Under the pieces are notes generated by a model that was not told the origin of the DNA, made no database searches, and saw nothing but the letters and a program-made list of their open reading frames with translations. This document shows positions 1 through 64,000 of a stretch of 64,000 nt of DNA, in pieces. Within the stretch, counting starts at the first letter, position 1; each line of letters begins with the position of its first letter. The stretch spans positions 652,501 through 716,500 of the forward strand of contig NZ_ATHQ01000001.1 in assembly GCF_000523275.1 (NCBI RefSeq), given 5' to 3'. Source of the DNA: Lebetimonas sp. JH292. Lineage in GTDB: Bacteria > Campylobacterota > Campylobacteria > Campylobacterales > Nautiliaceae. The translations under genes and the position numbers were made by a program.

Positions 1-185
1 AAATAGCTATTAGAAACGTAAGACGCGAATCCAATGATAAAATAAAAAAAATGTTTAAAGACAAAGAAATAACAGAAGACGAAGAAAGAAAAGGACTCGA
101 TAAAATTCAGGAAATAACCGATAGTTTTGTTAATAAAGTTGATGAAACTGTAAATAAAAAAATTGATGAAGTAATGAAAGTTTAA
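1..185 (+). CDS. frr: Ribosome recycling factor, C-terminal end (partial)
   Basis: The window opens inside this gene; 60 residues are readable before the TAA at 183-185. The sequence begins [12 protein letters not shown] and continues with the charged helix ([20 protein letters not shown], then DEVMKV) typical of the C-terminal three-helix bundle of ribosome recycling factor. RRF acts in the cytoplasm with EF-G to split post-termination 70S ribosomes. It is followed four bases later by pyrE, a neighbour pairing I recall from other Campylobacterota. Identity rests on this tail only, but the RNVRR segment is characteristic. Confidence 0.88.
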
Positions 186-189
186 TTAA

Positions 190-813
190 GTGAAAAATAA
201 ACAAATGAATGTAAAAGATATTTATGAAAAACATGGCGCTTTATTAAAAGGCCATTTTCTTTTAAGCAGCGGCAAACACAGCGAATATTACCTTCAAAGT
301 GCGAGGGTTTTGGAATATCCAGAAGTTGCCGAGACTTTGGCAAAAGAACTTGCAAAAAAAATAATTGAAGCCGGAGTTAAAATAGATACTGTATGTTCTC
401 CGGCTATCGGGGGACTGCTTGCCGGATATGAATTAGCAAGGGCTCTTGGTGTCAGACTTATTTTTACCGAAAGAGTTAACGGTAAAATGACTTTAAGAAG
501 AGGATTTGAAGTAAAGGAAAATGAAAAAGTATTAATCTGTGAAGACATTATCACAACCGGCGGATCCGCAATGGAAGCGGCAAGGGAAATTGAAAAAAGA
601 GGCGGCAGGGTAGTAGGATTTGGGGCAATTGCCAACAGAGGCGTCTGTAAAAGAGTTAATGGAAAAACCGAGAGAAAACCTGAATGTAAATTACCCCAAA
701 ACAAACCTCTTTTTGCGTTAGAAGACTTTGATTTTGAAGTTTATGAACCACAAAACTGCCCAATGTGCAAAGCAGGAAGCAAACCAGTTAAACCCGGCAG
801 CAGAGGAAATTAG
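190..813 (+). CDS. pyrE: Orotate phosphoribosyltransferase
   Basis: Transfers phosphoribose from PRPP to orotate to give OMP, the fifth step of UMP synthesis. The type I PRTase PRPP loop is visible at residues 114-126 ([13 protein letters not shown]), and [14 protein letters not shown] at 71-84 is the conserved orotate-PRTase segment. At 207 residues it has the usual length; the C-terminus carries a CPMC pair that I cannot assign a role. The start is GTG at 190; an in-frame ATG at 205 is an alternative and neither has a clear Shine-Dalgarno. pyrF (9.4 kb) and pyrC (51.1 kb) are elsewhere in the window, so the pathway is scattered. The stop overlaps the next start by one base. Confidence 0.93.
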
Positions 814-1214
814 TGAACTGCCCTTTGTGTAATCCGGAAAATGAAGATATAATTTTTCAGAATACCCTTTTTAGGGTTATTTTGATTAATGAAATTCCTG
901 GCTACATTAGAATCATTACACAAAAACATATAAAAGAATTCAGCGATTTGGAAGATAAAGAAATAATACAAATAATGCAGTCTGTTAAAAATATTGAAAA
1001 AACAATGATAAAACTGCTTAATCCTGATAAAATAAATATTGCTGAATTCGGAAATATGGTTCCCCACCTCCATTTTCACATAATACCGAGATATATAAAT
1101 GACCCATGGTGGCCGGCAAGCACTTTTTGTAAAAAAGTAAGAAATTTTACGTATCCAAAGTTTGATAAAAACAGATATAAAAAAGCAATAAAAGCGTGCT
1201 TAGAGAATTTATAG
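813..1214 (+). CDS. HIT-family nucleotide-binding protein
   Basis: A 133-residue histidine-triad protein. The triad is H85-L-H87-F-H89 followed by IIPRY, which is the HxHxHxx signature of nucleotide hydrolases and transferases acting on AMP conjugates. An N-terminal CPLC pair and later histidines suggest a zinc site as in some HIT proteins. The start is GTG at 813, inside the pyrE stop (TAGTG), so translation is coupled. The specific substrate cannot be read from sequence. The 3' end overlaps the following transporter gene by 19 bases. Confidence 0.85.
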   Translation: MNCPLCNPENEDIIFQNTLFRVILINEIPGYIRIITQKHIKEFSDLEDKEIIQIMQSVKNIEKTMIKLLNPDKINIAEFGNMVPHLHFHIIPRYINDPWWPASTFCKKVRNFTYPKFDKNRYKKAIKACLENL

Positions 1215-2236
1215 CCCTTAGTTTATATTATTTCCTCTTTTTTGCATTAATCGGTGATTATGTAATTTTTATGCCAAAAATGTATTCAGTTTATTTTACA
1301 CCGGCTCAAATAGGAATTCTTTTTTCCATGCTTCCAATTGCCAGATTTTTAACTCCTTTTTTGTTTTTTAAACTTACAATAAATAAAAAAATATTTTTAT
1401 CGGCGCTTACATTTTCAATATTTGCTTCATTTTTACTTATCAATAAAAATTTTTATTTAATTTCTTTCGCTTTTTTTCTGATAGGGGCATGCTTTAGTGT
1501 AATATTTCCTTATATTGAAACAATTGCAGTTGAAAAATTAAAAGAAAATTACGGCAGGGCGAGAGTGTATGGAAGTCTGGGATTTATGCTGTTTGGGATT
1601 ATATTTTCATATTTTAAAATAAATTTCATTTATATTTTTATTATTTTGATGATATGTACCAATATTACAGCTTTATATTTTTTGGAAGACAAATATGTAA
1701 AAAAAGAAAACAGACCGATAAATTTTTTTATTGCATGGAAATTTTGGTTTGCTTTAATATTAATGCAGATTAGTTTCGGGGGATTTTATAACTTTTTTAC
1801 AATTTATAATTTAAATCATAACATTCCAAAAGAGATAAACGGGTGGCTTTGGGCTATAGGGGTAATTGCTGAAATTTTAATTTTTCTAATTCAACATAAA
1901 TTTATAAAAAAATACCCCCCTCTCTTTTGGATTAAAATTTCAATATTTTTAACATCAATTAGATGGCTGATGCTATATTTATTTGCAGGCAATATAATTT
2001 TAATAGCGCTTTCGCAGCTGCTTCATGCTTTTTCTTTTGCTATATTCCATACATCTGCTATGTTGTATCTTTTTGGAATTTATAAAAACAAAACACTTGC
2101 CCAGCAGTTTTATGCAGGAATCGGTTACGGGTTTGCCGCATTTTTAGGAAGTGTCATATCAGGAATTTTATACGGAGAAAATCTATATTTATACGAAAGC
2201 CTGATAGCAATGGCGGGATTTTTAATTATGTTATAA
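1196..2236 (+). CDS. MFS-type multi-spanning transporter
   Basis: A 346-residue, very hydrophobic inner-membrane protein with about ten to twelve predicted membrane segments and short basic loops. The segment KENYGRARVYGSLGFMLFG near residues 115-133 matches the loop of the MFS_1-like (nucleoside:H+ symporter-like) group, where a GRxRxWGS-type motif precedes the fourth helix. The start is GTG at 1196, inside the HIT gene. Substrate unknown. A TATAAT-like box in its last codons (about 2231-2236) probably serves the next gene. Confidence 0.72.
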   Translation: MLREFIALSLYYFLFFALIGDYVIFMPKMYSVYFTPAQIGILFSMLPIARFLTPFLFFKLTINKKIFLSALTFSIFASFLLINKNFYLISFAFFLIGACFSVIFPYIETIAVEKLKENYGRARVYGSLGFMLFGIIFSYFKINFIYIFIILMICTNITALYFLEDKYVKKENRPINFFIAWKFWFALILMQISFGGFYNFFTIYNLNHNIPKEINGWLWAIGVIAEILIFLIQHKFIKKYPPLFWIKISIFLTSIRWLMLYLFAGNIILIALSQLLHAFSFAIFHTSAMLYLFGIYKNKTLAQQFYAGIGYGFAAFLGSVISGILYGENLYLYESLIAMAGFLIML

Positions 2237-2254
2237 TTAAGCAAAAAGGTTTTT

Positions 2255-3220
2255 ATGTTTCCCAAAAAAATATATGACAGAAAAATAAAATTAAATTATG
2301 AAAACACATTAATTACCGGCCCTAAAGGGGTTGGAAAAACATTTTTGATTTTTAATTTTTTAAAAAAATTTAAAGGTAGCTGGGAATATTATAACTTCTC
2401 TGATTACAGGGAAAAAAACTTTGAATTAACATCCGATTTAATTATTTTTGAAAATTTCGATTTTTCGGTAAAAATTCCTGCTGATAAAACAGTTTTTATA
2501 ACAAGCTCTGAAAATATTGAAATTGAAAATTTTAAAAAAATAGAATTAAAAGCGCTTGATTTTGAAGAATTTTTCGCTTTCGAAAAATCAAATTCCCCGA
2601 CAAACACATTTGATAAATTTTTAAAATACGGGAATTTTGCAAAAAACGCTTTTGTAGAAGATTATTTTAAAGAAGAATATTTAAAAGATGTGTTTGACTT
2701 ACTACCTTTTAATAAAGAAATTTTAAAATTCTTTTTTGCCCACATCGGCGAAAAGCTGACTCTTTATCAAATATTTCAGATTTTAAAAAAAAGAATAAAA
2801 ATAAGTAAAGACAGTTTTTATAAAACAACAAACGAATTGATTAAAAACAGGGTTATTTATGAAGTTGAAAAGTATAAAGCACCAAAATCACCTAAAAAAT
2901 TTTTTGCTTATAATTTTGCCTTCAGAAATATTTTAACTAATAAAAAAAATTTTTTCCATAAATTTGAAAATATGGTTTTTCTTAAATTAAATGAAAAAGA
3001 AATTTATTACAAAGATACCCTTAATTTTTATTTGCCTCAAAAAGAGATGGGAATACTTGTAATGCCTTTTGCAGATGAAAACACAATTTTGGAAAAACTA
3101 AACAAAGTAAACGATGTAAAAAAAATTGAAATCATTACAATTTCAAACGAACTTGAAATAAAACATAAAAATTTTGAAGTGGAGGTAAAGCCGTTTTGGC
3201 AATGGAGATTTGCGGAATAG
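2255..3220 (+). CDS. ATP-binding protein (AAA / DUF4143-like ATPase)
   Basis: A 321-residue protein with a Walker A loop GPKGVGKT at residues 22-29 and a Walker B-like hydrophobic strand ending in IIFENFD about 45 residues later. The C-terminal half has a winged-helix-like stretch (SKDSFYKTTNELIKNRVIYEVEKYK) and then an unassigned domain. The order matches the AAA_14 plus DUF4143 class of stand-alone ATPases, whose function is largely unknown. The ATG is preceded by AAAAAGG. Its last 25 bases overlap rnhB in another frame, suggesting coupled translation. The family call is my judgement from layout. Confidence 0.6.
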   Translation: MFPKKIYDRKIKLNYENTLITGPKGVGKTFLIFNFLKKFKGSWEYYNFSDYREKNFELTSDLIIFENFDFSVKIPADKTVFITSSENIEIENFKKIELKALDFEEFFAFEKSNSPTNTFDKFLKYGNFAKNAFVEDYFKEEYLKDVFDLLPFNKEILKFFFAHIGEKLTLYQIFQILKKRIKISKDSFYKTTNELIKNRVIYEVEKYKAPKSPKKFFAYNFAFRNILTNKKNFFHKFENMVFLKLNEKEIYYKDTLNFYLPQKEMGILVMPFADENTILEKLNKVNDVKKIEIITISNELEIKHKNFEVEVKPFWQWRFAE

Positions 3221-3774
3221 ACGAAGCAGGACGCGGACCTATAGCTGGACCTTTGGTAGTAGCCGGATGCTTAATAAATGAAAAATGTAAAGTAAAAAGT
3301 GAAAAATGGTATAAAGAGTTAACAGATTCAAAAAAATTAACTCCTAAAAAAAGAGAGGAACTATTTGAAATAATAAAAGAGACCAGTGTCTATCATATTG
3401 TATGGATAGATAATAAAACAATAGATAAAAAAGGGCTTTCTTTTGCCATCAATTTTGCATTAAAAGAAATAAAAGAAAAAATTAAAGCGGACAAATACCT
3501 GTTTGACGGAAACAGTAATTTTGGGGTTAAGCAAATAGAAACTATAATAAAAGGGGATTTGAAAATTAAAGAAATAGGCGCAGCAAGTATTTTGGCAAAA
3601 GTAAGCAGAGACAGATATATGATAAAAATTGCCGGTAAATATCCCGAATATAATTTTGCCAAACATAAAGGATATATAACGAAAGAGCATATTGAAGAAA
3701 TTAAAAAATTCGGATTTAGCGATATTCACAGAATCAGCTATAAATTAAAAGCATTAGAGAAAACACTTTTTTAG
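3196..3774 (+). CDS. rnhB: Ribonuclease HII
   Basis: Removes RNA primers and misincorporated ribonucleotides from DNA. The N-terminus ICGIDEAGRGPIAGP is the RNase HII signature with the first catalytic Asp and Glu; LTDSKKLTPKKREEL and AASILAKVSRDR follow in the expected order. Two starts compete: TTG at 3196, ten bases after a GGAGG, and ATG at 3202, sixteen bases after it; spacing favours TTG. Residues around NEKCKVKSEKWYK, between VVAGCLI and ELTDSKK, are longer than in typical RnhB and are encoded exactly by a tract of 7-bp units (3278-3312), so this looks like an inserted repeat that stayed in frame. Confidence 0.93.
   Translation: MAMEICGIDEAGRGPIAGPLVVAGCLINEKCKVKSEKWYKELTDSKKLTPKKREELFEIIKETSVYHIVWIDNKTIDKKGLSFAINFALKEIKEKIKADKYLFDGNSNFGVKQIETIIKGDLKIKEIGAASILAKVSRDRYMIKIAGKYPEYNFAKHKGYITKEHIEEIKKFGFSDIHRISYKLKALEKTLF
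3278..3312 (+). repeat. 7-bp periodic tract inside rnhB
   Basis: Five consecutive degenerate heptamers: ATGAAAA, ATGTAAA, GTAAAAA, GTGAAAA, ATGGTAT. Because 7 is not a multiple of 3 the tract spells a non-repetitive peptide in RnhB. It belongs to the same class as the other heptamer tracts in this window. Confidence 0.6.
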
Positions 3775-3781
3775 GAGTAAA

Positions 3782-4489
3782 ATGAAAAAAACTATTTCAC
3801 TTTTAATTTTTAATTTTTTACTTTTCACTGTTTTAAACGCCGCTTTCCCGGACTGGTATTATAATATTAAAAATATTAACGAGCAAAAAAAAGCATTTGT
3901 GGAAATAATGCTGCCTTTAATTCAAACAGAAAACAAAAATATATTAAATTTAAGAAAAAAAATTATTCAAATCTTTAACGATCCGGCTTTTTTATTAAAA
4001 CCAAAAAAAATTGCTTTTTTGGCCAAAGCGGCCAAAAAATACAAAATAAAAGATATACTGAATAAAAATGAATTTTTAAAAAAAATAAACACAATACCCC
4101 CTTCACTCGCCCTGGCCCAGGCTGCAATAGAAAGCGGATGGGGAAAAAGCAGATTTGTTAAGTTAGCTAACAACCTCTTTGGACACTGGGAATATTCCAA
4201 TAAAGGACTTCCTCCGAAAGACAGATATGACAATATTGATATAAATTATTCATTAAAAATATTTCCAAGCATTGAAGATTCAATAAGAGTATATATGCTA
4301 AACTTAAACAGAAACCCAGCTTATAAAGAATTTAGAAATTTAAGATATTTTTACAGATTAAAAAATAAAAAATTCACAGGCCTTATAGCTGCAACTACAA
4401 TGGAATTATATTCCCAAAAAAGAGATGAATATGTGAAACTTCTTCAAAAAATGATAATCCAAAACCATTGGGAAAAATTTGATAAATAA
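3782..4489 (+). CDS. Bax-like glucosaminidase-domain protein, exported
   Basis: A 235-residue protein with an N-terminal signal peptide (hydrophobic residues about 4-20, then NAAF). The central region PPSLALAQAAIESGWGKSRFVKLANNLFGHW carries the catalytic Glu and the NNLFG-type motif of the N-acetylglucosaminidase family (PF01832, as in E. coli Bax and FlgJ). It likely cleaves peptidoglycan glycan strands in the periplasm. RBS AGGAG precedes the ATG by six bases. The signal peptide is encoded by a 7-bp periodic tract (3798-3832), which is unusual. Downstream intergenic DNA holds the mscS promoter. Confidence 0.82.
   Translation: MKKTISLLIFNFLLFTVLNAAFPDWYYNIKNINEQKKAFVEIMLPLIQTENKNILNLRKKIIQIFNDPAFLLKPKKIAFLAKAAKKYKIKDILNKNEFLKKINTIPPSLALAQAAIESGWGKSRFVKLANNLFGHWEYSNKGLPPKDRYDNIDINYSLKIFPSIEDSIRVYMLNLNRNPAYKEFRNLRYFYRLKNKKFTGLIAATTMELYSQKRDEYVKLLQKMIIQNHWEKFDK
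3798..3832 (+). repeat. 7-bp periodic tract encoding a signal peptide
   Basis: Five units: CACTTTT, AATTTTT, AATTTTT, TACTTTT, CACTGTT. On the minus strand it reads as the same AAAAGTG/AAAAATT type seen in other tracts of this window. It codes for the hydrophobic core of the Bax-like signal peptide. Confidence 0.55.
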
Positions 4490-4553
4490 ATTTTGTCATT
4501 TAAATATCATTTAAATTTGTTAAAATACTGTTAACACGAAAAAGGAGAAAAAA

Positions 4554-5351
4554 ATGGATAAATATATTAATTTGACAATGCAGTGGGGAATCAAAATCAT
4601 CGGAGCCATTGCCATTTATATCATCGGTAAATGGATTGCGAAAATTATTACAAATATTGTGAAAAAACTTCTGGAAAAATCAAAAGTAGATATTACACTG
4701 GTAAAATTTTTAGGAAATTTAACATATATCGGTCTGCTTATTTTAGTAATCATTGCAGCTCTTGGAACATTAGGGGTTGATACCACCTCTTTTGCTGCAA
4801 TAATTGCGGGTGCAGGTTTAGCTGTAGGTATGGCACTTAAAGATAATATATCAAATTTCGGTGCGGGAGTATTGATTTTATTCCTTAGGCCGTTTAAAAT
4901 CGGGGATTTTGTTGAAGCGGCCGGAACTTCTGGCGTTGTTGATGAAATAGGTATTTTCAACACTATTATGAAAACAGGGGATAACAGAGTAATTATAATT
5001 CCTAACAACAATATAATCGGAAATATTATAATAAATTATTCAAGAGAAAAAATCAGAAGAATTGATTTGGTAATAGGCGTGGGATATGAAGATGATTTAA
5101 AACTGACTAAATCTATACTAGAAGAAATTTTAAGTTCTAATCCTAAAATATTAAAAGAACCGGCACCGACAGTGGCTCTTGCAGAATTGGCTGATAGCAG
5201 TGTTAATTTTAATGTAAGACCCTGGGTTAAGAGTGAAGAGTACTGGGAAGTAAGAAGCGAACTTCTTGAAACTATTAAAGAAACATTTGATAAAAAAGGA
5301 ATAAATATCCCTTATCCTCAAATGGATGTACACATAGAAAAAACGGCTTAA
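4554..5351 (+). CDS. mscS: Small-conductance mechanosensitive channel
   Basis: A 265-residue inner-membrane channel of the MscS family that opens under membrane tension to release solutes. Three N-terminal membrane segments are visible; the pore helix region AAIIAGAGLAVGMALKDNISNFGAGVLIL (about residues 82-110) has the Ala/Gly packing typical of TM3. It is followed by the beta domain RPFKIGDFVEAAGTSGVVDEIG and the PNNNIIGN segment. Its length is close to E. coli MscS. AAGGAG lies six bases before the ATG; a TAAAAT -10 box is at 4521-4526. The TAA stop shares bases with the convergent gene's stop. Confidence 0.92.
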   Translation: MDKYINLTMQWGIKIIGAIAIYIIGKWIAKIITNIVKKLLEKSKVDITLVKFLGNLTYIGLLILVIIAALGTLGVDTTSFAAIIAGAGLAVGMALKDNISNFGAGVLILFLRPFKIGDFVEAAGTSGVVDEIGIFNTIMKTGDNRVIIIPNNNIIGNIIINYSREKIRRIDLVIGVGYEDDLKLTKSILEEILSSNPKILKEPAPTVALAELADSSVNFNVRPWVKSEEYWEVRSELLETIKETFDKKGINIPYPQMDVHIEKTA

Positions 5352-6268
5352 TTTCCGCTTTTTATAAATTTTTCTATATTTTTATAAATTTCTTCCATCA
5401 ATTTTTTCCTTGCTTCAATACTGCTCCAGGCCATATGCGGGGTTAATAAAACTTTTTTACTTTTTAAAAGCGGATTATCAATATTTACAGGTTCTTTTTC
5501 AAATACATCCAGACCTGCAAAAATATTTTTTTCTTTTAAAATTTTTGACAAATCATCTTCATTTATTATTCCACCTCTTCCAACATTTACTAAAATACTT
5601 CCTTCTTGCAAGAGCGAAAGTTTTTCATAATTTAAAAGATTTTTTGTATTTTCGTTTAAAGGCGCATGGATTGTTATTATTACTGAAGTTTTAAGAAGCT
5701 CTTCAAGTTCAACTCTTTTAAATTCATCTGAATTATTTTTACCGCTTGTAGAATAATAAACAACCTCAGCTCCAAAACTTTTAGCTAATTTTGCAACACC
5801 CTTTCCAATTTCACCAAGTCCAATAATTCCCCATATTTTACCTTTAATCTCAAACCAGTTTTGAATATGGGTAAATATTTTAGAATTAGAATATTCATTT
5901 CTTGTATATTTATCAAAATAACAAATTTTATTTATAAGTCCTAAAACTAAAGCAAAAGTATGTTGAACTACTGCATTTGTAGAATATCCCGCCACATTTT
6001 TTACAATAACCCCTTTCTTTTTAGCATATTCTATATCCACATTATTCATCCCAGTTGCAGCAATTTGAATAAATTTTAATCTTTTTGCATTATCTAAAAC
6101 ACTGTTATCAATTACAACTTTATTAGTTACAATTATATCAGCATCTTTAATCCTATCTATTGTTTCATCTTTATCTGTAGTCTGATAAATTTCAACCTCA
6201 CCGAATTCTTTAAACCTTTCAAAATCTACATTTCCAAGGCTTAGAGCATCTAAAAACACTATTTTCAT
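5348..6268 (-). CDS. D-2-hydroxyacid dehydrogenase, NAD-dependent
   Basis: A 306-residue member of the D-isomer-specific 2-hydroxyacid dehydrogenases. The Rossmann motif GIIGLGEIGKGVAKLAKSFG is central, followed by the catalytic Arg in VNVGRGGIINEDDL, the Glu in LDVFEKEP and the His in LLTPHMAW. The family includes glycerate/hydroxypyruvate reductases and lactate dehydrogenase; the substrate is not decidable from sequence. Transcribed toward mscS and overlapping it by four bases (a TTAA serves as stop on both strands). A TATAAT at 6282-6287 lies in the divergent promoter region shared with the next gene. Confidence 0.88.
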   Translation of the reverse strand: MKIVFLDALSLGNVDFERFKEFGEVEIYQTTDKDETIDRIKDADIIVTNKVVIDNSVLDNAKRLKFIQIAATGMNNVDIEYAKKKGVIVKNVAGYSTNAVVQHTFALVLGLINKICYFDKYTRNEYSNSKIFTHIQNWFEIKGKIWGIIGLGEIGKGVAKLAKSFGAEVVYYSTSGKNNSDEFKRVELEELLKTSVIITIHAPLNENTKNLLNYEKLSLLQEGSILVNVGRGGIINEDDLSKILKEKNIFAGLDVFEKEPVNIDNPLLKSKKVLLTPHMAWSSIEARKKLMEEIYKNIEKFIKSGN

Positions 6269-6305
6269 TTGTCTCCTTTGATATAATTTCTAAAAAAGGC
6301 AAATT

Positions 6306-7010
6306 ATGAAATATATTTTACTATGTTTTTTATTCTTTTCATTATACTCTAAAACAATAACTGCCACATATGAGGCAAAATACGGCTGGTTCGGCACAAT
6401 TGCAACAGCCCAGGGTTTTTTTGAAAAGAATCAGACAAACTATAAAATTCAGACAATAGTAAAAACAAAAGGGCTCGCAGCCGTACTTTCGCATCATATG
6501 ATACAAAAATACACAAGCATAGGAATAATTAAAAATAATAAACTGATTCCTTTTGAATATATCACATACAGAAAAAGGGGGGATAAAGAATATAAAAGAA
6601 TATATCTGTTTGACCATAAAAAGAAAACAATTACAAGGATAAAATACTTTAATAACAAATTTGACGGAAAGGAAAAATTCGATTATTATGCGCCTCAGGA
6701 TATTTTAAGCCTTTATTTTAATTTGCCGTTATATCTCAAAGACAAAAATAAAATTTATACATTTTATGCATTAGGGGCAAGAAAGCGTGACGGAAGGGTT
6801 GATGTAAATTTTTGCAAAAAAAATATTTTTGAGAGTAAAGGCGTTTGTATAAAAGCAAATTTATATAATAAAGTTTTTTCAGGGGATAAAGGAATTCTAT
6901 ATTTACTTATAAACCAAAAAAACTGGGTTACTTTAGAAGGAATTGTAAAAAATGTATTAAAAATCGGGGACTTGAAAGGTAAAATAATAAATTTTAAGCA
7001 AGTCCCTTAG
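6306..7010 (+). CDS. DUF3108 family exported protein
   Basis: A 234-residue protein with a short cleavable signal peptide (KYILLCFLFFSLYSKTI). The order YGWFGTIATAQ, then KTKGLAAVLSHH and YAPQDILSLYFNLP fits DUF3108, a periplasmic beta-rich family of unknown function found next to envelope genes in many Proteobacteria. It has its own promoter (TATAAT near 6282) and a short leader with AAAAGG. The 3' end overlaps accC by 17 bases in opposite orientation. No enzymatic motif is visible. Confidence 0.72.
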   Translation: MKYILLCFLFFSLYSKTITATYEAKYGWFGTIATAQGFFEKNQTNYKIQTIVKTKGLAAVLSHHMIQKYTSIGIIKNNKLIPFEYITYRKRGDKEYKRIYLFDHKKKTITRIKYFNNKFDGKEKFDYYAPQDILSLYFNLPLYLKDKNKIYTFYALGARKRDGRVDVNFCKKNIFESKGVCIKANLYNKVFSGDKGILYLLINQKNWVTLEGIVKNVLKIGDLKGKIINFKQVP

Positions 7011-8328
7011 TTTCAAGATATTTAGTATCATAGTTATTATTTAGAAAATCTTCATTTTCAAGCATTTTTAAATGAAACGGTATTGTAGTTTTTATGCCGC
7101 TTATTTGAAATTCCCTCAGAGCCTCTTTCATAATTTCAATGGCTTCGCTTCTATCTTTTCCCAAAACAATTACTTTTGCAATTAAACTGTCATAATACTG
7201 GGGAATAATATAACCTGCATATATATGTGTATCAACCCTTACATCTTTTCCTCCCGGAATATAAAGCTTTTGAATTTTTCCGGGATTTGGAATAAATTTA
7301 TCAGGATCTTCGGCCAAAATTCTGCATTCAAGGGAATGCCCTTTTATATTTATATCTTTTTGTTCAGGTATTTTTTCACCTTCTTCTACTCTTATCATCC
7401 ATTCAACCAGATCAATTCCGCTTACCATTTCACTTACCGGATGTTCTACCTGAAGCCTTGTATTCATTTCCATAAAATAAAAATTTAAATTTTTATCTAC
7501 TAAAAATTCAATTGTTCCGGCTGAATAATATCCTATAGCTTTAGCGGCTTTTACAGCCGTTTCACGTAATTTATTCCTGGTTTTTTCATCTAAAATAACT
7601 GCCGGGGATTCTTCTATAAGTTTTTGGTGTCTTCTTTGAAGAGAACAGTCCCGCTCACCCAAATGAATAACATTTCCGTGTTTGTCGCCTAAAATCTGAA
7701 CTTCAACATGGCGCGGTTTTTCAATATATTTTTCCATATAAATAGTTGGGTCTCCAAAAGCACTCTGGGCTTCACTTGAAGCTGCCAAAAAAGCATTTTC
7801 TATATAACTTTCATTTTCAACAACCCTCATTCCTCTTCCGCCTCCGCCGCTTGCCGCTTTGAGAATAACAGGATATCCTATTTCAGCAGCCACTTTTTTA
7901 GCAGCTTCAACATCTTTTACAGCCCCGGCACTACCCGGAATTACGGGAACACCAGATTTTTTCATAACTTCTTTGGCTTTTGATTTATCGGCCATAAGCT
8001 CCATAACTTCAAGACTCGGACCTATAAAAGCGACATTATGGGCTTTGCATATTTCTACAAACGTCTGATTTTCACTCAAAAATCCGTATCCGGGGAAAAT
8101 TGCATCACATTCAGTAATTTCTGCCGCACTTATTATAGAGGGTATGTTTAAATAACTCTCATTGCTTCTTGGGCCGCCTACACAGACGCCCCCGTCGGCA
8201 AAATTAAGATAAACTGCATCCCTGTCGGCCGTAGAATAAATTGAGACAGCCTCTTTTTTTAATTTATGTATAGCCCTGATAGCCCTTAAGGCAATTTCCC
8301 CTCTGTTTGCTATTAAAATTCTTTTCAT
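6994..8328 (-). CDS. accC: Acetyl-CoA carboxylase, biotin carboxylase subunit
   Basis: A 444-residue ATP-grasp enzyme that carboxylates biotin on AccB using bicarbonate and ATP, the first half of malonyl-CoA formation. The start [19 protein letters not shown] is diagnostic; [14 protein letters not shown] is the glycine-rich ATP loop, [17 protein letters not shown] and [23 protein letters not shown] follow in order. Full length for AccC. It overlaps accB by four bases (ATGA), a translationally coupled pair. accD lies 3.2 kb away at 11.5 kb on the other strand; accA is not in the window. Confidence 0.97.
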
Positions 8329-8771
8329 AATTTTTTAACCTTAAAAAGGGGGGTATCAAATTCAACAGGTTGGCCGTCTTCCACTAAAATATCGAGTATT
8401 TCACAATCAAATTCGGCTTCCAATTCATTCATTATTTTCATAGCTTCTATAATACAAAGCGTATCTCCCTTTTTTATTTTATCGCCCACTCTTACATAAG
8501 GAGGGGAATCCGGACTCGGAGCCTGATAAAAAGTCCCGACCATCGGAGAAGTAATAAGTTCCCCTTCCACTTCACACTCAGGTTTTGCTTCCACTTTTTG
8601 AACAGCCTTAGGAGTTTCTTCCAAAGCCAATGCCGGTGCCGGTATCTGGGCAGGAGCGGTTTTTACAGATTTATCAAGAAAAATCCTAAATTTTTCATTT
8701 TCAAGTTCCAAAACATTGGCTTTTGAATTATCAAATATTTTTACAATTTCTTTTAATGTTTCAATATCCAT
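8325..8771 (-). CDS. accB: Biotin carboxyl carrier protein
   Basis: A 148-residue BCCP. The biotinylation site [15 protein letters not shown] is near the C-terminus (the Lys in EAMKIMN is the modified residue), preceded by the [19 protein letters not shown] strand and an Ala/Pro-rich linker. The N-terminal 30 residues are the usual helix. It is first in an accB-accC operon; ACTCCTTA on the plus strand gives a TAAGGAGT Shine-Dalgarno just upstream of its ATG. Confidence 0.96.
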
Positions 8772-8847
8772 AATATTAACTCCTTAATCCTTTTTAAAAT
8801 GATATCATAAATTTGTTATAATTTTAAATATTCAAAAAAGGAAGCCA
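8772..8847. promoter_or_regulatory. Divergent accB / dcd promoter region
   Basis: This 76-base gap separates divergently transcribed accB and dcd. A TATAAT at 8817-8822 is well placed as the dcd -10 box. The centre holds a short palindrome ATGATATCAT. No -35 consensus is obvious, as is usual for Campylobacterota sigma-70 promoters. Confidence 0.45.
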
Positions 8848-9408
8848 ATGGGTGTAAAATCTGATAAATGGATTAGGACAATGGCCAAAGAATTTGGCAT
8901 GATAAATCCTTTTGAAGAAAAACAGGTTCGCACAAACACTATAAGCTACGGAGTTTCTTCATACGGATATGATATAAGAGTAAGTGATGAATTTATGGTT
9001 TTTACAAATATAAATTCCACTATAGTTGACCCTAAAAATTTTGATGAAAACAATGTAGTTAATATTAAAGGCGACTGCATTATTCCTCCAAATTCATTTG
9101 CACTTTGCAGGAGTGTGGAATATTTTAAAATGCCAAGAGACGTACTTGCAATATGTGTTGGAAAATCAACTTATGCAAGATGCGGGATTATTGTAAATGT
9201 AACACCGATTGAACCTGAATGGGAAGGGCATATTACTATAGAAATAAGCAACACCACACCTCTTCCGGCAAAAATTTATGCAAATGAGGGAATTGCACAG
9301 TTAATTTTTCTTAGCGCTGATGATGAAATGTGCGAAATCAGCTACGCCGATAAAAAAGGAAAATATCACGGGCAAAAAGGAATTACCCTTCCTAAGGTGG
9401 ATAAATAA
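8848..9408 (+). CDS. dcd: dCTP deaminase
   Basis: A 186-residue trimeric enzyme converting dCTP to dUTP, feeding dTMP synthesis. The motifs [44 protein letters not shown] and [20 protein letters not shown] (with the catalytic Glu) are those of bacterial Dcd. The C-terminal [10 protein letters not shown] is the mobile substrate lid. AAGG precedes the ATG. pyrF starts two bases after the stop. Confidence 0.96.
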
Positions 9409-9409
9409 A

Positions 9410-10102
9410 ATGAAACTCTGTATTGCTTTAGATTTACCGAGTAAAGAAGAAAATTTAAAATTAGCTAAAGAAATTGGCGAATATGCAAATGATATTTGGC
9501 TTAAAGTCGGTTTTAGAAGCTATATAAGAGACGGAAACGAATTTATATTTAAATTAAAAAACTTAGGCTATAATATTTTTTTAGATTTAAAATTGTATGA
9601 TATTCCAAATACAATGGCTGATGCAGCAGAAGAAATCACAAAACTTGGAATTGATATGTTCAATATTCATGCAAGTGCAGGTGAAAAAGCAATGAAAGAA
9701 GTAATGAAAAGAATTTCTAAATTCGAAAAAAGACCGTTAGTTTTGGCGGTAACGGCACTGACCAGTTTTTCAAACGATGAATTTAAAAAAATATACGGAA
9801 ACGATATTGACATTAAAGCCAAAGAATTCGCAAAAACAGTTTTTCATTCCGGGCTTGATGGAGTTGTATGCAGTGTTTGGGAAAGCAAGGAAATTAAAAA
9901 CATCACTTCAAATAATTTTATTACACTTACGCCTGGAATAAGACCGTTTGGAGAAGATGCAGGAGACCAAAAAAGAGTTGCTGATATAAAAGCGGCAAAA
10001 GAAAATAAAGTTAATTTTATAGTTGTGGGAAGACCTGTTTATCAGGATAAAAATCCAAAACAAAAAGTTGAAAAAATATTAAAAAAACTCAAGGAGAATT
10101 AA
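9410..10102 (+). CDS. pyrF: Orotidine 5'-phosphate decarboxylase
   Basis: A 230-residue TIM-barrel enzyme, last step of UMP synthesis. IFLDLKLYDIPNT contains the catalytic D-x-K-x-x-D (DLKLYD), and LTPGIRPFGEDAGDQKRVAD is the phosphate-binding end. I choose ATG at 9410, directly after the dcd stop and behind the internal AAGGTGG; a longer in-frame reading back to 9320 only duplicates dcd sequence in another frame. The gene sits in a dcd-pyrF-dsbC-like-IMPase-accD-thiE-rlmH run. Confidence 0.95.
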   Translation: MKLCIALDLPSKEENLKLAKEIGEYANDIWLKVGFRSYIRDGNEFIFKLKNLGYNIFLDLKLYDIPNTMADAAEEITKLGIDMFNIHASAGEKAMKEVMKRISKFEKRPLVLAVTALTSFSNDEFKKIYGNDIDIKAKEFAKTVFHSGLDGVVCSVWESKEIKNITSNNFITLTPGIRPFGEDAGDQKRVADIKAAKENKVNFIVVGRPVYQDKNPKQKVEKILKKLKEN

Positions 10103-10839
10103 TGAAAAAAGTATTTTTAAGTTTAAGTGTAGCAATAAGTCTATTTGCAAGCGATAAACTGTTACCTAAAAAAGAATTAAATTCCGTTTTAAAATCAAGT
10201 ATTTTATATCCAAGACTCGCTCAGGATATTAAAAAAGGCCTTATCAAAGTCAGAGGTGTAAAAAAAGACAGATTTTATATAATAAATATTCAAACAAAAA
10301 GAGGAGCCGGAAATATTTATATAACAGCCGATAAAAAATATACTGTTATAGGAAGAATATTAAACAATAAAAACGGAAGCACATTAAGCGCAAATTTTCC
10401 GGTAAATAAAAAAATAGTAAATGAGGGAATATCTTTTTCTTTCGGAAAAGGTAAAAAAGATTTATATGTTGTTACAGACCCTGAGTGTCCGTTTTGCAGA
10501 ATGATGGAACAGAAAACAAAAAATAACCTGGCAAAAAATTACAGAGTTCATGTAATTTTGTTCCCTTTGCCGTTTCATAAAGACGCAAGGGCAATGAGCT
10601 GTTATATTTTAGCGGGAAAAACAGATGAAGAAAAATCTCAAAGAATGAAAGAAACAATGCTTGGGGATAATAAATGGAAAAATTATAAACCTTCAAAAAC
10701 AGAACTCAACAAATGTTACAGCGAGCTTGAAAAATCAAAAAGAGCGGCAATTGAACTTCAGGCAAAAGGAACTCCAAGCGTTTATGATGAAAATTTTAAT
10801 TCTATTGAATGGCCGAGTTTAGTTAAAGGTAAAAAATGA
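10102..10839 (+). CDS. Periplasmic DsbC-like thioredoxin-fold protein
   Basis: A 245-residue protein with signal peptide MKKVFLSLSVAISLFAS. The thioredoxin active site is C129-P-F-C132 in VVTDPECPFC, followed by the FPLPFHKDARAM segment and a late cis-Pro motif (KGTPSVYD). Layout and length match DsbC/DsbG-type disulfide isomerases: an N-terminal dimerisation domain of about 100 residues and a C-terminal Trx fold. It should act on disulfides of exported proteins. AAGGAG precedes the start. It overlaps the next gene by four bases. Confidence 0.85.
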   Translation: MKKVFLSLSVAISLFASDKLLPKKELNSVLKSSILYPRLAQDIKKGLIKVRGVKKDRFYIINIQTKRGAGNIYITADKKYTVIGRILNNKNGSTLSANFPVNKKIVNEGISFSFGKGKKDLYVVTDPECPFCRMMEQKTKNNLAKNYRVHVILFPLPFHKDARAMSCYILAGKTDEEKSQRMKETMLGDNKWKNYKPSKTELNKCYSELEKSKRAAIELQAKGTPSVYDENFNSIEWPSLVKGKK

Positions 10840-11525
10840 GTTTTATCGATGCTACTTTATGCGCAAGTTTAAAAATCATAAGGGCCCTTCACGAAGAAGA
10901 AGGTATTTTTGAAGCCAAAGGAATAGGATTTGGAGGTGATAGAAGTTTAAAAATAGACCTTTTGGCAGAAGAAATGTTTATAAAGGCATTAAGCCACTAT
11001 GGAAATATTTTTTCAGAAGAAAGAGGGTTTATAGATAACAAGAAAGATAAAAGAATTATAATTGACCCGATTGACGGAAGTTACAACGTCTCAAACCATA
11101 TCCCCTATTTTGGAAGCAGTGTTTATCTTGAAGATGAAGCGGCTGTTATTGTAAATTTAAGTAACGGTGATTATTTTGTTAAAGACAAAAACGGCAAAAG
11201 ATTTGAAAATTTATTTAGAAAACCGTTTCAGTCAAATTACAGACACGATGTCGTTTTATTTGAAAAGGCATACAAAAATCCGGAAATTGTCGCAAAATTA
11301 AATAAACATAATTTAAAATTCAGAGCACCTGGTGCACTCAGTTTATCCCTGTGTTACGGAGAATTTTCAAAAGCGGTAATATACAAAGGGGAAATAAGGG
11401 AATTCGATATTGCCGCCGCAAAATTTTATAACAGCGAATATTTCTGGTATTTTGAGGAGAGTTTAATAATAATGGCACCTAAAAAAAATGATTTAGAAGA
11501 AATTCTAAGGATAATAAAGGAATAA
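10836..11525 (+). CDS. Inositol-monophosphatase family phosphatase
   Basis: A 229-residue protein with the metal-binding motifs of the IMPase/FBPase superfamily: FSEERGF (motif with the catalytic Glu), then IIDPIDGSYN (DPxDGT/S) and the C-terminal GEIREFDIAAAKFY, equivalent to the WDxAAG motif but with F in place of W. It likely hydrolyses a sugar or nucleotide phosphate; candidates include inositol-1-phosphate, fructose-1,6-bisphosphate and PAP, which I cannot separate. Start ATG overlaps the dsbC-like stop. Confidence 0.82.
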   Translation: MSFIDATLCASLKIIRALHEEEGIFEAKGIGFGGDRSLKIDLLAEEMFIKALSHYGNIFSEERGFIDNKKDKRIIIDPIDGSYNVSNHIPYFGSSVYLEDEAAVIVNLSNGDYFVKDKNGKRFENLFRKPFQSNYRHDVVLFEKAYKNPEIVAKLNKHNLKFRAPGALSLSLCYGEFSKAVIYKGEIREFDIAAAKFYNSEYFWYFEESLIIMAPKKNDLEEILRIIKE

Positions 11526-11526
11526 A

Positions 11527-12375
11527 ATGGGATTCAGTAATTTTTTGAAAAAATTTAAAAAACCTCAGCCTAAAAAAGAAGACACCTCCAACAACTGGAT
11601 AAAATGTCCCGCATGTGGTGCAATTAGTTTTTACAAAGAAGTTCAAAAACAAAACAATACATGCCCAAAATGCGGATATCATTTCAGAATGAGCGCAAAT
11701 GACAGAATAAAATTACTTGCTGATGAAGATACTTTTACTGAATTTGACAAAAACTTAAAACCTAACGACCCTCTAAATTTTGTGGATAAGAAAAGCTATA
11801 AAAAAAGAATAGAAGAAAATTACAAAAAAACACAAAACTACTCTTCTGTAATAAGCGGAGAATGCAGAATTAATTCTATCTTAACCCAGCTTGTTGTTTT
11901 TGATTTTAACTTTATGGGAGGAAGCCTGGGAAGCGTTGAAGGTGAAAAAATAGTAAGGGCTGTAAAGAGAGCCATTGAGAAAAAATGCGGTTTGGTTATT
12001 GTATCCACCAGCGGAGGTGCCAGAATGCAGGAGAGCACATTTTCTCTTATGCAAATGGCTAAAACATCCGCGGCACTTGCAAGTTTAGCTGAACATAATC
12101 TCCCCTATATTTCTGTTTTAACAGACCCGACTTTCGGGGGAGTAAGTGCAAGTTTTGCATTCTTAGGCGATTTTATTATTGCAGAACCCGGGGCAATGAT
12201 TGGATTTGCAGGACCCAGGGTTATTAAACAAACAATCGGGGAAGATCTGCCCCAAGGCTTTCAAAGGGCGGAGTTTTTACTTGAACACGGGCTAATAGAT
12301 ATGGTTGTAAAAAGAGACAAATTAAAACAGAGTATTGCCGATTTATTAAAATATACGCTAAAGAATGCCGGTTAA
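11527..12375 (+). CDS. accD: Acetyl-CoA carboxylase, carboxyltransferase beta subunit
   Basis: A 282-residue AccD. The N-terminal four-cysteine zinc ribbon is C27-P-A-C30 and C46-P-K-C49. The crotonase-like core follows with VIVSTSGGARMQEST, VLTDPTFGGVSASFAFLGD and PGAMIGFAGPRVIKQT. It works with AccA (not in this window) to move the carboxyl group from biotin to acetyl-CoA. The ATG sits behind AAGGA, one base after the previous stop. The stop overlaps the next start by one base. Confidence 0.96.
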   Translation: MGFSNFLKKFKKPQPKKEDTSNNWIKCPACGAISFYKEVQKQNNTCPKCGYHFRMSANDRIKLLADEDTFTEFDKNLKPNDPLNFVDKKSYKKRIEENYKKTQNYSSVISGECRINSILTQLVVFDFNFMGGSLGSVEGEKIVRAVKRAIEKKCGLVIVSTSGGARMQESTFSLMQMAKTSAALASLAEHNLPYISVLTDPTFGGVSASFAFLGDFIIAEPGAMIGFAGPRVIKQTIGEDLPQGFQRAEFLLEHGLIDMVVKRDKLKQSIADLLKYTLKNAG

Positions 12376-13037
12376 TGATTTATGCCCTCTTAGACTGGGA
12401 TACGCTGCAAAAATATCATTTATCCATTAAAGAGTTTTGCAAAACGGCAAAAGGACTTAAAGCAAAATTTTTACAATACAGAGACAAAAATTCCTCTCTG
12501 AAAGAAAAATTAAACAGACTCCGTGAAATTAGAAAACAGTGGAAAAAAACATTAATAATAAATGATGTAATAGAACTTCTTCCTTATGCTGACGGAATAC
12601 ACATAGGACAGGAAGACCTTGAAAATTTATGCAAAAGATTTAATCTGTCAAAAAAAGAAATGATATTAAATTTAAAAAATGGGAAAATTAGTGGCCAAGT
12701 TCCAAGTTACAAGTTACAAGACAACAAATTTAAAACCAAAATTGTTGGTCTTTCCACTCACAATAAAAAAGAGATACTTAAAGCCAATAAACTACCGCTT
12801 GATTATATAGGGCTTGGAGCTTACAAAAAAACTTCCACAAAAGATACATCAAATATTTTGGGAAAAAAAGCAATAGAACTTATAAAATTTTCAAATCATC
12901 CTGTTGCAATTATAGGCGGAGTAAAAATTTATGATAAAATTCCAGCCATAAAAGTAATAGGAAGCGATATATGCAAATTAACGTCTATTCGATTGAAAAA
13001 AAAGAAGAATATAAAAAAGAGATTGAAGAATTTATAA
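12375..13037 (+). CDS. thiE: Thiamine-phosphate synthase (ThiE/TenI family)
   Basis: A 220-residue TIM-barrel protein. KAKFLQYRDKNSS and TLIINDVIELLPYADGIHIGQEDL are the ThiE substrate-binding strands, and DYIGLGAYKKTSTKD and VAIIGGVKI are the phosphate-binding end. ThiE joins HMP-pyrophosphate and thiazole phosphate. The family also contains TenI-like proteins; the QYRDK and HIGQEDL motifs favour ThiE. Codons near SGQVPSYKLQDNKF come from a 7-bp tract (12691-12725). The last 67 bases overlap rlmH in another frame and encode a Lys-rich tail unlike ThiE, so the tail may be an accretion. Confidence 0.8.
   Translation: MIYALLDWDTLQKYHLSIKEFCKTAKGLKAKFLQYRDKNSSLKEKLNRLREIRKQWKKTLIINDVIELLPYADGIHIGQEDLENLCKRFNLSKKEMILNLKNGKISGQVPSYKLQDNKFKTKIVGLSTHNKKEILKANKLPLDYIGLGAYKKTSTKDTSNILGKKAIELIKFSNHPVAIIGGVKIYDKIPAIKVIGSDICKLTSIRLKKKKNIKKRLKNL
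12691..12725 (+). repeat. 7-bp periodic tract inside thiE
   Basis: Five units: GTGGCCA, AGTTCCA, AGTTACA, AGTTACA, AGACAAC, with two adjacent perfect copies. It lies in coding sequence and creates a low-similarity surface insertion in ThiE. Confidence 0.6.
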
Positions 13038-13402
13038 AAAAATCACGAGCTTTTGCAGATGTTAAAAATATAACACTCTATTCTAAAAATCTTTCCAAAA
13101 CAAATAATCCAAAAAGAGAATATTCAAACATTTTTGAAAAATATACAGCTGAGGGGTTCAATATTATATTAACGCCGGAAGGGAAACTGATTGATTCAAT
13201 TGAATTTTCAAAGATGTTTGAATATCCTAAAATTAACTTTTTTATAGGGGGTGCTTGGGGATTTGACGAGGAATTCAAAAAAAAAGGGATTAATGTTTCG
13301 CTGACTCCTTTAACTATGGGTCATAAAATAGCAAAAATTGTTTTATTTGAACAAATTTACAGAGCTCTTAGTATAAAAAACAATCATCCGTATCATAAAT
13401 AG
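12971..13402 (+). CDS. rlmH: 23S rRNA pseudouridine-1915 N3-methyltransferase
   Basis: A 143-residue SPOUT-class methyltransferase. The C-terminal knot FFIGGAWGFDEEFKKKG and LTPLTMGHKIAKIVLFEQIYRALSI, ending in NNHPYHK, is the RlmH signature (the terminal HPYH is nearly invariant). It modifies pseudouridine 1915 in helix 69. The start ATG at 12971 lies 67 bases inside thiE; the N-terminal MQINVYSIEKK fits the family, so the overlap is real on this side. Confidence 0.94.
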   Translation: MQINVYSIEKKEEYKKEIEEFIKKSRAFADVKNITLYSKNLSKTNNPKREYSNIFEKYTAEGFNIILTPEGKLIDSIEFSKMFEYPKINFFIGGAWGFDEEFKKKGINVSLTPLTMGHKIAKIVLFEQIYRALSIKNNHPYHK

Positions 13403-13474
13403 TGAAAATGGTGAGTAGTGAGCTTGCCCGGCCGCTTGAAAAGCGGCGGGGTGGTGAGTTGTGAGTTATGAGTT
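13402..13474 (+). repeat. 7-bp periodic tract interrupted by a GC-rich hairpin
   Basis: Units GTGAAAA, then GTGAGTA (13411), GTGAGCT (13418), a 29-base GC-rich insert, then GTGAGTT (13454), GTGAGTT (13461) and ATGAGTT (13468). It fills most of the 114-base gap between rlmH and the DksA-like gene. The interruption has the same core as the one at 44867-44901. Confidence 0.7.
13425..13453 (+). repeat. GC-rich hairpin element, copy 1
   Basis: Core GGCCGCTTGAAAAGCGGC at 13430-13447. CCGCTT pairs with AAGCGG around a GAA loop and the flanking CCC/GGG extends the stem to about eleven pairs with one mismatch. Its GC content is far above its surroundings. There is no T-run, so it is not a classic terminator. 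The same 18 bases occur on the minus strand at 44869-44886, also inside a heptamer tract. Confidence 0.7.
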
Positions 13475-13516
13475 GCTAAGAAGCCAAGTTTAATTAAGAA
13501 ATAAAAAGGAGAGAGA

Positions 13517-13879
13517 ATGACAATGAATAACAATCATATTTTTAAAGAAAAACTGCTTGAAAGAAAAAAAGAAATTATTAAAATTCTTGATGACATTACA
13601 AACGAAATAAAAGAACTTTCATGTGATGATGTATGTGACGAAGGCGATGAGGCTACAAGTGCGATGGACAGCGGAAGAAAACAGCAAATTTATTTAAAAT
13701 TAAAAGAGGAGCTAAACGAAATAGAAGTTGCTCTTAAAAAAATAGAAGAAGGGACTTACGGAATATGTGAAATGTGCGAAGAACCTATAAATAAAGAAAG
13801 GCTTTTAGTCAAACCATATGCAAAATATTGTATAATATGCAGAGAACTAATTGAAAAAGAAGGAAAAAACAAAAAATGA
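13517..13879 (+). CDS. DksA/TraR-type C4 zinc-finger protein
   Basis: A 120-residue protein with an N-terminal coiled-coil-like helical pair and a C-terminal C4 zinc finger at C84-x2-C87 and C105-x2-C108 (EMCEEPINKERL then AKYCIIC). The DEGDEAT segment at the hairpin tip resembles the acidic tip of DksA. DksA-like proteins bind RNA polymerase through the secondary channel and act with ppGpp. Strong RBS AAAGGAGAGAG precedes two candidate ATGs at 13517 and 13523. It overlaps the next gene by four bases. Confidence 0.87.
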   Translation: MTMNNNHIFKEKLLERKKEIIKILDDITNEIKELSCDDVCDEGDEATSAMDSGRKQQIYLKLKEELNEIEVALKKIEEGTYGICEMCEEPINKERLLVKPYAKYCIICRELIEKEGKNKK

Positions 13880-14796
13880 AAAAATATTCCGTTTTCAGTC
13901 TTATTTTTATTGCATTAATGACTCTTTTTGTTTATATACAGGATAATTCATCCACCACCTTTTCAATATTTGGAATTAATATCTCTTTGCCTAATGCCGT
14001 ATGGATAGCACTGTTTTTAGGAATTTTTTATATTTTATCCATTCTGTTTTTTGTTTTTATACATTTACAAACCTTCTTTTATAAAAAAAACATACAAAAA
14101 GATATAGAAATAATGATAAATAATATTAAAAACAAAATTCTTTATAAAAACAGTTTAAAAGAAGTCAAAGTTCTTAAATACTGCAACAATTTTGTAAAAA
14201 ACATCAACGGGCTTAATATAGAACCAAATCCCAGTGAAAAATTTGAATTTTTAGAAGATTTAAAAAAACTTAAAAACGGCGAGGTTATAGAAATCAGCAA
14301 ATATAAACTGAATGAAAACAATCCGTGGTATATTTTAAATATAAAAAACAGACTTAAAAAAGATGGAAATTATGCAAAAGAAGTGTTGAGAAAATTTAAA
14401 AATGAAGAACTTAAAAAAGAAGCTTTCCAAATTTTTGCCCAAAAAGCCCCTATCGAAGAAATTTTAAAATATAACTACCCTCTAACAAAAGAGATAATAC
14501 TTTCGCATATAAATGATAAAGATTTAAAAAAACTGCTTGAAATTGCCAAACTCTCTAAATTTGAAGAAATAGAAATAGCAAAAGCACTTTACGGCTCAAG
14601 AACGCCTGATGAGGAACTTGAAATAATATCTCCGTTTGTTTACGGAAGTGCTTATTTGGCATTAAAATATGAGCATATTGAAAAAGCAAAAGAAATTATT
14701 GAAGAGCATTCACTTAAAATTTTTGAATATATTTTAAAATTAAAAGAATGCGGAGTCAAAATAGACATTGATGAATATCTTCAGGCAATATCCTAA
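13876..14796 (+). CDS. Conserved membrane-anchored protein of unknown function
   Basis: A 306-residue protein with two N-terminal membrane segments (about residues 5-22 and 42-66) separated by a short outside loop (QDNSSTTFSIFGINISLPNA), then a long charged cytoplasmic region rich in Lys, Glu and Ile that is mostly helical. The two-helix start resembles LapA-type (DUF1049) membrane domains, but the soluble part is not recognised. It is co-translated with the DksA-like gene (4-base overlap) and overlaps dus by about 26 bases. No enzymatic motif seen. Confidence 0.6.
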   Translation: MKKYSVFSLIFIALMTLFVYIQDNSSTTFSIFGINISLPNAVWIALFLGIFYILSILFFVFIHLQTFFYKKNIQKDIEIMINNIKNKILYKNSLKEVKVLKYCNNFVKNINGLNIEPNPSEKFEFLEDLKKLKNGEVIEISKYKLNENNPWYILNIKNRLKKDGNYAKEVLRKFKNEELKKEAFQIFAQKAPIEEILKYNYPLTKEIILSHINDKDLKKLLEIAKLSKFEEIEIAKALYGSRTPDEELEIISPFVYGSAYLALKYEHIEKAKEIIEEHSLKIFEYILKLKECGVKIDIDEYLQAIS

Positions 14797-15697
14797 ATTT
14801 TTTTTGGCTCCTTTAGCAGGATATACCGACCGTCCGTTCAGAAGCGTCGTTAAAAAATTCGGATGCGATTTGACATTTTCTGAAATGATAAATGTAAATG
14901 CAATTGCCTATAATAATGAAAAAACAAAAAAAATGATGCAAAAATCCCCAATTGAAACACCTTATTTTGTACAAATTGCCGCCAATAATATCCAAAACGC
15001 AAGAAAAGCTGTAGAAATTATTAATGAAATAGATGAAATTGACGGAATTGACATAAACTTAGGATGCCCTGTAAAAAAAGCCAGAAGGAGCGGATTTGGA
15101 GGAATTTTGCTAAAAGATGAAAATAAAGAATTTTTAAAAGAAATTATAAAAGTAATTGTCAATACTTCCAAAAAACCTGTAAGTGCCAAAATAAGGCTTG
15201 GATTTGAGAGAAGCGTAGCGGTAGAGAGGGCTAAAATGCTTGAAGATCTGGGAATTAAATTTTTAACTCTTCACGGAAGATTGGTCACACAAATGTACAA
15301 AGGTAAAAGTAATTATGAAGAAATCAAAAAAGTGGTAAAAGCCGTAAATATCCCGGTAATTGCAAATGGAGACATTACCGATTTCAAAAAAGCCAAATAT
15401 GTGCTTGAATATACTGGTGCAAAAGGCGTCTCAATTGGAAGAGGTGCTATCGGAAAACCCTGGATTTTTCTTGAAATGAAACAAAGCGGTAATATTACAC
15501 CTAAGCAGAAAAAAGAAGTAATAATTGAACATTTAAAACAGATGCATAATTTTTACAGAGATTACGGCGTTATTTTATTTAGAAAACATGCGCATGGATA
15601 TTCAAAAGGAATAGAAAAAGCAAGCGAATTTAGAAGTAAAATAAATAGTGTTACTGAGTTTAATGAAGCAATGGAATTAATTGAGGAGTATTTTTAA
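14771..15697 (+). CDS. dus: tRNA-dihydrouridine synthase
   Basis: An FMN-dependent reductase that makes dihydrouridine in tRNA D-loops. FFLAPLAGYTDRPFR is the FMN-binding start, DGIDINLGCPVKKARRSGFGG contains the catalytic Cys (NxGCP), then SAKIRLGF, LTLHGR and VIANGDI and SIGRGAIGKPWIF complete the barrel. It is DusB-like in general layout. TTG at 14768 directly precedes ATG at 14771; I use the ATG. Coupled to the upstream membrane gene, and its stop overlaps ribE by one base. Confidence 0.93.
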   Translation: MNIFRQYPKFFLAPLAGYTDRPFRSVVKKFGCDLTFSEMINVNAIAYNNEKTKKMMQKSPIETPYFVQIAANNIQNARKAVEIINEIDEIDGIDINLGCPVKKARRSGFGGILLKDENKEFLKEIIKVIVNTSKKPVSAKIRLGFERSVAVERAKMLEDLGIKFLTLHGRLVTQMYKGKSNYEEIKKVVKAVNIPVIANGDITDFKKAKYVLEYTGAKGVSIGRGAIGKPWIFLEMKQSGNITPKQKKEVIIEHLKQMHNFYRDYGVILFRKHAHGYSKGIEKASEFRSKINSVTEFNEAMELIEEYF

Positions 15698-16299
15698 TGT
15701 TTAACGGAGTGATAAGAGAAATAGGAAAAATAAAAAATTTCAGCAATAATAAACTAAGGATAATTTCAAAATTAAAACCGCAAACAGGAGACTCAATAGC
15801 GGTAAACGGAGCATGTCTAACGGTTACCAAAATTTTTAGTGACGACTTTGAAGTAGAACTCTCTCCTGAAACTCAAAAAGTAGTCGCAATTGAAAATTAC
15901 CAAAGTGGGAAAAAAGTCCATTTAGAAGAAGCATTGCGTTTTGGTGACAAAATAGACGGACATCTGATTCAGGGACATATAGACGCAGTTGGAGACATAC
16001 TTGAAATTAAAAAAAACAGAAACTCTTATGATGTAATAATAAAAACAGACCCTAAAATAATGAAATATATTGCTCCAAAAGGTTCTATTGCAATAGATGG
16101 AATCAGCCTTACAATAAATGATGTTTTTTCTGACAGGTTTAGATTGACTATCGTTCCCCATACTTTTGAAAACACTCTATTTAGAGAATATAAAATTCAT
16201 AGGAGGGTAAATATAGAAACAGATTTGTTTGCAAGATATATATATAATATGTTTAAAAAAGAAAATAATAATTTCGATGAGGTTTTGGCCTGGTGGTAA
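15697..16299 (+). CDS. ribE: Riboflavin synthase, alpha subunit
   Basis: A 200-residue enzyme that dismutates two 6,7-dimethyl-8-ribityllumazines into riboflavin. Two homologous lumazine-binding barrels are visible: MFNGVIREIGKI with VNGACLTV in the first half, and HLIQGHIDAVGDI with DGISLTIND in the second. Length is standard. ribH (lumazine synthase) is at 36.3 kb, so the pathway is dispersed. The start overlaps the dus stop. Confidence 0.95.
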   Translation: MFNGVIREIGKIKNFSNNKLRIISKLKPQTGDSIAVNGACLTVTKIFSDDFEVELSPETQKVVAIENYQSGKKVHLEEALRFGDKIDGHLIQGHIDAVGDILEIKKNRNSYDVIIKTDPKIMKYIAPKGSIAIDGISLTINDVFSDRFRLTIVPHTFENTLFREYKIHRRVNIETDLFARYIYNMFKKENNNFDEVLAWW

Positions 16300-16300
16300 T

Positions 16301-16349
16301 ATTAAATGTTAAATGATGAATGTTAAATGTTGAATTGAAAATTAATTTT
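16301..16349 (+). repeat. 7-bp periodic tract between ribE and htrA
   Basis: Seven units: ATTAAAT, GTTAAAT, GATGAAT, GTTAAAT, GTTGAAT, TGAAAAT, TAATTTT. Intergenic, beginning directly after the ribE stop. It is the longest uninterrupted heptamer tract in the window. Confidence 0.7.
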
Positions 16350-16369
16350 TAAGAAAAGTTTAAGAAATT
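16348..16369 (+). promoter_or_regulatory. 11-bp direct repeat upstream of htrA
   Basis: TTTAAGAAAAG followed directly by TTTAAGAAATT: nine of eleven positions match, with an 11-bp period. It sits 34-55 bases upstream of the TATACT -10 box, where an OmpR-family activator could bind. The spacing differs from the Pho-like repeats at 58.8 and 60.5 kb, so another regulator is implied. AT-richness makes chance a real possibility. Confidence 0.35.
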
Positions 16370-16402
16370 TAATATTTTAACCTCTTTTTAATAAAAAAGA
16401 TT

Positions 16403-16436
16403 TATACTTATGAAAACAAAAACTTTTAAGGAGAGG
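16403..16436 (+). promoter_or_regulatory. htrA -10 box and leader
   Basis: TATACT at 16403-16408, then the leader AAAAACTTTTAAGGAGAGG (16418-16436) ending in the ribosome binding site. The same 19 bases occur 13 bases after a TATACT at 60549, upstream of the phosphoesterase lipoprotein gene, so both transcripts may start with the same sequence. Confidence 0.5.
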
Positions 16437-16438
16437 TT

Positions 16439-17821
16439 ATGAAAAAGATTATATTAAGCTCATTTTTAGCAGCTGCCTTGTTGGCAGGAAATATCAATAT
16501 AAAAAGTGACAATTCCACATTAAACAGAGTTGCGCCTAATCAAAATCAGGTTATGTCCTTTTCACCTGTAGTAAAAAAAGTAATCCCTAGCGTTGTAAAC
16601 ATTTCCACCACTAAAATAGTAAAAATAAAAATTCCCGATCAGTTCAGAAGATTTTTCAACGACCCGTTTTTTAAAAGATTCTTCGGACCGTTCGGAAATG
16701 TTCCAAACACTCCGAAAGAACAGAAAGAATATGCACTCGGTAGCGGCGTGATTATCTCCAAAAACGGATATATTGTTACAAACAATCATGTTGTATCGGG
16801 AGCAACTAAAATTATAGTTAAAACATTTGATGGGAAAAAATATACAGCAAAACTTATAGGAAGCGACCCGGCAACAGATATTGCAGTTATAAAAATAGAA
16901 GCAAAAAATTTACATCCTATCACTTTTACAGATTCAGACAAAGCAAAAGTGGGGGATGTTGTTTTGGCTATAGGTGAACCTTTCGGACTCGGAGAGAGTG
17001 TGACACACGGAATTATAAGTGCAAAAAACAGAACTTCAATTGGACTAAATTCCTATGAAAACTTCATTCAAACCGATGCAGCTATAAATCCCGGGAACAG
17101 CGGAGGGGCGCTTGTTGATTTAAAAGGTAGGCTTATAGGGATAAATTCTGCAATAATTACAAAAAGCGGCGGAAATAACGGAATCGGATTTGCAATTCCA
17201 AGCAATATGGTCAAATTTGTAGCAACTTCACTTATTGAAAAAGGGAAAGTTATAAGAGGCTATCTTGGGGTTATGATTAGCAATATAGATTCAAGTAAGG
17301 CAAAACTGTACGGAATTGACCACGGTGTACTTGTAAACAAGGTTCAAAAAAATTCCGCTGCCAGTAAAGCTGGAATAAAACCTGGGGATATTATTGTGGC
17401 GGTTGACGGTGAAAAAGTTAAAAATGCAGGCGAACTCAGAAATAAAATAGCATTTAAAGGAGCGGGGGCCGAAATTACTTTAACCGTTTACAGAAACGGA
17501 AAATATATAACACTAAAGGCAAAATTAAAAGCTCTAAAAGTAAAAAAAGAAAAAATTCAAAATATTAAACTGCTTGAAGGCCTTACTTTGAAAGAAGAAA
17601 AAAATGAAGTCAAAGTAGATAATGTCAATCCAAATTCTTATCCTGCAATGGTGGGCGTTCAAAAAGGCGACATTATACTTGCGGTTAAAACCGTAAAAAC
17701 GGGAAAATGGGTTGAAATACACTCAATAAATGAATTGAAAACTTTGTTAAAAGGATTGGACAGGGGTGACGCACTGCTCAAATTAAAAAGAGAAAATTCA
17801 ATATTCATAATTCAGTTATGA
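16439..17821 (+). CDS. htrA: Periplasmic serine protease/chaperone HtrA (DegP-like)
   Basis: A 460-residue exported protease for misfolded envelope proteins. It has a signal peptide (about 1-17), a trypsin-like domain with catalytic H117 (TNNHVV), D147 (ATDIAV) and S221 (NPGNSGGAL), then two PDZ domains starting near RGYLGVMI (about 275) and near GLTLKEEK (about 380). The long LA-type loop region QFRRFFNDPFFKRFFGP is typical of DegP/DegQ. It has its own promoter and a strong RBS (AAGGAGAGG). Its last codons carry a short heptamer tract and overlap yaaA by four bases. Confidence 0.95.
   Translation: MKKIILSSFLAAALLAGNINIKSDNSTLNRVAPNQNQVMSFSPVVKKVIPSVVNISTTKIVKIKIPDQFRRFFNDPFFKRFFGPFGNVPNTPKEQKEYALGSGVIISKNGYIVTNNHVVSGATKIIVKTFDGKKYTAKLIGSDPATDIAVIKIEAKNLHPITFTDSDKAKVGDVVLAIGEPFGLGESVTHGIISAKNRTSIGLNSYENFIQTDAAINPGNSGGALVDLKGRLIGINSAIITKSGGNNGIGFAIPSNMVKFVATSLIEKGKVIRGYLGVMISNIDSSKAKLYGIDHGVLVNKVQKNSAASKAGIKPGDIIVAVDGEKVKNAGELRNKIAFKGAGAEITLTVYRNGKYITLKAKLKALKVKKEKIQNIKLLEGLTLKEEKNEVKVDNVNPNSYPAMVGVQKGDIILAVKTVKTGKWVEIHSINELKTLLKGLDRGDALLKLKRENSIFIIQL
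17795..17820 (+). repeat. Short 7-bp periodic tract at the htrA/yaaA junction
   Basis: AATTCAA, TATTCAT, AATTCAG, TTATGAA: TTC recurs three times at exactly 7-base spacing, across the end of htrA and the first codon of yaaA. Short, so weaker than the other tracts. Confidence 0.35.
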
Positions 17822-18513
17822 AAATTTTATTAGCCCCGAGCGAGAGAAAAACAAATGGGGGAGATTTTCCTCCTATTAATAAAGACTCTTTTATATTTCC
17901 TGAAATATATAAAAAAAGAGTTGAAATTGTTAAAAAGTATGATGAGTTTTTACAAAAGAATACAGATACGAAAAATTTTGGTGATGATAAATCTTCAGTT
18001 TTTATACGTCCTACAAAAAAAGCGGTTTTAAGATATTCAGGGGTTGCTTTTGAATATTTAGACTATCCTTCCCTGGATAAAGAATCTCAAAATTATATAG
18101 ATGACAATCTGTTTATTTTTTCCAATCTTTTTGGAGTAATAAGCGCAAAAGATTTAATTCCTTTTTATACACTTAAACAGGGAGCAAAACCGGGATTTGA
18201 TATTTATAAAGCCCACAAAGAAATATTTACTCCTATTTTAGACAAAATTAATGAAAATGAAGAATTTATTGATTTAAGAGCTAAATTTTATGAAAAAATA
18301 TATAAACCGAAAAATGCAGTTACATTTAAATTTATAAAAAACGGTAAAATTGTAAGCCATTTTGCCAAGGCTTACAGAGGCAGACTTACAAGAATTATAG
18401 CTGTAAATAAACCTTCAAACATTAATGAACTTTTAAAAATAAATTTTCCTGATATTAAAATAATAGAAATAACAGAAAAAAAAGGAATTAGAGAAATAGT
18501 TTGTGAGATTTAA
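17818..18513 (+). CDS. yaaA: YaaA family peroxide-stress protein (UPF0246)
   Basis: A 231-residue cytoplasmic protein. The N-terminus MKILLAPSERKT matches the YaaA start (LLSPAK/SE pattern), and later FSNLFGVISAKDLIPFYTLKQG, VTFKFIKNGKIVSHFAKAYRGRLTR and the C-terminal GxR region follow the family order. E. coli YaaA limits DNA and protein damage by lowering free iron during peroxide stress and binds DNA. Coupled to htrA (ATGA overlap), so both may belong to an envelope/oxidative stress unit. The 3' end overlaps the convergent gene by four bases. Confidence 0.8.
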   Translation: MKILLAPSERKTNGGDFPPINKDSFIFPEIYKKRVEIVKKYDEFLQKNTDTKNFGDDKSSVFIRPTKKAVLRYSGVAFEYLDYPSLDKESQNYIDDNLFIFSNLFGVISAKDLIPFYTLKQGAKPGFDIYKAHKEIFTPILDKINENEEFIDLRAKFYEKIYKPKNAVTFKFIKNGKIVSHFAKAYRGRLTRIIAVNKPSNINELLKINFPDIKIIEITEKKGIREIVCEI

Positions 18514-19049
18514 ACATCATCAATTCCGTCAAAATCGTCAAATCCGCTGTCAAAATCATTATCAGGTAAATTATTTTCATAACTTTCATAATAATCATTA
18601 TCCATTATATCATCATTGTTAGATAAATTATTTTCATCCAGTTTTTGATCAATTTCATCAAGCTTACTGTCAATTTCGTTCAGTCTTTCATCAATATTAT
18701 CAAAATTATTATCAATTGTTTCATTTATCTCATTTTTATCCATTCCGAGAGATTCTCCAAAATTTTCAGGGGTAACGGAATGATCAAACAATAAATGATA
18801 AAGTCCCATCCCGGCCATTGAACCCGTAAGGGAGCCCAAAAAACTATTTCCAAAGCCACCTAAGGAACTGCTTGAAGAATGTTTCGTCTGAGTTTGGGTT
18901 TGAGTCTGAAAATCCTGACTTGAGAACTTTTTTTCCCCATCTCCTGATTTTTCTTCCAATTTTGAAATCCTTTTATCTAATTCATCAACCTTCCCAGCCA
19001 ATTTTTCAATCACCAAGCCCATTTTTTTTAATGTGTTTTCAATTTCCAT
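18510..19049 (-). CDS. Acidic coiled-coil protein downstream of mreC, unknown function
   Basis: A protein of 179 residues. I set the start at ATG 19049 because GGAGG lies six bases upstream (inside the mreC coding end); a TTG at 19064 would put that RBS inside the gene. Layout: N-terminal coiled coil (residues about 1-40), a (QT)n run followed by a Ser/Gly-rich linker (SSSSSLGGFGNS), a hydrophobic Gly-rich patch SFLGSLTGSMAGMGLYHLLF, heptad repeats IDERLNEIDSKLDEIDQKLDE, and an extremely acidic tail ending DDFDGIDDV. The order recalls DUF2076-like proteins, but I do not recognise it. Co-translated with mreC. Confidence 0.55.
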   Translation of the reverse strand: MEIENTLKKMGLVIEKLAGKVDELDKRISKLEEKSGDGEKKFSSQDFQTQTQTQTKHSSSSSLGGFGNSFLGSLTGSMAGMGLYHLLFDHSVTPENFGESLGMDKNEINETIDNNFDNIDERLNEIDSKLDEIDQKLDENNLSNNDDIMDNDYYESYENNLPDNDFDSGFDDFDGIDDV

Positions 19050-19776
19050 TGTTACCTCCTTCAATTACATAAAAAAATTCCGGATGTAAATCATTATAAA
19101 AAAGCTTTACCTTTGCCTCCTGGTAAAGTTTCTTTTGTATTATTTCAGTTATTATACCAACTTTCGCACCTTTGTAAAAAATACCGTCGAGCCCGCTTGT
19201 AACAACCTCGTCCCCCACATTTATATGTTTAAATTTGGGAATATATTTTAATGTATCTGTTTTTCCGTAAAAAATACCGGGAATTTCATTTTTTCCTATA
19301 TAAACGGTATATCTTGTTTTTTCATTTGAATTAAGAATAGCCAGTGAATAATTTCCTATATTTTTAATAACCTCCCCACAAACTAAATTATTATAAACCA
19401 ATCCTTTAGGCTTAATTAATTTTTTATGATAATTTAAATAAATTTTACTAAAATCAGGCACTGAAGCATAAGAGATGGTATAAACAAATTTCAGATTGGG
19501 TTTATTTATATATTTAAAATATTTTAAATCCCTGCAAGAGTTAATTTTAGCTTCCAGATTATTTATTTTGTTTACCAGCAGTTCATTTTTTTCAACAAGA
19601 TTTTTAATTTTTTCCGCCTGATTAAAATGCTCATTTATTTGTTCATAAATTTTATTTTTTATAAAAAGAACACTGTTCCCGACATATAAAGAAGATTCAA
19701 TTATAAAATCCTTAAAAAGAAAAGAAAAGAAAAAAGCTAATAATAAGCTTATAATTAAAATTAATTTTTTACTCAT
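19039..19776 (-). CDS. mreC: Rod shape-determining protein MreC
   Basis: A 245-residue bitopic membrane protein: one N-terminal membrane segment (LILIISLLLAFFFSFLFK), a coiled coil (about residues 50-82), then the beta-rich periplasmic domain with GLVYNNLVCGEVIKN and GDEVVTSGLDGIFYKGAKVG, the latter being the MreC signature. It links MreB to the cell-wall elongation machinery. Start overlaps mreB by eight bases; no mreD gene follows on this strand, its place being taken by the acidic coiled-coil gene. Confidence 0.92.
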   Translation of the reverse strand: MSKKLILIISLLLAFFFSFLFKDFIIESSLYVGNSVLFIKNKIYEQINEHFNQAEKIKNLVEKNELLVNKINNLEAKINSCRDLKYFKYINKPNLKFVYTISYASVPDFSKIYLNYHKKLIKPKGLVYNNLVCGEVIKNIGNYSLAILNSNEKTRYTVYIGKNEIPGIFYGKTDTLKYIPKFKHINVGDEVVTSGLDGIFYKGAKVGIITEIIQKKLYQEAKVKLFYNDLHPEFFYVIEGGNNGN

Positions 19777-20794
19777 TGATACTTGAAAGAAGTTCTATTT
19801 CATCAAGCACTTTTCCAGTTCCCTTAGCAACTGCAAGAAGCGGCTCTTCTGCAACATATACAGGAAGGTTAACCAAATCACTTATATATGAATCAATCCC
19901 TCTGAGAAGGGCTCCACCTCCAGTCATTACAATACCGTTTTCTACAATATCCCCTGCCAAATCGGCCGGAGTTTCTTCTAAAACTTCTTTTAAAGCTTCA
20001 CCAATATCTTTTACCGGCTCTTTTAAAGCCTCTCTTATATCTTCGCTTGTAATTGTAATTGTTTCAAGAAGCCCGGAAATTTTATTTTTTCCTTGAATTT
20101 GTAAAGTCAATTCCTCTTCAAGTTTAACGGCACTTCCTATTTCTTTTTTAATTTCTTCCGCTGTTCTTTCACCTATAATCAGGTTATATTTTTTATTTAT
20201 ATAATCAACTATAGATTTATCAAACTTATCTCCTGCGACCCTGATTGATTTACTTACCACCAAACCGCCTAAAGATATTACACCTATTTCTGTCGTACCA
20301 CCGCCTATATCAATTACCATGCTTCCCTGAGGCTCTTTTACAGGAAGCCCTGCCCCGATTGCAGCCGCCATCGGCTCTTCTATTAAATAAACTTCCCTAG
20401 CCCCAGCACTCATGGCAGATTCTTTAACGGCTTTTCTTTCAACCTGGGTTAATCCGAAAGGCACACAGATTACAATTCTTGGACGAATCAGGGTTTTTCT
20501 GTTGTGAACTTTTTGAATAAAATGTCTTATCATCTCTTCAGTTACAGTAAAATCGGCAATTACCCCGTCTTTCATAGGTCTTATTGCCACTATGTTTTTA
20601 GGAGTTTTTCCGACCATTTCTTTTGCTTTGTGACCTACAGCCAAAACCCTTCTTTTATGTTTATCATCCTGAATGGAAACAACACTCGGTTCATTAATAA
20701 CTATTCCTTTTCCTTTAATGCTTACAAGCGTATTTGCAGTACCCAAATCAATTGCTAAATCACTGCTGAAAAGCCCTAATAATTTATTTAGCAT
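19769..20794 (-). CDS. mreB: Rod shape-determining actin homologue MreB
   Basis: A 341-residue actin-like ATPase. [28 protein letters not shown] is the phosphate 1 motif, [18 protein letters not shown] the phosphate 2 motif and [12 protein letters not shown] the adenosine motif. It forms membrane-associated filaments that guide lateral wall synthesis. The gene overlaps clpX upstream (11 bases) and mreC downstream, consistent with one transcript fabZ-lpxA-clpX-mreB-mreC. Confidence 0.97.
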
Positions 20795-22010
20795 TTTTAT
20801 TCCTTTTTATAAAAATAGGCTCATTCTTTTTTTCTATTACATCTTTTGTAATAATTATTTCATATCCCCTGTATTCAGGTAAATTAAACATAATATCAAC
20901 CATTGCCTCCTCAAGAATAGCCCTGAGCCCTCTGGCTCCTGTGCCTCTTTGAATGGCTTTTTTGGCAATGGCCCTTAAAGCGTCTTCTTCGTAACTCAGT
21001 TTAACATTATCAAGTGCAAAAAGAGCCTGATATTGTTTAATTAAAGCATCTTTTGGCTGGGTTAAAACCCTTATTAAATCATCTTCGCCAAGTTCTTTTA
21101 ATGTGGCAATAACGGGAAGCCTTCCGATAAGTTCCGGAATAAGGCCGTATTTAACCAAATCTTCAGGTTCTACCAATGCATAAATATCATCTTTTTTCAT
21201 TTTTGCTTTTGCATTTCCCAAAAATCCAACGGTTGAACCTTCAAGCCTTTTTTCTATAATATCACCCAGTCCGTCAAATGCACCACCGCATATAAATAAA
21301 ATATTGCTTGTGTCTATTTGTATAAACTCCTGGTTCGGATGTTTTCTTCCACCCTGAGGAGGAACGTTTACTATACTTCCTTCTATAATTTTTAAAAGAG
21401 CTTGCTGGACACCTTCTCCGGATACATCTCTTGTAATGGAGCGGTTTTCAGAAAGTCTTGAAATTTTATCAATTTCATCTATAAATACAATACCCCTTTG
21501 GGCCCTCTCAATATCCCAGTCGGCAGCCTGAATTAATTTTAATAAAACATTTTCAACATCCTCCCCTACATACCCGGCTTCCGTTAAAGAAGTCGCATCT
21601 GCTATTGCCAAAGGAACATCAAGAAGCTTTGCAAGAGTTCTTGCTATTAATGTTTTACCGCTTCCTGTTGGCCCTATCATCAAAATATTTGATTTTTGAA
21701 TTTCTACATCCTGATTCTCACCGTAAAGTATTCTTTTATAATGGTTATAAACAGCAACTGAAACAATTTTTTTAGCCTTTTCCTGACCAATTACATATTC
21801 ATCCAAATGGGCTTTTATCTCTTTTGGGGTTAATAATTTTATCTGCTCGCTTTTTTTATCTTTTTTATCCTGCTTTTCCTCGGCCCCCATTATAATTTCA
21901 TAAGCGGTTATTACACAGTTTTTACAAATAAAAGTCTTATTGTCCGGTGCTGCCAAAAGAGGGTTATCTTCACTCTCAACACTTCCACAAAAACTACATT
22001 TTTCTAACAT
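20784..22010 (-). CDS. clpX: ATP-dependent Clp protease ATP-binding subunit ClpX
   Basis: A 408-residue AAA+ unfoldase. The N-terminal C4 zinc-binding domain is [11 protein letters not shown] then TFICKNC; the Walker A is [13 protein letters not shown]; Walker [12 protein letters not shown]; the pore loop region [10 protein letters not shown] and the ClpX-typical [17 protein letters not shown] and sensor-2 [13 protein letters not shown] follow. It delivers substrates to ClpP (not in the window). Upstream overlap with lpxA is 17 bases. Confidence 0.97.
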
Positions 22011-22755
22011 ACGGTATTCCCCTTTTTGAATTTAATACAAACTCGCATAAATGTTTTACATATTTATTGTGATTATTTTCCAATATTTTTTTTGCTACAT
22101 CTTTTAACGATTTTCCGCTTTCAAACAGTTCTTTATAAGCTTTTTTAAGTTCATCTATATCGTTTCTGTTCTCAAGCTTTCTCCTAAGTCCTGTAATATT
22201 AAGACCCCTTAGTTTCGCCCTGTTTCCCTCAGCTAAACAATAAGGAGGAATATCCTGGCTTAAAGCGCTTGCACCAGCTATCATGGCAAATTCTCCTATT
22301 TTTACAAACTGGTGAATCGGAGTCATACCCCCGATTACAACATTGTTTTCTAAAACCACATGCCCAGCTAAAGTTGCCGCATTTGCCAAAATACAGTTAT
22401 TTCCTATTATTACATCATGCGCCACATGGACATATCCCATTAAAAGGTTGTTATTCCCTATTTTTGTCACTCCACCTCCGCCTTGGGTCCCTGGATTTAT
22501 TAAAGTAAATTCACGGATTTTATTATTATCACCTATTACAAGATAGGTTTTTTCACCGTTATATTTTAAATCCTGAGGAATACTTCCTATAACTGCATGG
22601 GAAAATATATGATTATTATTTCCTATTTTTGTATATCCCGTAATTACGGCATATGGGTCTATTATACAGTTATCCCCTATTTCTACAAATTCATCAATTA
22701 TTGCACCCTCGCCTATTTTACAGTTTTTACCAATTTTACCTTTTATATTATTCAT
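21994..22755 (-). CDS. lpxA: UDP-N-acetylglucosamine acyltransferase
   Basis: A 253-residue left-handed beta-helix enzyme, first step of lipid A synthesis. Hexapeptide repeats run from residue 5 ([22 protein letters not shown]) to about 180; the catalytic His is in [15 protein letters not shown] and the [13 protein letters not shown] coil is LpxA-specific. A C-terminal helical domain follows. Directly downstream of fabZ (shared base), which uses the same hydroxyacyl-ACP pool. Confidence 0.96.
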
Positions 22756-23195
22756 TATTTATCCATTATCATAGCTTTTAAATCAGCTTCGGCTACAATT
22801 TCATTATCTATATATGCTTCCCCGTGAAGCATCCAGATTTTCCCTCTTTGTTTAACAGTTGAAACCCTGTATTCCAATCTGTCCCCTGGTCTTACCGGTT
22901 TTCTGAATTTTGCATTATCTATACTCATAAAATATACGACTTTGTTTTTTAACTCTTTTTTATCCATTACAGTAAAAGGTAAAACTGCTCCGGTTTGAGC
23001 CATACCTTCAATTATTAAAACACCTGGATATATGGGATGGCCCGGAAAATGCCCCTGAAATACAGCGTTTGTAATAGAAATATTAAGAAAACCTTCCACA
23101 TATTCTCCTGTTTTTACACTGGTAATTCTGTCTACCAGTAAAAAAGGATATCTGTGCGGAAGCATTTCCTGAATTTCATTAATATTATAAACCAT
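22755..23195 (-). CDS. fabZ: 3-hydroxyacyl-ACP dehydratase FabZ
   Basis: A 146-residue hot-dog fold dehydratase of fatty acid elongation. [13 protein letters not shown] near the N-terminus and [25 protein letters not shown] carry the catalytic His and Glu. Full length. It begins the fabZ-lpxA-clpX-mreB-mreC run; an AAGGAAA lies just upstream of its ATG. Confidence 0.96.
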
Positions 23196-23215
23196 TTTTT
23201 TCCTTTTTTTAAAAA

Positions 23216-24289
23216 TTATATCAAAATTTCCCGTGTGTCAGGATATATTTTAGCTTCTATTTTTATATCCATTGTTTTATCCGTCAGTTTATCTAAAACT
23301 ATTATAGGCGATAGATTAAACGGTGTGTTTGTAATAATATTTCTAATTTTTAATTCTTCTTCTATATTTAAAGGTTTTGAAAAAAGCTCTTTAACATTTT
23401 TATAATTTTTATTCAAAATTTCATTTACTTTTTTAATTGGGATAAATATTATATTTGCCCTGTTCGCATACCCTATTTCATCTTTTATATATTCAATTCT
23501 AACCCTTTGTTTTCTATCTAAATATGAATAAAATAAAACATAACTATAAATTATTTCACTTTTCACTTTAAATTTTACACTTTGACGAAGCAGTCTGTAA
23601 TTTAAAAAGCTCTCTTTTTCAATTTTATATTCAACTCCTTTTTCTTCAAACTTCATTCTATTTTCATAAAAATTCAGTCTCTCTTCTATGCTTGAGAGAA
23701 GTATCTGAAATGGAAAAGGAGATATTAACTCATCAATAATTTCCTGATTTTGTTTTTGCTGCCAAATTCCGTAAATACATCCGCAGTAATCCTGCCTGTA
23801 AACTTGATTTTCTTTTGCATATAACTGCTGCTCTTGCGTACCTCCTTTTTTCCTGTAATCAACTACTAAAAAATCGACATCATATTTTCTTTTTACCGCT
23901 TTTCCGATTGATGCCAGCTGCTCCTGGGATTTCATCGGAGACATAAGAAGCGAAGTTGTAATTTTATTTACCCCTATTTTTTTAGCAAACCTTGCCGCTC
24001 TTTCAAGGGAATGGACAAAACAAATTGAACATCTAATTCCTTTTTCAGGCTCTTTTTCATAACCTTTTACAGCCTTTAACCAGCTTTCATAATCATATTC
24101 ACCCTCAATATATTCAACCCCAAGTTTTTCACAAATTCTTTTTGTATCTAAGCTTCTTAATTTAAATTCGCTGTATGGATGGATATTTGGGTCGTAAAAA
24201 TAACCTGTAATTTTTTCATCCGGATAATCCTTTTTTAGCCTTTTTATAAAATATCCGGCATCCACACTGCAACATAAATGTACAACCAT
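23216..24289 (-). CDS. queH: Epoxyqueuosine reductase QueH
   Basis: A 357-residue member of the DUF208/QueH family, the non-cobalamin enzyme for the last step of queuosine synthesis in tRNA. The start [13 protein letters not shown] has the adjacent cysteines, [16 protein letters not shown] the next pair, and [13 protein letters not shown] the third, all conserved Fe-S/metal ligands. About 170 extra C-terminal residues follow the core; part of them (KFKVKSEI) come from a heptamer tract. queF, another queuosine gene, is 5 kb away. Confidence 0.92.
23554..23586 (-). repeat. 7-bp periodic tract inside queH
   Basis: On the plus strand: TTTCACT, TTTCACT, TTAAATT, TTACACT, TTGACGA. It codes for [11 protein letters not shown] in the C-terminal extension of QueH; the KxKVKSE peptide also appears in the rnhB insertion, showing the same tract type in both genes. 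Confidence 0.6.
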
Positions 24290-24300
24290 AAAAAACCTTC

Positions 24301-24335
24301 TTAATGTTTAATTACAAATGTCAATGTTAAATTTT
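24301..24335. repeat. 7-bp periodic tract upstream of queH
   Basis: TTAATGT, TTAATTA, CAAATGT, CAATGTT, AAATTTT. It fills most of the gap between queH and the next minus-strand gene and touches that gene's stop codon. Confidence 0.5.
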
Positions 24336-24553
24336 TAACTAATTTTAGGACAGGAAAGTTCTACACAGATTGTAAAATTATTCCCTTCTTCATTTACAAA
24401 AAATCTGTGTTTTTTACAATAATTTGCATTCATATAATTAGCAAGTTTCAATGCTTCAAATTCAGCTTCTTTTTTAGCCTTAAAAGTTTTTGGAAGTTCA
24501 ATTGTATCTTTTTTAAAACATCCACATCTTTTTTCAATATCAACTGTATACAT
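24335..24553 (-). CDS. Small cysteine-containing protein, unknown
   Basis: A 72-residue protein that I do not recognise. It starts MYTVDIEKRCGCFKKDTIEL and has five cysteines, two as CGC and others at YCKKH and ELSCPKIS, with a helical KKEAEFEALKLANYMNANY centre. AAAGGAGC lies just upstream of the ATG, a good ribosome binding site, which together with the codon pattern supports it being real. It precedes queH on the same strand. A metal- or nucleic-acid-binding role is possible but not shown. Confidence 0.6.
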   Translation of the reverse strand: MYTVDIEKRCGCFKKDTIELPKTFKAKKEAEFEALKLANYMNANYCKKHRFFVNEEGNNFTICVELSCPKIS

Positions 24554-24648
24554 TTTGCTCCTTTAAGATTAATTTTATCCGAAATATATCAAAATTTTTT
24601 TGCAAAATAAATTTTTTTTGCTATATTAAGCCAAAAAAAAGGATAATA

Positions 24649-25143
24649 ATGAGTCAAATTAAAAAAGAGATGATGGCTTTAATCGGCGCTTGTGTCAGCG
24701 AGGGAACAAAGGTTTTAGCTCCAAGTGAATTTAATAATGAGTTTAAAAAAATAATAACTGCTAAATTTGATATTTTCAATGAAGACAGCGAAGAAAAATA
24801 TGATCTTATAATAGAAGATACACCCACAGATTATATAAGGATATATCAAAAACTAAACGACAAAGGCATATATATTACTACAGCTGAGAGTTTAACAGAT
24901 AAGGCTTTGTTTGAAAATTTAAGCAAAGTTTTTTATATAGTGCTTCCATATTATTACATTGAAGATAATAAAATCCATGCACTTGTATTTGCAAGCAAAA
25001 AACCTCACCCTACAGCCGATATCATTAGACACAGAAGCGATTTTGTAGAAAATGCATATTATTATCATACTGACATTCATTTGGCTTCTTTTGTAATGCC
25101 AAAACATATTTTTGAAGAAATAAAAGACGTTATAAAATTATAA
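24649..25143 (+). CDS. SpeE-like (spermidine synthase family) C-terminal half
   Basis: A 164-residue protein. The end ENAYYYHTDIHLASFVMPKHIFEEI closely follows the conserved C-terminus of Campylobacterota spermidine synthases (VRYYNEDIHRAAFALPK type), and KYDLIIEDTPTDYIRIYQKLNDKGIYI matches the Rossmann strand with the catalytic-loop position. The N-terminal beta domain and first half of the SAM-type fold (about 100 residues) are absent. The upstream 95 bases contain no coding remnant, so this is a short gene and not a local frameshift. Enzyme activity is doubtful. AAAGGATAAT precedes the ATG. Confidence 0.6.
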   Translation: MSQIKKEMMALIGACVSEGTKVLAPSEFNNEFKKIITAKFDIFNEDSEEKYDLIIEDTPTDYIRIYQKLNDKGIYITTAESLTDKALFENLSKVFYIVLPYYYIEDNKIHALVFASKKPHPTADIIRHRSDFVENAYYYHTDIHLASFVMPKHIFEEIKDVIKL

Positions 25144-25163
25144 AATGAAAAATGAAAAATTTA
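25143..25163 (+). repeat. Short 7-bp periodic tract at the coaE start
   Basis: AAATGAA, AAATGAA, AAATTTA; the first two units are identical and the first supplies the coaE start codon. Confidence 0.4.
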
Positions 25164-25714
25164 AAAACGCCATTGTTTTGACAGGAGGCATAGGTACCGG
25201 CAAAAGCACCGTTGCATCTTTACTAAAACTTTACGGATATAAAATAATAGATGCAGATAAAATAAGCAGAAAAATTTTTAACACAAAAAAAGAACAGATA
25301 AAAAAAATTTTTGGAACAGATGACAGAAAAGAGCTTAGAAAAATAGTTTTTAACGACAAAGATAAATTAAAAACACTTGAAGATATAATTTTGCCGGAAG
25401 TAAAAAAACGGGTATTAGAACTTGCCAAAAAATATGAAAAAGATGGTGTTGTTTATTTTGTAGACTTGCCACTTTTTTTTGAAAAACAAAATTATCCTGA
25501 GTTTGACAAAGTTTTAGTTGTATATACCCCAAAAGATTTTCAAATAAAAAGAGTAATAAAGAGGGATAAAGTAGATGAAAAAGGGGCTTTATCAATTATA
25601 AACAATCAAATGAATATTGAAGAAAAAAAACTTAAAGCTGATTTTGTAATAGATAACTCCAAAGATTTAAAACATTTGCAAAAAGAGATTGAAAAATTTT
25701 TAAATATGCTATAA
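25145..25714 (+). CDS. coaE: Dephospho-CoA kinase
   Basis: A 189-residue P-loop kinase, last step of CoA synthesis. NAIVLTGGIGTGKSTVASLLKLYG is the P-loop, IIDADKISRKIF the substrate segment and YFVDLPLFFE and VLVVYTPKDFQIKRVIKRD the lid/core motifs. The first nine residues (MKNEKFKNA) are encoded by a heptamer tract. A second ATG (25152) is out of frame. It follows the SpeE-like gene by one base. Confidence 0.93.
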   Translation: MKNEKFKNAIVLTGGIGTGKSTVASLLKLYGYKIIDADKISRKIFNTKKEQIKKIFGTDDRKELRKIVFNDKDKLKTLEDIILPEVKKRVLELAKKYEKDGVVYFVDLPLFFEKQNYPEFDKVLVVYTPKDFQIKRVIKRDKVDEKGALSIINNQMNIEEKKLKADFVIDNSKDLKHLQKEIEKFLNML

Positions 25715-25736
25715 TAAATTAAAAAAGGAGGGGAAC

Positions 25737-25967
25737 ATGAAAAGAACAATACCTATAGCAGAATTTCCATTAGCCCATACAAAAGAAGGGATTATTAGTA
25801 TAACTCACATAGAAGAACCATACGGAGAAGGAAGTAAACCGGTTGTAAGTATAGGTATTTCAATTAACGGGGAAAAGCCTGATTGGAAAGCACATATTCC
25901 ATATGAAAACATTGATGATGTAATAAGCGCTCTTCAGGCGGCAAAGGAAAAATATAAAAAAGCTTAA
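25737..25967 (+). CDS. Small conserved protein, unknown function
   Basis: A 76-residue protein, MKRTIPIAEFPLAHTKEGIISITHIEEP and so on, ending AALQ-like helix SALQAAKEKYKKA. AAAGGAGGGG upstream of the ATG is one of the best ribosome binding sites in the window, so it is likely well expressed. It looks like a small beta sheet followed by a helix. I recognise no domain. Its TAA shares bases with the convergent RsmB-like gene. Confidence 0.65.
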   Translation: MKRTIPIAEFPLAHTKEGIISITHIEEPYGEGSKPVVSIGISINGEKPDWKAHIPYENIDDVISALQAAKEKYKKA

Positions 25968-26851
25968 TTTTTTTTTATTTTACAGAAGAAAAAGCCGCTA
26001 TATGCTCCAGCGGGCAGAATTCTTATTGCCTTTTTTACTTCTTTGCTAAATGTTTTATCTTCCCATTTGGTTATACCTTCTTGAATATTATCAATTGGCA
26101 AATTAACTTCTAAAATTTCAGCATTAGGAAATTTATTTAATAAAAAATCAATATTTTCCTCATTTTCTTCAGGAGAAAATGTACAAGTTGCATAAATCAT
26201 CTCACCGCCAGGCTTTAAAGAGTTAAAAGCAGAACTTAAAAGTTCTTTTTGTAACTTTGAAAATCTTTTTACCCTTTTTAAATTCCACCATGTAACCTCC
26301 CCGTCAATGTGTGCTTCGCTGCTGCATGGAGCATCTAAAAACACTTTATCAAACATCTCTCCTGTTGCTTTATATACAAATCTTCCGTCTTTATTATATG
26401 TCTGAATATTTTTTACACCATGTTCTTTAAAATTTCTTTTCATTCTGAAAAATCTCTTTTTATCAGGCTCAACAGCACTTACCTTTTTTGCCATCTCGCT
26501 GAAAATTAAACTCTTTCCCCCGGGGGCCGCCGCCAGATCAAAAACCCAGTCGTTTTCACTAATCCTCAAACTAAGAGCCGCAATAATTGATGAAAGGTTT
26601 TGAATATATATTTTATTTTGTGTATATGCGGATGATTTTGTTATTTTTTTTCTCTCCTCAATAGGCAAAGTATAAACATTTTCACTCCATCCTACTTTTT
26701 TAGGATTAAATCCTTCGCTTCTTAGCTCATTAATTACTTCTAAATCGGCTTTATGCCTGTTTATCCTAAAAGAAAATTCTTTTTTCTCTTTCAGACCTTT
26801 TAAAATCTGAGGATTTATTTTATTAATTCTATCTTCAAATACCTTTTGCAA
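25964..26851 (-). CDS. RsmB/NOP-family RNA cytosine methyltransferase
   Basis: A 295-residue m5C methyltransferase. SAM site WVFDLAAAPGGKSLIFSEMAKK, then KVFLDAPCSSEAHIDG (motif IV Cys in PCS) and MIYATCTFSPEENEENIDF (motif VI TC, the second Cys). It lacks a long N-terminal NusB-like domain, so it resembles YebU/NSUN-like short forms; the target (rRNA or tRNA) is undetermined. It directly follows the Hpt gene with one base between. Confidence 0.88.
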   Translation of the reverse strand: MQKVFEDRINKINPQILKGLKEKKEFSFRINRHKADLEVINELRSEGFNPKKVGWSENVYTLPIEERKKITKSSAYTQNKIYIQNLSSIIAALSLRISENDWVFDLAAAPGGKSLIFSEMAKKVSAVEPDKKRFFRMKRNFKEHGVKNIQTYNKDGRFVYKATGEMFDKVFLDAPCSSEAHIDGEVTWWNLKRVKRFSKLQKELLSSAFNSLKPGGEMIYATCTFSPEENEENIDFLLNKFPNAEILEVNLPIDNIQEGITKWEDKTFSKEVKKAIRILPAGAYSGFFFCKIKKN

Positions 26852-26852
26852 T

Positions 26853-27239
26853 TTAAACCTTTGGAAGTTTTTTTAAAATGCTCATATCCAGTTTACTTAA
26901 TTCTCTATTGTTTTCAATATCTTCATACCATTTATGAATTTGAGCTGTAGCATCAAAAAGCCAATCAATTACATCTTTTGGAATTTTTTCTTTTCCTCTT
27001 ACTTTGTCTAAAATATCTTCAATTAAATGGGCATAATTTGAAATTCTTTTAAGTTTCAAATATGCAGTGGCAGATTTTAAATTGTGAAACATTCTAAAAA
27101 GATCATTTACAGCTTCCGGATTGGTGTATAATCCTTCTAATAAAAGATCCAGATTATCTTCTATAACATCATAAAGCATTAAAAATTCATCTACAATTTC
27201 GCTGTCAAACTCGCTGTATAAATAATCTTTAATTCCCAC
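26853..27239 (-). CDS. Hpt-domain phosphotransfer protein
   Basis: A 128-residue all-helical protein. MFHNLKSATAYLKLKRISNYAHLIEDILDKVRG carries the phospho-accepting H52 in the HxLKS motif and the following helix of histidine phosphotransfer domains. No kinase or receiver domain is attached. The start is GTG at 27239, sharing its G with the TAG stop of the thyX reading frame. Its partner kinase is not in the window; the Cache-GGDEF-EAL protein is not an obvious partner. Confidence 0.75.
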   Translation of the reverse strand: MGIKDYLYSEFDSEIVDEFLMLYDVIEDNLDLLLEGLYTNPEAVNDLFRMFHNLKSATAYLKLKRISNYAHLIEDILDKVRGKEKIPKDVIDWLFDATAQIHKWYEDIENNRELSKLDMSILKKLPKV

Positions 27240-28584
27240 TAAATTATCCTGTTATAATCCTCAAAATCCAGCTTCCATACCTTTACCCCACAAAATCTCT
27301 CTCCTTCGGGACAAACAGGTCTTAAACCTTCTTTATACCTTATTGCACAAGGAGGTAAAAAGTTTTTAGCTGCATTTAATCCAGCATCTTTTAACTGTTT
27401 AACCTGATTATATACTGTATCAAAAATTTCCTCCTGGGCATTATAACAGAGTCTCATTTGAGCCTTATGGGCAAATTCATTAAAATCATCATGTTCTATA
27501 ATTTCTATATTATGGGCATTTAAAAGCGCATAAGCAGCCTTACTAAAACCTAAATTTTTTTTCTCTTTTTCAAAAAAATCATATGAATATTCAACTGCTT
27601 CTTTATATAAATATTTATCTCTATTTCAGCTATTATAATAGGAATATAAAAATCTCTTTTATAAATATCTTCAAGTTTTGCTCTTACAGCAGGTGAGCGG
27701 CGGTGTCTTTGATTTTGGGCATCAGCTGAAAGAGATAGTTTTATATATGAATTAAAGCTTCCAAGTATACTTTCATCTAAATACATACTGCTAAGCCTCA
27801 TAACACCTGCATAATTTGCATTTAAATTAAAATCATAATCCACAATATCAAAAACCTTAACTTTTTCTTTTATATTATGTTTTTCTTTTATTCTCTCTAT
27901 ATCAATTTCTGGAAAAATTACTTTTTCATTTTCTGCAAATTCAATTAAAGGCGCTAAATTTTCATCAATTTTAAGCATTTGCTGTTTTAACTGATTTACA
28001 AAATCATTTGCTTCTTCTTTAGCTTCAGGAATTACCTTGACGGCTGTTATATATCTTAGGGCTGTAATTACATTAACTGTATGATAAAGATGGGCATTCA
28101 TTCCCATTGGCAAAAGATATCTTGCAAATTCCTGTGCTTTTTTCTTTGCTGATTTTTTTTGAAATTTAGGAAGGATTTGTTCAATTACAGGAGTTAGCTT
28201 TTCTATTAATTTTTCATAATAATTAAACATTGTTTCATAATAATTTTGCCAAGATTCTTTATTACAATTTTTAGGATAAGTAAAATTATCAACTTTCATT
28301 TTTGCATATCTTTGAGATACTTGTTCTGAATTATAAAAAGGGTGAGAATGAAGTAATCTCCAAATTAAAAGCCTGCTCATTCCTTCAATTAAAAAAGTAA
28401 AATGATAATGCATTAGGGTTGTATGATGCCCTGCTTTAAAAATAGAATTTAAAAGTTCATTTTTTTTATCCCACTTAGCCACATCTTCAGGAGTTATAAT
28501 ATTCTTTCCAAAATAGCAGCTCCTGGCACTTCCTACTGCTATATCTGTCGGTTTATAATTAGTTTTTAGAGCCGTTATTTTCAT
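27239..28584 (-). pseudogene. thyX: Long FAD-dependent thymidylate synthase ThyX, interrupted by a one-base frameshift
   Basis: The first frame (28584 down to 27550) starts MKITALKTNYKPTDIAVGSARSCYFG and contains GHHTTLMHYHFTFLIEGMSR, SEQVSQRY and, late, QNQRHRRSPAVRAKLED (the RHRxxS ThyX motif), then runs into AEIEINIYIKK and stops. In the other frame, from the same spot, NRDKYLYKEAVEYSYDFFE, then AHKAQMRLCYNAQEEIF and a Cys-containing tail, continue to TAG at 27239. Adding one A to the AAA at about 27624-27627 gives one 449-codon frame reading IIIAENRDKYLYKEA. The N-half keeps the SxQRY-type and the C-half the RHR-type motif, so it looks like a two-domain ThyX. Sequencing error or real mutation cannot be told apart. 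Confidence 0.8.
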
Positions 28585-28616
28585 TAGTTACCTTTAATAA
28601 AAACACTATTAATTTT

Positions 28617-28748
28617 TTACATTATAAAATTTATAAAAAAAATTAAAAACATTAATAAATATTCAAAGAGCAATTCAGTAAAATCACTACCTTCTTTATC
28701 TATAGTATTAAAATTTTGATATTCTTTATAAGAAAGCTTTGTAGACAT
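28617..28748 (-). CDS. Possible 43-residue membrane peptide
   Basis: Reads MSTKLSYKEYQNFNTIDKEG and ends with a hydrophobic C-terminal helix (LLFEYLLMFLIFFINFIM). It lies between queF and thyX on the same strand. No Shine-Dalgarno is present, but a TATAAT nine bases before the ATG would fit a leaderless transcript. The tail-anchor layout is suggestive; the AT-rich context makes a chance frame quite possible. Confidence 0.25.
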   Translation of the reverse strand: MSTKLSYKEYQNFNTIDKEGSDFTELLFEYLLMFLIFFINFIM

Positions 28749-28768
28749 AATTAAATAATTATATATAT

Positions 28769-29176
28769 TTAAAAAAGAGGAAAAATAGAAAAATTTTTTA
28801 TTTTTTCGCTGTCTATTTCAATTACTGTATGAACATTTCCTCTTGGGTTAAAATCCATTGTAATTTTCATATATTTTGGTTTTAGTTTGTTATAAAGTGT
28901 ATCAAAAATTTCGTTAGCTGCATCTTCGTGGGAAATGTATCTGTTCATAAAAGAATTTATATAAAGTTTTAAGGCTTTTAACTCAACCACCCAATCATCA
29001 GGAATATATTCAAGATAAATAGTTGCAAAATCTGGATATCCGCTTCTTGGACATTTGCACATAAATTCAGGTAAAGTAATTTTAATTAAATAATTTTTTT
29101 TATTTTTATTCGGCCATATTTCCATATTGTCTGGATTAAACTCAACTATCTCTTTTTCACCGTATTTCAAAAGCAC
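28769..29176 (-). CDS. queF: NADPH-dependent 7-cyano-7-deazaguanine reductase
   Basis: A 135-residue type I QueF that reduces preQ0 to preQ1 in the queuosine pathway. The motif MCKCPRSGYPDFATIYLEYIPD holds the nucleophilic C42 and the Asp of the catalytic pair, and VELKALKLYINSFMNRYISHE is the QueF family signature, with the glutamate used in substrate binding. Length fits the short (unimodular) form. It sits about 220 bases downstream of gyrB on the same strand. Confidence 0.95.
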   Translation of the reverse strand: MLLKYGEKEIVEFNPDNMEIWPNKNKKNYLIKITLPEFMCKCPRSGYPDFATIYLEYIPDDWVVELKALKLYINSFMNRYISHEDAANEIFDTLYNKLKPKYMKITMDFNPRGNVHTVIEIDSEKIKNFSIFPLF

Positions 29177-29395
29177 AAAGCTCTTCTTTTTTCTTTAAAT
29201 TTGAATATTTTCTTAAAATAATTTCAAATATTGAAAACAAAGAAGAAAAAATAAATTATTATGTTCATAAATATTTCTTTTTAATTCGTTATAAATTTTG
29301 CTATAATTCTCTTGTTCATCTAATTTATTAGATTTATAAAAAATTTCTTTTATTCTTAGATATTCTATATCTTTATCAATTTCGCATTTTTTTCC
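29177..29395 (-). other. gyrB-queF intergenic region with an open in-frame stretch
   Basis: After the gyrB TAA the same frame stays open for about 65 codons (KKCEIDKDIEYLRIKEIFY, then NELKRNIYEHNNLFFLL and QYLKLF) before the next stop. No ATG, GTG or TTG opens it; an ATG (29383) is one frame off. It could be a remnant gene, a gene with a shifted start, or chance. No RNA gene or hairpin terminator was seen here. Confidence 0.3.
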
Positions 29396-31681
<2,286 letters not shown>

Positions 31682-31711
31682 TTAAAATATATTTATTTTA
31701 TTAATATTATA

Positions 31712-32764
31712 TCATATATTAAGAGGCATTACTATTGTCAGGAAATTCTCACTGTTTAAGATAAATGGAATATTTGGTTCGTTTAACCCCAAGATAAAAT
31801 CTTCCTTATCTATTACAGTTAAAAAGTCTATTATATATCTGCTGTTGACGGCAAATGTGAATTCTTCTATATCGCAGTTGTAATCAAAACTTGTTTTAGC
31901 CTGCATACTTTCTTCTGATATACTTTCAAATTCAATTTTGTCTTTTCTTATTGTAATTTTTACTTCTGTGGAGACTATACTTATCTGTTTTAAATGTGAA
32001 AGAAATTCATTTTTATCAATTTTTAATTTATATATCAGATTTTTTGGTATAATTTTTTCATAAGTAGGAAATTTTCCGTTTATCAGTTTGGTGAAAAAGA
32101 ATATGTTTTTGTTTTTTAAAATTAAATAAGTCTCGTCATAAAAAATCTTCATATCATCTCTGATAATTCTTTTAATTTCTGCAATTGAACGTTTAGGTAC
32201 TATTATTTTATTTTCTTTTGCTTTTGCATTTGAATAATAAAGTGCAAGTCTTCTTGTATCGGTGGAAACAAAATTTGATTTTTCTTTTAAATCAAATAAA
32301 GCCCCGTTTAATTCATATTTCGGATTATTTGTATCGATTACCGGATAAATTTTTTTTATTGCATCTTGAAATTCATCTATTTTTATATCAATTTTTTCCA
32401 AATTATCTGTTGTTGGAAATTCAGGAAATTGGTTAGGATCGAATGAAATTAACTTATATACGGAGGTGTCTTGGATTATTGTTATTTTTTCATTTTCGGA
32501 AATTATTTCAATTTCTTTGTTTTTAAGGGCTTTTACGATATTGTTTATTTTTTTTGCATTTAGTGTTATTTTACCTTTTTTTAATATTTTACATTTTGTT
32601 GATAGCTTTATTCCTATTTCTTTATCTGTGGCTTTTATAGTTAGTTCTTCATCTGCTTCTAATAAAATATGTGATGTTATCTGGGTGTTGTCTTTTTTTT
32701 CAGTAAAACCCATTATATTTGATAATATGCTTTCTATTAACGGTTTTTCAATTTTGATATGCAT
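31712..32764 (-). CDS. dnaN: DNA polymerase III beta sliding clamp
   Basis: A 350-residue clamp. The three-fold repeated fold is recognisable from MHIKIEKPLIESILSNIMGFTEKK at the start, KYELNGALFDLKEKSNFVSTDTRRLALYY in the middle, and AVNSRYIIDFLTVID with the terminal TIVMPLNI (the M-P-L binding-pocket end seen in bacterial clamps). It lies downstream of dnaA, separated by the origin region. The ATG is preceded by AAAAGGAG. Confidence 0.96.
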   Translation of the reverse strand: MHIKIEKPLIESILSNIMGFTEKKDNTQITSHILLEADEELTIKATDKEIGIKLSTKCKILKKGKITLNAKKINNIVKALKNKEIEIISENEKITIIQDTSVYKLISFDPNQFPEFPTTDNLEKIDIKIDEFQDAIKKIYPVIDTNNPKYELNGALFDLKEKSNFVSTDTRRLALYYSNAKAKENKIIVPKRSIAEIKRIIRDDMKIFYDETYLILKNKNIFFFTKLINGKFPTYEKIIPKNLIYKLKIDKNEFLSHLKQISIVSTEVKITIRKDKIEFESISEESMQAKTSFDYNCDIEEFTFAVNSRYIIDFLTVIDKEDFILGLNEPNIPFILNSENFLTIVMPLNI

Positions 32765-32884
32765 TGTTTCTCCTTTTTAAATTTCTTTAATAGTAATAAT
32801 AAGCAGCGTTAATATGTGAAAAACTTTATTTTTTACCATTATATCTAATTTCTCTTGGTGAATGTGAAAATTTTTTTGTTCACA
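32765..32884. other. Probable replication origin (oriC) between dnaA and dnaN
   Basis: A 120-base, very AT-rich gap. DnaA-box-like 9-mers: TGTGAAAAA at 32815-32823 (reverse of TTTTTCACA), TGTGAAAAT at 32863-32871, and TTGTTCACA at 32876-32884, the last abutting an eight-of-nine TTATTCACT at 32885. Next to the 32815 box are the only GC-rich bases (GCAGCG, 32803-32808) and then five DnaA-trios. Box, GC-rich spacer and trios together form the basal unwinding arrangement known from bacterial origins; C. jejuni is known to use the dnaA-dnaN gap. Confidence 0.72.
32788..32802 (+). promoter_or_regulatory. DnaA-trio element
   Basis: TAA TAG TAA TAA TAA: five consecutive TA(A/G) triplets. Read away from the neighbouring DnaA box (leftwards on this strand) they are 3'-AAT AAT AAT GAT AAT-5', matching the 3'-(G/A)AT-5' trio consensus through which DnaA stretches one strand during origin opening. 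A 12-base spacer separates them from the box. Confidence 0.65.
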
Positions 32885-34195
32885 TTATTCACTTTTTTTA
32901 AGTTGTATTTTACTTTTTAGTTCTTCTATTTTCATTCTGAAATCCGCGTCTTCTTTTAATTTTTTGTTAAAACTTTTTATAGCATGGCTTACTGCACTGT
33001 GATCTTTGAGACCAAAATATTTCGCAATTTTAGGAGTTGATTCCTGGGTAAATTCTCTTGCAAGGTAAATTGCGCATCTTCTTGCCTGAACAATATTTCT
33101 GTTTCTGCTTTTTGAACTTATTTCACTTGGTTTTATATTGAATTCTTTTGCAATTAATTCTATTATATCCTCGAGTGTAATATTTTCTTTTTTATCTTTT
33201 ATATGTTCTTTTAGCGCCTGTTTTGCAAAATCGAGAGTAATTTTGTTTACTCCGAGAATTTTGGACATTGCATTTATTTTTGTAATCATCCCTTCAATTT
33301 CACGTATATTGGAATCGAGTTTTGTAGCAATATATTCTATTATTTCATCAGGCAGGTAAATTCCGTTAAGCTCGCATTTTTTTCTTATTATTTCTATTTT
33401 TGTTTCAAGTTCAGGAGGTTGAATATCTACTATAAGTCCTGCTTCAAATCTGCTTCTGAGTCTGTCTACCAGGTCATAAAGTTTTTTGGGAGGTCTGTCC
33501 GCTGTTAGGCAGATTTGTTTTTTTTGATTATACAGTTCATTGAATGTATGGAAAAATTCTTCCTGGGTCTGTTCTTTCCCGGCAAAAAACTGAACATCGT
33601 CGATAAGCAGCACATCGCAGTTTCTGTATTTTTCGTGAAATCTCTCGGGTGTTTTCATTCTTATGTTTTCTATAAATTCGTTCATAAATTGTTCGCTTGT
33701 TACATATAATACATTAAGTCTATTTTTGAGATAATTTCCAATTGCCTGGAGCAGGTGCGTTTTTCCGAGTCCGACACCTCCGTATATAAACAGCGGGTTG
33801 TAATTTTTTCCTGGGTTTTCAGCTACACTTTTTGCAGCTGTGTATGCAAACTGGTTTGAGGGTCCCACTATAAAACTCTCAAACGTATATTCGGGAATCA
33901 GGACACTGATTTGGGTAAGGGAAGGGGTGGCTTCAATATTTGTAATTTTAGGTTTTATTTTTCCGGTTATAATTTCAATATTGGGTTTTATTCCCGTTTC
34001 TTTTTCATAAAGTGAAATTATTTTATTTAAAAATTTTCTTTTTATATAGCTTGCTATGAAAATATTTGCGGCTTTGATTATCAGATGCGATGATGATGAA
34101 TTTTCTTCATCGAGTGTTAAATTTTTTAAAAATTTATTATAATTCACAGGATTTTCACTTTTTAAGTGTTTTTTTATTTTTTCAAATAAGTTCAA
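32885..34195 (-). CDS. dnaA: Chromosomal replication initiator DnaA
   Basis: A 436-residue initiator when started at TTG 34195, which has AAAGG six bases upstream and gives an N-terminus (NLFEKIKKHLKSENPVNYNKFLKNL) that fits DnaA domain I. A longer frame up to 34282 would translate the DnaA boxes themselves and adds a segment unlike DnaA. Domain III shows Walker A GGVGLGKTHLLQAIG, Walker B VLLIDDVQFFAGKEQTQEEFFHTFNELY and arginine-finger region VDRLRSRFEAGL. Domain IV has REFTQESTPKIAKYFGLKDHSAVSHAIKSF, the DNA-binding signature. Confidence 0.95.
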   Translation of the reverse strand: MNLFEKIKKHLKSENPVNYNKFLKNLTLDEENSSSSHLIIKAANIFIASYIKRKFLNKIISLYEKETGIKPNIEIITGKIKPKITNIEATPSLTQISVLIPEYTFESFIVGPSNQFAYTAAKSVAENPGKNYNPLFIYGGVGLGKTHLLQAIGNYLKNRLNVLYVTSEQFMNEFIENIRMKTPERFHEKYRNCDVLLIDDVQFFAGKEQTQEEFFHTFNELYNQKKQICLTADRPPKKLYDLVDRLRSRFEAGLIVDIQPPELETKIEIIRKKCELNGIYLPDEIIEYIATKLDSNIREIEGMITKINAMSKILGVNKITLDFAKQALKEHIKDKKENITLEDIIELIAKEFNIKPSEISSKSRNRNIVQARRCAIYLAREFTQESTPKIAKYFGLKDHSAVSHAIKSFNKKLKEDADFRMKIEELKSKIQLKKSE

Positions 34196-34364
34196 TTTAA
34201 ACCTTTGTATAAATTTTGTGAAAATTTTTTTATTCACATGTTGAAAAATTTGTGAAAATTTATGTGAATTTAATTTTATCATAACCTAAAATAAATGTCT
34301 ATATAAGTTATTCACATTGTGAAAAAGATGTGAATAAAAACTGAATTAATTGTGAAAGGAAATA
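34196..34364. promoter_or_regulatory. DnaA-box cluster upstream of dnaA (second origin module or autoregulatory region)
   Basis: Perfect TTATTCACA at 34230-34238, 34308-34316 and, inverted, 34329-34337; TTTTTCACA inverted at 34318-34326; weaker TGTGAAAAT at 34217 and 34251, TGTGAATTT at 34263 and TGTGAAAGG at 34351. Eight boxes in 169 bases between divergent dnaA and ruvC. In Helicobacter the origin is bipartite with boxes on both sides of dnaA, so this may be the partner module; it must also contain the dnaA and ruvC promoters. Confidence 0.75.
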
Positions 34365-34829
34365 ATGAAAATATTGGGAATCGATCCCGGAACCATCAGA
34401 TGCGGATATGCAATTATTGAAACAAAGCCCAAAATTCATCTGATAGATGCGGGAATTATAAAAATAAAAGAAAAAGAGTTACAGTATCAATTGTCCGAAC
34501 TTATAGAAGGGATTGATAATATATATCAAAATGATATAGACGATGTCGCAATAGAAAATATTTTTTATGCGTTTAACCCTAAAACTGTTCTTAAACTGGC
34601 CCAGTTTAGAGGGGCTTTGAGTCTTAGGGTTTTGCAAATCCATGGGAATTTTTTTGAATATACCCCACTCCAGGTTAAAAAAGCTGTAACAGGAAACGGA
34701 AAAGCCGCAAAAGAGCAGGTTGCATTTATGGTTAAAAAAATTTTGGGTATAAAAGGTGAAATCAAACCTTTTGATATTACCGATGCAATTGCTGTGGCAA
34801 TTACCCACGCTCAGAGGATAAAATGTTAG
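34365..34829 (+). CDS. ruvC: Holliday junction resolvase RuvC
   Basis: A 154-residue endonuclease. [16 protein letters not shown] holds the first catalytic Asp (D7), [25 protein letters not shown] the Glu and DNA-binding loop, and [14 protein letters not shown] the C-terminal Asp pair. Length is normal. GAAAGGAAAT precedes the ATG. Divergent from dnaA across the DnaA-box cluster; its last seven bases overlap the next gene. Confidence 0.96.
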
Positions 34830-35404
34830 AAATAGCGGATATTATAGGCATAATAGCTTTTTCAATCAGCGGATTCATAATAGGCGTTAAAAATAGGCTT
34901 GATATGCTTGGAATAATTTTAAGCGCTTTTTTTACAGCGCTCGGGGGAGGGATTATCAGGGATTTATTGACTCATAGAAATATTTTTGCTTTTAATAATT
35001 CTTTTGCAGGGAGCATGGTTTTAATAGTTGTAATTATAGGAATTTATTTAAAATTTCATCAAAAAAATATTGAAAATAAAACTATTTTTATTTTAAGCGA
35101 TGCGATAGGGCTTTCCTCTTTTTCTATTTCCGGGGCTTTAGCGGCAATAAATGCTGGGTTTAATATTTTCGGTGTTGTTTTTTTGGCTTTAATAACAGCT
35201 GTGGGTGGCGGAATGATAAGAGATATTATGATAAATGAGGTTCCTTTTATATTAAGAGAAAAATTTTACGGAAGCATCAGCATTATTATTGGTTTTATAA
35301 TTTATTTTTTTAATTATAATTTTTTGATACCGTTTATTTTTATTTTTGGAATAATTTTAAGAATTTTTGCATATATTTATGATTGGCATTTGCCAAAAAT
35401 TTAA
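34823..35404 (+). CDS. TRIC-type cation channel family membrane protein (UPF0126)
   Basis: A 193-residue protein with seven predicted membrane helices arranged as two repeats of three plus one. Each repeat has the diagnostic glycine motif: [20 protein letters not shown] in the first and [20 protein letters not shown] in the second. These are the GGG-x-x-RD motifs of the UPF0126/YicG family, whose structures show trimeric TRIC channels. Physiological ion and role are not known here. Start overlaps ruvC. Confidence 0.88.
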
Positions 35405-35430
35405 GTATAATTTAAAAAAAAAGGAGTAAT

Positions 35431-35904
35431 ATGAAAGTAGGAGATTTAGTTATAGTTGCAGGACTTGGAGAAATTAAAGCATATATTGCCTCTCCAAGAA
35501 CACCGGAAGCCGAAGCCGGTTTAAAACCTGAAGAAATCAAACTTGATTTTGTAAGAGGTATAGATGTGGTCGAATCCCATAAAAAACTTCAGGATTTAAT
35601 TACAGACACAACCGGCACGACGTATAAGCCAGGATTTTTAGATAGAGCCACAAGTGGGGAAAAACATACCCTAAAACAGGAAATTATAAATGAAGCCGTA
35701 AAAGATGTGGCCGAAGATATTGATTTAATAATAAATGAACTTGGAGAAAAAAAAGTGTTTTTATCTCTTCCTAAAATTTATGCCAAAGATATTTTGGAAA
35801 AACTTAAAAATAAAGATAAAATTTTCAGGGTAGTTGAAAAAGATTTATTAAAAACAGATAAAAACAGACTACCTGAAGAATTTAAGCCAGAGATTTTAAA
35901 ATAA
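35431..35904 (+). CDS. Possible host-attachment (baeRF-like) family protein
   Basis: A 157-residue soluble protein. VKDVAEDIDLIINELGEKKVFLSLPKIYAKDILEKL followed by RVVEKDLLK resembles the C-terminal half of the Host_attach/baeRF family (helix, strand, P-x-x-L helix, then a DLT-like end), and the N-terminal VIVAGLGEIKAYI could be the matching first strand. Similarity is weak and the family name is historical. It has its own TATAAT (35406-35411) and AAGGAG. It overlaps nusB tail-to-tail by 23 bases. Confidence 0.42.
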   Translation: MKVGDLVIVAGLGEIKAYIASPRTPEAEAGLKPEEIKLDFVRGIDVVESHKKLQDLITDTTGTTYKPGFLDRATSGEKHTLKQEIINEAVKDVAEDIDLIINELGEKKVFLSLPKIYAKDILEKLKNKDKIFRVVEKDLLKTDKNRLPEEFKPEILK

Positions 35905-36304
35905 TCTCTTTCTCTTTTGCCACTTTATCCAAAATACCGTTAATAAAACCTTTTGATTTGTCTTCTGAGAAGTTTTTGGCTATTTTAATCGCTTCGTTTA
36001 TAACTATCTGATAAGGTGTGTCGGTAAAAAGTATTTCATAAACACCAAGTCTTAAAATCTGTTTGTCAATCTTATCAAGTCTCTCAAAATCCCAGTCTAT
36101 TAAATGATTTTTTATTATTTCATCTATTTTGTCTAAATTTTCTATTATTCCTTTTAATAATTTTTTGGCAAACCCTGCTTTGGCATCTTTTACTTTTTTG
36201 TCTTTTAATATTTCTTCAAACTGGTTAAAAGCATCGTCATTTCCCATTTCTTTTGCATATAATGTTTGAATGACGGCTTCTCTTGCATGTGTGATTGTGG
36301 CCAT
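35882..36304 (-). CDS. nusB: Transcription antitermination factor NusB
   Basis: A 140-residue all-helical protein. ATITHAREAVIQTLYAKEMGN at the start and the core DKIDEIIKNHLIDWDFERLDKIDKQILRLGVYEILFTDTPYQIVINEAIKIAKNFSED followed by FINGILDKVAKE are the NusB signature. It works with NusE (S10) at boxA in rRNA operons. It directly follows ribH, a linkage common in bacteria. Confidence 0.96.
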   Translation of the reverse strand: MATITHAREAVIQTLYAKEMGNDDAFNQFEEILKDKKVKDAKAGFAKKLLKGIIENLDKIDEIIKNHLIDWDFERLDKIDKQILRLGVYEILFTDTPYQIVINEAIKIAKNFSEDKSKGFINGILDKVAKEKEIILKSLA

Positions 36305-36775
36305 TTATTCTCCTAAATTTTTATATAAATTTATCATTTCAATAAGTCCTGTCATTGCTTCAAAACCTTTGTTTCCGGCTTTTGTTCCTGCCCTTTCTAT
36401 GGCCTGTTCTATTGTATCTGTGGTTAAAAGGCCAAATGTCACAGGTGTGTTTGAATGTAAGGTGGTATTTGCTATTCCTTTTGTGGCTTCTGCCGCCACA
36501 TAATCAAAATGAGGGGTTGCCCCCCTGATTACCGCCCCCACACAAACAATTCCGTCAAATTTATTTAATTTTAGCGCTCTTTTTAGGGCAAACGGAATTT
36601 CAAATGCACCTGGAACTAAAATAAGGCTCAAATTTTCTTCCTTTCCTCCGTTTCTTAAAAATGCATCTTTTGCCCCTTCTACTAATCTGTCCGTAATTAA
36701 ATGATTAAATCTGCTTGCTATTATTGCAATTTTTTCGCTACCTGTTATTTGTAAATTTCCTTCAATTACTTTCAT
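36305..36775 (-). CDS. ribH: 6,7-dimethyl-8-ribityllumazine synthase
   Basis: A 156-residue enzyme, penultimate step of riboflavin synthesis. [61 protein letters not shown] (with the catalytic His) and [25 protein letters not shown] are in the standard order. AAAGGAATAG precedes the ATG. Operon ribH-nusB. Confidence 0.97.
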
Positions 36776-36785
36776 ACTATTCCTT

Positions 36786-36813
36786 TCTCTTAATTTTCCA
36801 TTATTAATTTATT
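36786..36813 (-). repeat. 7-bp periodic tract between kdsA and ribH
   Basis: Plus strand: TCTCTTA, ATTTTCC, ATTATTA, ATTTATT. On the minus strand it reads AATAAAT, TAATAAT, GGAAAAT, TAAGAGA, the AATGGAAAAT type seen at 44.85 kb. Degenerate, so less sure. Confidence 0.35.
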
Positions 36814-37597
36814 TGCATTTATTTATACAATCAATGTCTTTTAAAATGGTTTCCAACGTTTCAGGCGTAATCATATTAGGTCCGTCGCTTAAAGCCTCAT
36901 CTGGATTGTAATGTGTTTCAAAGAAAAATCCGTCAACCCCAACCGCTGCGGCAGCTTTACTTAAATATGGCACGAATTCCCTTTTACCGCTGCTTTTTCC
37001 CCCGGCGCCGCCCGGCATCTGAACGCTGTGTGTTGCATCAAAAATAACAGGTGCGTAATTTCTCATAATAACCAGACTTCTCATATCAACCACTAAATTT
37101 CCATATCCGAATGTGGTGCCTCTTTCAGTTAACCATACATCGTATTTTTTTGAATTTTCGTATGTGGCTTCTTTTATCCCTCTTGTTTCAAGCACTTTTA
37201 AAACAGAATATTTCATATCGGCCGGATTCATAAACTGGCCTTTTTTAATATTAACTATTTTATCTGTTTTTGCGGCTTCGGTTAATAAATCCGTCTGGCG
37301 GCAAAGAAACGCCGGAATTTGAAGAACATCCACAACCTCAGCTGCTTTTTGAACCTGCCATGTTTCATGAACATCAGTTAAAAGTTTGTATCCGAATTTT
37401 TCTTTTACTGCATTTAATATCTCAAGCCCCTTGTCAATTCCGGGGCCTCTATAAGAATTTAATGAAGTTCTGTTGGCTTTATCAAAGCTTGCTTTAAAAT
37501 AAAAATCGTATTTTTCTTTGTATGGTTTTAGATATTCCGCAATTTTAAAAATCTGTTCTTTACTTTCTATTACGCAGGGTCCTGAAATTAATATCAT
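36809..37597 (-). CDS. kdsA: 3-deoxy-D-manno-octulosonate 8-phosphate synthase
   Basis: A 262-residue TIM-barrel enzyme condensing PEP with arabinose-5-phosphate for the LPS inner core. [20 protein letters not shown] at the start, [53 protein letters not shown] and [14 protein letters not shown] are all KdsA motifs. The Cys in the AFLCRQT strand suggests the metal-dependent class may apply, but the N-terminal metal Cys is not clearly placed. Precedes ribH and nusB. Confidence 0.96.
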
Positions 37598-37644
37598 AAG
37601 CTGCCTTTTTTTGGTATGATTATAACATAATAAAAAGGAGCTGA

Positions 37645-39714
37645 ATGACCAGAAAAGTTAAAAAAATATCTTTGCAGATTTTTTTATTGCCTATTTTAAT
37701 GACACTATTTGCGGTTGTTGTTTCTTATGTTTCTGTTTTTATCACGCTTGATGGTTATTTTAAAAAACAGCAGATTCAAACTCAAAAAGAATTTTTCAAA
37801 GACCTTAAAACAACTACCAAAATCAGGGTTGATATAGCTTATAATATTTTAGCCACAATATATAATGAAGAAATTCAAAAATGTAATGAACAGCATATTC
37901 CAAAAAATATTTGTAAACAGAAAATTTTAAAAAAAATAGTAAAAATTTTTGATAATTTCAGATGGCCCAACAAAGGTTATATTTTTATTTTGGATTTTTA
38001 CGGAAACACATTATATCATCCCGACCATGGTTTAATGAAAATAAACAGATGGAATTTAACAAGAAACGGAATAAAAGTGTTTCAGCTTTTGGTAAATGAA
38101 GCCAAAAAACATCCTGACGGAACATATGTAAGATATTTGGGATACAATTTTAACAAAAAGCCTGTGTGGAAAGTTTCTTATGTTAAAGTTTTTAAACCGT
38201 TTGACGCATTGGTGGGAAGCGGGGTATATATTAATTTTTTGAATGAAAGATTGGTGGAACTTCAAAAAAAACAGCAGCAGTTATTTAAAGAAATGAGTAA
38301 AAAATTAAAAATTTTCAGTTTTTTAATTTTATTTGTTTCTTTAATTATTTCATATATTCTGGCAAAAATAGTTCAAAAAATGTTTTTGGATTATGAAAAA
38401 GAAATTGAAAAAGAACAGTTAAAAATAAGAGAAAAAAGCATTACGGACAATTTAACAGGGCTTTTTAACAGAAATTATTTAAAATATGTATTTGGAATAT
38501 TACAGGCTAAAATTAAAAGAGAAAATAAAAAACTGGCCATTTTGTTTATAGATTTGGATTACTTTAAAGAAGTTAATGACACTTTGGGACATAAATATGG
38601 AGATATCTTATTAAAGGTAATTTCAAAAAGATTAAAAAATGTTTTAAGAAAAGACGATATTTTAATCAGATTCGGCGGGGATGAGTTTCTTGTTTTTATT
38701 CCTTATAATAAAATTGATGAGGTTTTAATTGTTATTGACAGGCTTAAAAAGGCTATAAAAGAAAAAATTTTAATAAACACTAAAGAAATTAATATAGATT
38801 CGAGCATAGGTGTTTCTGTTTATCCGGTTGACAGCGAAGATTTGAATGATTTGATTAAATATGCCGATATGGCAATGTATGAAGCAAAAAGAAAAGGTAA
38901 AGGAAATTTTGAATTTTATAAAAAAGAGTTAGGTGAAAAAATTAAAGAAAAAACCGAATTAAAAAGGGATTTAATAAAAGCAATAGAAAATGAAGAGTTT
39001 GATATTTATTTTCAGCCGAAAGTTTCAAAAGATGAACACTTATATGGAAGTGAAGTGCTGATAAGATGGAATCATCCTAAAAAAGGTCTGTTAACTCCCG
39101 ATAAATTTTTGCAAATCGCATATGAAAAAAAATTAATCAAAAATATTGATTTAATTGTGCTGAAAAAAGCTATCAATCAATATATAAAATGGCAGGAAGA
39201 TGGTTATAATCCCGGGAAAATCAGCTGCAATATTACTATGATAGATTTGCAGGACAATAATTTTATAAATCAAATAGAAGCTGTTTTGAACGATAATGAT
39301 TTTGATTCTAAAAATCTGATTTTAGAAGTTACAGAAGAGAGTATAATGAAAAATCCACAAAAAAGTGTTGGTTGTTTAAACAGGCTGAGAAATTTGGGAA
39401 TAGGAATTTCCATTGACGATTTTGGGACAGGTTATTCATCTTTATCATACCTTAAAAAATTTCCGTTAACAGAATTGAAGATAGACAAAACTTTTGTAAA
39501 AGATATAAGTATAGACAGGGATGACGAAGAAATAGTGAGAATTATTATTTTACTTGGAAGAGTCCTTAATTTATCAATTGTCGCAGAAGGGGTTGAAACA
39601 AACAGACAAAAGGAATTTTTATTATTGGAAGGTGTTGACATTATTCAAGGATATTTGTATTCTCCCCCGATTAACGCAGAAGAATTTGAAGAAAAATTTC
39701 TAAAAGGATTTTAA
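37645..39714 (+). CDS. Membrane Cache-GGDEF-EAL cyclic-di-GMP protein
   Basis: A 689-residue signalling protein. TM1 at about 10-32, a periplasmic single Cache (sCache_2-like) domain (about 35-205) with [23 protein letters not shown]2 near 222-242, then a GGDEF domain with intact FGGDEF and an upstream RKDD inhibitory-site motif, and an EAL domain. In the EAL part the signature is EVLIRW (E-V-L), with [27 protein letters not shown] and VAEGVE all present, so phosphodiesterase activity is plausible. Both activities may exist; which dominates is not readable. AAAAAGGAG precedes the start and dapF overlaps its stop. Confidence 0.93.
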
Positions 39715-40472
39715 TGGTTGTAAGTAAATATAATGCAAGTGGAAACGATTTTGTAATTTTTCATACATTTAAAAAAATAAACAGAAGTAATCTGGCAAAA
39801 GCTTTATGCGACAGATTCGAAGGGATAGGAGCGGACGGTCTTATTGTAATTTTACCTCATGATAAATATGATTTTGAATGGCAGTTTTATAATTCAGACG
39901 GAAGTGAGGCTGAAATGTGTGGGAACGGGAGCAGGGCGGCCGCTCATTATGCGTATTATAATAATCTTACAGATAATAAAATGCGGTTTTTAACCCTTGC
40001 AGGAGTTATAGAGGCGCATGTAGAAGGAAATATTGTAAAAACACAGTTGAGTCCTTATAAATTTATTGGAAAATATGAAGATTTTGGGGAAAAATTTACA
40101 ATATATAATACAGGAGTGCCTCATATTGTAATTTTAGAAGATATAAATAATTTTGATAAAAAATTAGCTAAGAATTTAAGAGAAAAATATAATGCAAATG
40201 TAAACTGGGCCGAAGTTAGGGATAATAAACTTTTTGTAAGAACTTATGAAAGAGGAGTTGAAGATGAAACACTTGCATGCGGTACGGGTATGTGTGCAAG
40301 CTTTTTGGTTGCGAGAGATAATAATTTAATAAAGGACAGTATAAAGGTTTATCCAAAAAGCAAGGAAGAGCTTGAAATTATTATAAATAATGACAGACTT
40401 TATTTAAAAGGAAAAGTAAAACAGTGTTTTACTGCGGTATTGGAGGGAAAAAATGAAAGGGATTTTATGTGA
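39714..40472 (+). CDS. dapF: Diaminopimelate epimerase
   Basis: A 252-residue cofactor-independent racemase making meso-DAP for peptidoglycan and lysine. The two catalytic cysteines lie in SEAEMCGNGSRAAAHYA and ETLACGTGMCAS, in the two symmetric halves; the start VVSKYNASGNDFVIF is the family hallmark. Start overlaps the GGDEF-EAL stop by one base. The last 20 bases overlap the next gene. Confidence 0.96.
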   Translation: MVVSKYNASGNDFVIFHTFKKINRSNLAKALCDRFEGIGADGLIVILPHDKYDFEWQFYNSDGSEAEMCGNGSRAAAHYAYYNNLTDNKMRFLTLAGVIEAHVEGNIVKTQLSPYKFIGKYEDFGEKFTIYNTGVPHIVILEDINNFDKKLAKNLREKYNANVNWAEVRDNKLFVRTYERGVEDETLACGTGMCASFLVARDNNLIKDSIKVYPKSKEELEIIINNDRLYLKGKVKQCFTAVLEGKNERDFM

Positions 40473-41184
40473 TATAGGAGGGGTTTTATATGAAGGAAAT
40501 AAAGTAATTGACGGGGCGATAGAGACAATAGATTATTTGAAAAGCAGGTATAAAATCAGATTTTTGTCTAATTCTTCAAGAAACACACCTGAAAAAATTT
40601 ATGAAAAACTTAAAAATTTTGGATTCAATATTGAAAGAAAAGAAATTTTCACTGCCCTTTACGCAGTTAAGAAATATTTAATTAAACATGGCAAAAAAGC
40701 CTTTATAATAGCAACGGACGAGGCGGAAGAATATTTAAAAGAGTTAAAAGGTGAGGGCAGTGTGGTAATAGCGGACGCATATAAAAATTTTTCTTATGAC
40801 AATTTGAATATTGCTTTTAGAAAAATAATGGACGGTGCCGAATTTCTGGCAACGAATAAAAACAGATATTTTAAAGACAACGGCGGGTTGTCACTTGATG
40901 CGGGGGCATTTGTAAATGCATTGGAATATTCAAGCGAAATTGAGGCTAAAATACTTGGAAAACCAAGCTGTGAATTTTTTAATGAAGCAATAGATGATAT
41001 GGAATTAAATAAAAACGAGGTAATAATGATAGGAGATGATATCGAAAGTGATATAACAGGCGCTAAAAAATGTGGGATTAAAACAGTTTTGGTAAAAACA
41101 GGCAAATTTAAAAAAGCCGATTTGAAAAAAGCAAAACCGGACTTTTTAATTGAATCAATAAAAGAAATAGTAAGTATTTTATAA
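40453..41184 (+). CDS. HAD-IIA phosphatase, LHPP/HDHD2-like
   Basis: A 243-residue haloacid-dehalogenase-type phosphatase. Motif I is CDIGGVLYEG, motif II SNSSRN, motif III region KKYLIKHGKKAFII, and motif IV MIGDDIESDITGAKKCG. Motif I lacks the second Asp of the usual DxD; the DIxGVLY pattern matches the LHPP/HDHD2 subgroup, which includes a phospho-lysine/phospho-histidine pyrophosphatase. Substrate undetermined. GGAGGG lies just before the ATG, inside dapF. Confidence 0.82.
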   Translation: MKGILCDIGGVLYEGNKVIDGAIETIDYLKSRYKIRFLSNSSRNTPEKIYEKLKNFGFNIERKEIFTALYAVKKYLIKHGKKAFIIATDEAEEYLKELKGEGSVVIADAYKNFSYDNLNIAFRKIMDGAEFLATNKNRYFKDNGGLSLDAGAFVNALEYSSEIEAKILGKPSCEFFNEAIDDMELNKNEVIMIGDDIESDITGAKKCGIKTVLVKTGKFKKADLKKAKPDFLIESIKEIVSIL

Positions 41185-41232
41185 ATTTTTTTGTTTTTGA
41201 TACAATTCTAAGTAAATTGACGAAGGAAAATT

Positions 41233-41652
41233 ATGCATTTTAATATAGAAAATTCTATAGCTCTTAAATTATCCAATACACTCAATTCTTTAAGAAAAGC
41301 TTTTAACAAGGAAATTAAAGATTTTGGTATATCAAGTGAGCAATATGCATTTCTTAAATTGATAAGCATTAAAAATTTAACGCCTTCTGAAATTGCGGAT
41401 ATTTTAAATAAAGATAAAGCAGCCATAACAAGATTTATTATTGCGTTGGAAAAAAAAGATTTAATAAAAAAGGAAAATATAGATAAACGTTCTTATAAAT
41501 TAATATTAAAAGAAAAAGGCAGAAAAATTTTAGATAAAGTTGATAAAAAAGCTTTGGAATTTAGAAAAAAAATAGAACAGAATATACCGGAAGAAAAAAT
41601 TGGGTGTTTGTTTGAAACATTGGGAAAAATAGAAAAAATAATGAAGGAATGA
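41233..41652 (+). CDS. MarR-family transcriptional regulator
   Basis: A 139-residue winged-helix dimer. FGISSEQYAFLKLISIKNLTPSEIADILNKDKAAITRFIIALEKKDLIKKENIDKRSYKLILKEKGRKILDKV contains the recognition helix and the D-K-R-S wing typical of MarR. GAAGGAAA precedes the ATG. It is directly followed (one base) by a periplasmic chaperone gene, a possible target. Ligand unknown. Confidence 0.88.
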   Translation: MHFNIENSIALKLSNTLNSLRKAFNKEIKDFGISSEQYAFLKLISIKNLTPSEIADILNKDKAAITRFIIALEKKDLIKKENIDKRSYKLILKEKGRKILDKVDKKALEFRKKIEQNIPEEKIGCLFETLGKIEKIMKE

Positions 41653-41653
41653 A

Positions 41654-42469
41654 ATGAAAAAATATTTATTAATAGGATTGTTGATTATGGGTCTAAATGC
41701 TAAAACAGTTGACAAAGTTATTGCAAATGTGGAGGGTGAGCCCATTACTTCATATGAGTTAAACAGTTTTGCCAAAAACAGTAATCTCTCTAAAGAAAAG
41801 GCTTTGTCTGTTTTGATTGATCAAAAATTAATTGAAAGTGAAATAAAAAAAAGAGGAATAAATGTGGACGATTTTGAAATAGAAAATGAAATGGAGAAAA
41901 TTGCAAAACAAAACGGTATGGATTTGTTTCAGTTTAAAAATATATTGACCCAAAAAGGCAAACTAAATAAATTAAGAAAAGAGATAAAAAACAATCTTTT
42001 GAAAAGAAAATTGTTTGAGCAGATTATTCAGACCAAACTTAGAATTGCACCAAGCGAAATAACGGATTATTATAAAAAGCATAAAAAAGATTTTACTATT
42101 TTTGATTCCATTCAGGTTATAAAATATTCTGCCAATAATCCTGAACTTTTGAAAAAGATAAAAGAAAATCCGTTAATAAACAATCCCTTAATAAGTACCA
42201 AAAATTTGGTTTTAAATTCTGATAATATGCCTTTATCGCTTATTTTTATTTTAAAAGATATAAAAGAGGGTGGATATTCCCCTATTTTCAACGACGGGGC
42301 AAATTATTCTATGTTTTATGTTGTAAAAAAAGAAGGTGAAAAAACAATGCCTTTGGAAAAAGTAAAAAACTTAATTTACTCAAAATTGGCCCAGCAAAAA
42401 CAGGAAATCATTTTAAAAACATATTTTGATAGGCTTAAAAACAGGGCTGATATAGAAATATTTAACTAA
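41654..42469 (+). CDS. SurA/PEB4-like periplasmic chaperone
   Basis: A 271-residue exported protein. Signal peptide MKKYLLIGLLIMGLNAK, then VDKVIANVEGEPITSYELNSF, which is the conserved SurA_N start, a helical chaperone core, and a C-terminal part that would hold a parvulin-type PPIase domain but shows no strong parvulin motif (EGGYSPIF resembles the GxL/SPVF edge). PEB4/CBF2 proteins of Campylobacter are the closest match by layout. Helps outer-membrane protein folding. It overlaps the convergent gene by eight bases. Confidence 0.78.
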   Translation: MKKYLLIGLLIMGLNAKTVDKVIANVEGEPITSYELNSFAKNSNLSKEKALSVLIDQKLIESEIKKRGINVDDFEIENEMEKIAKQNGMDLFQFKNILTQKGKLNKLRKEIKNNLLKRKLFEQIIQTKLRIAPSEITDYYKKHKKDFTIFDSIQVIKYSANNPELLKKIKENPLINNPLISTKNLVLNSDNMPLSLIFILKDIKEGGYSPIFNDGANYSMFYVVKKEGEKTMPLEKVKNLIYSKLAQQKQEIILKTYFDRLKNRADIEIFN

Positions 42470-42806
42470 CCCTGCAGCTTTTAGCTTCTATATTCCCCTC
42501 TATTTTTTTTGGTTTTTTATTCTCATATTTATAAATTTCATAATTTATATCTCTGTTTTTTAAAATATTTTTTATTTTTTCTTTTTCTTTTGTTAGAATT
42601 GCTACCCCGCAATCTTTAAAAATATCATTTGGGACAGGAATTGATTTTATATTTTCTTTTTGTAAAATTTTTTCAGCTTTTAACCCTGATTCAATTGAAT
42701 CAAAATGAAAATAATAATATTCATTAAGATTATCATGTATTAATTTATAATAAAATTCTTTTAAATGAAGTCTTATCCCATCTGCTAAATATTTAAGTTC
42801 AGCCAT
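42462..42806 (-). CDS. DUF3343 protein (putative Se/S carrier-like)
   Basis: A 114-residue protein. [41 protein letters not shown] matches the DUF3343 family, named as putative Se/S carrier because a conserved Cys (here in DCGVAI) sits in a CG(V/L)A motif and relatives neighbour selenium or sulfur genes. The first 30 residues are an extra helical lead. No selenium gene is adjacent: it overlaps rlmN by eight bases. Confidence 0.72.
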
Positions 42807-43842
42807 TTTTTTCCTTTAATTTTTTTTCTCTCAGTTGACCGCAGGCAGCTGAAATATCCATTCCCTTACTTTTTCTTATTGTACACATAATTCCTTTATT
42901 TATCAGATAATCTTGGAACTTTTTCATACTTTCTTCGTCAGGCCTTTTAAAATCTGTTCCGGGATAGGGGTTAAAATAAATCAAATTAACCTTACTTGGA
43001 ATTCCGTTTAATAATTTTACCAATTTTTTAGCGGCATTTATGTCATCATTTACATTTTTAATAACTAAATATTCAAACATTACTTTTTTTCTTTTGTCTA
43101 TTGGAAATTCTTTAATGGCGTCTATAACGCTTTTGATGTTATATGCTTTATTCATAGGAATTAGTTTTTCTCTTGTTTCATCATCAACAGCATGAAGGGA
43201 AATTGCTAAATTAACCCCTAAATTTTCTTCTCCCAATTTTTTTATTTTTGGTGCAATACCGGAAGTTGAGACAGTTTGTCTTCTTGTTGAAATATTCATC
43301 CCGTCCGGATGTGAAATAATTTTAATTGCTTTTATTAAATTATTATAATTATCAAGAGGTTCGCCCATACCCATATAAACAATATTTAGTGCTTTGTTCT
43401 CATCAAAATTTTTAAATTTTTTCATCCACCAGACTTGTCCGACAATTTCCCCTGCGCTTAAATTTCTAACAAATCCCCCTTTTGCAGTCAAACAAAAAGC
43501 ACATCCAACTTTACATCCAACTTGAGTTGAAACGCATACTGTATATTTGTTCTCTTTCATTTTAATTAGCACTGTTTCCACCGTTCTTCCGTCAATTAAC
43601 TTAAATAAAAATTTTTCTGTCTCATCACTTGAAATCTCATGGTTTATAAGTTCAAATGGATTTATTATAAATTCTTTTGAAAGTTTTTCTCTTAAAATTT
43701 TTGGAATATTTTGCATTTTTTCAAATTCATCTATATATTTTCTGTATATCCACTGGTATAATTGTTTTATTCTGAATTTTGGCTCAATTCCCATTTCGAG
43801 CAGTTCTTCAGGTAAATAATCCATAAACTGTTTTTTAAGCAT
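42799..43842 (-). CDS. rlmN: Dual-specificity RNA methyltransferase RlmN
   Basis: A 347-residue radical-SAM enzyme that methylates C2 of A2503 in 23S rRNA (and A37 of some tRNAs). The Fe-S motif is [14 protein letters not shown] (CxxxCxxC), with VCVSTQVG just before, [26 protein letters not shown], and the C-terminal catalytic Cys in [12 protein letters not shown]. Full length. It overlaps the next upstream gene by eight bases. Confidence 0.97.
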
Positions 43843-44392
43843 TAATTTCCTTTATTATTTTTTCATCAGTTAGATATTTAATTAATTTTTCTTTTGCTTT
43901 TTTTATATTTCGGCTGTATTCTTTATGTGCATTTTTAAAACAGTAATTTGTAATTACAAAAATGCCAATTGCGGGAATATTAAATTCTTTTGCCACTTTG
44001 AGTACAGAAAAAAATTCCATATTTTCAGCATCAATATTCAATGAAAGATATTTTTTTGAAATTTTTTTACTTGTTGTTATATAATTTGATGAATTTATAA
44101 TTGTTTCACGTGAAACAGAAAGAGAAATTACATTTTCAATCGGTGTGTAACATTTTTGATTTAAAAGACAGTGTTCTATATTTGAAGCGGTTTTTGTTTT
44201 TATTATTTCAAAAGGTTTTATTTTTCCATAACTTCCGGCACTGCCTATGAATATTATAATATCAGGTTTGTCAAAAAGACACAATCTTGTCAAATTTACA
44301 GCACTTTCTATCAGTCCTATACCAATAGGATAAGCGAAATTAAAAACTTCCTGATTTCCGGCTGAAATAATCACCGATTTTTTATTTTTCAT
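43835..44392 (-). CDS. Purine-nucleoside phosphorylase-like protein
   Basis: A 185-residue member of the PNP/UDP phosphorylase (MtnN) superfamily: [21 protein letters not shown] is the GSAG phosphate/ribose motif and [34 protein letters not shown] is the substrate motif with the D-x-E-x-x-(E) pattern. It is shorter than MtnN or DeoD (about 230), matching the short Campylobacterota homologues. The substrate is not certain. It contains a perfect parS site (44102-44117), where the codons read S-V-S-R-E-T. Confidence 0.75.
44102..44117 (+). promoter_or_regulatory. parS centromere site, perfect 16-bp
   Basis: TGTTTCACGTGAAACA, the full chromosomal parS palindrome bound by ParB. It lies inside the phosphorylase-like gene about 10 kb from dnaA. 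A 16-bp perfect match has a negligible chance expectation in 64 kb. Confidence 0.93.
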
Positions 44393-44416
44393 TGTTATTC
44401 TCCATTTATTATAAAT

Positions 44417-44432
44417 AGTTTCACGTGAAACA
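44417..44432 (+). promoter_or_regulatory. Second parS site, 15 of 16
   Basis: AGTTTCACGTGAAACA: only the first base departs from the parS consensus. Intergenic, 315 bases from the first site, between the phosphorylase-like gene and the exported protein gene. Confidence 0.9.
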
Positions 44433-44433
44433 T

Positions 44434-44910
44434 TTATTTACAATCCAATGTAATTTTATATCTTAATTTTATTTCTGTCGGTTTTAAAACAATTTTTTCC
44501 TCGTCCGAATTTAAAAAAATAATATTTTTTATTTTACATGATTTATAAATGTTTGATAGTTTTTTAATAATTTGATACTGAAATTGGTCCATATCAACAA
44601 CGGCAATTTTAATGTATTTAAATTTTGCGTCTTTTGGGGCATAAAATTTATTATTCAGGTAATTTTCAACTTCTCTGGTATCTTTTATAATATAACAACC
44701 GTTTTTTGTTCTGTAAAATTTAAAAGGAAATATTAAATTTTCTTTTGTCTGAATTAAAACGGCATCTTCATTTGGAATAATAAATTTTTTTTCTATTTTT
44801 ATAAATTTAACATTAAAAGCATTTAAAATTAAAGGTAACAATAAAATTATTTTCCATTTTCCATCATAGCCGCTTTTCAAGCGGCCAGATGAGCAAAGCT
44901 CATTTTTCAT
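44434..44910 (-). CDS. Exported protein of unknown function whose 5' end is a repeat element
   Basis: A protein of up to 158 residues. From residue about 19 on it looks like a normal exported protein: KWKIILLLPLILNAFNVKFI is a signal-peptide-like segment, followed by beta-rich sequence with IPNEDAVLIQTKENLIFPFKF and VDMDQFQYQI. The first 18 residues (MKNELCSSGRLKSGYDG) are encoded by the heptamer tract plus GC-rich hairpin at 44846-44936, which supplies the only in-frame ATG; a TTG in the hydrophobic core is the other option. I do not recognise the family. It sits fourteen bases after hisF. Confidence 0.6.
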   Translation of the reverse strand: MKNELCSSGRLKSGYDGKWKIILLLPLILNAFNVKFIKIEKKFIIPNEDAVLIQTKENLIFPFKFYRTKNGCYIIKDTREVENYLNNKFYAPKDAKFKYIKIAVVDMDQFQYQIIKKLSNIYKSCKIKNIIFLNSDEEKIVLKPTEIKLRYKITLDCK

Positions 44911-44936
44911 TTTTCATTCTCCATTTAAATTCTCAC
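44846..44936 (-). repeat. 7-bp periodic tract interrupted by the GC-rich hairpin
   Basis: Plus strand left arm ATTATTT, TCCATTT, TCCATCA (to 44866); right arm ATTTTTC, ATTTTTC, ATTCTCC, ATTTAAA, TTCTCAC (44902-44936). The two arms flank a 35-base GC-rich element. It spans the end of hisF and the start of the exported-protein gene. Confidence 0.7.
44867..44901 (-). repeat. GC-rich hairpin element, copy 2
   Basis: On the minus strand the core is GGCCGCTTGAAAAGCGGC (44886 down to 44869), identical to copy 1 at 13430-13447. It is preceded, as there, by TGAGCTT; here ATGAGC and GCTCAT (44889-44903) form an additional small stem with a three-base loop. Confidence 0.72.
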
Positions 44937-45686
44937 GCTTATATTGTTTTGCTGTAAATATTTTTTAAGGTCCATTATCTCTATTTCTCTAAAATGAAAA
45001 ATACTTGCCGCTAATGCAGCATCTGCCGAATGTTCAAAAACTTCTTTGAAATGCTCCATTTTTCCTGCCCCTCCGCTGGCAATAACAGGTACGTTGAGCA
45101 TTTTTGAAATAATTTCCGTTATTTGAATATCAAATCCTGCTTTTGTCCCGTCTGTATCCATTGATGTTAAAAGTATTTCCCCCGCACCTCTGTCTACTAC
45201 CTCCTTTGCCCAGATAATAGCATCAAGTCCTGTGTCTTCACGGCCTCCTTTTATAAAAACATTCCATTTTTGAGGCGCTACTTTTTTTACATCTATTGCA
45301 ACTACTATACACTGGCTTCCAAATCTTTTCGCCCCTTCATTTATAAAATCCGGATTTTTTACAGCGGCTGAATTTACTGAAACCTTATCGCATCCCACGT
45401 TTAATAAATTATAAATATCATCAAGTTCGCTTATACCCCCTCCTACTGTTAAAGGTATAAAAACTTCTTTTGCCACGTTTTTGATAATATCAATTATAGG
45501 TTTTCTTTTTTCATGGCTTGCGTTTATATCAAGAAAAGTCAGTTCATCCGCTCCTTCTTCATTATATCTTATTGCAGCTTCAACAGGGTCACCTGCATCG
45601 CGCAAGCCTACAAAATTTACCCCTTTTACAACCCTTCCTTCTTTAACATCAAGACAGGGAATTATTCTTTTTGCAAAATATTCCAT
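44925..45686 (-). CDS. hisF: Imidazole glycerol phosphate synthase, cyclase subunit
   Basis: A 253-residue TIM barrel, histidine pathway, working with His[31 protein letters not shown] is the HisF start with the catalytic Asp in [18 protein letters not shown] and [13 protein letters not shown] are the phosphate loops, and [16 protein letters not shown] carries the second catalytic Asp. Divergent from rsmA. Its last codons lie in the heptamer tract. Confidence 0.97.
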
Positions 45687-45742
45687 AAAAAACCTTTTTT
45701 GTTATAATTTTAACATACTTTACATTATAAAAAGGATATGTT

Positions 45743-46516
45743 ATAATCAGAGCAAAGAAAAAATTTGGCCAAAATTTTTTAAAAGATAAATATTATTTGG
45801 AAAAAATCGTCGAAGCGATGCCCAATACTCAAAATTTAATTATAGAGATTGGGCCTGGCTTAGGCGATTTAACGGAAAAGTTGCTGGAAAAAAGAAAAGT
45901 GACAGCAATAGAAATTGATAAAGATTTGTGTGAAATTTTAAAAGATAAATTTCCAAACTTAAATCTAATTTGTGGTGATGTTCTTGAATTTTGGAAAAAG
46001 GGTTCTTTGGCTGAAGAAAATTATGATTTGATTGCAAATTTACCGTATTATATAGCAACAAATATAATTTTAAAAGCCCTTAAAGATAAAAACGCAAAAA
46101 ATATTTTGGTTTTAATCCAAAAAGAAGTGGCAGATAAATTCAGTGCGAAAACAGGCAATAGAAATTATTCTTCTTTGGCTGTTTTGGCAAGCAGTGTTGC
46201 AAAAGTAAAAAAATTGTTTGATATACCTCCCGGGGCGTTTGTTCCTGCTCCGAAGGTGACAAGTAGTGTAATTTTATTTGAAAAGTTTAAAGAAAGCTTT
46301 AATGAGGAGTTTGCTAAATTTTTAAAAATAGCATTTAGTAATCCCAGAAAAACACTCAGTAAGAATTTATCTGCAACAGGGCTGAATTTGAAAGATTTTG
46401 AACTTGATCCGAAATTAAGACCTCACCAGGTAGACGGCTTAACTTTTTTCCGGCTCTTTTCCGCGCTAAAGGAAAGGAGTAAGAATGGAAGAAAACAAAA
46501 ACGAAAATCTCAGTAA
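45743..46516 (+). CDS. rsmA: 16S rRNA dimethyladenosine transferase RsmA (KsgA), start disturbed
   Basis: Dimethylates A1518 and A1519 of 16S rRNA. IRAKKKFGQNFLKDKYYLEKIVEA is the conserved N-terminus and it is in frame, but no ATG, GTG or TTG opens it: upstream codons are TAT GTT ATA ATC AGA. ATA at 45743 is seven bases after AAAGG and is used here. An ATG at 45738 is one frame off; one extra G (ATGGTT) would give MVIIRAKK. TTG at 45797 would lose the conserved start. Downstream motifs IIEIGPGLGDLTEKLL, DLIANLPYYIATNI (NLPY) and PPGAFVPAPKVTS are intact. It overlaps rnj by 32 bases, as this pair is linked in Helicobacter. Confidence 0.88.
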   Translation: MIRAKKKFGQNFLKDKYYLEKIVEAMPNTQNLIIEIGPGLGDLTEKLLEKRKVTAIEIDKDLCEILKDKFPNLNLICGDVLEFWKKGSLAEENYDLIANLPYYIATNIILKALKDKNAKNILVLIQKEVADKFSAKTGNRNYSSLAVLASSVAKVKKLFDIPPGAFVPAPKVTSSVILFEKFKESFNEEFAKFLKIAFSNPRKTLSKNLSATGLNLKDFELDPKLRPHQVDGLTFFRLFSALKERSKNGRKQKRKSQ

Positions 46517-48341
46517 ACAGAATAATAAAAACAACAATCAAAAACAAAATTTAAAATCTGTGCAAAAAAAAGCAGATCCAAAAAATTTTGTATGGTTTAA
46601 AGATTTGAATAAAGCTTTTAATGAAAATGAAAAAATTCATAAGTCTAGGCTTAATACATTTAATAAAATAAATGAAAATACAAAAAGATGGATTAAGTTT
46701 ACCCCGCTTGGCGGACTTGATGAAATAGGGGGGAACTGTGCAGTACTTGAAACAGAACACAGTGCAATTATAATTGACTGCGGGATGAGTTTTCCGAGCG
46801 AGGATATGCACGGAGTTGATATTTTAATTCCCGATTTTACATATTTAAGGGAAATTAGGCATAAAATAAAAGGGCTTATAATAACACACGGTCACGAAGA
46901 CCATATAGGGGCCGTGCCATATCTCTTTAAAGAAATGCAGTTTCCAATTTATGGAACAAGTTTGCCTCTTGCCATGATAGAAAACAAATTTAAAGAACAT
47001 AAAATTCTGCAATACAAAAGTTATTTCAGAAGCGTAAAAAAAAGGCATCCTATTCAAATAGGGGATTTTAAAGTAGAGTGGATTCATATGACACATTCTA
47101 TTATTGATTCATCTTCACTTGCCATACAGACCCCGGCGGGGACAGTAATACATACCGGGGATTTTAAAATCGACCATACACCGATTGACGGATACGCCCC
47201 TGATTTAAATAGAATCGCATATTACGGTGAAAAAGGGGTGCTTGCACTTTTCAGCGATTCTACAAATTCATATAAACCGGGTGTTACCCCGAGTGAAAGC
47301 ATAGTTGGAAACACATTTGACGATCTGTTTTTGAAAAGCAAGGGCAGGGTTATAATGTCAACATTTTCTTCCAACATACACAGGGTTTATCAGGCAATTG
47401 AAAGAGGTATAAAACACGGAAGAAAAGTTTGTATTATCGGAAGAAGTATGGAACAGAACTTAAACGTGGCAATGGATTTGGGTTATATCAAACTTCCAAG
47501 GGATATTTTTATAGATCCTTATGAAATAGGGAAATATCAGGACAATGAAATTTTAATTGTCACTACCGGAAGCCAGGGGGAAAGCATGAGTGCATTATAC
47601 AGAATGGCTATAGACGAGCACAGACACGTTAAAATAAAAGAAGGTGATCAGATAGTGCTCAGTGCAAGGGCCATACCCGGAAATGAGCCAAGTGTTTCCC
47701 AACTGATAAACTTTTTGATGAAAAAAGGCGCAAAAGTCGCCTATCAACAGTTCAGTGAAATTCATGTAAGCGGACATGCTTCTCAGGAAGAGCAGAAACT
47801 GATGATAAGGCTTGTTAAGCCTAAATATTTTTTCCCTGTTCACGGAGAATATAACCATAGGATGAAACACAGGGAAACTGCTCTTACAACAGGATTGGAT
47901 GAAAATAATATCTTCATAATGGAAGATGGCGAACAATGGGAAATAACTCCAAAAAGGGTCAGAAAGGTAAAATCTGTAAAAACAGGAAAAATATATATCG
48001 ATAACCAGATAAACGAACAGATTGAAACAGATATTGTTTTGGATAGGCAAAAATTAGCAAATGAGGGGATTATTATGGTTGTTGCCCAAATAGATAGGCA
48101 AAATAAAAAACTAATAGGAAGGCCGAGAGTTACAACATATGGAATTATTGCGGATAAAGATGATAAAGCATTTGCAAAAGAGATGGAAGATATTTTAATT
48201 AATTATATTAATCATGCCAAAGATTATGTATATGAAAAAAATAGAATTTTTGAAAATGAACTTAGAAATGTAATTAGAAAACATATATTTAGAAAAACCA
48301 AAAAATATCCAACAATTGTACCTGTAGTTTATTTTATGTAA
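46485..48341 (+). CDS. rnj: Ribonuclease J
   Basis: A 618-residue metallo-beta-lactamase/beta-CASP nuclease for mRNA decay and rRNA maturation. After a Lys/Asn/Gln-rich disordered N-terminal extension (about 60 residues, as in H. pylori RNase J) come FTPLGGLDEIGGNCAVLE, ITHGHEDHIGAVPYLF (HxHxDH), GTVIHTGDFKIDHTPIDG, SGHASQEEQKLMIRLVKPKYFFPVHGEYNH and a C-terminal domain ending in FRKTKKYPTIVPVV. AAAGGAGTAAGA precedes its ATG inside rsmA. Confidence 0.97.
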   Translation: MEENKNENLSKQNNKNNNQKQNLKSVQKKADPKNFVWFKDLNKAFNENEKIHKSRLNTFNKINENTKRWIKFTPLGGLDEIGGNCAVLETEHSAIIIDCGMSFPSEDMHGVDILIPDFTYLREIRHKIKGLIITHGHEDHIGAVPYLFKEMQFPIYGTSLPLAMIENKFKEHKILQYKSYFRSVKKRHPIQIGDFKVEWIHMTHSIIDSSSLAIQTPAGTVIHTGDFKIDHTPIDGYAPDLNRIAYYGEKGVLALFSDSTNSYKPGVTPSESIVGNTFDDLFLKSKGRVIMSTFSSNIHRVYQAIERGIKHGRKVCIIGRSMEQNLNVAMDLGYIKLPRDIFIDPYEIGKYQDNEILIVTTGSQGESMSALYRMAIDEHRHVKIKEGDQIVLSARAIPGNEPSVSQLINFLMKKGAKVAYQQFSEIHVSGHASQEEQKLMIRLVKPKYFFPVHGEYNHRMKHRETALTTGLDENNIFIMEDGEQWEITPKRVRKVKSVKTGKIYIDNQINEQIETDIVLDRQKLANEGIIMVVAQIDRQNKKLIGRPRVTTYGIIADKDDKAFAKEMEDILINYINHAKDYVYEKNRIFENELRNVIRKHIFRKTKKYPTIVPVVYFM

Positions 48342-50220
48342 ACAACCATGTTTCTTCCTTTTTCTTTTGCCTTATAAAGAGCTCTGTCGGCTCTGTTTAC
48401 TATTGAAATATTATCGTCATTTTCTTTTAATTCAGATATACCGAAAGATATAGTAACATTTAAACCGTCAAAATCATGCTCTTGTATAATTTTTTTTAGT
48501 TTTTCACAAATTTTAACCGCTTCTTTTGCTTTGGTGGAAGGTAATATAAAAATTCTTCTCCTCCCCATCTACCAAAAATGTCTGTTTTTCTAATATTTTT
48601 TCTTTTAAAGCTTCATCTCCTTTTTCATGTCCATAAATGTCATTAATTTTTTTGAAATGGTCTATATCAAAATATATGATTGATAAAGGGGTTTCATATC
48701 TTTTTGCTCTTTCAATTTCCTCAATTAATCTTTTGTTCATTTCCAGTCTGTTATAAATTTCTGTAATAAGTTTGTCATGAGTTGCTTTTTTATTTTTTTT
48801 ATTTTGAAAAACAAAAGAACCAATAAAACCAGTATTAACGATAAGCTTGCTATTATAACAGCACCTATTAAATATCTTTTTTTTACTTTTTCGTATGGTA
48901 TTCCTTTTTAAATTTCTTTGAAATATTTGATATATAATATGCCAGTGTGGGGAAAATATCAATAACTCCGAAAATTTCCCCTTTTTCCTAAAGTTTTAAA
49001 CCTTCCTCTGAATCTTTTACAGGAACAATTTTGATTTTTGGATAATATTTTTTTACTAACTCGTATGCTGTATAATTTTTTCCTACGGCAATTTTTTTGT
49101 TATATAAATCTTCCATATTTAAAATAACATTTACATTGTTTCAATGGGATAACATACATAAGCCTTTGTAAAAATTGCATATTGTTCTCTTTTTGGAGTA
49201 TTTGTTGTATTTGGAATAACATCAGCTTCTTTATATTTCATTTTATTTAATTCAGTCGTAAAATCAGGTGCAATTTCACAAAATTTTTTCAGATAGATTT
49301 TGTTAATGATATTTTTCCAAAAATCTATAGAAATACCTGTTAATTCATTGTCTTTGAGGTTGAAGTGGATATACAATGAATGAGGTTGTTTTCTATAAAG
49401 GTTTTTTCTGTTTTCTCTGTGATATAAGGGGAATATACAAAATCAAAAAAATCAAAATCGTTTTTTATATTAAAAATTAACGCTGATCTATTTTTTCTCT
49501 GTTAAACAGATAATTTTCTGATAAAAAAGGAAGTGTTTTATAAGCTTCATCTTTTAATTTTTCATATGAGAAATGCTGAGTATTGTATTTTCTGAGAATT
49601 GTTTTTACAGTTTCATCTATATGGGTTTTTGCATACTCCCAGCCTTTTTGAGTTGCTTTTACAAAATTTTTAACAATTACAGGATGTTTTTTTACAAAAT
49701 CTTCTGATGTAAACATCGATGCCTTCATTTAAAGGCGAAAAGAGTTTGTATGGAATAAATAATATAAATACCTTTTTTTAAAAATTTTAGTGGAAATGTC
49801 TATACCGGCTTTTTTTAACATTCCGATGATAGCGATGTTATAAAATCCCATTTTTGGTGAATGTATGATTTCGCCTTTTAGATCTTTTAACGTTTTAACA
49901 GATGGGTCAGTTGAAACAATTGCAATAGGAGTATTTTCAAAAACAGGCATAAGGGCAATGACAGGTTTTCCTTTCAGTTTATAATAAATTAAAGAGGAAT
50001 TTGCAATTCCAAACTGAGCTTTGTTATTTAAAACATCGCTTATAGGATTATTATCGCTAAGTTCTTTAAAAGTTACATTTAAATCATATTTTTTATAAAA
50101 TCCTTTTTCTTTAGCCATATAAAAACCGGCAAACTGAAAAGCATTTTTCCATTTTAAATCCAGTGTAATGTTTTCGGCACTAAGAATTGAAAGTAATATA
50201 AACAAGATTATTGCAGGCAT
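48329..50220 (-). pseudogene. Decayed periplasmic-sensor diguanylate cyclase
   Basis: Fragments in changing frames, read from 50220 downwards: a signal peptide and NMT1/SsuA-type binding domain (MPAIILFILLSILSAENITLDLKWKNAFQFAGFYMAKEKG to KAGIDIS), its continuation in another frame (FVKKHPVIVKNFVKATQKGWEYA), an SBP_bac_3-like domain (LTGISIDFWKNI and TPKREQYAIFTKAY), a piece near 49.0 kb ([17 protein letters not shown]) with a stop inside, a degraded membrane helix, and a GGDEF domain split in two ([21 protein letters not shown]; then [17 protein letters not shown] and NRADRALYKAKEKGRN). The GGDEF signature region itself is frameshifted (GRRR where GG(D/E)EF belongs). At least five frame breaks and a probable deletion of part of the NMT1 domain are visible. 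It overlaps rnj tail-to-tail. Confidence 0.85.
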
Positions 50221-50276
50221 CTCTCCCCCTTATGATATAATTATATAATAAATTAATATAAAATTAAAGGAATAAT

Positions 50277-50516
50277 ATGGAAAAAAAGATAGAATATCCG
50301 AGAATATGGGGATATACTATTATAGGAGAAGATAAAGAAAAAATGAAAAAAGCCGTAAAAGAGTGTATAAACAACCAGGAATGTGAAATTAAAGATTCAA
50401 AATCGCACGGAAAATACCATTCACAAAAATTTGAAGTTTATGTTACATGTGAGGAAGAGAGAAATGAATTTTTTAAGCGTCTCAATGAACACAAAGATAT
50501 AAAATTTGTTTTGTAA
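50277..50516 (+). CDS. DUF493 protein (HP0495/YbeD-like)
   Basis: A 79-residue ferredoxin-like fold protein of the DUF493 family: YPRIWGYTIIGEDKEKMKKAVKECI at the start, SKSHGKYHSQKFEVYVTCEEERNEFFKRLNEHKDIKFVL at the end. The SxxGKYxS motif is the family's conserved strand. H. pylori HP0495 is a known relative of unknown role; YbeD affects lipoylation in E. coli by proposal. AAAGG precedes the ATG. It is intact next to the decayed gene. Confidence 0.8.
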   Translation: MEKKIEYPRIWGYTIIGEDKEKMKKAVKECINNQECEIKDSKSHGKYHSQKFEVYVTCEEERNEFFKRLNEHKDIKFVL

Positions 50517-50525
50517 AGGTATATT

Positions 50526-50738
50526 ATGATTAGAGAAATTGTAAAACCAAATAAAGAAAAATTAATTATTCATATACCAAAAGAATATATTGGAAAAGAA
50601 ATTGAAATTTTAATTTTTCCAAAGAATGAAAATAAAAATGATTTAGAAGAATTTAAACAAATTACTAAAAAAAGAGTTAAACCCAAAGTTTCATATTATA
50701 AAGGTATGGAAAATGAGGTAAATAATGATTTATTTTGA
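50526..50738 (+). CDS. Putative antitoxin of a PIN-toxin pair
   Basis: A 70-residue protein that begins MIREIVKPNKEKLIIHIPKEYIGKEIEILIFP, a beta hairpin pattern common to small VapB/DUF2281-type antitoxins, followed by a disordered charged tail suited to wrap a toxin (NNDLF end). It starts nine bases after DUF493 and overlaps the PIN gene by 14 bases, the usual antitoxin-toxin order and coupling. The role is inferred from position and size. Confidence 0.62.
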   Translation: MIREIVKPNKEKLIIHIPKEYIGKEIEILIFPKNENKNDLEEFKQITKKRVKPKVSYYKGMENEVNNDLF

Positions 50739-51129
50739 TACTAATGTTTTAATTTATAATACGCTAAATCAAGATGAAGAAAAATATTTATTGGCTGAAA
50801 AATTGATAAAAGATGCCTTAAAACACGATGAGTTTGTAATTTCTTCTCTTGCAATAAGTGAATATATTTTTACTTTATCAAAACTAAAAATTATTAATGA
50901 ATGTAAAGAACATATTGATTTTTATTCTAAATTTTGTCAATTTACTTTTAATAAACATGATGTTTTAAATGCTTATCAAAAATGTATAAAATTAAATAAA
51001 TGTAGAAATATTAATGATTTTATTCATTTAGAAATGGCAAATAAGTTTTGTAAAAAGATTATTACATTTGATTTTGATTTTAAAAATTTAGAAAAATTTT
51101 ATAATATAGAAATTGAAATTGTAAAATAA
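50725..51129 (+). CDS. PIN-domain ribonuclease, VapC-like toxin
   Basis: A 134-residue PIN protein. Acidic active-site residues in order: D5 (MIYFDTNVLIYN), Glu in SLAISEYIFTL, Asp in RNINDFIHLEMAN and Asp in TFDFDFKNLEKF. This is the four-acid PIN nuclease pattern; VapC toxins usually cut tRNA or rRNA. The length is typical. Translation is coupled to the upstream antitoxin. Genes on both sides are housekeeping, so the pair may have been inserted here. Confidence 0.82.
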   Translation: MIYFDTNVLIYNTLNQDEEKYLLAEKLIKDALKHDEFVISSLAISEYIFTLSKLKIINECKEHIDFYSKFCQFTFNKHDVLNAYQKCIKLNKCRNINDFIHLEMANKFCKKIITFDFDFKNLEKFYNIEIEIVK

Positions 51130-51138
51130 AGGATAATT

Positions 51139-52107
51139 ATGATTTTAAATACTCCGATTGATATGCATTTGCATTTAAGAGAGGGCAAAATATTAAAAGA
51201 TGTTTTACCTTACACTGAAAGTCAATTTGCAGCGGCAGTTGTTATGCCAAATCTTGTGCCGCCCGTTGATAATAAAGAAAGACTTCTTTCTTATAAAGAG
51301 GAAATTTTAAGCAATTCTAAAAATTTTATTCCACTTATGAATGTTTTTATGAGAGAATATTCAGAAGAAGAATTAAAAGAATTAAAAGAGTTTATTTTTG
51401 CAATTAAACTTTATCCCGCTGGAATTACAACTAACAGTGAAGGCGGCGTCAGGGGAATTGAAACGGTTTATCCGGTGCTTGAAATAATGCAGGAACTTGG
51501 AATTCCTCTCAGTATTCACGGAGAGACCCACGGATTTGTAATGGAGAGGGAAAAAGAGTTTATCCCCGTTTATGAAAAATTAGCTAAAGACTTTCCAAAA
51601 CTTAAAATTATAATGGAGCATGTTGGAACTGCAGAAATGTTAGATTTACTTGATAAATATGAAAATTTATATGCGACTATTACGCTTCATCATCTTCTTT
51701 TAACGCTTGATGAGGTTGCAGGTGGAATGCTAAATCCCCATTATTTCTGTAAACCTGTTGTCAAAACTCCAAAAGATAGAGCTGAAATTCAAAAATTTGT
51801 AAAATCCGGTCATAAAAAAATTATGTTTGGAAGCGATTCCGCCCCACATCCTATAAAAAACAAACTAAAAGGTGCCGCCGGCGTATTTTCTGCTCCGGTA
51901 ATTTTACCTGCGCTTGCCGAATTTTTTGAAGAAGATACTGAAACTTTTCAAAAATTTATAAGCGATAATGCAAGAGAAAATTTCAATATTGATGTGCCGG
52001 AGAAAAAAGTTAAATTAATAAAAGAGGAATGGACGGCCCCGTATATAGTGGGAGATATTAAACCGATGTTTGCAGGAAAAATTTTTAAATATAAAGTTAT
52101 AAGTTAA
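51139..52107 (+). CDS. pyrC: Dihydroorotase
   Basis: A 322-residue zinc amidohydrolase, third step of pyrimidine synthesis. TPIDMHLHLREGKILKDVLPYTESQF gives the HxH metal ligands; AIKLYPAGITTNSEGGV the carbamylated Lys; LSIHGETHG and IMEHVGTAEML the other His ligands; FGSDSAPHPIKNKLKGAAGVF the catalytic Asp. It is the E. coli-like class II form. AAAGGATAAT precedes the ATG. A hairpin terminator follows 44 bases after the stop. Confidence 0.95.
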   Translation: MILNTPIDMHLHLREGKILKDVLPYTESQFAAAVVMPNLVPPVDNKERLLSYKEEILSNSKNFIPLMNVFMREYSEEELKELKEFIFAIKLYPAGITTNSEGGVRGIETVYPVLEIMQELGIPLSIHGETHGFVMEREKEFIPVYEKLAKDFPKLKIIMEHVGTAEMLDLLDKYENLYATITLHHLLLTLDEVAGGMLNPHYFCKPVVKTPKDRAEIQKFVKSGHKKIMFGSDSAPHPIKNKLKGAAGVFSAPVILPALAEFFEEDTETFQKFISDNARENFNIDVPEKKVKLIKEEWTAPYIVGDIKPMFAGKIFKYKVIS

Positions 52108-52150
52108 CCTCTAAGTTTTGGGAATGAATGTCTATTTAGGATAAAAAGAG

Positions 52151-52172
52151 TCCCGAAATCTCGGGATTTTTT
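52151..52172 (+). terminator. Rho-independent terminator after pyrC
   Basis: TCCCGA, a four-base loop AATC, TCGGGA, then six T. This is the clearest classical terminator in the window and separates pyrC from the nrdD operon. Confidence 0.8.
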
Positions 52173-52188
52173 AAGTTTTAATTAAGCT

Positions 52189-52215
52189 TGCGGTAGTATA
52201 ATTTCAAAAACCGCA
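52189..52215 (+). promoter_or_regulatory. nrdD promoter with an inverted repeat around the -10 box
   Basis: TATAAT at 52197-52202 lies between TGCGG (52189-52193) and CCGCA (52211-52215). The arms are perfect complements 17 bases apart. It could be an operator over the promoter; it does not look like a NrdR box. The arms are short, so the operator idea is tentative. Confidence 0.45.
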
Positions 52216-52225
52216 GGGGTAAAAA

Positions 52226-54337
52226 ATGAAAAGAGTAATAAAAAGAGACGGCAGCTTACAAAACTACTTTCCCTATAAAATAGAAGAAGCGATAATTAAG
52301 GCTTTTGACGCTACAAATGTTAAATATGACCCTTATGTGTTTAATGAAGTAATTGAACAGATTAAAGAAATAGAAACACCTGAAGTCGAATATATTCAGG
52401 ATTTAATAGAAAAATCTCTTTATAAACACGGATATTTTGATGTAATGAAAAATTTTATGCTTTATCGGCATTTGCATAAACTTCAAAGAGAAAATTTATT
52501 AAATAAAGACGCTACATATATAAACTGCAATACAACAATCGAAGAATATATCAACAAACAGGACTGGAGAATAAACGCTAATTCCAATACGGGTTATTCA
52601 CACGCAGGACTTATAAATAATACCGCAGGAAAAGTTATTGCTAATTTCTGGCTTGATAAGGTATATTCTCCTGAAGAGGGAAGGGCTCACAGAGACGGAG
52701 ATTATCATATCCATGATTTGGATTGTCTGAGCGGATACTGTGCTGGTTGGAGTTTAAGGAATCTGCTTAACGAAGGGTTTAACGGAGTAAGGGGAAGGGT
52801 AGAAAGCAAGGCGCCCTCTCATTTCAGAAGTGCTCTTGGACAGATGGCGAATTTTCTTGGAATACTTCAGAGTGAATGGGCCGGAGCCCAGGCATTCAGC
52901 AGTTTTGATACATATCTTGCCCCTTATGTGTTTAAAGATAAACTGAAATTTAATGAAATTAAAGAGGCGGTTGAAAGTTTTGTATATAATCTTAATGTTC
53001 CTGCAAGGTGGGGGCAGAGTCCTTTTACAAATATTACCATAGATTTTACGGTTCCGGATGATTTGAAAGATCAGATACCGACAAGAAACAATAAACATTT
53101 GCTTGAAGGTATGGAAGATGAAGAATTATTAAAAAAATTACAAAAAAGGAACCCCAATATCAAAAAACTGACAGATGCCACATATAAAGATTTCGAGCCC
53201 GAAATGCAGGAAATTATAAAAGCTTATTATGAGGTAATGACAGAAGGTGATGCAATAGGCCAGCCTTTTACTTTTCCTATCCCTACGGTAAACATTACCG
53301 AAGATTTTGACTGGGATTCACCTGCTGCTAAGGCTCTTTGGGAAAACACCGCAAAAATAGGAAGTAGTTATTTTCAAAATTTTATAGGTAGTCAGTATAT
53401 TACAGATGAAAACGGAAACAGGGTGAGAAATCCAAATGCTTATGAGCCCGGAGCGGTCAGAAGTATGTGCTGCAGGCTTCAGCTCGATTTGAGAGAACTT
53501 AAAAGAAGAGGCGGCGGGCTTTTCGGAAGTGCCGAAATGACAGGAAGTATAGGTGTTGTAACTATCAATATGGCAAGACTTGGGTATCTGTTTAAAGGCG
53601 ATAAGGAAGCGTTACTTGAAAGATTGGAATATTTAATGGATTTGGCTAAATCAACCTTGGAAAAGAAAAGAAAATTTGTAGAGGAAATGTATGACAGGGG
53701 GCTTTATCCTTATACAAAAAGATATTTGCCGGGATTTAACAACCATTTTTCCACAATCGGCGTAAACGGTATAAATGAAATGATAAGAAATTTTACAAGT
53801 GATAGGGAAAATATAGCAACTGTTTGGGGAGTGGAATTTGCAAAAGAAGTGCTTGAATTTATGAGAAATAAGCTTATAAAATATCAGGAAATTACAGGAA
53901 ATTTATATAACCTTGAAGCGACTCCGGCAGAGGGGACAACATACAGGTTTGCAAAAGAAGATAAAAAAAGATTTCCAAATATTATTCAGGCGGGATTTGA
54001 AGATGCGCCTTATTATACGAATTCATCCCAGCTTCCTGCAAATTATACAGACGATCCTTTTGAAGCCCTAAGTCTGCAGGATGATTTGCAAACTTTGTAT
54101 ACGGGGGGAACGGTATTGCATTTATATATGAGTGAAAAATTAAGCTCACCCGAAGCGGCCAAAAATCTGGTAAAAAAAGCAATTACCAATTTCAGGCTTC
54201 CTTATATTTCAATAACACCGGTATTCAGTGTATGTCCTAAACACGGATATATTGCGGGTGAATATGAATATTGTCCATACTGTGATGAAGAGCTTTTAAG
54301 AGAAATTGAAGAAGGAAAATATAAGCTTGATGATTAA
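52226..54337 (+). CDS. nrdD: Anaerobic ribonucleoside-triphosphate reductase, large chain without the glycyl-radical end
   Basis: A 703-residue class III reductase catalytic chain. An N-terminal ATP-cone (KRVIKRDGSLQNYFPYKIEEAIIKAF) is followed by the barrel with EGRAHRDGDYHIHDLDCLSGYCAGWSL, PARWGQSPFTNITIDFTVP, GDAIGQPFTFPIPTVNIT and RSMCCRLQLD (active-site cysteines). It ends with the zinc site FSVCPKHGYIAGEYEYCPYCDEELL and stops. The conserved RVxGY radical segment that should follow is missing from this chain and is encoded by the next small gene. Confidence 0.94.
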   Translation: MKRVIKRDGSLQNYFPYKIEEAIIKAFDATNVKYDPYVFNEVIEQIKEIETPEVEYIQDLIEKSLYKHGYFDVMKNFMLYRHLHKLQRENLLNKDATYINCNTTIEEYINKQDWRINANSNTGYSHAGLINNTAGKVIANFWLDKVYSPEEGRAHRDGDYHIHDLDCLSGYCAGWSLRNLLNEGFNGVRGRVESKAPSHFRSALGQMANFLGILQSEWAGAQAFSSFDTYLAPYVFKDKLKFNEIKEAVESFVYNLNVPARWGQSPFTNITIDFTVPDDLKDQIPTRNNKHLLEGMEDEELLKKLQKRNPNIKKLTDATYKDFEPEMQEIIKAYYEVMTEGDAIGQPFTFPIPTVNITEDFDWDSPAAKALWENTAKIGSSYFQNFIGSQYITDENGNRVRNPNAYEPGAVRSMCCRLQLDLRELKRRGGGLFGSAEMTGSIGVVTINMARLGYLFKGDKEALLERLEYLMDLAKSTLEKKRKFVEEMYDRGLYPYTKRYLPGFNNHFSTIGVNGINEMIRNFTSDRENIATVWGVEFAKEVLEFMRNKLIKYQEITGNLYNLEATPAEGTTYRFAKEDKKRFPNIIQAGFEDAPYYTNSSQLPANYTDDPFEALSLQDDLQTLYTGGTVLHLYMSEKLSSPEAAKNLVKKAITNFRLPYISITPVFSVCPKHGYIAGEYEYCPYCDEELLREIEEGKYKLDD

Positions 54338-54355
54338 TCTAAAAAAGGAGAGAAT

Positions 54356-54523
54356 ATGAAAGTAAAAGAATTATCTAAAGAAGAAATTTTGGAACAATTA
54401 AAAGAGAAAAGACAAAAATGCATGGTTTATACAAGGGTTATGGGATATCACAGACCTGTTGAGAGTTTCAATATAGGTAAAAAGGCGGAGCACAGAGAAA
54501 GAAAATATTTTAAAGAAAGTTAA
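54356..54523 (+). CDS. Separate glycyl-radical domain of NrdD (55 residues)
   Basis: Reads KVKELSKEEILEQLKEKRQK, then CMVYTRVMGYHRPVESFNIG and KKAEHRERKYF. RVMGYHRP-ESFN is the glycyl-radical signature of class III reductases, with G30 the predicted radical site. The gene has its own Shine-Dalgarno (AAAAAAGGAGAG, six bases before ATG) and lies 18 bases after the nrdD stop in a different frame (offset), so it is an independent gene, not readthrough. Its stop TAA overlaps the nrdG ATG. It should dock on NrdD in trans and be activated by NrdG. Confidence 0.85.
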   Translation: MKVKELSKEEILEQLKEKRQKCMVYTRVMGYHRPVESFNIGKKAEHRERKYFKES

Positions 54524-55200
54524 TGAACGGAATTTATTCCATTCAAAAATTTTCATCTCTTGATTTTCCCGGAAGGCTTTGTGCCATATTGTGGTTTAGC
54601 GGATGTAATATGAGATGCCCTTATTGTTATAATAAAGATGTTGTATTCGGTAAAAAGATAATTGAAGAAGATGAAATAATCGGATTTTTAAAAACAAGAA
54701 CAGGATTGCTTGACGGAGTGACATTTACCGGGGGATGTCCCACACTTTATTCCAATTTAATAAATTTTGCTAAAAAAATAAAAGATATGGGCTTTGAAAT
54801 CAAACTCGATACAAACGGTATTAATACAGAAATAATTAAAGAAATGGTTGAAAATAATTTAGTGGATTATATAGCACTTGATTTTAAAGCCCCTCCTTAT
54901 AAATTTGAAGAAATTACTAAAAACAATCATTATGATAAATTTGAAAAAACACTTGAAATGTTAATAAACAGTAATGTTGAATTTGAAGTAAGAACTACCG
55001 TGCATACTGATTTACTGGATGAAAACGATATAAATAAAATTATTAAAATTTTAAAAGATAAAAGCTATAAAGGCAAATATTATCTTCAGAATTTTTTTGA
55101 AACCGATAAAGAAACAATCGGAAATATCGGGCCTCAAAAAAGAAAACTTGACCGTTCGCAAATAATTTCCTCCATTCCTGTAGAATTTAGAAATTTTTAG
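54523..55200 (+). CDS. nrdG: Anaerobic ribonucleotide reductase activating enzyme
   Basis: A 225-residue radical-SAM activase that generates the glycyl radical. WFSGCNMRCPYCYNKDVVFG has the CxxxCxxC cluster motif. The next SAM motif reads VTFTGGCPTL, where most relatives have GGE; here Cys replaces Glu, or a Glu codon was lost. FEIKLDTNG and VDYIALDFKAPPYKF follow as in this NrdG class. Start overlaps the radical-domain gene, giving an operon nrdD, radical domain, nrdG. Confidence 0.92.
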   Translation: MNGIYSIQKFSSLDFPGRLCAILWFSGCNMRCPYCYNKDVVFGKKIIEEDEIIGFLKTRTGLLDGVTFTGGCPTLYSNLINFAKKIKDMGFEIKLDTNGINTEIIKEMVENNLVDYIALDFKAPPYKFEEITKNNHYDKFEKTLEMLINSNVEFEVRTTVHTDLLDENDINKIIKILKDKSYKGKYYLQNFFETDKETIGNIGPQKRKLDRSQIISSIPVEFRNF

Positions 55201-55232
55201 TATAATAACCTAATTTGTAAATAAGGCTTTTT

Positions 55233-56030
55233 ATGATTTTATCTTATATATTATTAGGCATAATTACAGGTATACTTGCAGGCACCTTGGGAATCGGCGG
55301 GGGTTTGGTAATCGTACCCGGGCTTTTGCTGATTTTTAAACATTTTGGACTGTTTCATAATGAGTATATGCATTTTGTCTCAGGCACTTCTCTGGCAATT
55401 GTTTCTTTAACTGTTGTAGGAAATATTTTCTCTTTTCAAAAACAAAAAAGAATAGACTGGCAGCTGTTTAAAGAATTGGTATATTTTATTGTGCCTTTTA
55501 ATATTATAGGGGCTATTATAGCAACCTATCTTCCTTCAAAGGTACTTGAAAAATTTTTCGGACTGGTTATATTAATTTTATGTATCAATATGATTATAAA
55601 TACATTTAAAAAATATAAATTAAAGATAGAATTTGAAAAAAAAGAAATTCCTTTTGTTGTAAAAATGGTTATAGGAATTGTCATGGGATTAAAATCCGGA
55701 ATGTTCGGAATTGGCGGCGGGGCTTTTATAACCCCTGTTTTGTTAAAATACGGAATTGACATTAAAAAAGCGACAGCCACTACTTCTGCATTAATACTGC
55801 CGCTTGGAATAATCGGAATGTTAATGTATATTTTTCTGGGTTTTAATAAAGTTCATTTTCAATGGACGCTTGGATATGTATATTTTCCGGCTGTTTTGTT
55901 TGTGGCCCCAATTTCTATGACTTCCACTTATATAGGGGCATGGATGTCTCATAAAATGCCAAAACTCTGGCTTAGAATTTTATTTATTTTGTTTTTGCTT
56001 TTTGTAAGTTTACATTCCCTTTTGAATTAA
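55233..56030 (+). CDS. TauE/SafE-family sulfite/organosulfur exporter
   Basis: A 265-residue inner-membrane protein with eight predicted helices in two repeats. Each repeat has the glycine motif: GILAGTLGIGGGLVIVPGLLL at the start and GLKSGMFGIGGGAFITPVLLKYGIDIKKATATTSAL in the middle. These are hallmarks of TauE/SafE (DUF81) permeases, which export sulfite or sulfonates in known cases. The neighbouring DsrE gene supports a sulfur role. The substrate is not proven. Confidence 0.9.
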   Translation: MILSYILLGIITGILAGTLGIGGGLVIVPGLLLIFKHFGLFHNEYMHFVSGTSLAIVSLTVVGNIFSFQKQKRIDWQLFKELVYFIVPFNIIGAIIATYLPSKVLEKFFGLVILILCINMIINTFKKYKLKIEFEKKEIPFVVKMVIGIVMGLKSGMFGIGGGAFITPVLLKYGIDIKKATATTSALILPLGIIGMLMYIFLGFNKVHFQWTLGYVYFPAVLFVAPISMTSTYIGAWMSHKMPKLWLRILFILFLLFVSLHSLLN

Positions 56031-56048
56031 AATTGGCAAAAGAAGAGA

Positions 56049-56411
56049 TTAAAAAGTTATTACTTTGTCGCATTCTTCCACCCATTTTGCCAAGTCTTGC
56101 ATCGTAGCTTTTATGGTATCTTCAAAATATGGCTGGTTTTTATAAATTCCGCATCTTGCCTGACATGTTCCGCAAACTTTTAGTTTTATTCCGTTTTGAT
56201 ACATCTCTTTAAGCATTGCAACTAAATCCGTATCATAAGTTTCAGGTTTTTTGTAACATTCCCTTGCCATATCCACAGAATCGTTCATTAAAAAAATTCT
56301 GATATCATTTCCGTTTTCAAACAATGTTTTGGCAAGTCTTAACCCGTTCCATGCAATATCACTGCCGTCATATGGTTCATGGTTGAAAATAAATAAAATT
56401 TTTTGATTCAT
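56049..56411 (-). CDS. DsrE/TusD-family sulfur-relay protein
   Basis: A 120-residue DsrE-fold protein. QKILFIFNHEPYDGSDIAWNGLRLAKTLFENGNDIRIFLMNDSV is the standard N-terminal half; IKLKVCGTCQARCGI carries the conserved Cys region, a candidate sulfur carrier, though with a CxxCxxxC arrangement. It is divergent from the ArsR gene across an operator-like palindrome and 18 bases from the TauE gene end (convergent). Likely regulated with arsR. Confidence 0.83.
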   Translation of the reverse strand: MNQKILFIFNHEPYDGSDIAWNGLRLAKTLFENGNDIRIFLMNDSVDMARECYKKPETYDTDLVAMLKEMYQNGIKLKVCGTCQARCGIYKNQPYFEDTIKATMQDLAKWVEECDKVITF

Positions 56412-56428
56412 ATCCGCTCCTTTTTACT

Positions 56429-56458
56429 AATTTAGCTATTTAGCTTTTTTGCTAAATA
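56429..56458. promoter_or_regulatory. Operator-like repeats between dsrE-like and arsR-like genes
   Basis: AATTTAGC, TATTTAGC, six T, GCTAAATA: a perfect 8-bp inverted repeat (56437-56458) plus an extra direct half-site (56429-56436). It lies just upstream of a TATAAT at 56472-56477 serving the ArsR-type gene and in the divergent promoter of the DsrE-like gene, as expected for an ArsR operator. Confidence 0.62.
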
Positions 56459-56504
56459 TTAAAGCGTATGGTATAATCTTTTATAAAAAAAATCAAGGAT
56501 TTTT

Positions 56505-56834
56505 ATGTTGACGCTTGAAGAAAAAGTCAAGGCTTTTAAAGCCCTGGGCCATAAGACGAGGCTTGAAATTTTTTTAAATATTTTAAGAAAACCTTATGTT
56601 TGTGGAATTAACAAAAAAGCCAGAAAAGATGATATTATTTCCCAGGCTTTGTGTGTAGGGGTTATTGCCGAACAGTTTGAATATTCACTGCCCACTATTT
56701 CAAGACATATAAAAGAATTAAAAGAAGCCAATTTAATAAAAATGGAAAAAATAGGTAACAGAATTTTTTTAGAACCAAATATGGAAGTTATAAAAGAATT
56801 GCAGGAATGCTTTAATTCTATGGTGAAGGAATAA
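56505..56834 (+). CDS. ArsR-family winged-helix regulator
   Basis: A 109-residue repressor. VKAFKALGHKTRLEIFLNILRKPYVCG is the ArsR N-terminal helix, and VIAEQFEYSLPTISRHIKELKEANLIKMEKIGNRIFL the recognition helix and wing. A 20-residue insertion (INKKARKDDIISQALCVG) with cysteines lies between them, so it may sense a thiol-reactive or metal ligand. Followed three bases later by a methyltransferase gene. Confidence 0.85.
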   Translation: MLTLEEKVKAFKALGHKTRLEIFLNILRKPYVCGINKKARKDDIISQALCVGVIAEQFEYSLPTISRHIKELKEANLIKMEKIGNRIFLEPNMEVIKELQECFNSMVKE

Positions 56835-56837
56835 CAA

Positions 56838-57443
56838 ATGCTTTTTGATAATTTAGTTAGAAATTACGAAGAATGGTTTGAAAATCATCCAAAAATTTAT
56901 GAAGAAGAAATCAAAACAATTAAAAAACTTTTGCATATTGGAAGAGGAATTGAAATAGGTGTTGGAACCGGCAGGTTTGCAGCGCCTCTTGGCATTAAAT
57001 TTGGAATAGAACCAAGCAGACAAATGAGTGAAATTGCCAAAAAAAGAGGTATTGAAGTAATTAATATTACGGCTGAAGAGATGGATTTTGAGGAGGAGTT
57101 TGATTTTGCTTTGATTGTAACAACAATCTGTTTTGTAAAAGATCCTTTAAAAACGCTTCAAAATACATATAAAGCATTAAAAAAAGGTGGATTTGTAATT
57201 GTGGCTTTTGTGGATTTAAACTCACCTCTTGGCAGATTTTATGAAAAAAATAAATTTAAGTCTAAATTTTATAAAGAGGCTACCTTTTTTACAAAAGATG
57301 ATATAATTGATTTACTTCAAAAAACCGGATTTAGTGAATTTGAATGTGTGGAAAATTTATACGGAAACAGTTTAGATAATTTGAGTTTTAAAATAAACAG
57401 ATGCAACGGCGGGGCATTTAAGGTTATAAGGGGTAAAAAATGA
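56838..57443 (+). CDS. Class I SAM-dependent methyltransferase
   Basis: A 201-residue protein with GIEIGVGTGRFAAPLG (motif I), FGIEPSRQMSEIAKKRG (motif II acid), FDFALIVTTICFVKDPLKTL (motif IV region) and LKKGGFVIVAFVD. It is a UbiE/methyltransf_11-like short enzyme. The substrate is unknown; its place after an ArsR regulator recalls arsenite methyltransferases, but the essential cysteines of ArsM are not present. Overlaps the MBL gene by four bases. Confidence 0.8.
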   Translation: MLFDNLVRNYEEWFENHPKIYEEEIKTIKKLLHIGRGIEIGVGTGRFAAPLGIKFGIEPSRQMSEIAKKRGIEVINITAEEMDFEEEFDFALIVTTICFVKDPLKTLQNTYKALKKGGFVIVAFVDLNSPLGRFYEKNKFKSKFYKEATFFTKDDIIDLLQKTGFSEFECVENLYGNSLDNLSFKINRCNGGAFKVIRGKK

Positions 57444-58135
57444 GATTCAGTATAGTTTTTGATAATTACAAGGCAAATGAAAATTTGGAGAGTTTTTGGG
57501 GATTTGGATGTATTATAAATGATAATTTTTTGTTTGATACAGGCTCTAACGGAAGGGCGCTAATCAGGAATATTTCAAAAATGGGATTTGATATAAAAAA
57601 ACTTGAATATCTTTTTATTTCACATCCTCATTGGGACCATATAGGAGGTATTGATTCAGTTGTTGATGTAAATAGAAATTTAACAATGTTTTTGCCTGAT
57701 TCTCTTTCGGCTTTATATATAAGGGATTTAAAAAAACTCAGCAGGGAAGTAAAAGTCATAAATGAATATCCGACGAAACTATTCGATAATTTCTATTCAA
57801 CCGGAGTTATGCATCCAATTGGTGAACAAAGCCTTGTAATTGATGAAGGAGAATTTTCCATTGTAATAACAGGCTGCGCTCATCCTGGAGTTGTAAATAT
57901 TGTAAAAAGAGCAATTGAGATGCTAAATAAACCGGTGCTTTATGCACTTGGAGGATTTCATTTGTTTAGAAGTAATGAAGAAGAAATTGCTAGGGTAATT
58001 AATGAACTTAAAAATTTAGGGGTTGAATATGTAACTCCTACTCATTGCAGCGGTGATTTGGCAATTGAAATGTTTAAAGAAGCGTATAGTGAAAATTATA
58101 TTCCAGGTGGAGTTGGAAGAATTATTGAATTTTAG
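57440..58135 (+). CDS. Metallo-beta-lactamase-fold hydrolase
   Basis: A 231-residue MBL-fold protein. FISHPHWDHIGGIDSVVDVN is the HxHxDH motif (HPHWDH), ITGCAHPGVVNIVKRAIEML the next His, and PTHCSGDLAIEMFKE the last. The TGCAHPGVV and PTHCSG pattern matches the group annotated as beta-ribofuranosylaminobenzene (methanopterin-like) or dihydropterin phosphate synthase-like hydrolases, of uncertain reaction. Co-translated with the methyltransferase; overlaps trmH tail-to-tail by 14 bases. Confidence 0.82.
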   Translation: MRFSIVFDNYKANENLESFWGFGCIINDNFLFDTGSNGRALIRNISKMGFDIKKLEYLFISHPHWDHIGGIDSVVDVNRNLTMFLPDSLSALYIRDLKKLSREVKVINEYPTKLFDNFYSTGVMHPIGEQSLVIDEGEFSIVITGCAHPGVVNIVKRAIEMLNKPVLYALGGFHLFRSNEEEIARVINELKNLGVEYVTPTHCSGDLAIEMFKEAYSENYIPGGVGRIIEF

Positions 58136-58757
58136 ATTTTTTATGTCTCACCCTCCTTAATTTTTCTTCAATTATATCATCATATGCCCATTTTTTAAGG
58201 GTTTTTTCTATAATTTCAGGTGGCAGCTGAGGTTTATCATACATACCTTTATTTTTTCTTTGGCGCTGGGCTTCATACAGCATTACTGCATTTGCCACAG
58301 ATACATTAAGACTCTGACTCATTCCATACATTGGAATAATCACTTTTTTATCTGCATATTTAATTGAAATATCACTTACACCATCAACTTCGTTGCCAAG
58401 AACTATTAAAGTAGGTTTTGTATAATCAACTTCTCTAAAATCAACAGAAGTTTCATCAAGCATGGTAACTACCACCTGATAGCCTTCTTTTTTAATATCC
58501 TGATAAAATTTTTCTATATCGTTAATATATTCATTAAATATCCAGTTATGGGCACCCATTGTAATTTCATTATTTAATTTTACTTTTTTCTGGTGCCTGT
58601 AATAAAGTTTTCCTATATTTACAGCATCACAAGTCCTAACTATTGCTGAAAGGTTATGAGACGAATATATATAATCCATAAAAACCCTTAAATCCCGCTG
58701 TCTTGTGTTTAAAATTTGTTTCATTTTACCTAATCTTTCCTGAGTAACTAAATACAC
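58122..58757 (-). CDS. trmH: tRNA (guanosine-18-2'-O)-methyltransferase TrmH
   Basis: A 211-residue SPOUT methyltransferase. SSHNLSAIVRTCDAVNIG (motif 1), LIVLGNEVDGVSDISIKYADKKVIIPMYGMSQSLNVSVANAVMLYEAQRQR (motifs 2 and 3) form the trefoil knot; the C-terminal QLPPEIIEKTLKKWAYDD is TrmH-specific and favours this over TrmL or RlmB. Start GTG at 58757 with AAAAGGAAAA upstream. Confidence 0.9.
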   Translation of the reverse strand: MYLVTQERLGKMKQILNTRQRDLRVFMDYIYSSHNLSAIVRTCDAVNIGKLYYRHQKKVKLNNEITMGAHNWIFNEYINDIEKFYQDIKKEGYQVVVTMLDETSVDFREVDYTKPTLIVLGNEVDGVSDISIKYADKKVIIPMYGMSQSLNVSVANAVMLYEAQRQRKNKGMYDKPQLPPEIIEKTLKKWAYDDIIEEKLRRVRHKKSKIQ

Positions 58758-58770
58758 TTTTTTCCTTTTT

Positions 58771-58802
58771 GTTATTTGAATGTTATTTTAACATTTTAAA
58801 AT
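58771..58802 (+). promoter_or_regulatory. Pho-box-like 11-bp direct repeat and -10 box upstream of the OlsF-like gene
   Basis: GTTATTTGAAT (58771) followed by GTTATTTTAAC (58782), then TAAAAT at 58797-58802. The -10 begins 15 bases after the start of the second repeat. The same repeat with identical spacing to its -10 lies at 60523. The C. jejuni PhosR box also has two five-base half-sites with an 11-bp period. Confidence 0.65.
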
Positions 58803-58822
58803 AATGAAAAAATGGAGGTTTT

Positions 58823-60520
58823 ATGTTAAATATTAATAAAACAGTCTTAAAAAAATATCCTCAGTTAAAAAAGCTTCCAAAACCTGTCTCTAAAGGTGTA
58901 ATTAAAACAATAAACAAAATTGTCCATAAAAATGAAATTGACGAATTTTTAAAAGAATTTCCCCAAAAAGAGCCTTTTACTTTCATTGAGGAAGCGCTTG
59001 AGAAGTTAAATTTCTCTTATAAATATACAGTATCTGAGATAGAGAATATTCCCGTAAACGGCAGGATTATAATTATCGCGAATCATCCGACGGGTATTTT
59101 AGATACATTTTGTCTTATTGATTTGGTAAAGAAGGTCAGAAAAGATATAAAGGTTATGGCAAATAATTTGTTGTTACTTGAACAGTTAAAATCTATTCTA
59201 ATAGGGGTTGATAATTTTGACAATAAAATTACAAAAGCTTCGTTATCAAACATTAATAAGTCCCTTCATAATGAGGAAGCTGTAATAATTTTTCCTTCGG
59301 GTGAAGTTTCAAGGCCGACTCCCACAGGAATAAGGGACGGCAAATGGCATAAAGGATTTTTACATTTTGCAAAACATAATAAAGCCCCGATTTTACCTGT
59401 TTTTATAAAAGCTAAAAATTCCAAAATATTTTACAGTATGTCTTTGATTAATAAAAATTTATCTTCTCTTCTTTTATTTAATGAAATGTTTAAGAAAAAA
59501 AATTCGCATCTTGAATTTAAAATTGGAGAATTAATCCCGTTTGATAGTTTTGATAATAAAATTGATGAACAATATCAGGTAAAACTTTTTAAAAAACATC
59601 TTTATAAAATTGGAAAAAATAAAAAGGAAGTTTACCAAACTCAAAAACCGATTATTCATCCTGTTGATAAAAAAGAGCTTAAAGATGAATTAAAGCGCTG
59701 CGAAGTTTTAGGAAAAACAACCGATGGAAAAATTATATATCTGTATAAATATTCTCCAGACAGTGTTATTTTAAAAGAGATTGCAAGGCTAAGGGAATAT
59801 ACATTCAGAAAAGTGGGCGAGGGGACAGGTAAAAGAAAAGATAAAGACAAGTATGATTATTATTATGACCATATAATTTTATGGAATGAAGATGAACTTG
59901 AAATAGTGGGCTCTTACAGAATAGGAAATGGAGAGTTTATATATAAAAAATTTAAAGAAAAAGGGTTTTATACCAATACTTTGTATGAATTCGGTGATGA
60001 GTTTATAAAAATTTTACCGAATGCAATAGAACTTGGAAGAAGTTTTGTAGTACCAAAATACTGGGGCAGCAGGGCGCTTGATTTACTTTGGCAGGGAATA
60101 GGTGCTTATATTAAAAGTAAAAATAATATTAGATATCTTTTCGGGCCTGTGAGTTTAAGCACTGAAATTCCTCTTTTTGCCCAGGAGATGATAATTTATT
60201 ATTTTGATAAATATTATGGAAAAAACAAACATTTAGTAAAAGCAAAAAATCCTTTTATTGTTTCAAAAAATTCATTGGAAGAATTTAATTCTGTTTTTAA
60301 AGGCGGTTTAAAAGAAGATTTTAATATTTTAAGAAGCTATCTAAATTACTATAATACTTCTATTCCTACTTTATATAAGCAATATACTGATTTATGCGAA
60401 AGAGAAGGAGCCAGCTTTATAGATTACAATGTGGATGAGGATTTTAACAATTGTATTGACAGTTTTGTATTGGTTGATATTTCTACCATTAAGCCGCAAA
60501 AGAAAAAAAGATATCTTTAA
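58823..60520 (+). CDS. OlsF-like bifunctional acyltransferase (ornithine-lipid synthesis)
   Basis: A 565-residue fusion. The N-terminal half is a PlsC-type acyltransferase: NHPTGILDT with H88-x4-D94 and FPSGEVSRP (157-165). The C-terminal half is a GNAT/OlsB-like (hemolysin-type) N-acyltransferase: VILKEIARLREYTFRKVGEGT, then YELGRSFV-type LGRSFVVPKYWGSRALDLLWQGIGAYI and SLSTEIPLFAQEM. This is the domain order of OlsF, which makes ornithine lipid from ornithine. The amino acid head group cannot be read from sequence. GGAGG precedes the ATG; a Pho-like repeat precedes that. Confidence 0.85.
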   Translation: MLNINKTVLKKYPQLKKLPKPVSKGVIKTINKIVHKNEIDEFLKEFPQKEPFTFIEEALEKLNFSYKYTVSEIENIPVNGRIIIIANHPTGILDTFCLIDLVKKVRKDIKVMANNLLLLEQLKSILIGVDNFDNKITKASLSNINKSLHNEEAVIIFPSGEVSRPTPTGIRDGKWHKGFLHFAKHNKAPILPVFIKAKNSKIFYSMSLINKNLSSLLLFNEMFKKKNSHLEFKIGELIPFDSFDNKIDEQYQVKLFKKHLYKIGKNKKEVYQTQKPIIHPVDKKELKDELKRCEVLGKTTDGKIIYLYKYSPDSVILKEIARLREYTFRKVGEGTGKRKDKDKYDYYYDHIILWNEDELEIVGSYRIGNGEFIYKKFKEKGFYTNTLYEFGDEFIKILPNAIELGRSFVVPKYWGSRALDLLWQGIGAYIKSKNNIRYLFGPVSLSTEIPLFAQEMIIYYFDKYYGKNKHLVKAKNPFIVSKNSLEEFNSVFKGGLKEDFNILRSYLNYYNTSIPTLYKQYTDLCEREGASFIDYNVDEDFNNCIDSFVLVDISTIKPQKKKRYL

Positions 60521-60522
60521 TT

Positions 60523-60554
60523 GTTATTTTAATGTTATTTTAATTTCCTATACT
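60523..60554 (+). promoter_or_regulatory. Pho-box-like 11-bp direct repeat and -10 box upstream of the phosphoesterase gene
   Basis: GTTATTTTAAT (60523) and GTTATTTTAAT (60534), a perfect 11-bp repeat, then TATACT at 60549-60554, again 15 bases from the start of the second copy. It begins two bases after the OlsF-like stop codon. The leader AAAAACTTTTAAGGAGAGG (60562-60580) follows. Confidence 0.7.
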
Positions 60555-60582
60555 TCTTTTGAAAAACTTTTAAGGAGAGGGA

Positions 60583-63246
60583 ATGAAAATTAGAAAATAC
60601 GGTTTGATGTTATCAATTGGTTTGATAATGATGAGCGGATGTGCAAACAATATGAATTTGGACAGACAATCAAAAAATGTTCAAAATGAATATTTTGCAC
60701 CGACCGGAGATAGGTTAACACCCGCAGGCAAATTAATAAAATACGGAACTGCGGACATAGAGCAGCATGCAATGGACTGCAGGCTTTCGCCGGATGGGAA
60801 AATACTTGCGGTTGAGGGGAGGTTTTATTTAACATTGATTGATACAAAAACAGATAAAGTTATAAATGAAATTAATCTTAAAAAATCTTTTTTATCTAAA
60901 AAACATTCAGGTAATATGTATTCGGGAATTGCTTTTTCAAAAGACGGAAAACATATTTACTGGACAACAAGTTTGGGAGATATTCTGGAAGCCGCTTTAA
61001 CAGGTACAAATGCGGCAATAAGTAAATTTTATCATTTTGATAAAGAAAACGGCAGACCCGCACTTCCTAACGATATAAAATTTTCAAAAGACGGGAAATA
61101 TATGTACGTTACACTTAACGGTGCTGATAAAGTAGCAAAAATAGATGTGGCCACAAAAGAATTGGTTTGGGAAAAAGGGACAAAAGGAAATTTCCCATAC
61201 GGCTTGGCAATTGCCAATAAGAAAATTTTTGTTACAAACTGGGGAGGGAAATTAGCCAATCCGTATAATGACATTGTTTCAAAAGGCGGATGGAATGATG
61301 AAAAAGCAGGATTTATAAAGGTTGATTCCATGAGTGAAAGTGCGGCAAGCGGCACTGTAAGCGTTATGGATGAAAACGGCAATGTAATAAAAACCTTAAA
61401 CGTGGGGCTTCATCCGAATGACATTATTTCAAACGAAGAAGGAAGCAAAGTTTATGTGGCAAATGCAAACTCCGATACTGTTTCGGTTATTGACACAAAA
61501 ACTTATAAAATTGAAAATATAGGTGTTTCACCAAACAGGGTTCCTTACGGATTTTCTCCTGATGCCCTGGCGCTGTCCCCAGATGAAAAATTTCTTTTTG
61601 TGGCGGATGGAAACCTTAATTGTGTCAGTGTAATTGATTTAAGTAATAATCAAGTAATCGGACTTATCCCAACAGGTGCGTATCCTGGGGGGCTTGATGT
61701 TTCAAAAGACGGGGAAAAGTTATATGTAGCCGATACGGAAGGGCTTTATTCAAGAGCTACAACTCAAAATAAAAATGACAAACACTTCAAATTGAATTAT
61801 CCTCAAAAAGGAAGAAAAAACATTTCAACTGCTGGGTATTACAATACACACAGAGAATTTGCATATATTTCTGATATAAAATTGCCTGAGCTTGAAAAAG
61901 AGGATTTACAATACTGGACAAATCAGGTTAAGACCAATATGCAATATAGAAAACTTAAAAAAGCAATCGAAGAATCTATGCTTCCTCCGAGAAAAAATGT
62001 TAAACCTGTTCCGGTTCCTGAAAGACTCGGGGAACCTTCTGTATTTAAGCATGTTATTTATATTATAAAAGAAAACAGAACGTATGACCAGGTTTTAGGT
62101 GATATGAAAGAAGGTAACGGGGAAGCTTATTTAACGGTATTCGGTAAAAAAGTTACTCCTAATATGCATAAATTAGCACGTGAATTCGGACTTTTGGATA
62201 ATTTTTATGATGTAGGCAAATGTTCGGCCGAAGGACATCCTTGGAGTGATAGTGCATTTGTGGATGATTATGTGGAAAAAAATGTAAGAGGCTGGTTCAG
62301 GGGATATCCTCATGTAATTTTGGATGCGATGGTTTCACCAAAAACAGGATATATCTGGGATGATGTTCTTTTCCACGGACATACTTTTAAAAATTACGGT
62401 GAAAATGTTCAGGCTGATGTTCCAAAATATTCAACATGGAAACAGTTTTACACTGATTATAAGAATGGAATTTCAATACCGTTTAAAAATTATGTATCTT
62501 TAAACAATATTGCAAAATATACTTCAAATACATATCCGGGATATGATCATCACAGAATACCTGACGAGATAAGGGCGGACGCATTTATTAAAGATATTAA
62601 AAAAGCAACTGACAGTAATTTCCCTGATTTTACCATAATGGCTCTTCCGGCTGACCATACTTCTCATCTAAAACCTGGATATCCGACACCTGCGTCAATG
62701 GTTGCGGATAATGATTTGGCTTTGGGGAGAATTGTAGAAGCCGTTTCGCACAGCCCTATATGGAAAGATACTGTAATTTTTGTATTGGAAGACGATACCC
62801 AGGACGGCTGGGACCATGTTTCTTCATACAGAGGTCCTGCATGGGTTATCAGCCCTTATTCAAAAAAACACCAGGTAATTCATACTTTTTATACACAGTT
62901 ATCGGTTTTGCATACTATAGAAAGAATTTTAGGAATTCCTCCTATGAATATTAATGACGCAACTGCCCCTGTTATGTACAGCTGTTTTACAAATAAACCT
63001 GATTTCACCCCTTATACGCATGTTAAAAACCAGATACCTCTTGATAATATGAATCCAAAACCTGATGAGTTAAGTGGATTGGCTCGTAAATGGTCTCAAA
63101 TAGCATCAAAATTGGATACAAAAATGGATAATTCAGCAAATGATGATTTGCTCAATAAAATGATTTGGTATTCTGCAAAAGGCTATAATACGCCTTATCC
63201 TTCAAAATATGTTATAAAAAGCAGCCATATAGACGATGACGATTAA
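60583..63246 (+). CDS. Lipoprotein with YncE-like beta-propeller and phosphoesterase domain
   Basis: An 887-residue envelope protein. Lipobox MMSGC gives lipidation at C20. Residues about 60-400 are a beta-propeller with repeated blades (ISPDGK-like RLSPDGKILAVEG, FSKDGKHIYW, FSKDGKYMYV, LSPDEKFLFVADG, VSKDGEKLYVADT). Residues about 485-850 are a phosphoesterase family (PF04185) domain: HVIYIIKENRTYDQVLGDM, GKCSAEGHPWSDSAF, ALPADHTSHL and FVLEDDTQDGWDHV. Relatives include phospholipase C and acid phosphatases, so it likely hydrolyses phosphoesters in the periplasm. Strong RBS AAGGAGAGG; Pho-like promoter. Confidence 0.88.
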   Translation: MKIRKYGLMLSIGLIMMSGCANNMNLDRQSKNVQNEYFAPTGDRLTPAGKLIKYGTADIEQHAMDCRLSPDGKILAVEGRFYLTLIDTKTDKVINEINLKKSFLSKKHSGNMYSGIAFSKDGKHIYWTTSLGDILEAALTGTNAAISKFYHFDKENGRPALPNDIKFSKDGKYMYVTLNGADKVAKIDVATKELVWEKGTKGNFPYGLAIANKKIFVTNWGGKLANPYNDIVSKGGWNDEKAGFIKVDSMSESAASGTVSVMDENGNVIKTLNVGLHPNDIISNEEGSKVYVANANSDTVSVIDTKTYKIENIGVSPNRVPYGFSPDALALSPDEKFLFVADGNLNCVSVIDLSNNQVIGLIPTGAYPGGLDVSKDGEKLYVADTEGLYSRATTQNKNDKHFKLNYPQKGRKNISTAGYYNTHREFAYISDIKLPELEKEDLQYWTNQVKTNMQYRKLKKAIEESMLPPRKNVKPVPVPERLGEPSVFKHVIYIIKENRTYDQVLGDMKEGNGEAYLTVFGKKVTPNMHKLAREFGLLDNFYDVGKCSAEGHPWSDSAFVDDYVEKNVRGWFRGYPHVILDAMVSPKTGYIWDDVLFHGHTFKNYGENVQADVPKYSTWKQFYTDYKNGISIPFKNYVSLNNIAKYTSNTYPGYDHHRIPDEIRADAFIKDIKKATDSNFPDFTIMALPADHTSHLKPGYPTPASMVADNDLALGRIVEAVSHSPIWKDTVIFVLEDDTQDGWDHVSSYRGPAWVISPYSKKHQVIHTFYTQLSVLHTIERILGIPPMNINDATAPVMYSCFTNKPDFTPYTHVKNQIPLDNMNPKPDELSGLARKWSQIASKLDTKMDNSANDDLLNKMIWYSAKGYNTPYPSKYVIKSSHIDDDD

Positions 63247-63249
63247 AAT

Positions 63250-63267
63250 CACGGAAAATTTTCCGTG
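63250..63267. terminator. Perfect 18-bp palindrome between two phosphoesterase genes
   Basis: CACGGAAAATTTTCCGTG, able to form a seven-pair stem, followed by TATTTTC but no long T-run. It lies four bases after the lipoprotein stop and 20 before the next ATG, so it may be a weak terminator or an mRNA processing/attenuation site within the operon. Confidence 0.45.
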
Positions 63268-63286
63268 TATTTTCAGGGAATGAGCA

Positions 63287-64000
63287 ATGAAATATAAATC
63301 AATTTTTATATCCGATGTGCATTTAGGGACAAAATATTCAAAGACAGAAAAACTTCTTTCATTTATGAGGAAAAATGAATCTGAAAATCTTTATCTTGTT
63401 GGTGATATAATTGATGGTTGGGCATTAAAAAGAAAAATAAAATGGGCTCAGTCCCACTCAGATGTTATTCAAAAACTTTTAAGAAAAGCAAGAAAAGGAA
63501 CAGAAGTTTATTATATCACCGGAAACCATGATGATTTTTTAAGGCCTTTTTTGCCAGTGGTATTGGGGGAGAGAACCCATATTTTAAATGAGGCTGAATA
63601 TGATGCAATTAACGGTAAAAAATATTATATTACACACGGTGATTTTTTTGATTCTATAACTATGACAAAAAAATGGCTCTCAATCCTTGGAGATTACAGC
63701 TATGAAATTCTGCTTCATTTAAACGACCCGATTAACAGAATCAGAAAAATCTGTGGAATAAACAGATACTGGTCACTTTCAAAATATATGAAAGACAATG
63801 TCAAATCTTCTGTCAATTTTATAACCGATTTTGAAAATGTATTGGCGCAGTATGCAAAAACAAATAAATATAATGGTATAATCTGCGGGCATATTCATAA
63901 AGCTGAAATAAGAAAAATAGGGGATATTGATTATATGAACTGCGGGGACTGGGTGGAATCCTGCACTGCTTTGGTTGAAACGTATGAGGGGGAATGGAAA
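63287..64000 (+). CDS. Metallophosphoesterase of the UDP-diacylglucosamine diphosphatase / PlcP group (partial)
   Basis: The first 238 residues; the gene runs off the window. Calcineurin-type motifs: SDVHLGT (D10, H12), VGDIIDGW (D40, D43), TGNHDDFL (N80, H81), THGDFFDS (H117, D119) and CGHIHKAE near residue 208, then MNCGDWVESCTALVE. This group includes LpxH-like enzymes and PlcP, the phospholipase C that degrades phospholipids during phosphate starvation. The context with OlsF suggests PlcP. AGGGA precedes the ATG weakly, and it may share the phosphoesterase transcript. Confidence 0.82.
   Translation, partial: MKYKSIFISDVHLGTKYSKTEKLLSFMRKNESENLYLVGDIIDGWALKRKIKWAQSHSDVIQKLLRKARKGTEVYYITGNHDDFLRPFLPVVLGERTHILNEAEYDAINGKKYYITHGDFFDSITMTKKWLSILGDYSYEILLHLNDPINRIRKICGINRYWSLSKYMKDNVKSSVNFITDFENVLAQYAKTNKYNGIICGHIHKAEIRKIGDIDYMNCGDWVESCTALVETYEGEWK

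Follow-up and report, generated by a model that had tools for sequence, protein, structure and literature searches.

The window analyzed here, a stretch of 64,000 nt from a 1.64-Mb genome that is about 70% AT, contains the ruvC-dnaA-dnaN-gyrB locus, as judged from Pfam domains, and this locus is one of the features by which the bipartite epsilonproteobacterial oriC is recognized. Three of the genes are on the minus strand, namely gyrB (29396-31672; DNA_gyraseB), dnaN (31712-32764; DNA_pol3_beta domains) and dnaA (32885-34195; 436 aa; DnaA_N, Bac_DnaA and Bac_DnaA_C), while ruvC (34365-34829; RuvC) is on the plus strand. This arrangement agrees with the gyrB-dnaN-dnaA-ruvC order reported for the class (PMC5043019). 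Alignment with relatives and the position of a ribosome-binding site suggest that dnaA starts at a TTG behind AAAGG, and the nearest named relatives of its product come from Nautiliaceae assemblies. The surroundings include a ThyX-type thymidylate synthase gene (Thy1; 27550-28584, minus strand) about 0.8 kb downstream of gyrB and an intact gene for a Cache-GGDEF-EAL protein (37645-39714, plus strand) about 3.4 kb from the dnaA start. Farther away, the stretch 48513-50220 (minus strand) contains parts of a GGDEF domain (48513-48962) and of an NMT1/THI5-like domain (49729-50220) in different frames and without long ORFs, and looks like a decayed sensor-diguanylate cyclase gene. Elsewhere in the genome, one 20-kb tile (G000:C1 180001-200000, L094) has 23% G+C compared to approximately 31% for most of the genome and was possibly acquired recently.

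The gap between dnaA and dnaN is 120 nt long, and its end reads, on the dnaA strand, TTTTTCACA TATTAACG CTGC TTATTATTACTATTA AAGAAATTTAAAAAGGAG, after which dnaN follows. The first element is a DnaA box, TTTTTCACA (32815-32823, minus strand; TGTGAAAAA on the plus strand), which occupies the same place in relatives. It overlaps by one base a second, degenerate box, ATATTAACG (32807-32815, minus strand), with the core TTAAC rather than TTCAN, which we assigned because its position is that of the conserved second TTCA-cored box of relatives. Next come the GC-containing spacer CTGC (32803-32806, minus strand) and a DnaA-trio array, 5'-TAATAGTAATAATAA-3' (32788-32802, plus strand), which is conserved in phase in relatives. 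Counted from the box, the trios are 3'-AAT AAT AAT GAT AAT-5', corresponding to TTA TTA TTA CTA TTA on the dnaA strand (32802-32788), and the run lies 24 nt ahead of the dnaN start. The array therefore has five units, where at least three with a central adenine are called for, on the strand whose 3' end faces the box, and the first box points at it from a distance of 12 nt, within the 16 nt allowed. Tandem boxes are the commonest form of the basal unwinding system without being required for it, and here the second box is present by position, with TTAAC as its core. In B. subtilis, strand separation does not need the downstream box of the tandem pair (PMC8287927). The coordinates that the first-pass annotation had given, including those of the trio and the box, proved exact, and its polarity was right, with the box facing the trio as in published H. 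pylori and B. subtilis origins (PMC8235120, PMC8287927). Its description of GCAGCG (32803-32808) as the GC spacer holds for CTGC; the rest of that hexamer is the end of the degenerate second box. By homology with H. pylori, where unwinding begins at the DnaA-trio (PMC8235120), the opened region is predicted to comprise the trio and an AT-rich stretch running into the dnaN ribosome-binding site (32764-32802).

Other TTCAC-core boxes lie on both sides of dnaA. Within the downstream gap, ACATTCACC (32857-32865) and ATTTTCACA (32863-32871) are on the minus strand, and TTGTTCACA (32876-32884) and TTATTCACT (32885-32893, overlapping the dnaA stop codon) are on the plus strand in outward orientation. 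Upstream of dnaA, eight TTCAC cores form an oriC1-like cluster before ruvC (34196-34364), with a similar counterpart in relatives. The five cores downstream and eight upstream thus flank dnaA as expected of the bipartite epsilonproteobacterial oriC. When the approximately 0.9 Mb of sampled genome was scanned, the dnaA-ruvC gap was the densest 250-bp stretch of TTCAC cores (10 cores, against a mean of 0.46), and the dnaA-dnaN gap was among the next densest, alongside several other stretches. Boxes identified by sequence alone were no more frequent than expected by chance (TTATTCACA with one mismatch, 38 in the window vs. 38.3 expected), and for this reason we did not count box numbers as evidence, with the exception of local density.

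The combination of a box with a trio array is far more discriminating. The five-unit pattern YTAYTAYTAYTAYTA (YTA repeated five times) has a single match on both strands of the 1.64-Mb genome, and it is the trio site at 32788-32802; the reversed, non-complemented control pattern has 2 matches. Likewise, a box with at most one mismatch followed 4-16 nt on by at least four YTA units was found only at the trio site in the approximately 0.9 Mb sampled. The duplex stability of the gap is only mildly unusual in a genome that is AT-rich throughout, with 3-5% of window positions being weaker, and we therefore did not use it as support.

Strand asymmetry places the origin in the same region. The cumulative GC-skew minimum, calculated over 576-776 kb of the genome (with about 5 kb unread), is at window position 31966, inside dnaN and 0.8 kb from the gap, and is a further feature shared with the bipartite epsilonproteobacterial oriC. 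It is a shallow minimum, as a second dip at 37441, 5.5 kb away, is nearly as low. At the scale of the genome, where skew was sampled in 20-kb tiles together with one 200-kb stretch lacking 5 kb, the sign change and the best two-level split fall between tiles centred at 622 and 658 kb, and dnaA is at 685 kb. In a relative assembled as a single contig (G015), skew likewise switches from negative to positive between the tiles sampled at 95 and 180 kb, and dnaA is at 203 kb. The first-pass annotation had proposed a replication origin with a five-unit trio in the dnaA-dnaN gap and had named a skew inflection elsewhere as the observation that would speak against it; the skew minimum at the locus and the conservation of the elements at fixed offsets in relatives both argue for the predicted origin. 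In Nautilia profundicola, of the same family, GC skew also placed the origin near dnaA, and the passages found in that genome paper describe no boxes, trio or unwinding site (PMC2628731).

We assessed this conservation in about 100 genomes of the order by anchoring the 3' flank of dnaA on the last TTCAC before dnaN, an anchor that is wrong for a few genomes (e.g., L074), and examining the 28 nt behind the core of the second box. YTR runs of at least two, three, four and five units were present in 94, 73, 41 and 30 of 98 origins, respectively, while composition-preserving shuffles of the same 28 nt gave 17.3, 1.34, 0.12 and 0.01. TTCA occurs at the second-box offset in 70 of the 98; 29 of these are TTCAC, which is partly a product of the choice of anchor, and the other 41 (TTCAA, TTCAT, TTCAG) are not. 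AACAC is another recurrent variant of the second box. In an earlier set of 70 genomes, the second box was exactly 8 nt on, and the trio run started 13 nt after the box in 40 genomes and 12 nt after it in 9, with the others mostly shifted by whole units. The three-base phase of the trios and their distance to the box are kept in origins from many families. Together, the second box at a fixed offset and the trio runs indicate an order-wide architecture of a first box, an overlapping weaker second box, a spacer of 4-5 nt and trios, an arrangement shared with B. subtilis and largely with H. pylori.

The initiator encoded in the window retains Glu183, Asn187, Lys222 and Glu228 (B. subtilis numbering), which between them hold the central adenine of a trio and the backbone. 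Across 103 DnaAs of the order, Glu183 and Asn187 never vary, and in the cryo-EM structure from B. subtilis the central adenine is read by Asn187 (PMC10721633). The window DnaA has His where B. subtilis has the guanine-contacting Arg202, and four of the five window trios do not have the preferred G beside the central A. We considered co-variation between residue 202 and the first base of the trio in 66 genomes, inspected by eye, and kept it only within the speculative reading of the window's clade given below, as His, Gln, Lys and Arg were all found with CTA-rich trios and the change in the clade is a single event. The genome also encodes HobA, known from this phylum as the partner of DnaA.

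The window belongs to a small clade in which this architecture is modified. The second-box sequence TTAACG and a distance of 12 nt between the first box and the trio are shared by the window, a genome of the same genus (L060) and three others (L061, L062 and L002), whereas the other close relatives (L003-L014) have TTCAA or TTCAC and a distance of 13 nt; the spacer is 4 nt in the window's clade vs. 5 nt in most relatives. The five genomes with TTAACG group together as a single branch in the DnaA tree (support 96/93). Deletion of a single C accounts most simply for both the TTAACG sequence and the 12-nt distance; alternatively, a substitution and a separate deletion in the spacer could have produced them. 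The TTAAC pentamer also occurs without a shift in spacing in two more distant members of the order (L075 and L085). Within the clade the trios are TTA-rich, and the position equivalent to B. subtilis Ile190 is Ile or Thr, as opposed to mostly Arg in other close relatives. One might read this as a natural rewiring in which initiator and origin changed together: in the window's own genus, the genus of G048 and G062, and L002, the second box would have been lost, probably via one deleted base, the first box brought one base nearer the trios, the trios changed from mostly GAT to mostly AAT, and the equivalents of the trio-facing DnaA residues 190/193 from the Arg/Val that prevails in close relatives to Ile or Thr/Ile. 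We regard this reading as speculative and rather improbable, and since the change in the clade is a single event, it is an observation and not evidence of co-evolution. The clade with its decayed second box nevertheless provides a natural test of whether the trio-adjacent box is dispensable, as reported for B. subtilis.

Given the elements and their order, polarity, uniqueness and conservation, the skew minimum and the residues of DnaA, we are highly confident that the dnaA-dnaN gap is the chromosomal origin of this Nautiliaceae bacterium, or more precisely oriC2, its unwinding half, with the design of a basal unwinding system; DnaA binding, duplex opening, looping and the loading of helicase would proceed as published for relatives. 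DnaA would bind the double-stranded boxes of the gap, chiefly TTTTTCACA at 32815-32823, and from there an oligomer of ATP-DnaA would be laid onto the plus strand over CTGC and along the five trios, from 32802 to 32788. Each protomer would capture the central adenine of one trio, so that the duplex would open toward dnaN for helicase loading. Such an extension from the box through the plus-strand trios is expected by analogy with the B. subtilis complex (PMC10721633) and the H. pylori footprints (PMC8235120). The box cluster upstream of dnaA (34196-34364) would be a second sub-origin, possibly joined to the first by a loop and regulating it.

The upstream cluster could be given a larger part. 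If the duplex opened at oriC1, between dnaA and ruvC, the boxes of the dnaA-dnaN gap would only regulate an origin that is still at this locus, and this would fit with oriC1 containing the densest box cluster sampled and with the placement of some epsilonproteobacterial origins upstream of dnaA in DoriC (reported in PMC5043019). However, we found no box-plus-trio arrangement in oriC1, as the only one within 31.7-34.5 kb lies in the dnaA-dnaN gap, and opening by DnaA was confined to the dnaA-dnaN side in each of the three relatives tested (PMC5043019), leaving opening at oriC1 a very slim chance. The cluster could also be given a smaller part, in a layout that is compatible with the main unwinding site: the dnaA-dnaN gap may be sufficient as a monopartite origin, as has been proposed for C. 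jejuni (PMC6052347), with the upstream boxes, which are between two divergent genes and so could be promoter control sites, forming a control region for dnaA and ruvC. The extreme density of these boxes, the recurrence of the cluster in Nautiliaceae and the view that the other studied relatives are bipartite (PMC5043019) all weigh against a monopartite layout, which we consider unlikely while still giving it some credence.

It could be argued instead that the TTATTATTACTATTA run arose by accident in an AT-rich dnaN leader, and that the boxes serve only the autoregulation of DnaA. The base composition of the genome and the closeness of the run to the dnaN start would allow for this, but the run is unique in the genome, and a three-base phase and a box distance that are conserved across many families make an accident scarcely credible. 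The reading that we prefer, with unwinding at the trios of the dnaA-dnaN gap, predicts the site of unwinding at base level for a vent-bacterial family, and the comparison with relatives shows that box, spacer and trio keep their spacing throughout the order. The first-pass annotation had called the origins of this lineage little studied. This is accurate for the family, as our literature search found no oriC dissection in Nautiliaceae and no Nautilia or Nautiliales origin study more detailed than the N. profundicola skew analysis; it is less so for the phylum, where five other members have published oriC work. DnaA-trios with unwinding downstream of dnaA are described in H. pylori, A. butzleri, W. 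succinogenes and S. denitrificans (PMC8235120, PMC5043019), and a degenerate DnaA-trio in C. jejuni (PMC6052347). When 2070 origins were surveyed, the basal unwinding system was predicted in 85% (PMC8287927). Opening of the chromosome in the dnaA-dnaN gap is very probable, and the device, a DnaA box plus a DnaA-trio, is one already known from relatives such as H. pylori; the window site is a precise prediction of an ordinary kind.

The window resembles the B. subtilis basal unwinding system (DnaA-boxes 6/7, GGCC and DnaA-trios; PMC6669920, PMC10721633) in the order and polarity of its elements, its overlapping tandem boxes, its 4-nt GC spacer and the conserved adenine-holding residues of its DnaA, and differs from it in having trios that are mostly 3'-AAT-5' rather than 3'-GAT-5', His in place of Arg202 and a decayed second box. 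H. pylori oriC2 (ts1/ts2, a GC-rich stretch, the DnaA-trio and an AT-rich stretch; PMC8235120, PMC8287927) likewise has packed tandem boxes facing a short GC spacer and about five YTR units, with a second box cluster on the opposite side of dnaA, although its dnaA is in another gene neighbourhood. In addition, the weak box of H. pylori is ts1, the one farther from the unwinding site, whereas in the window the trio-adjacent box is decayed and the box behind it is a good match. The origins of Arcobacter butzleri, Wolinella succinogenes and Sulfurimonas denitrificans (PMC5043019) share with the window the ruvC-dnaA-dnaN-gyrB locus, TTCAC-core boxes in each intergenic region, two opposing arrays of boxes in oriC2, a DnaA-trio and unwinding between dnaA and dnaN, which is predicted in the window; those three origins were demonstrated by footprinting and P1 mapping, whereas that of the window is known from its sequence.
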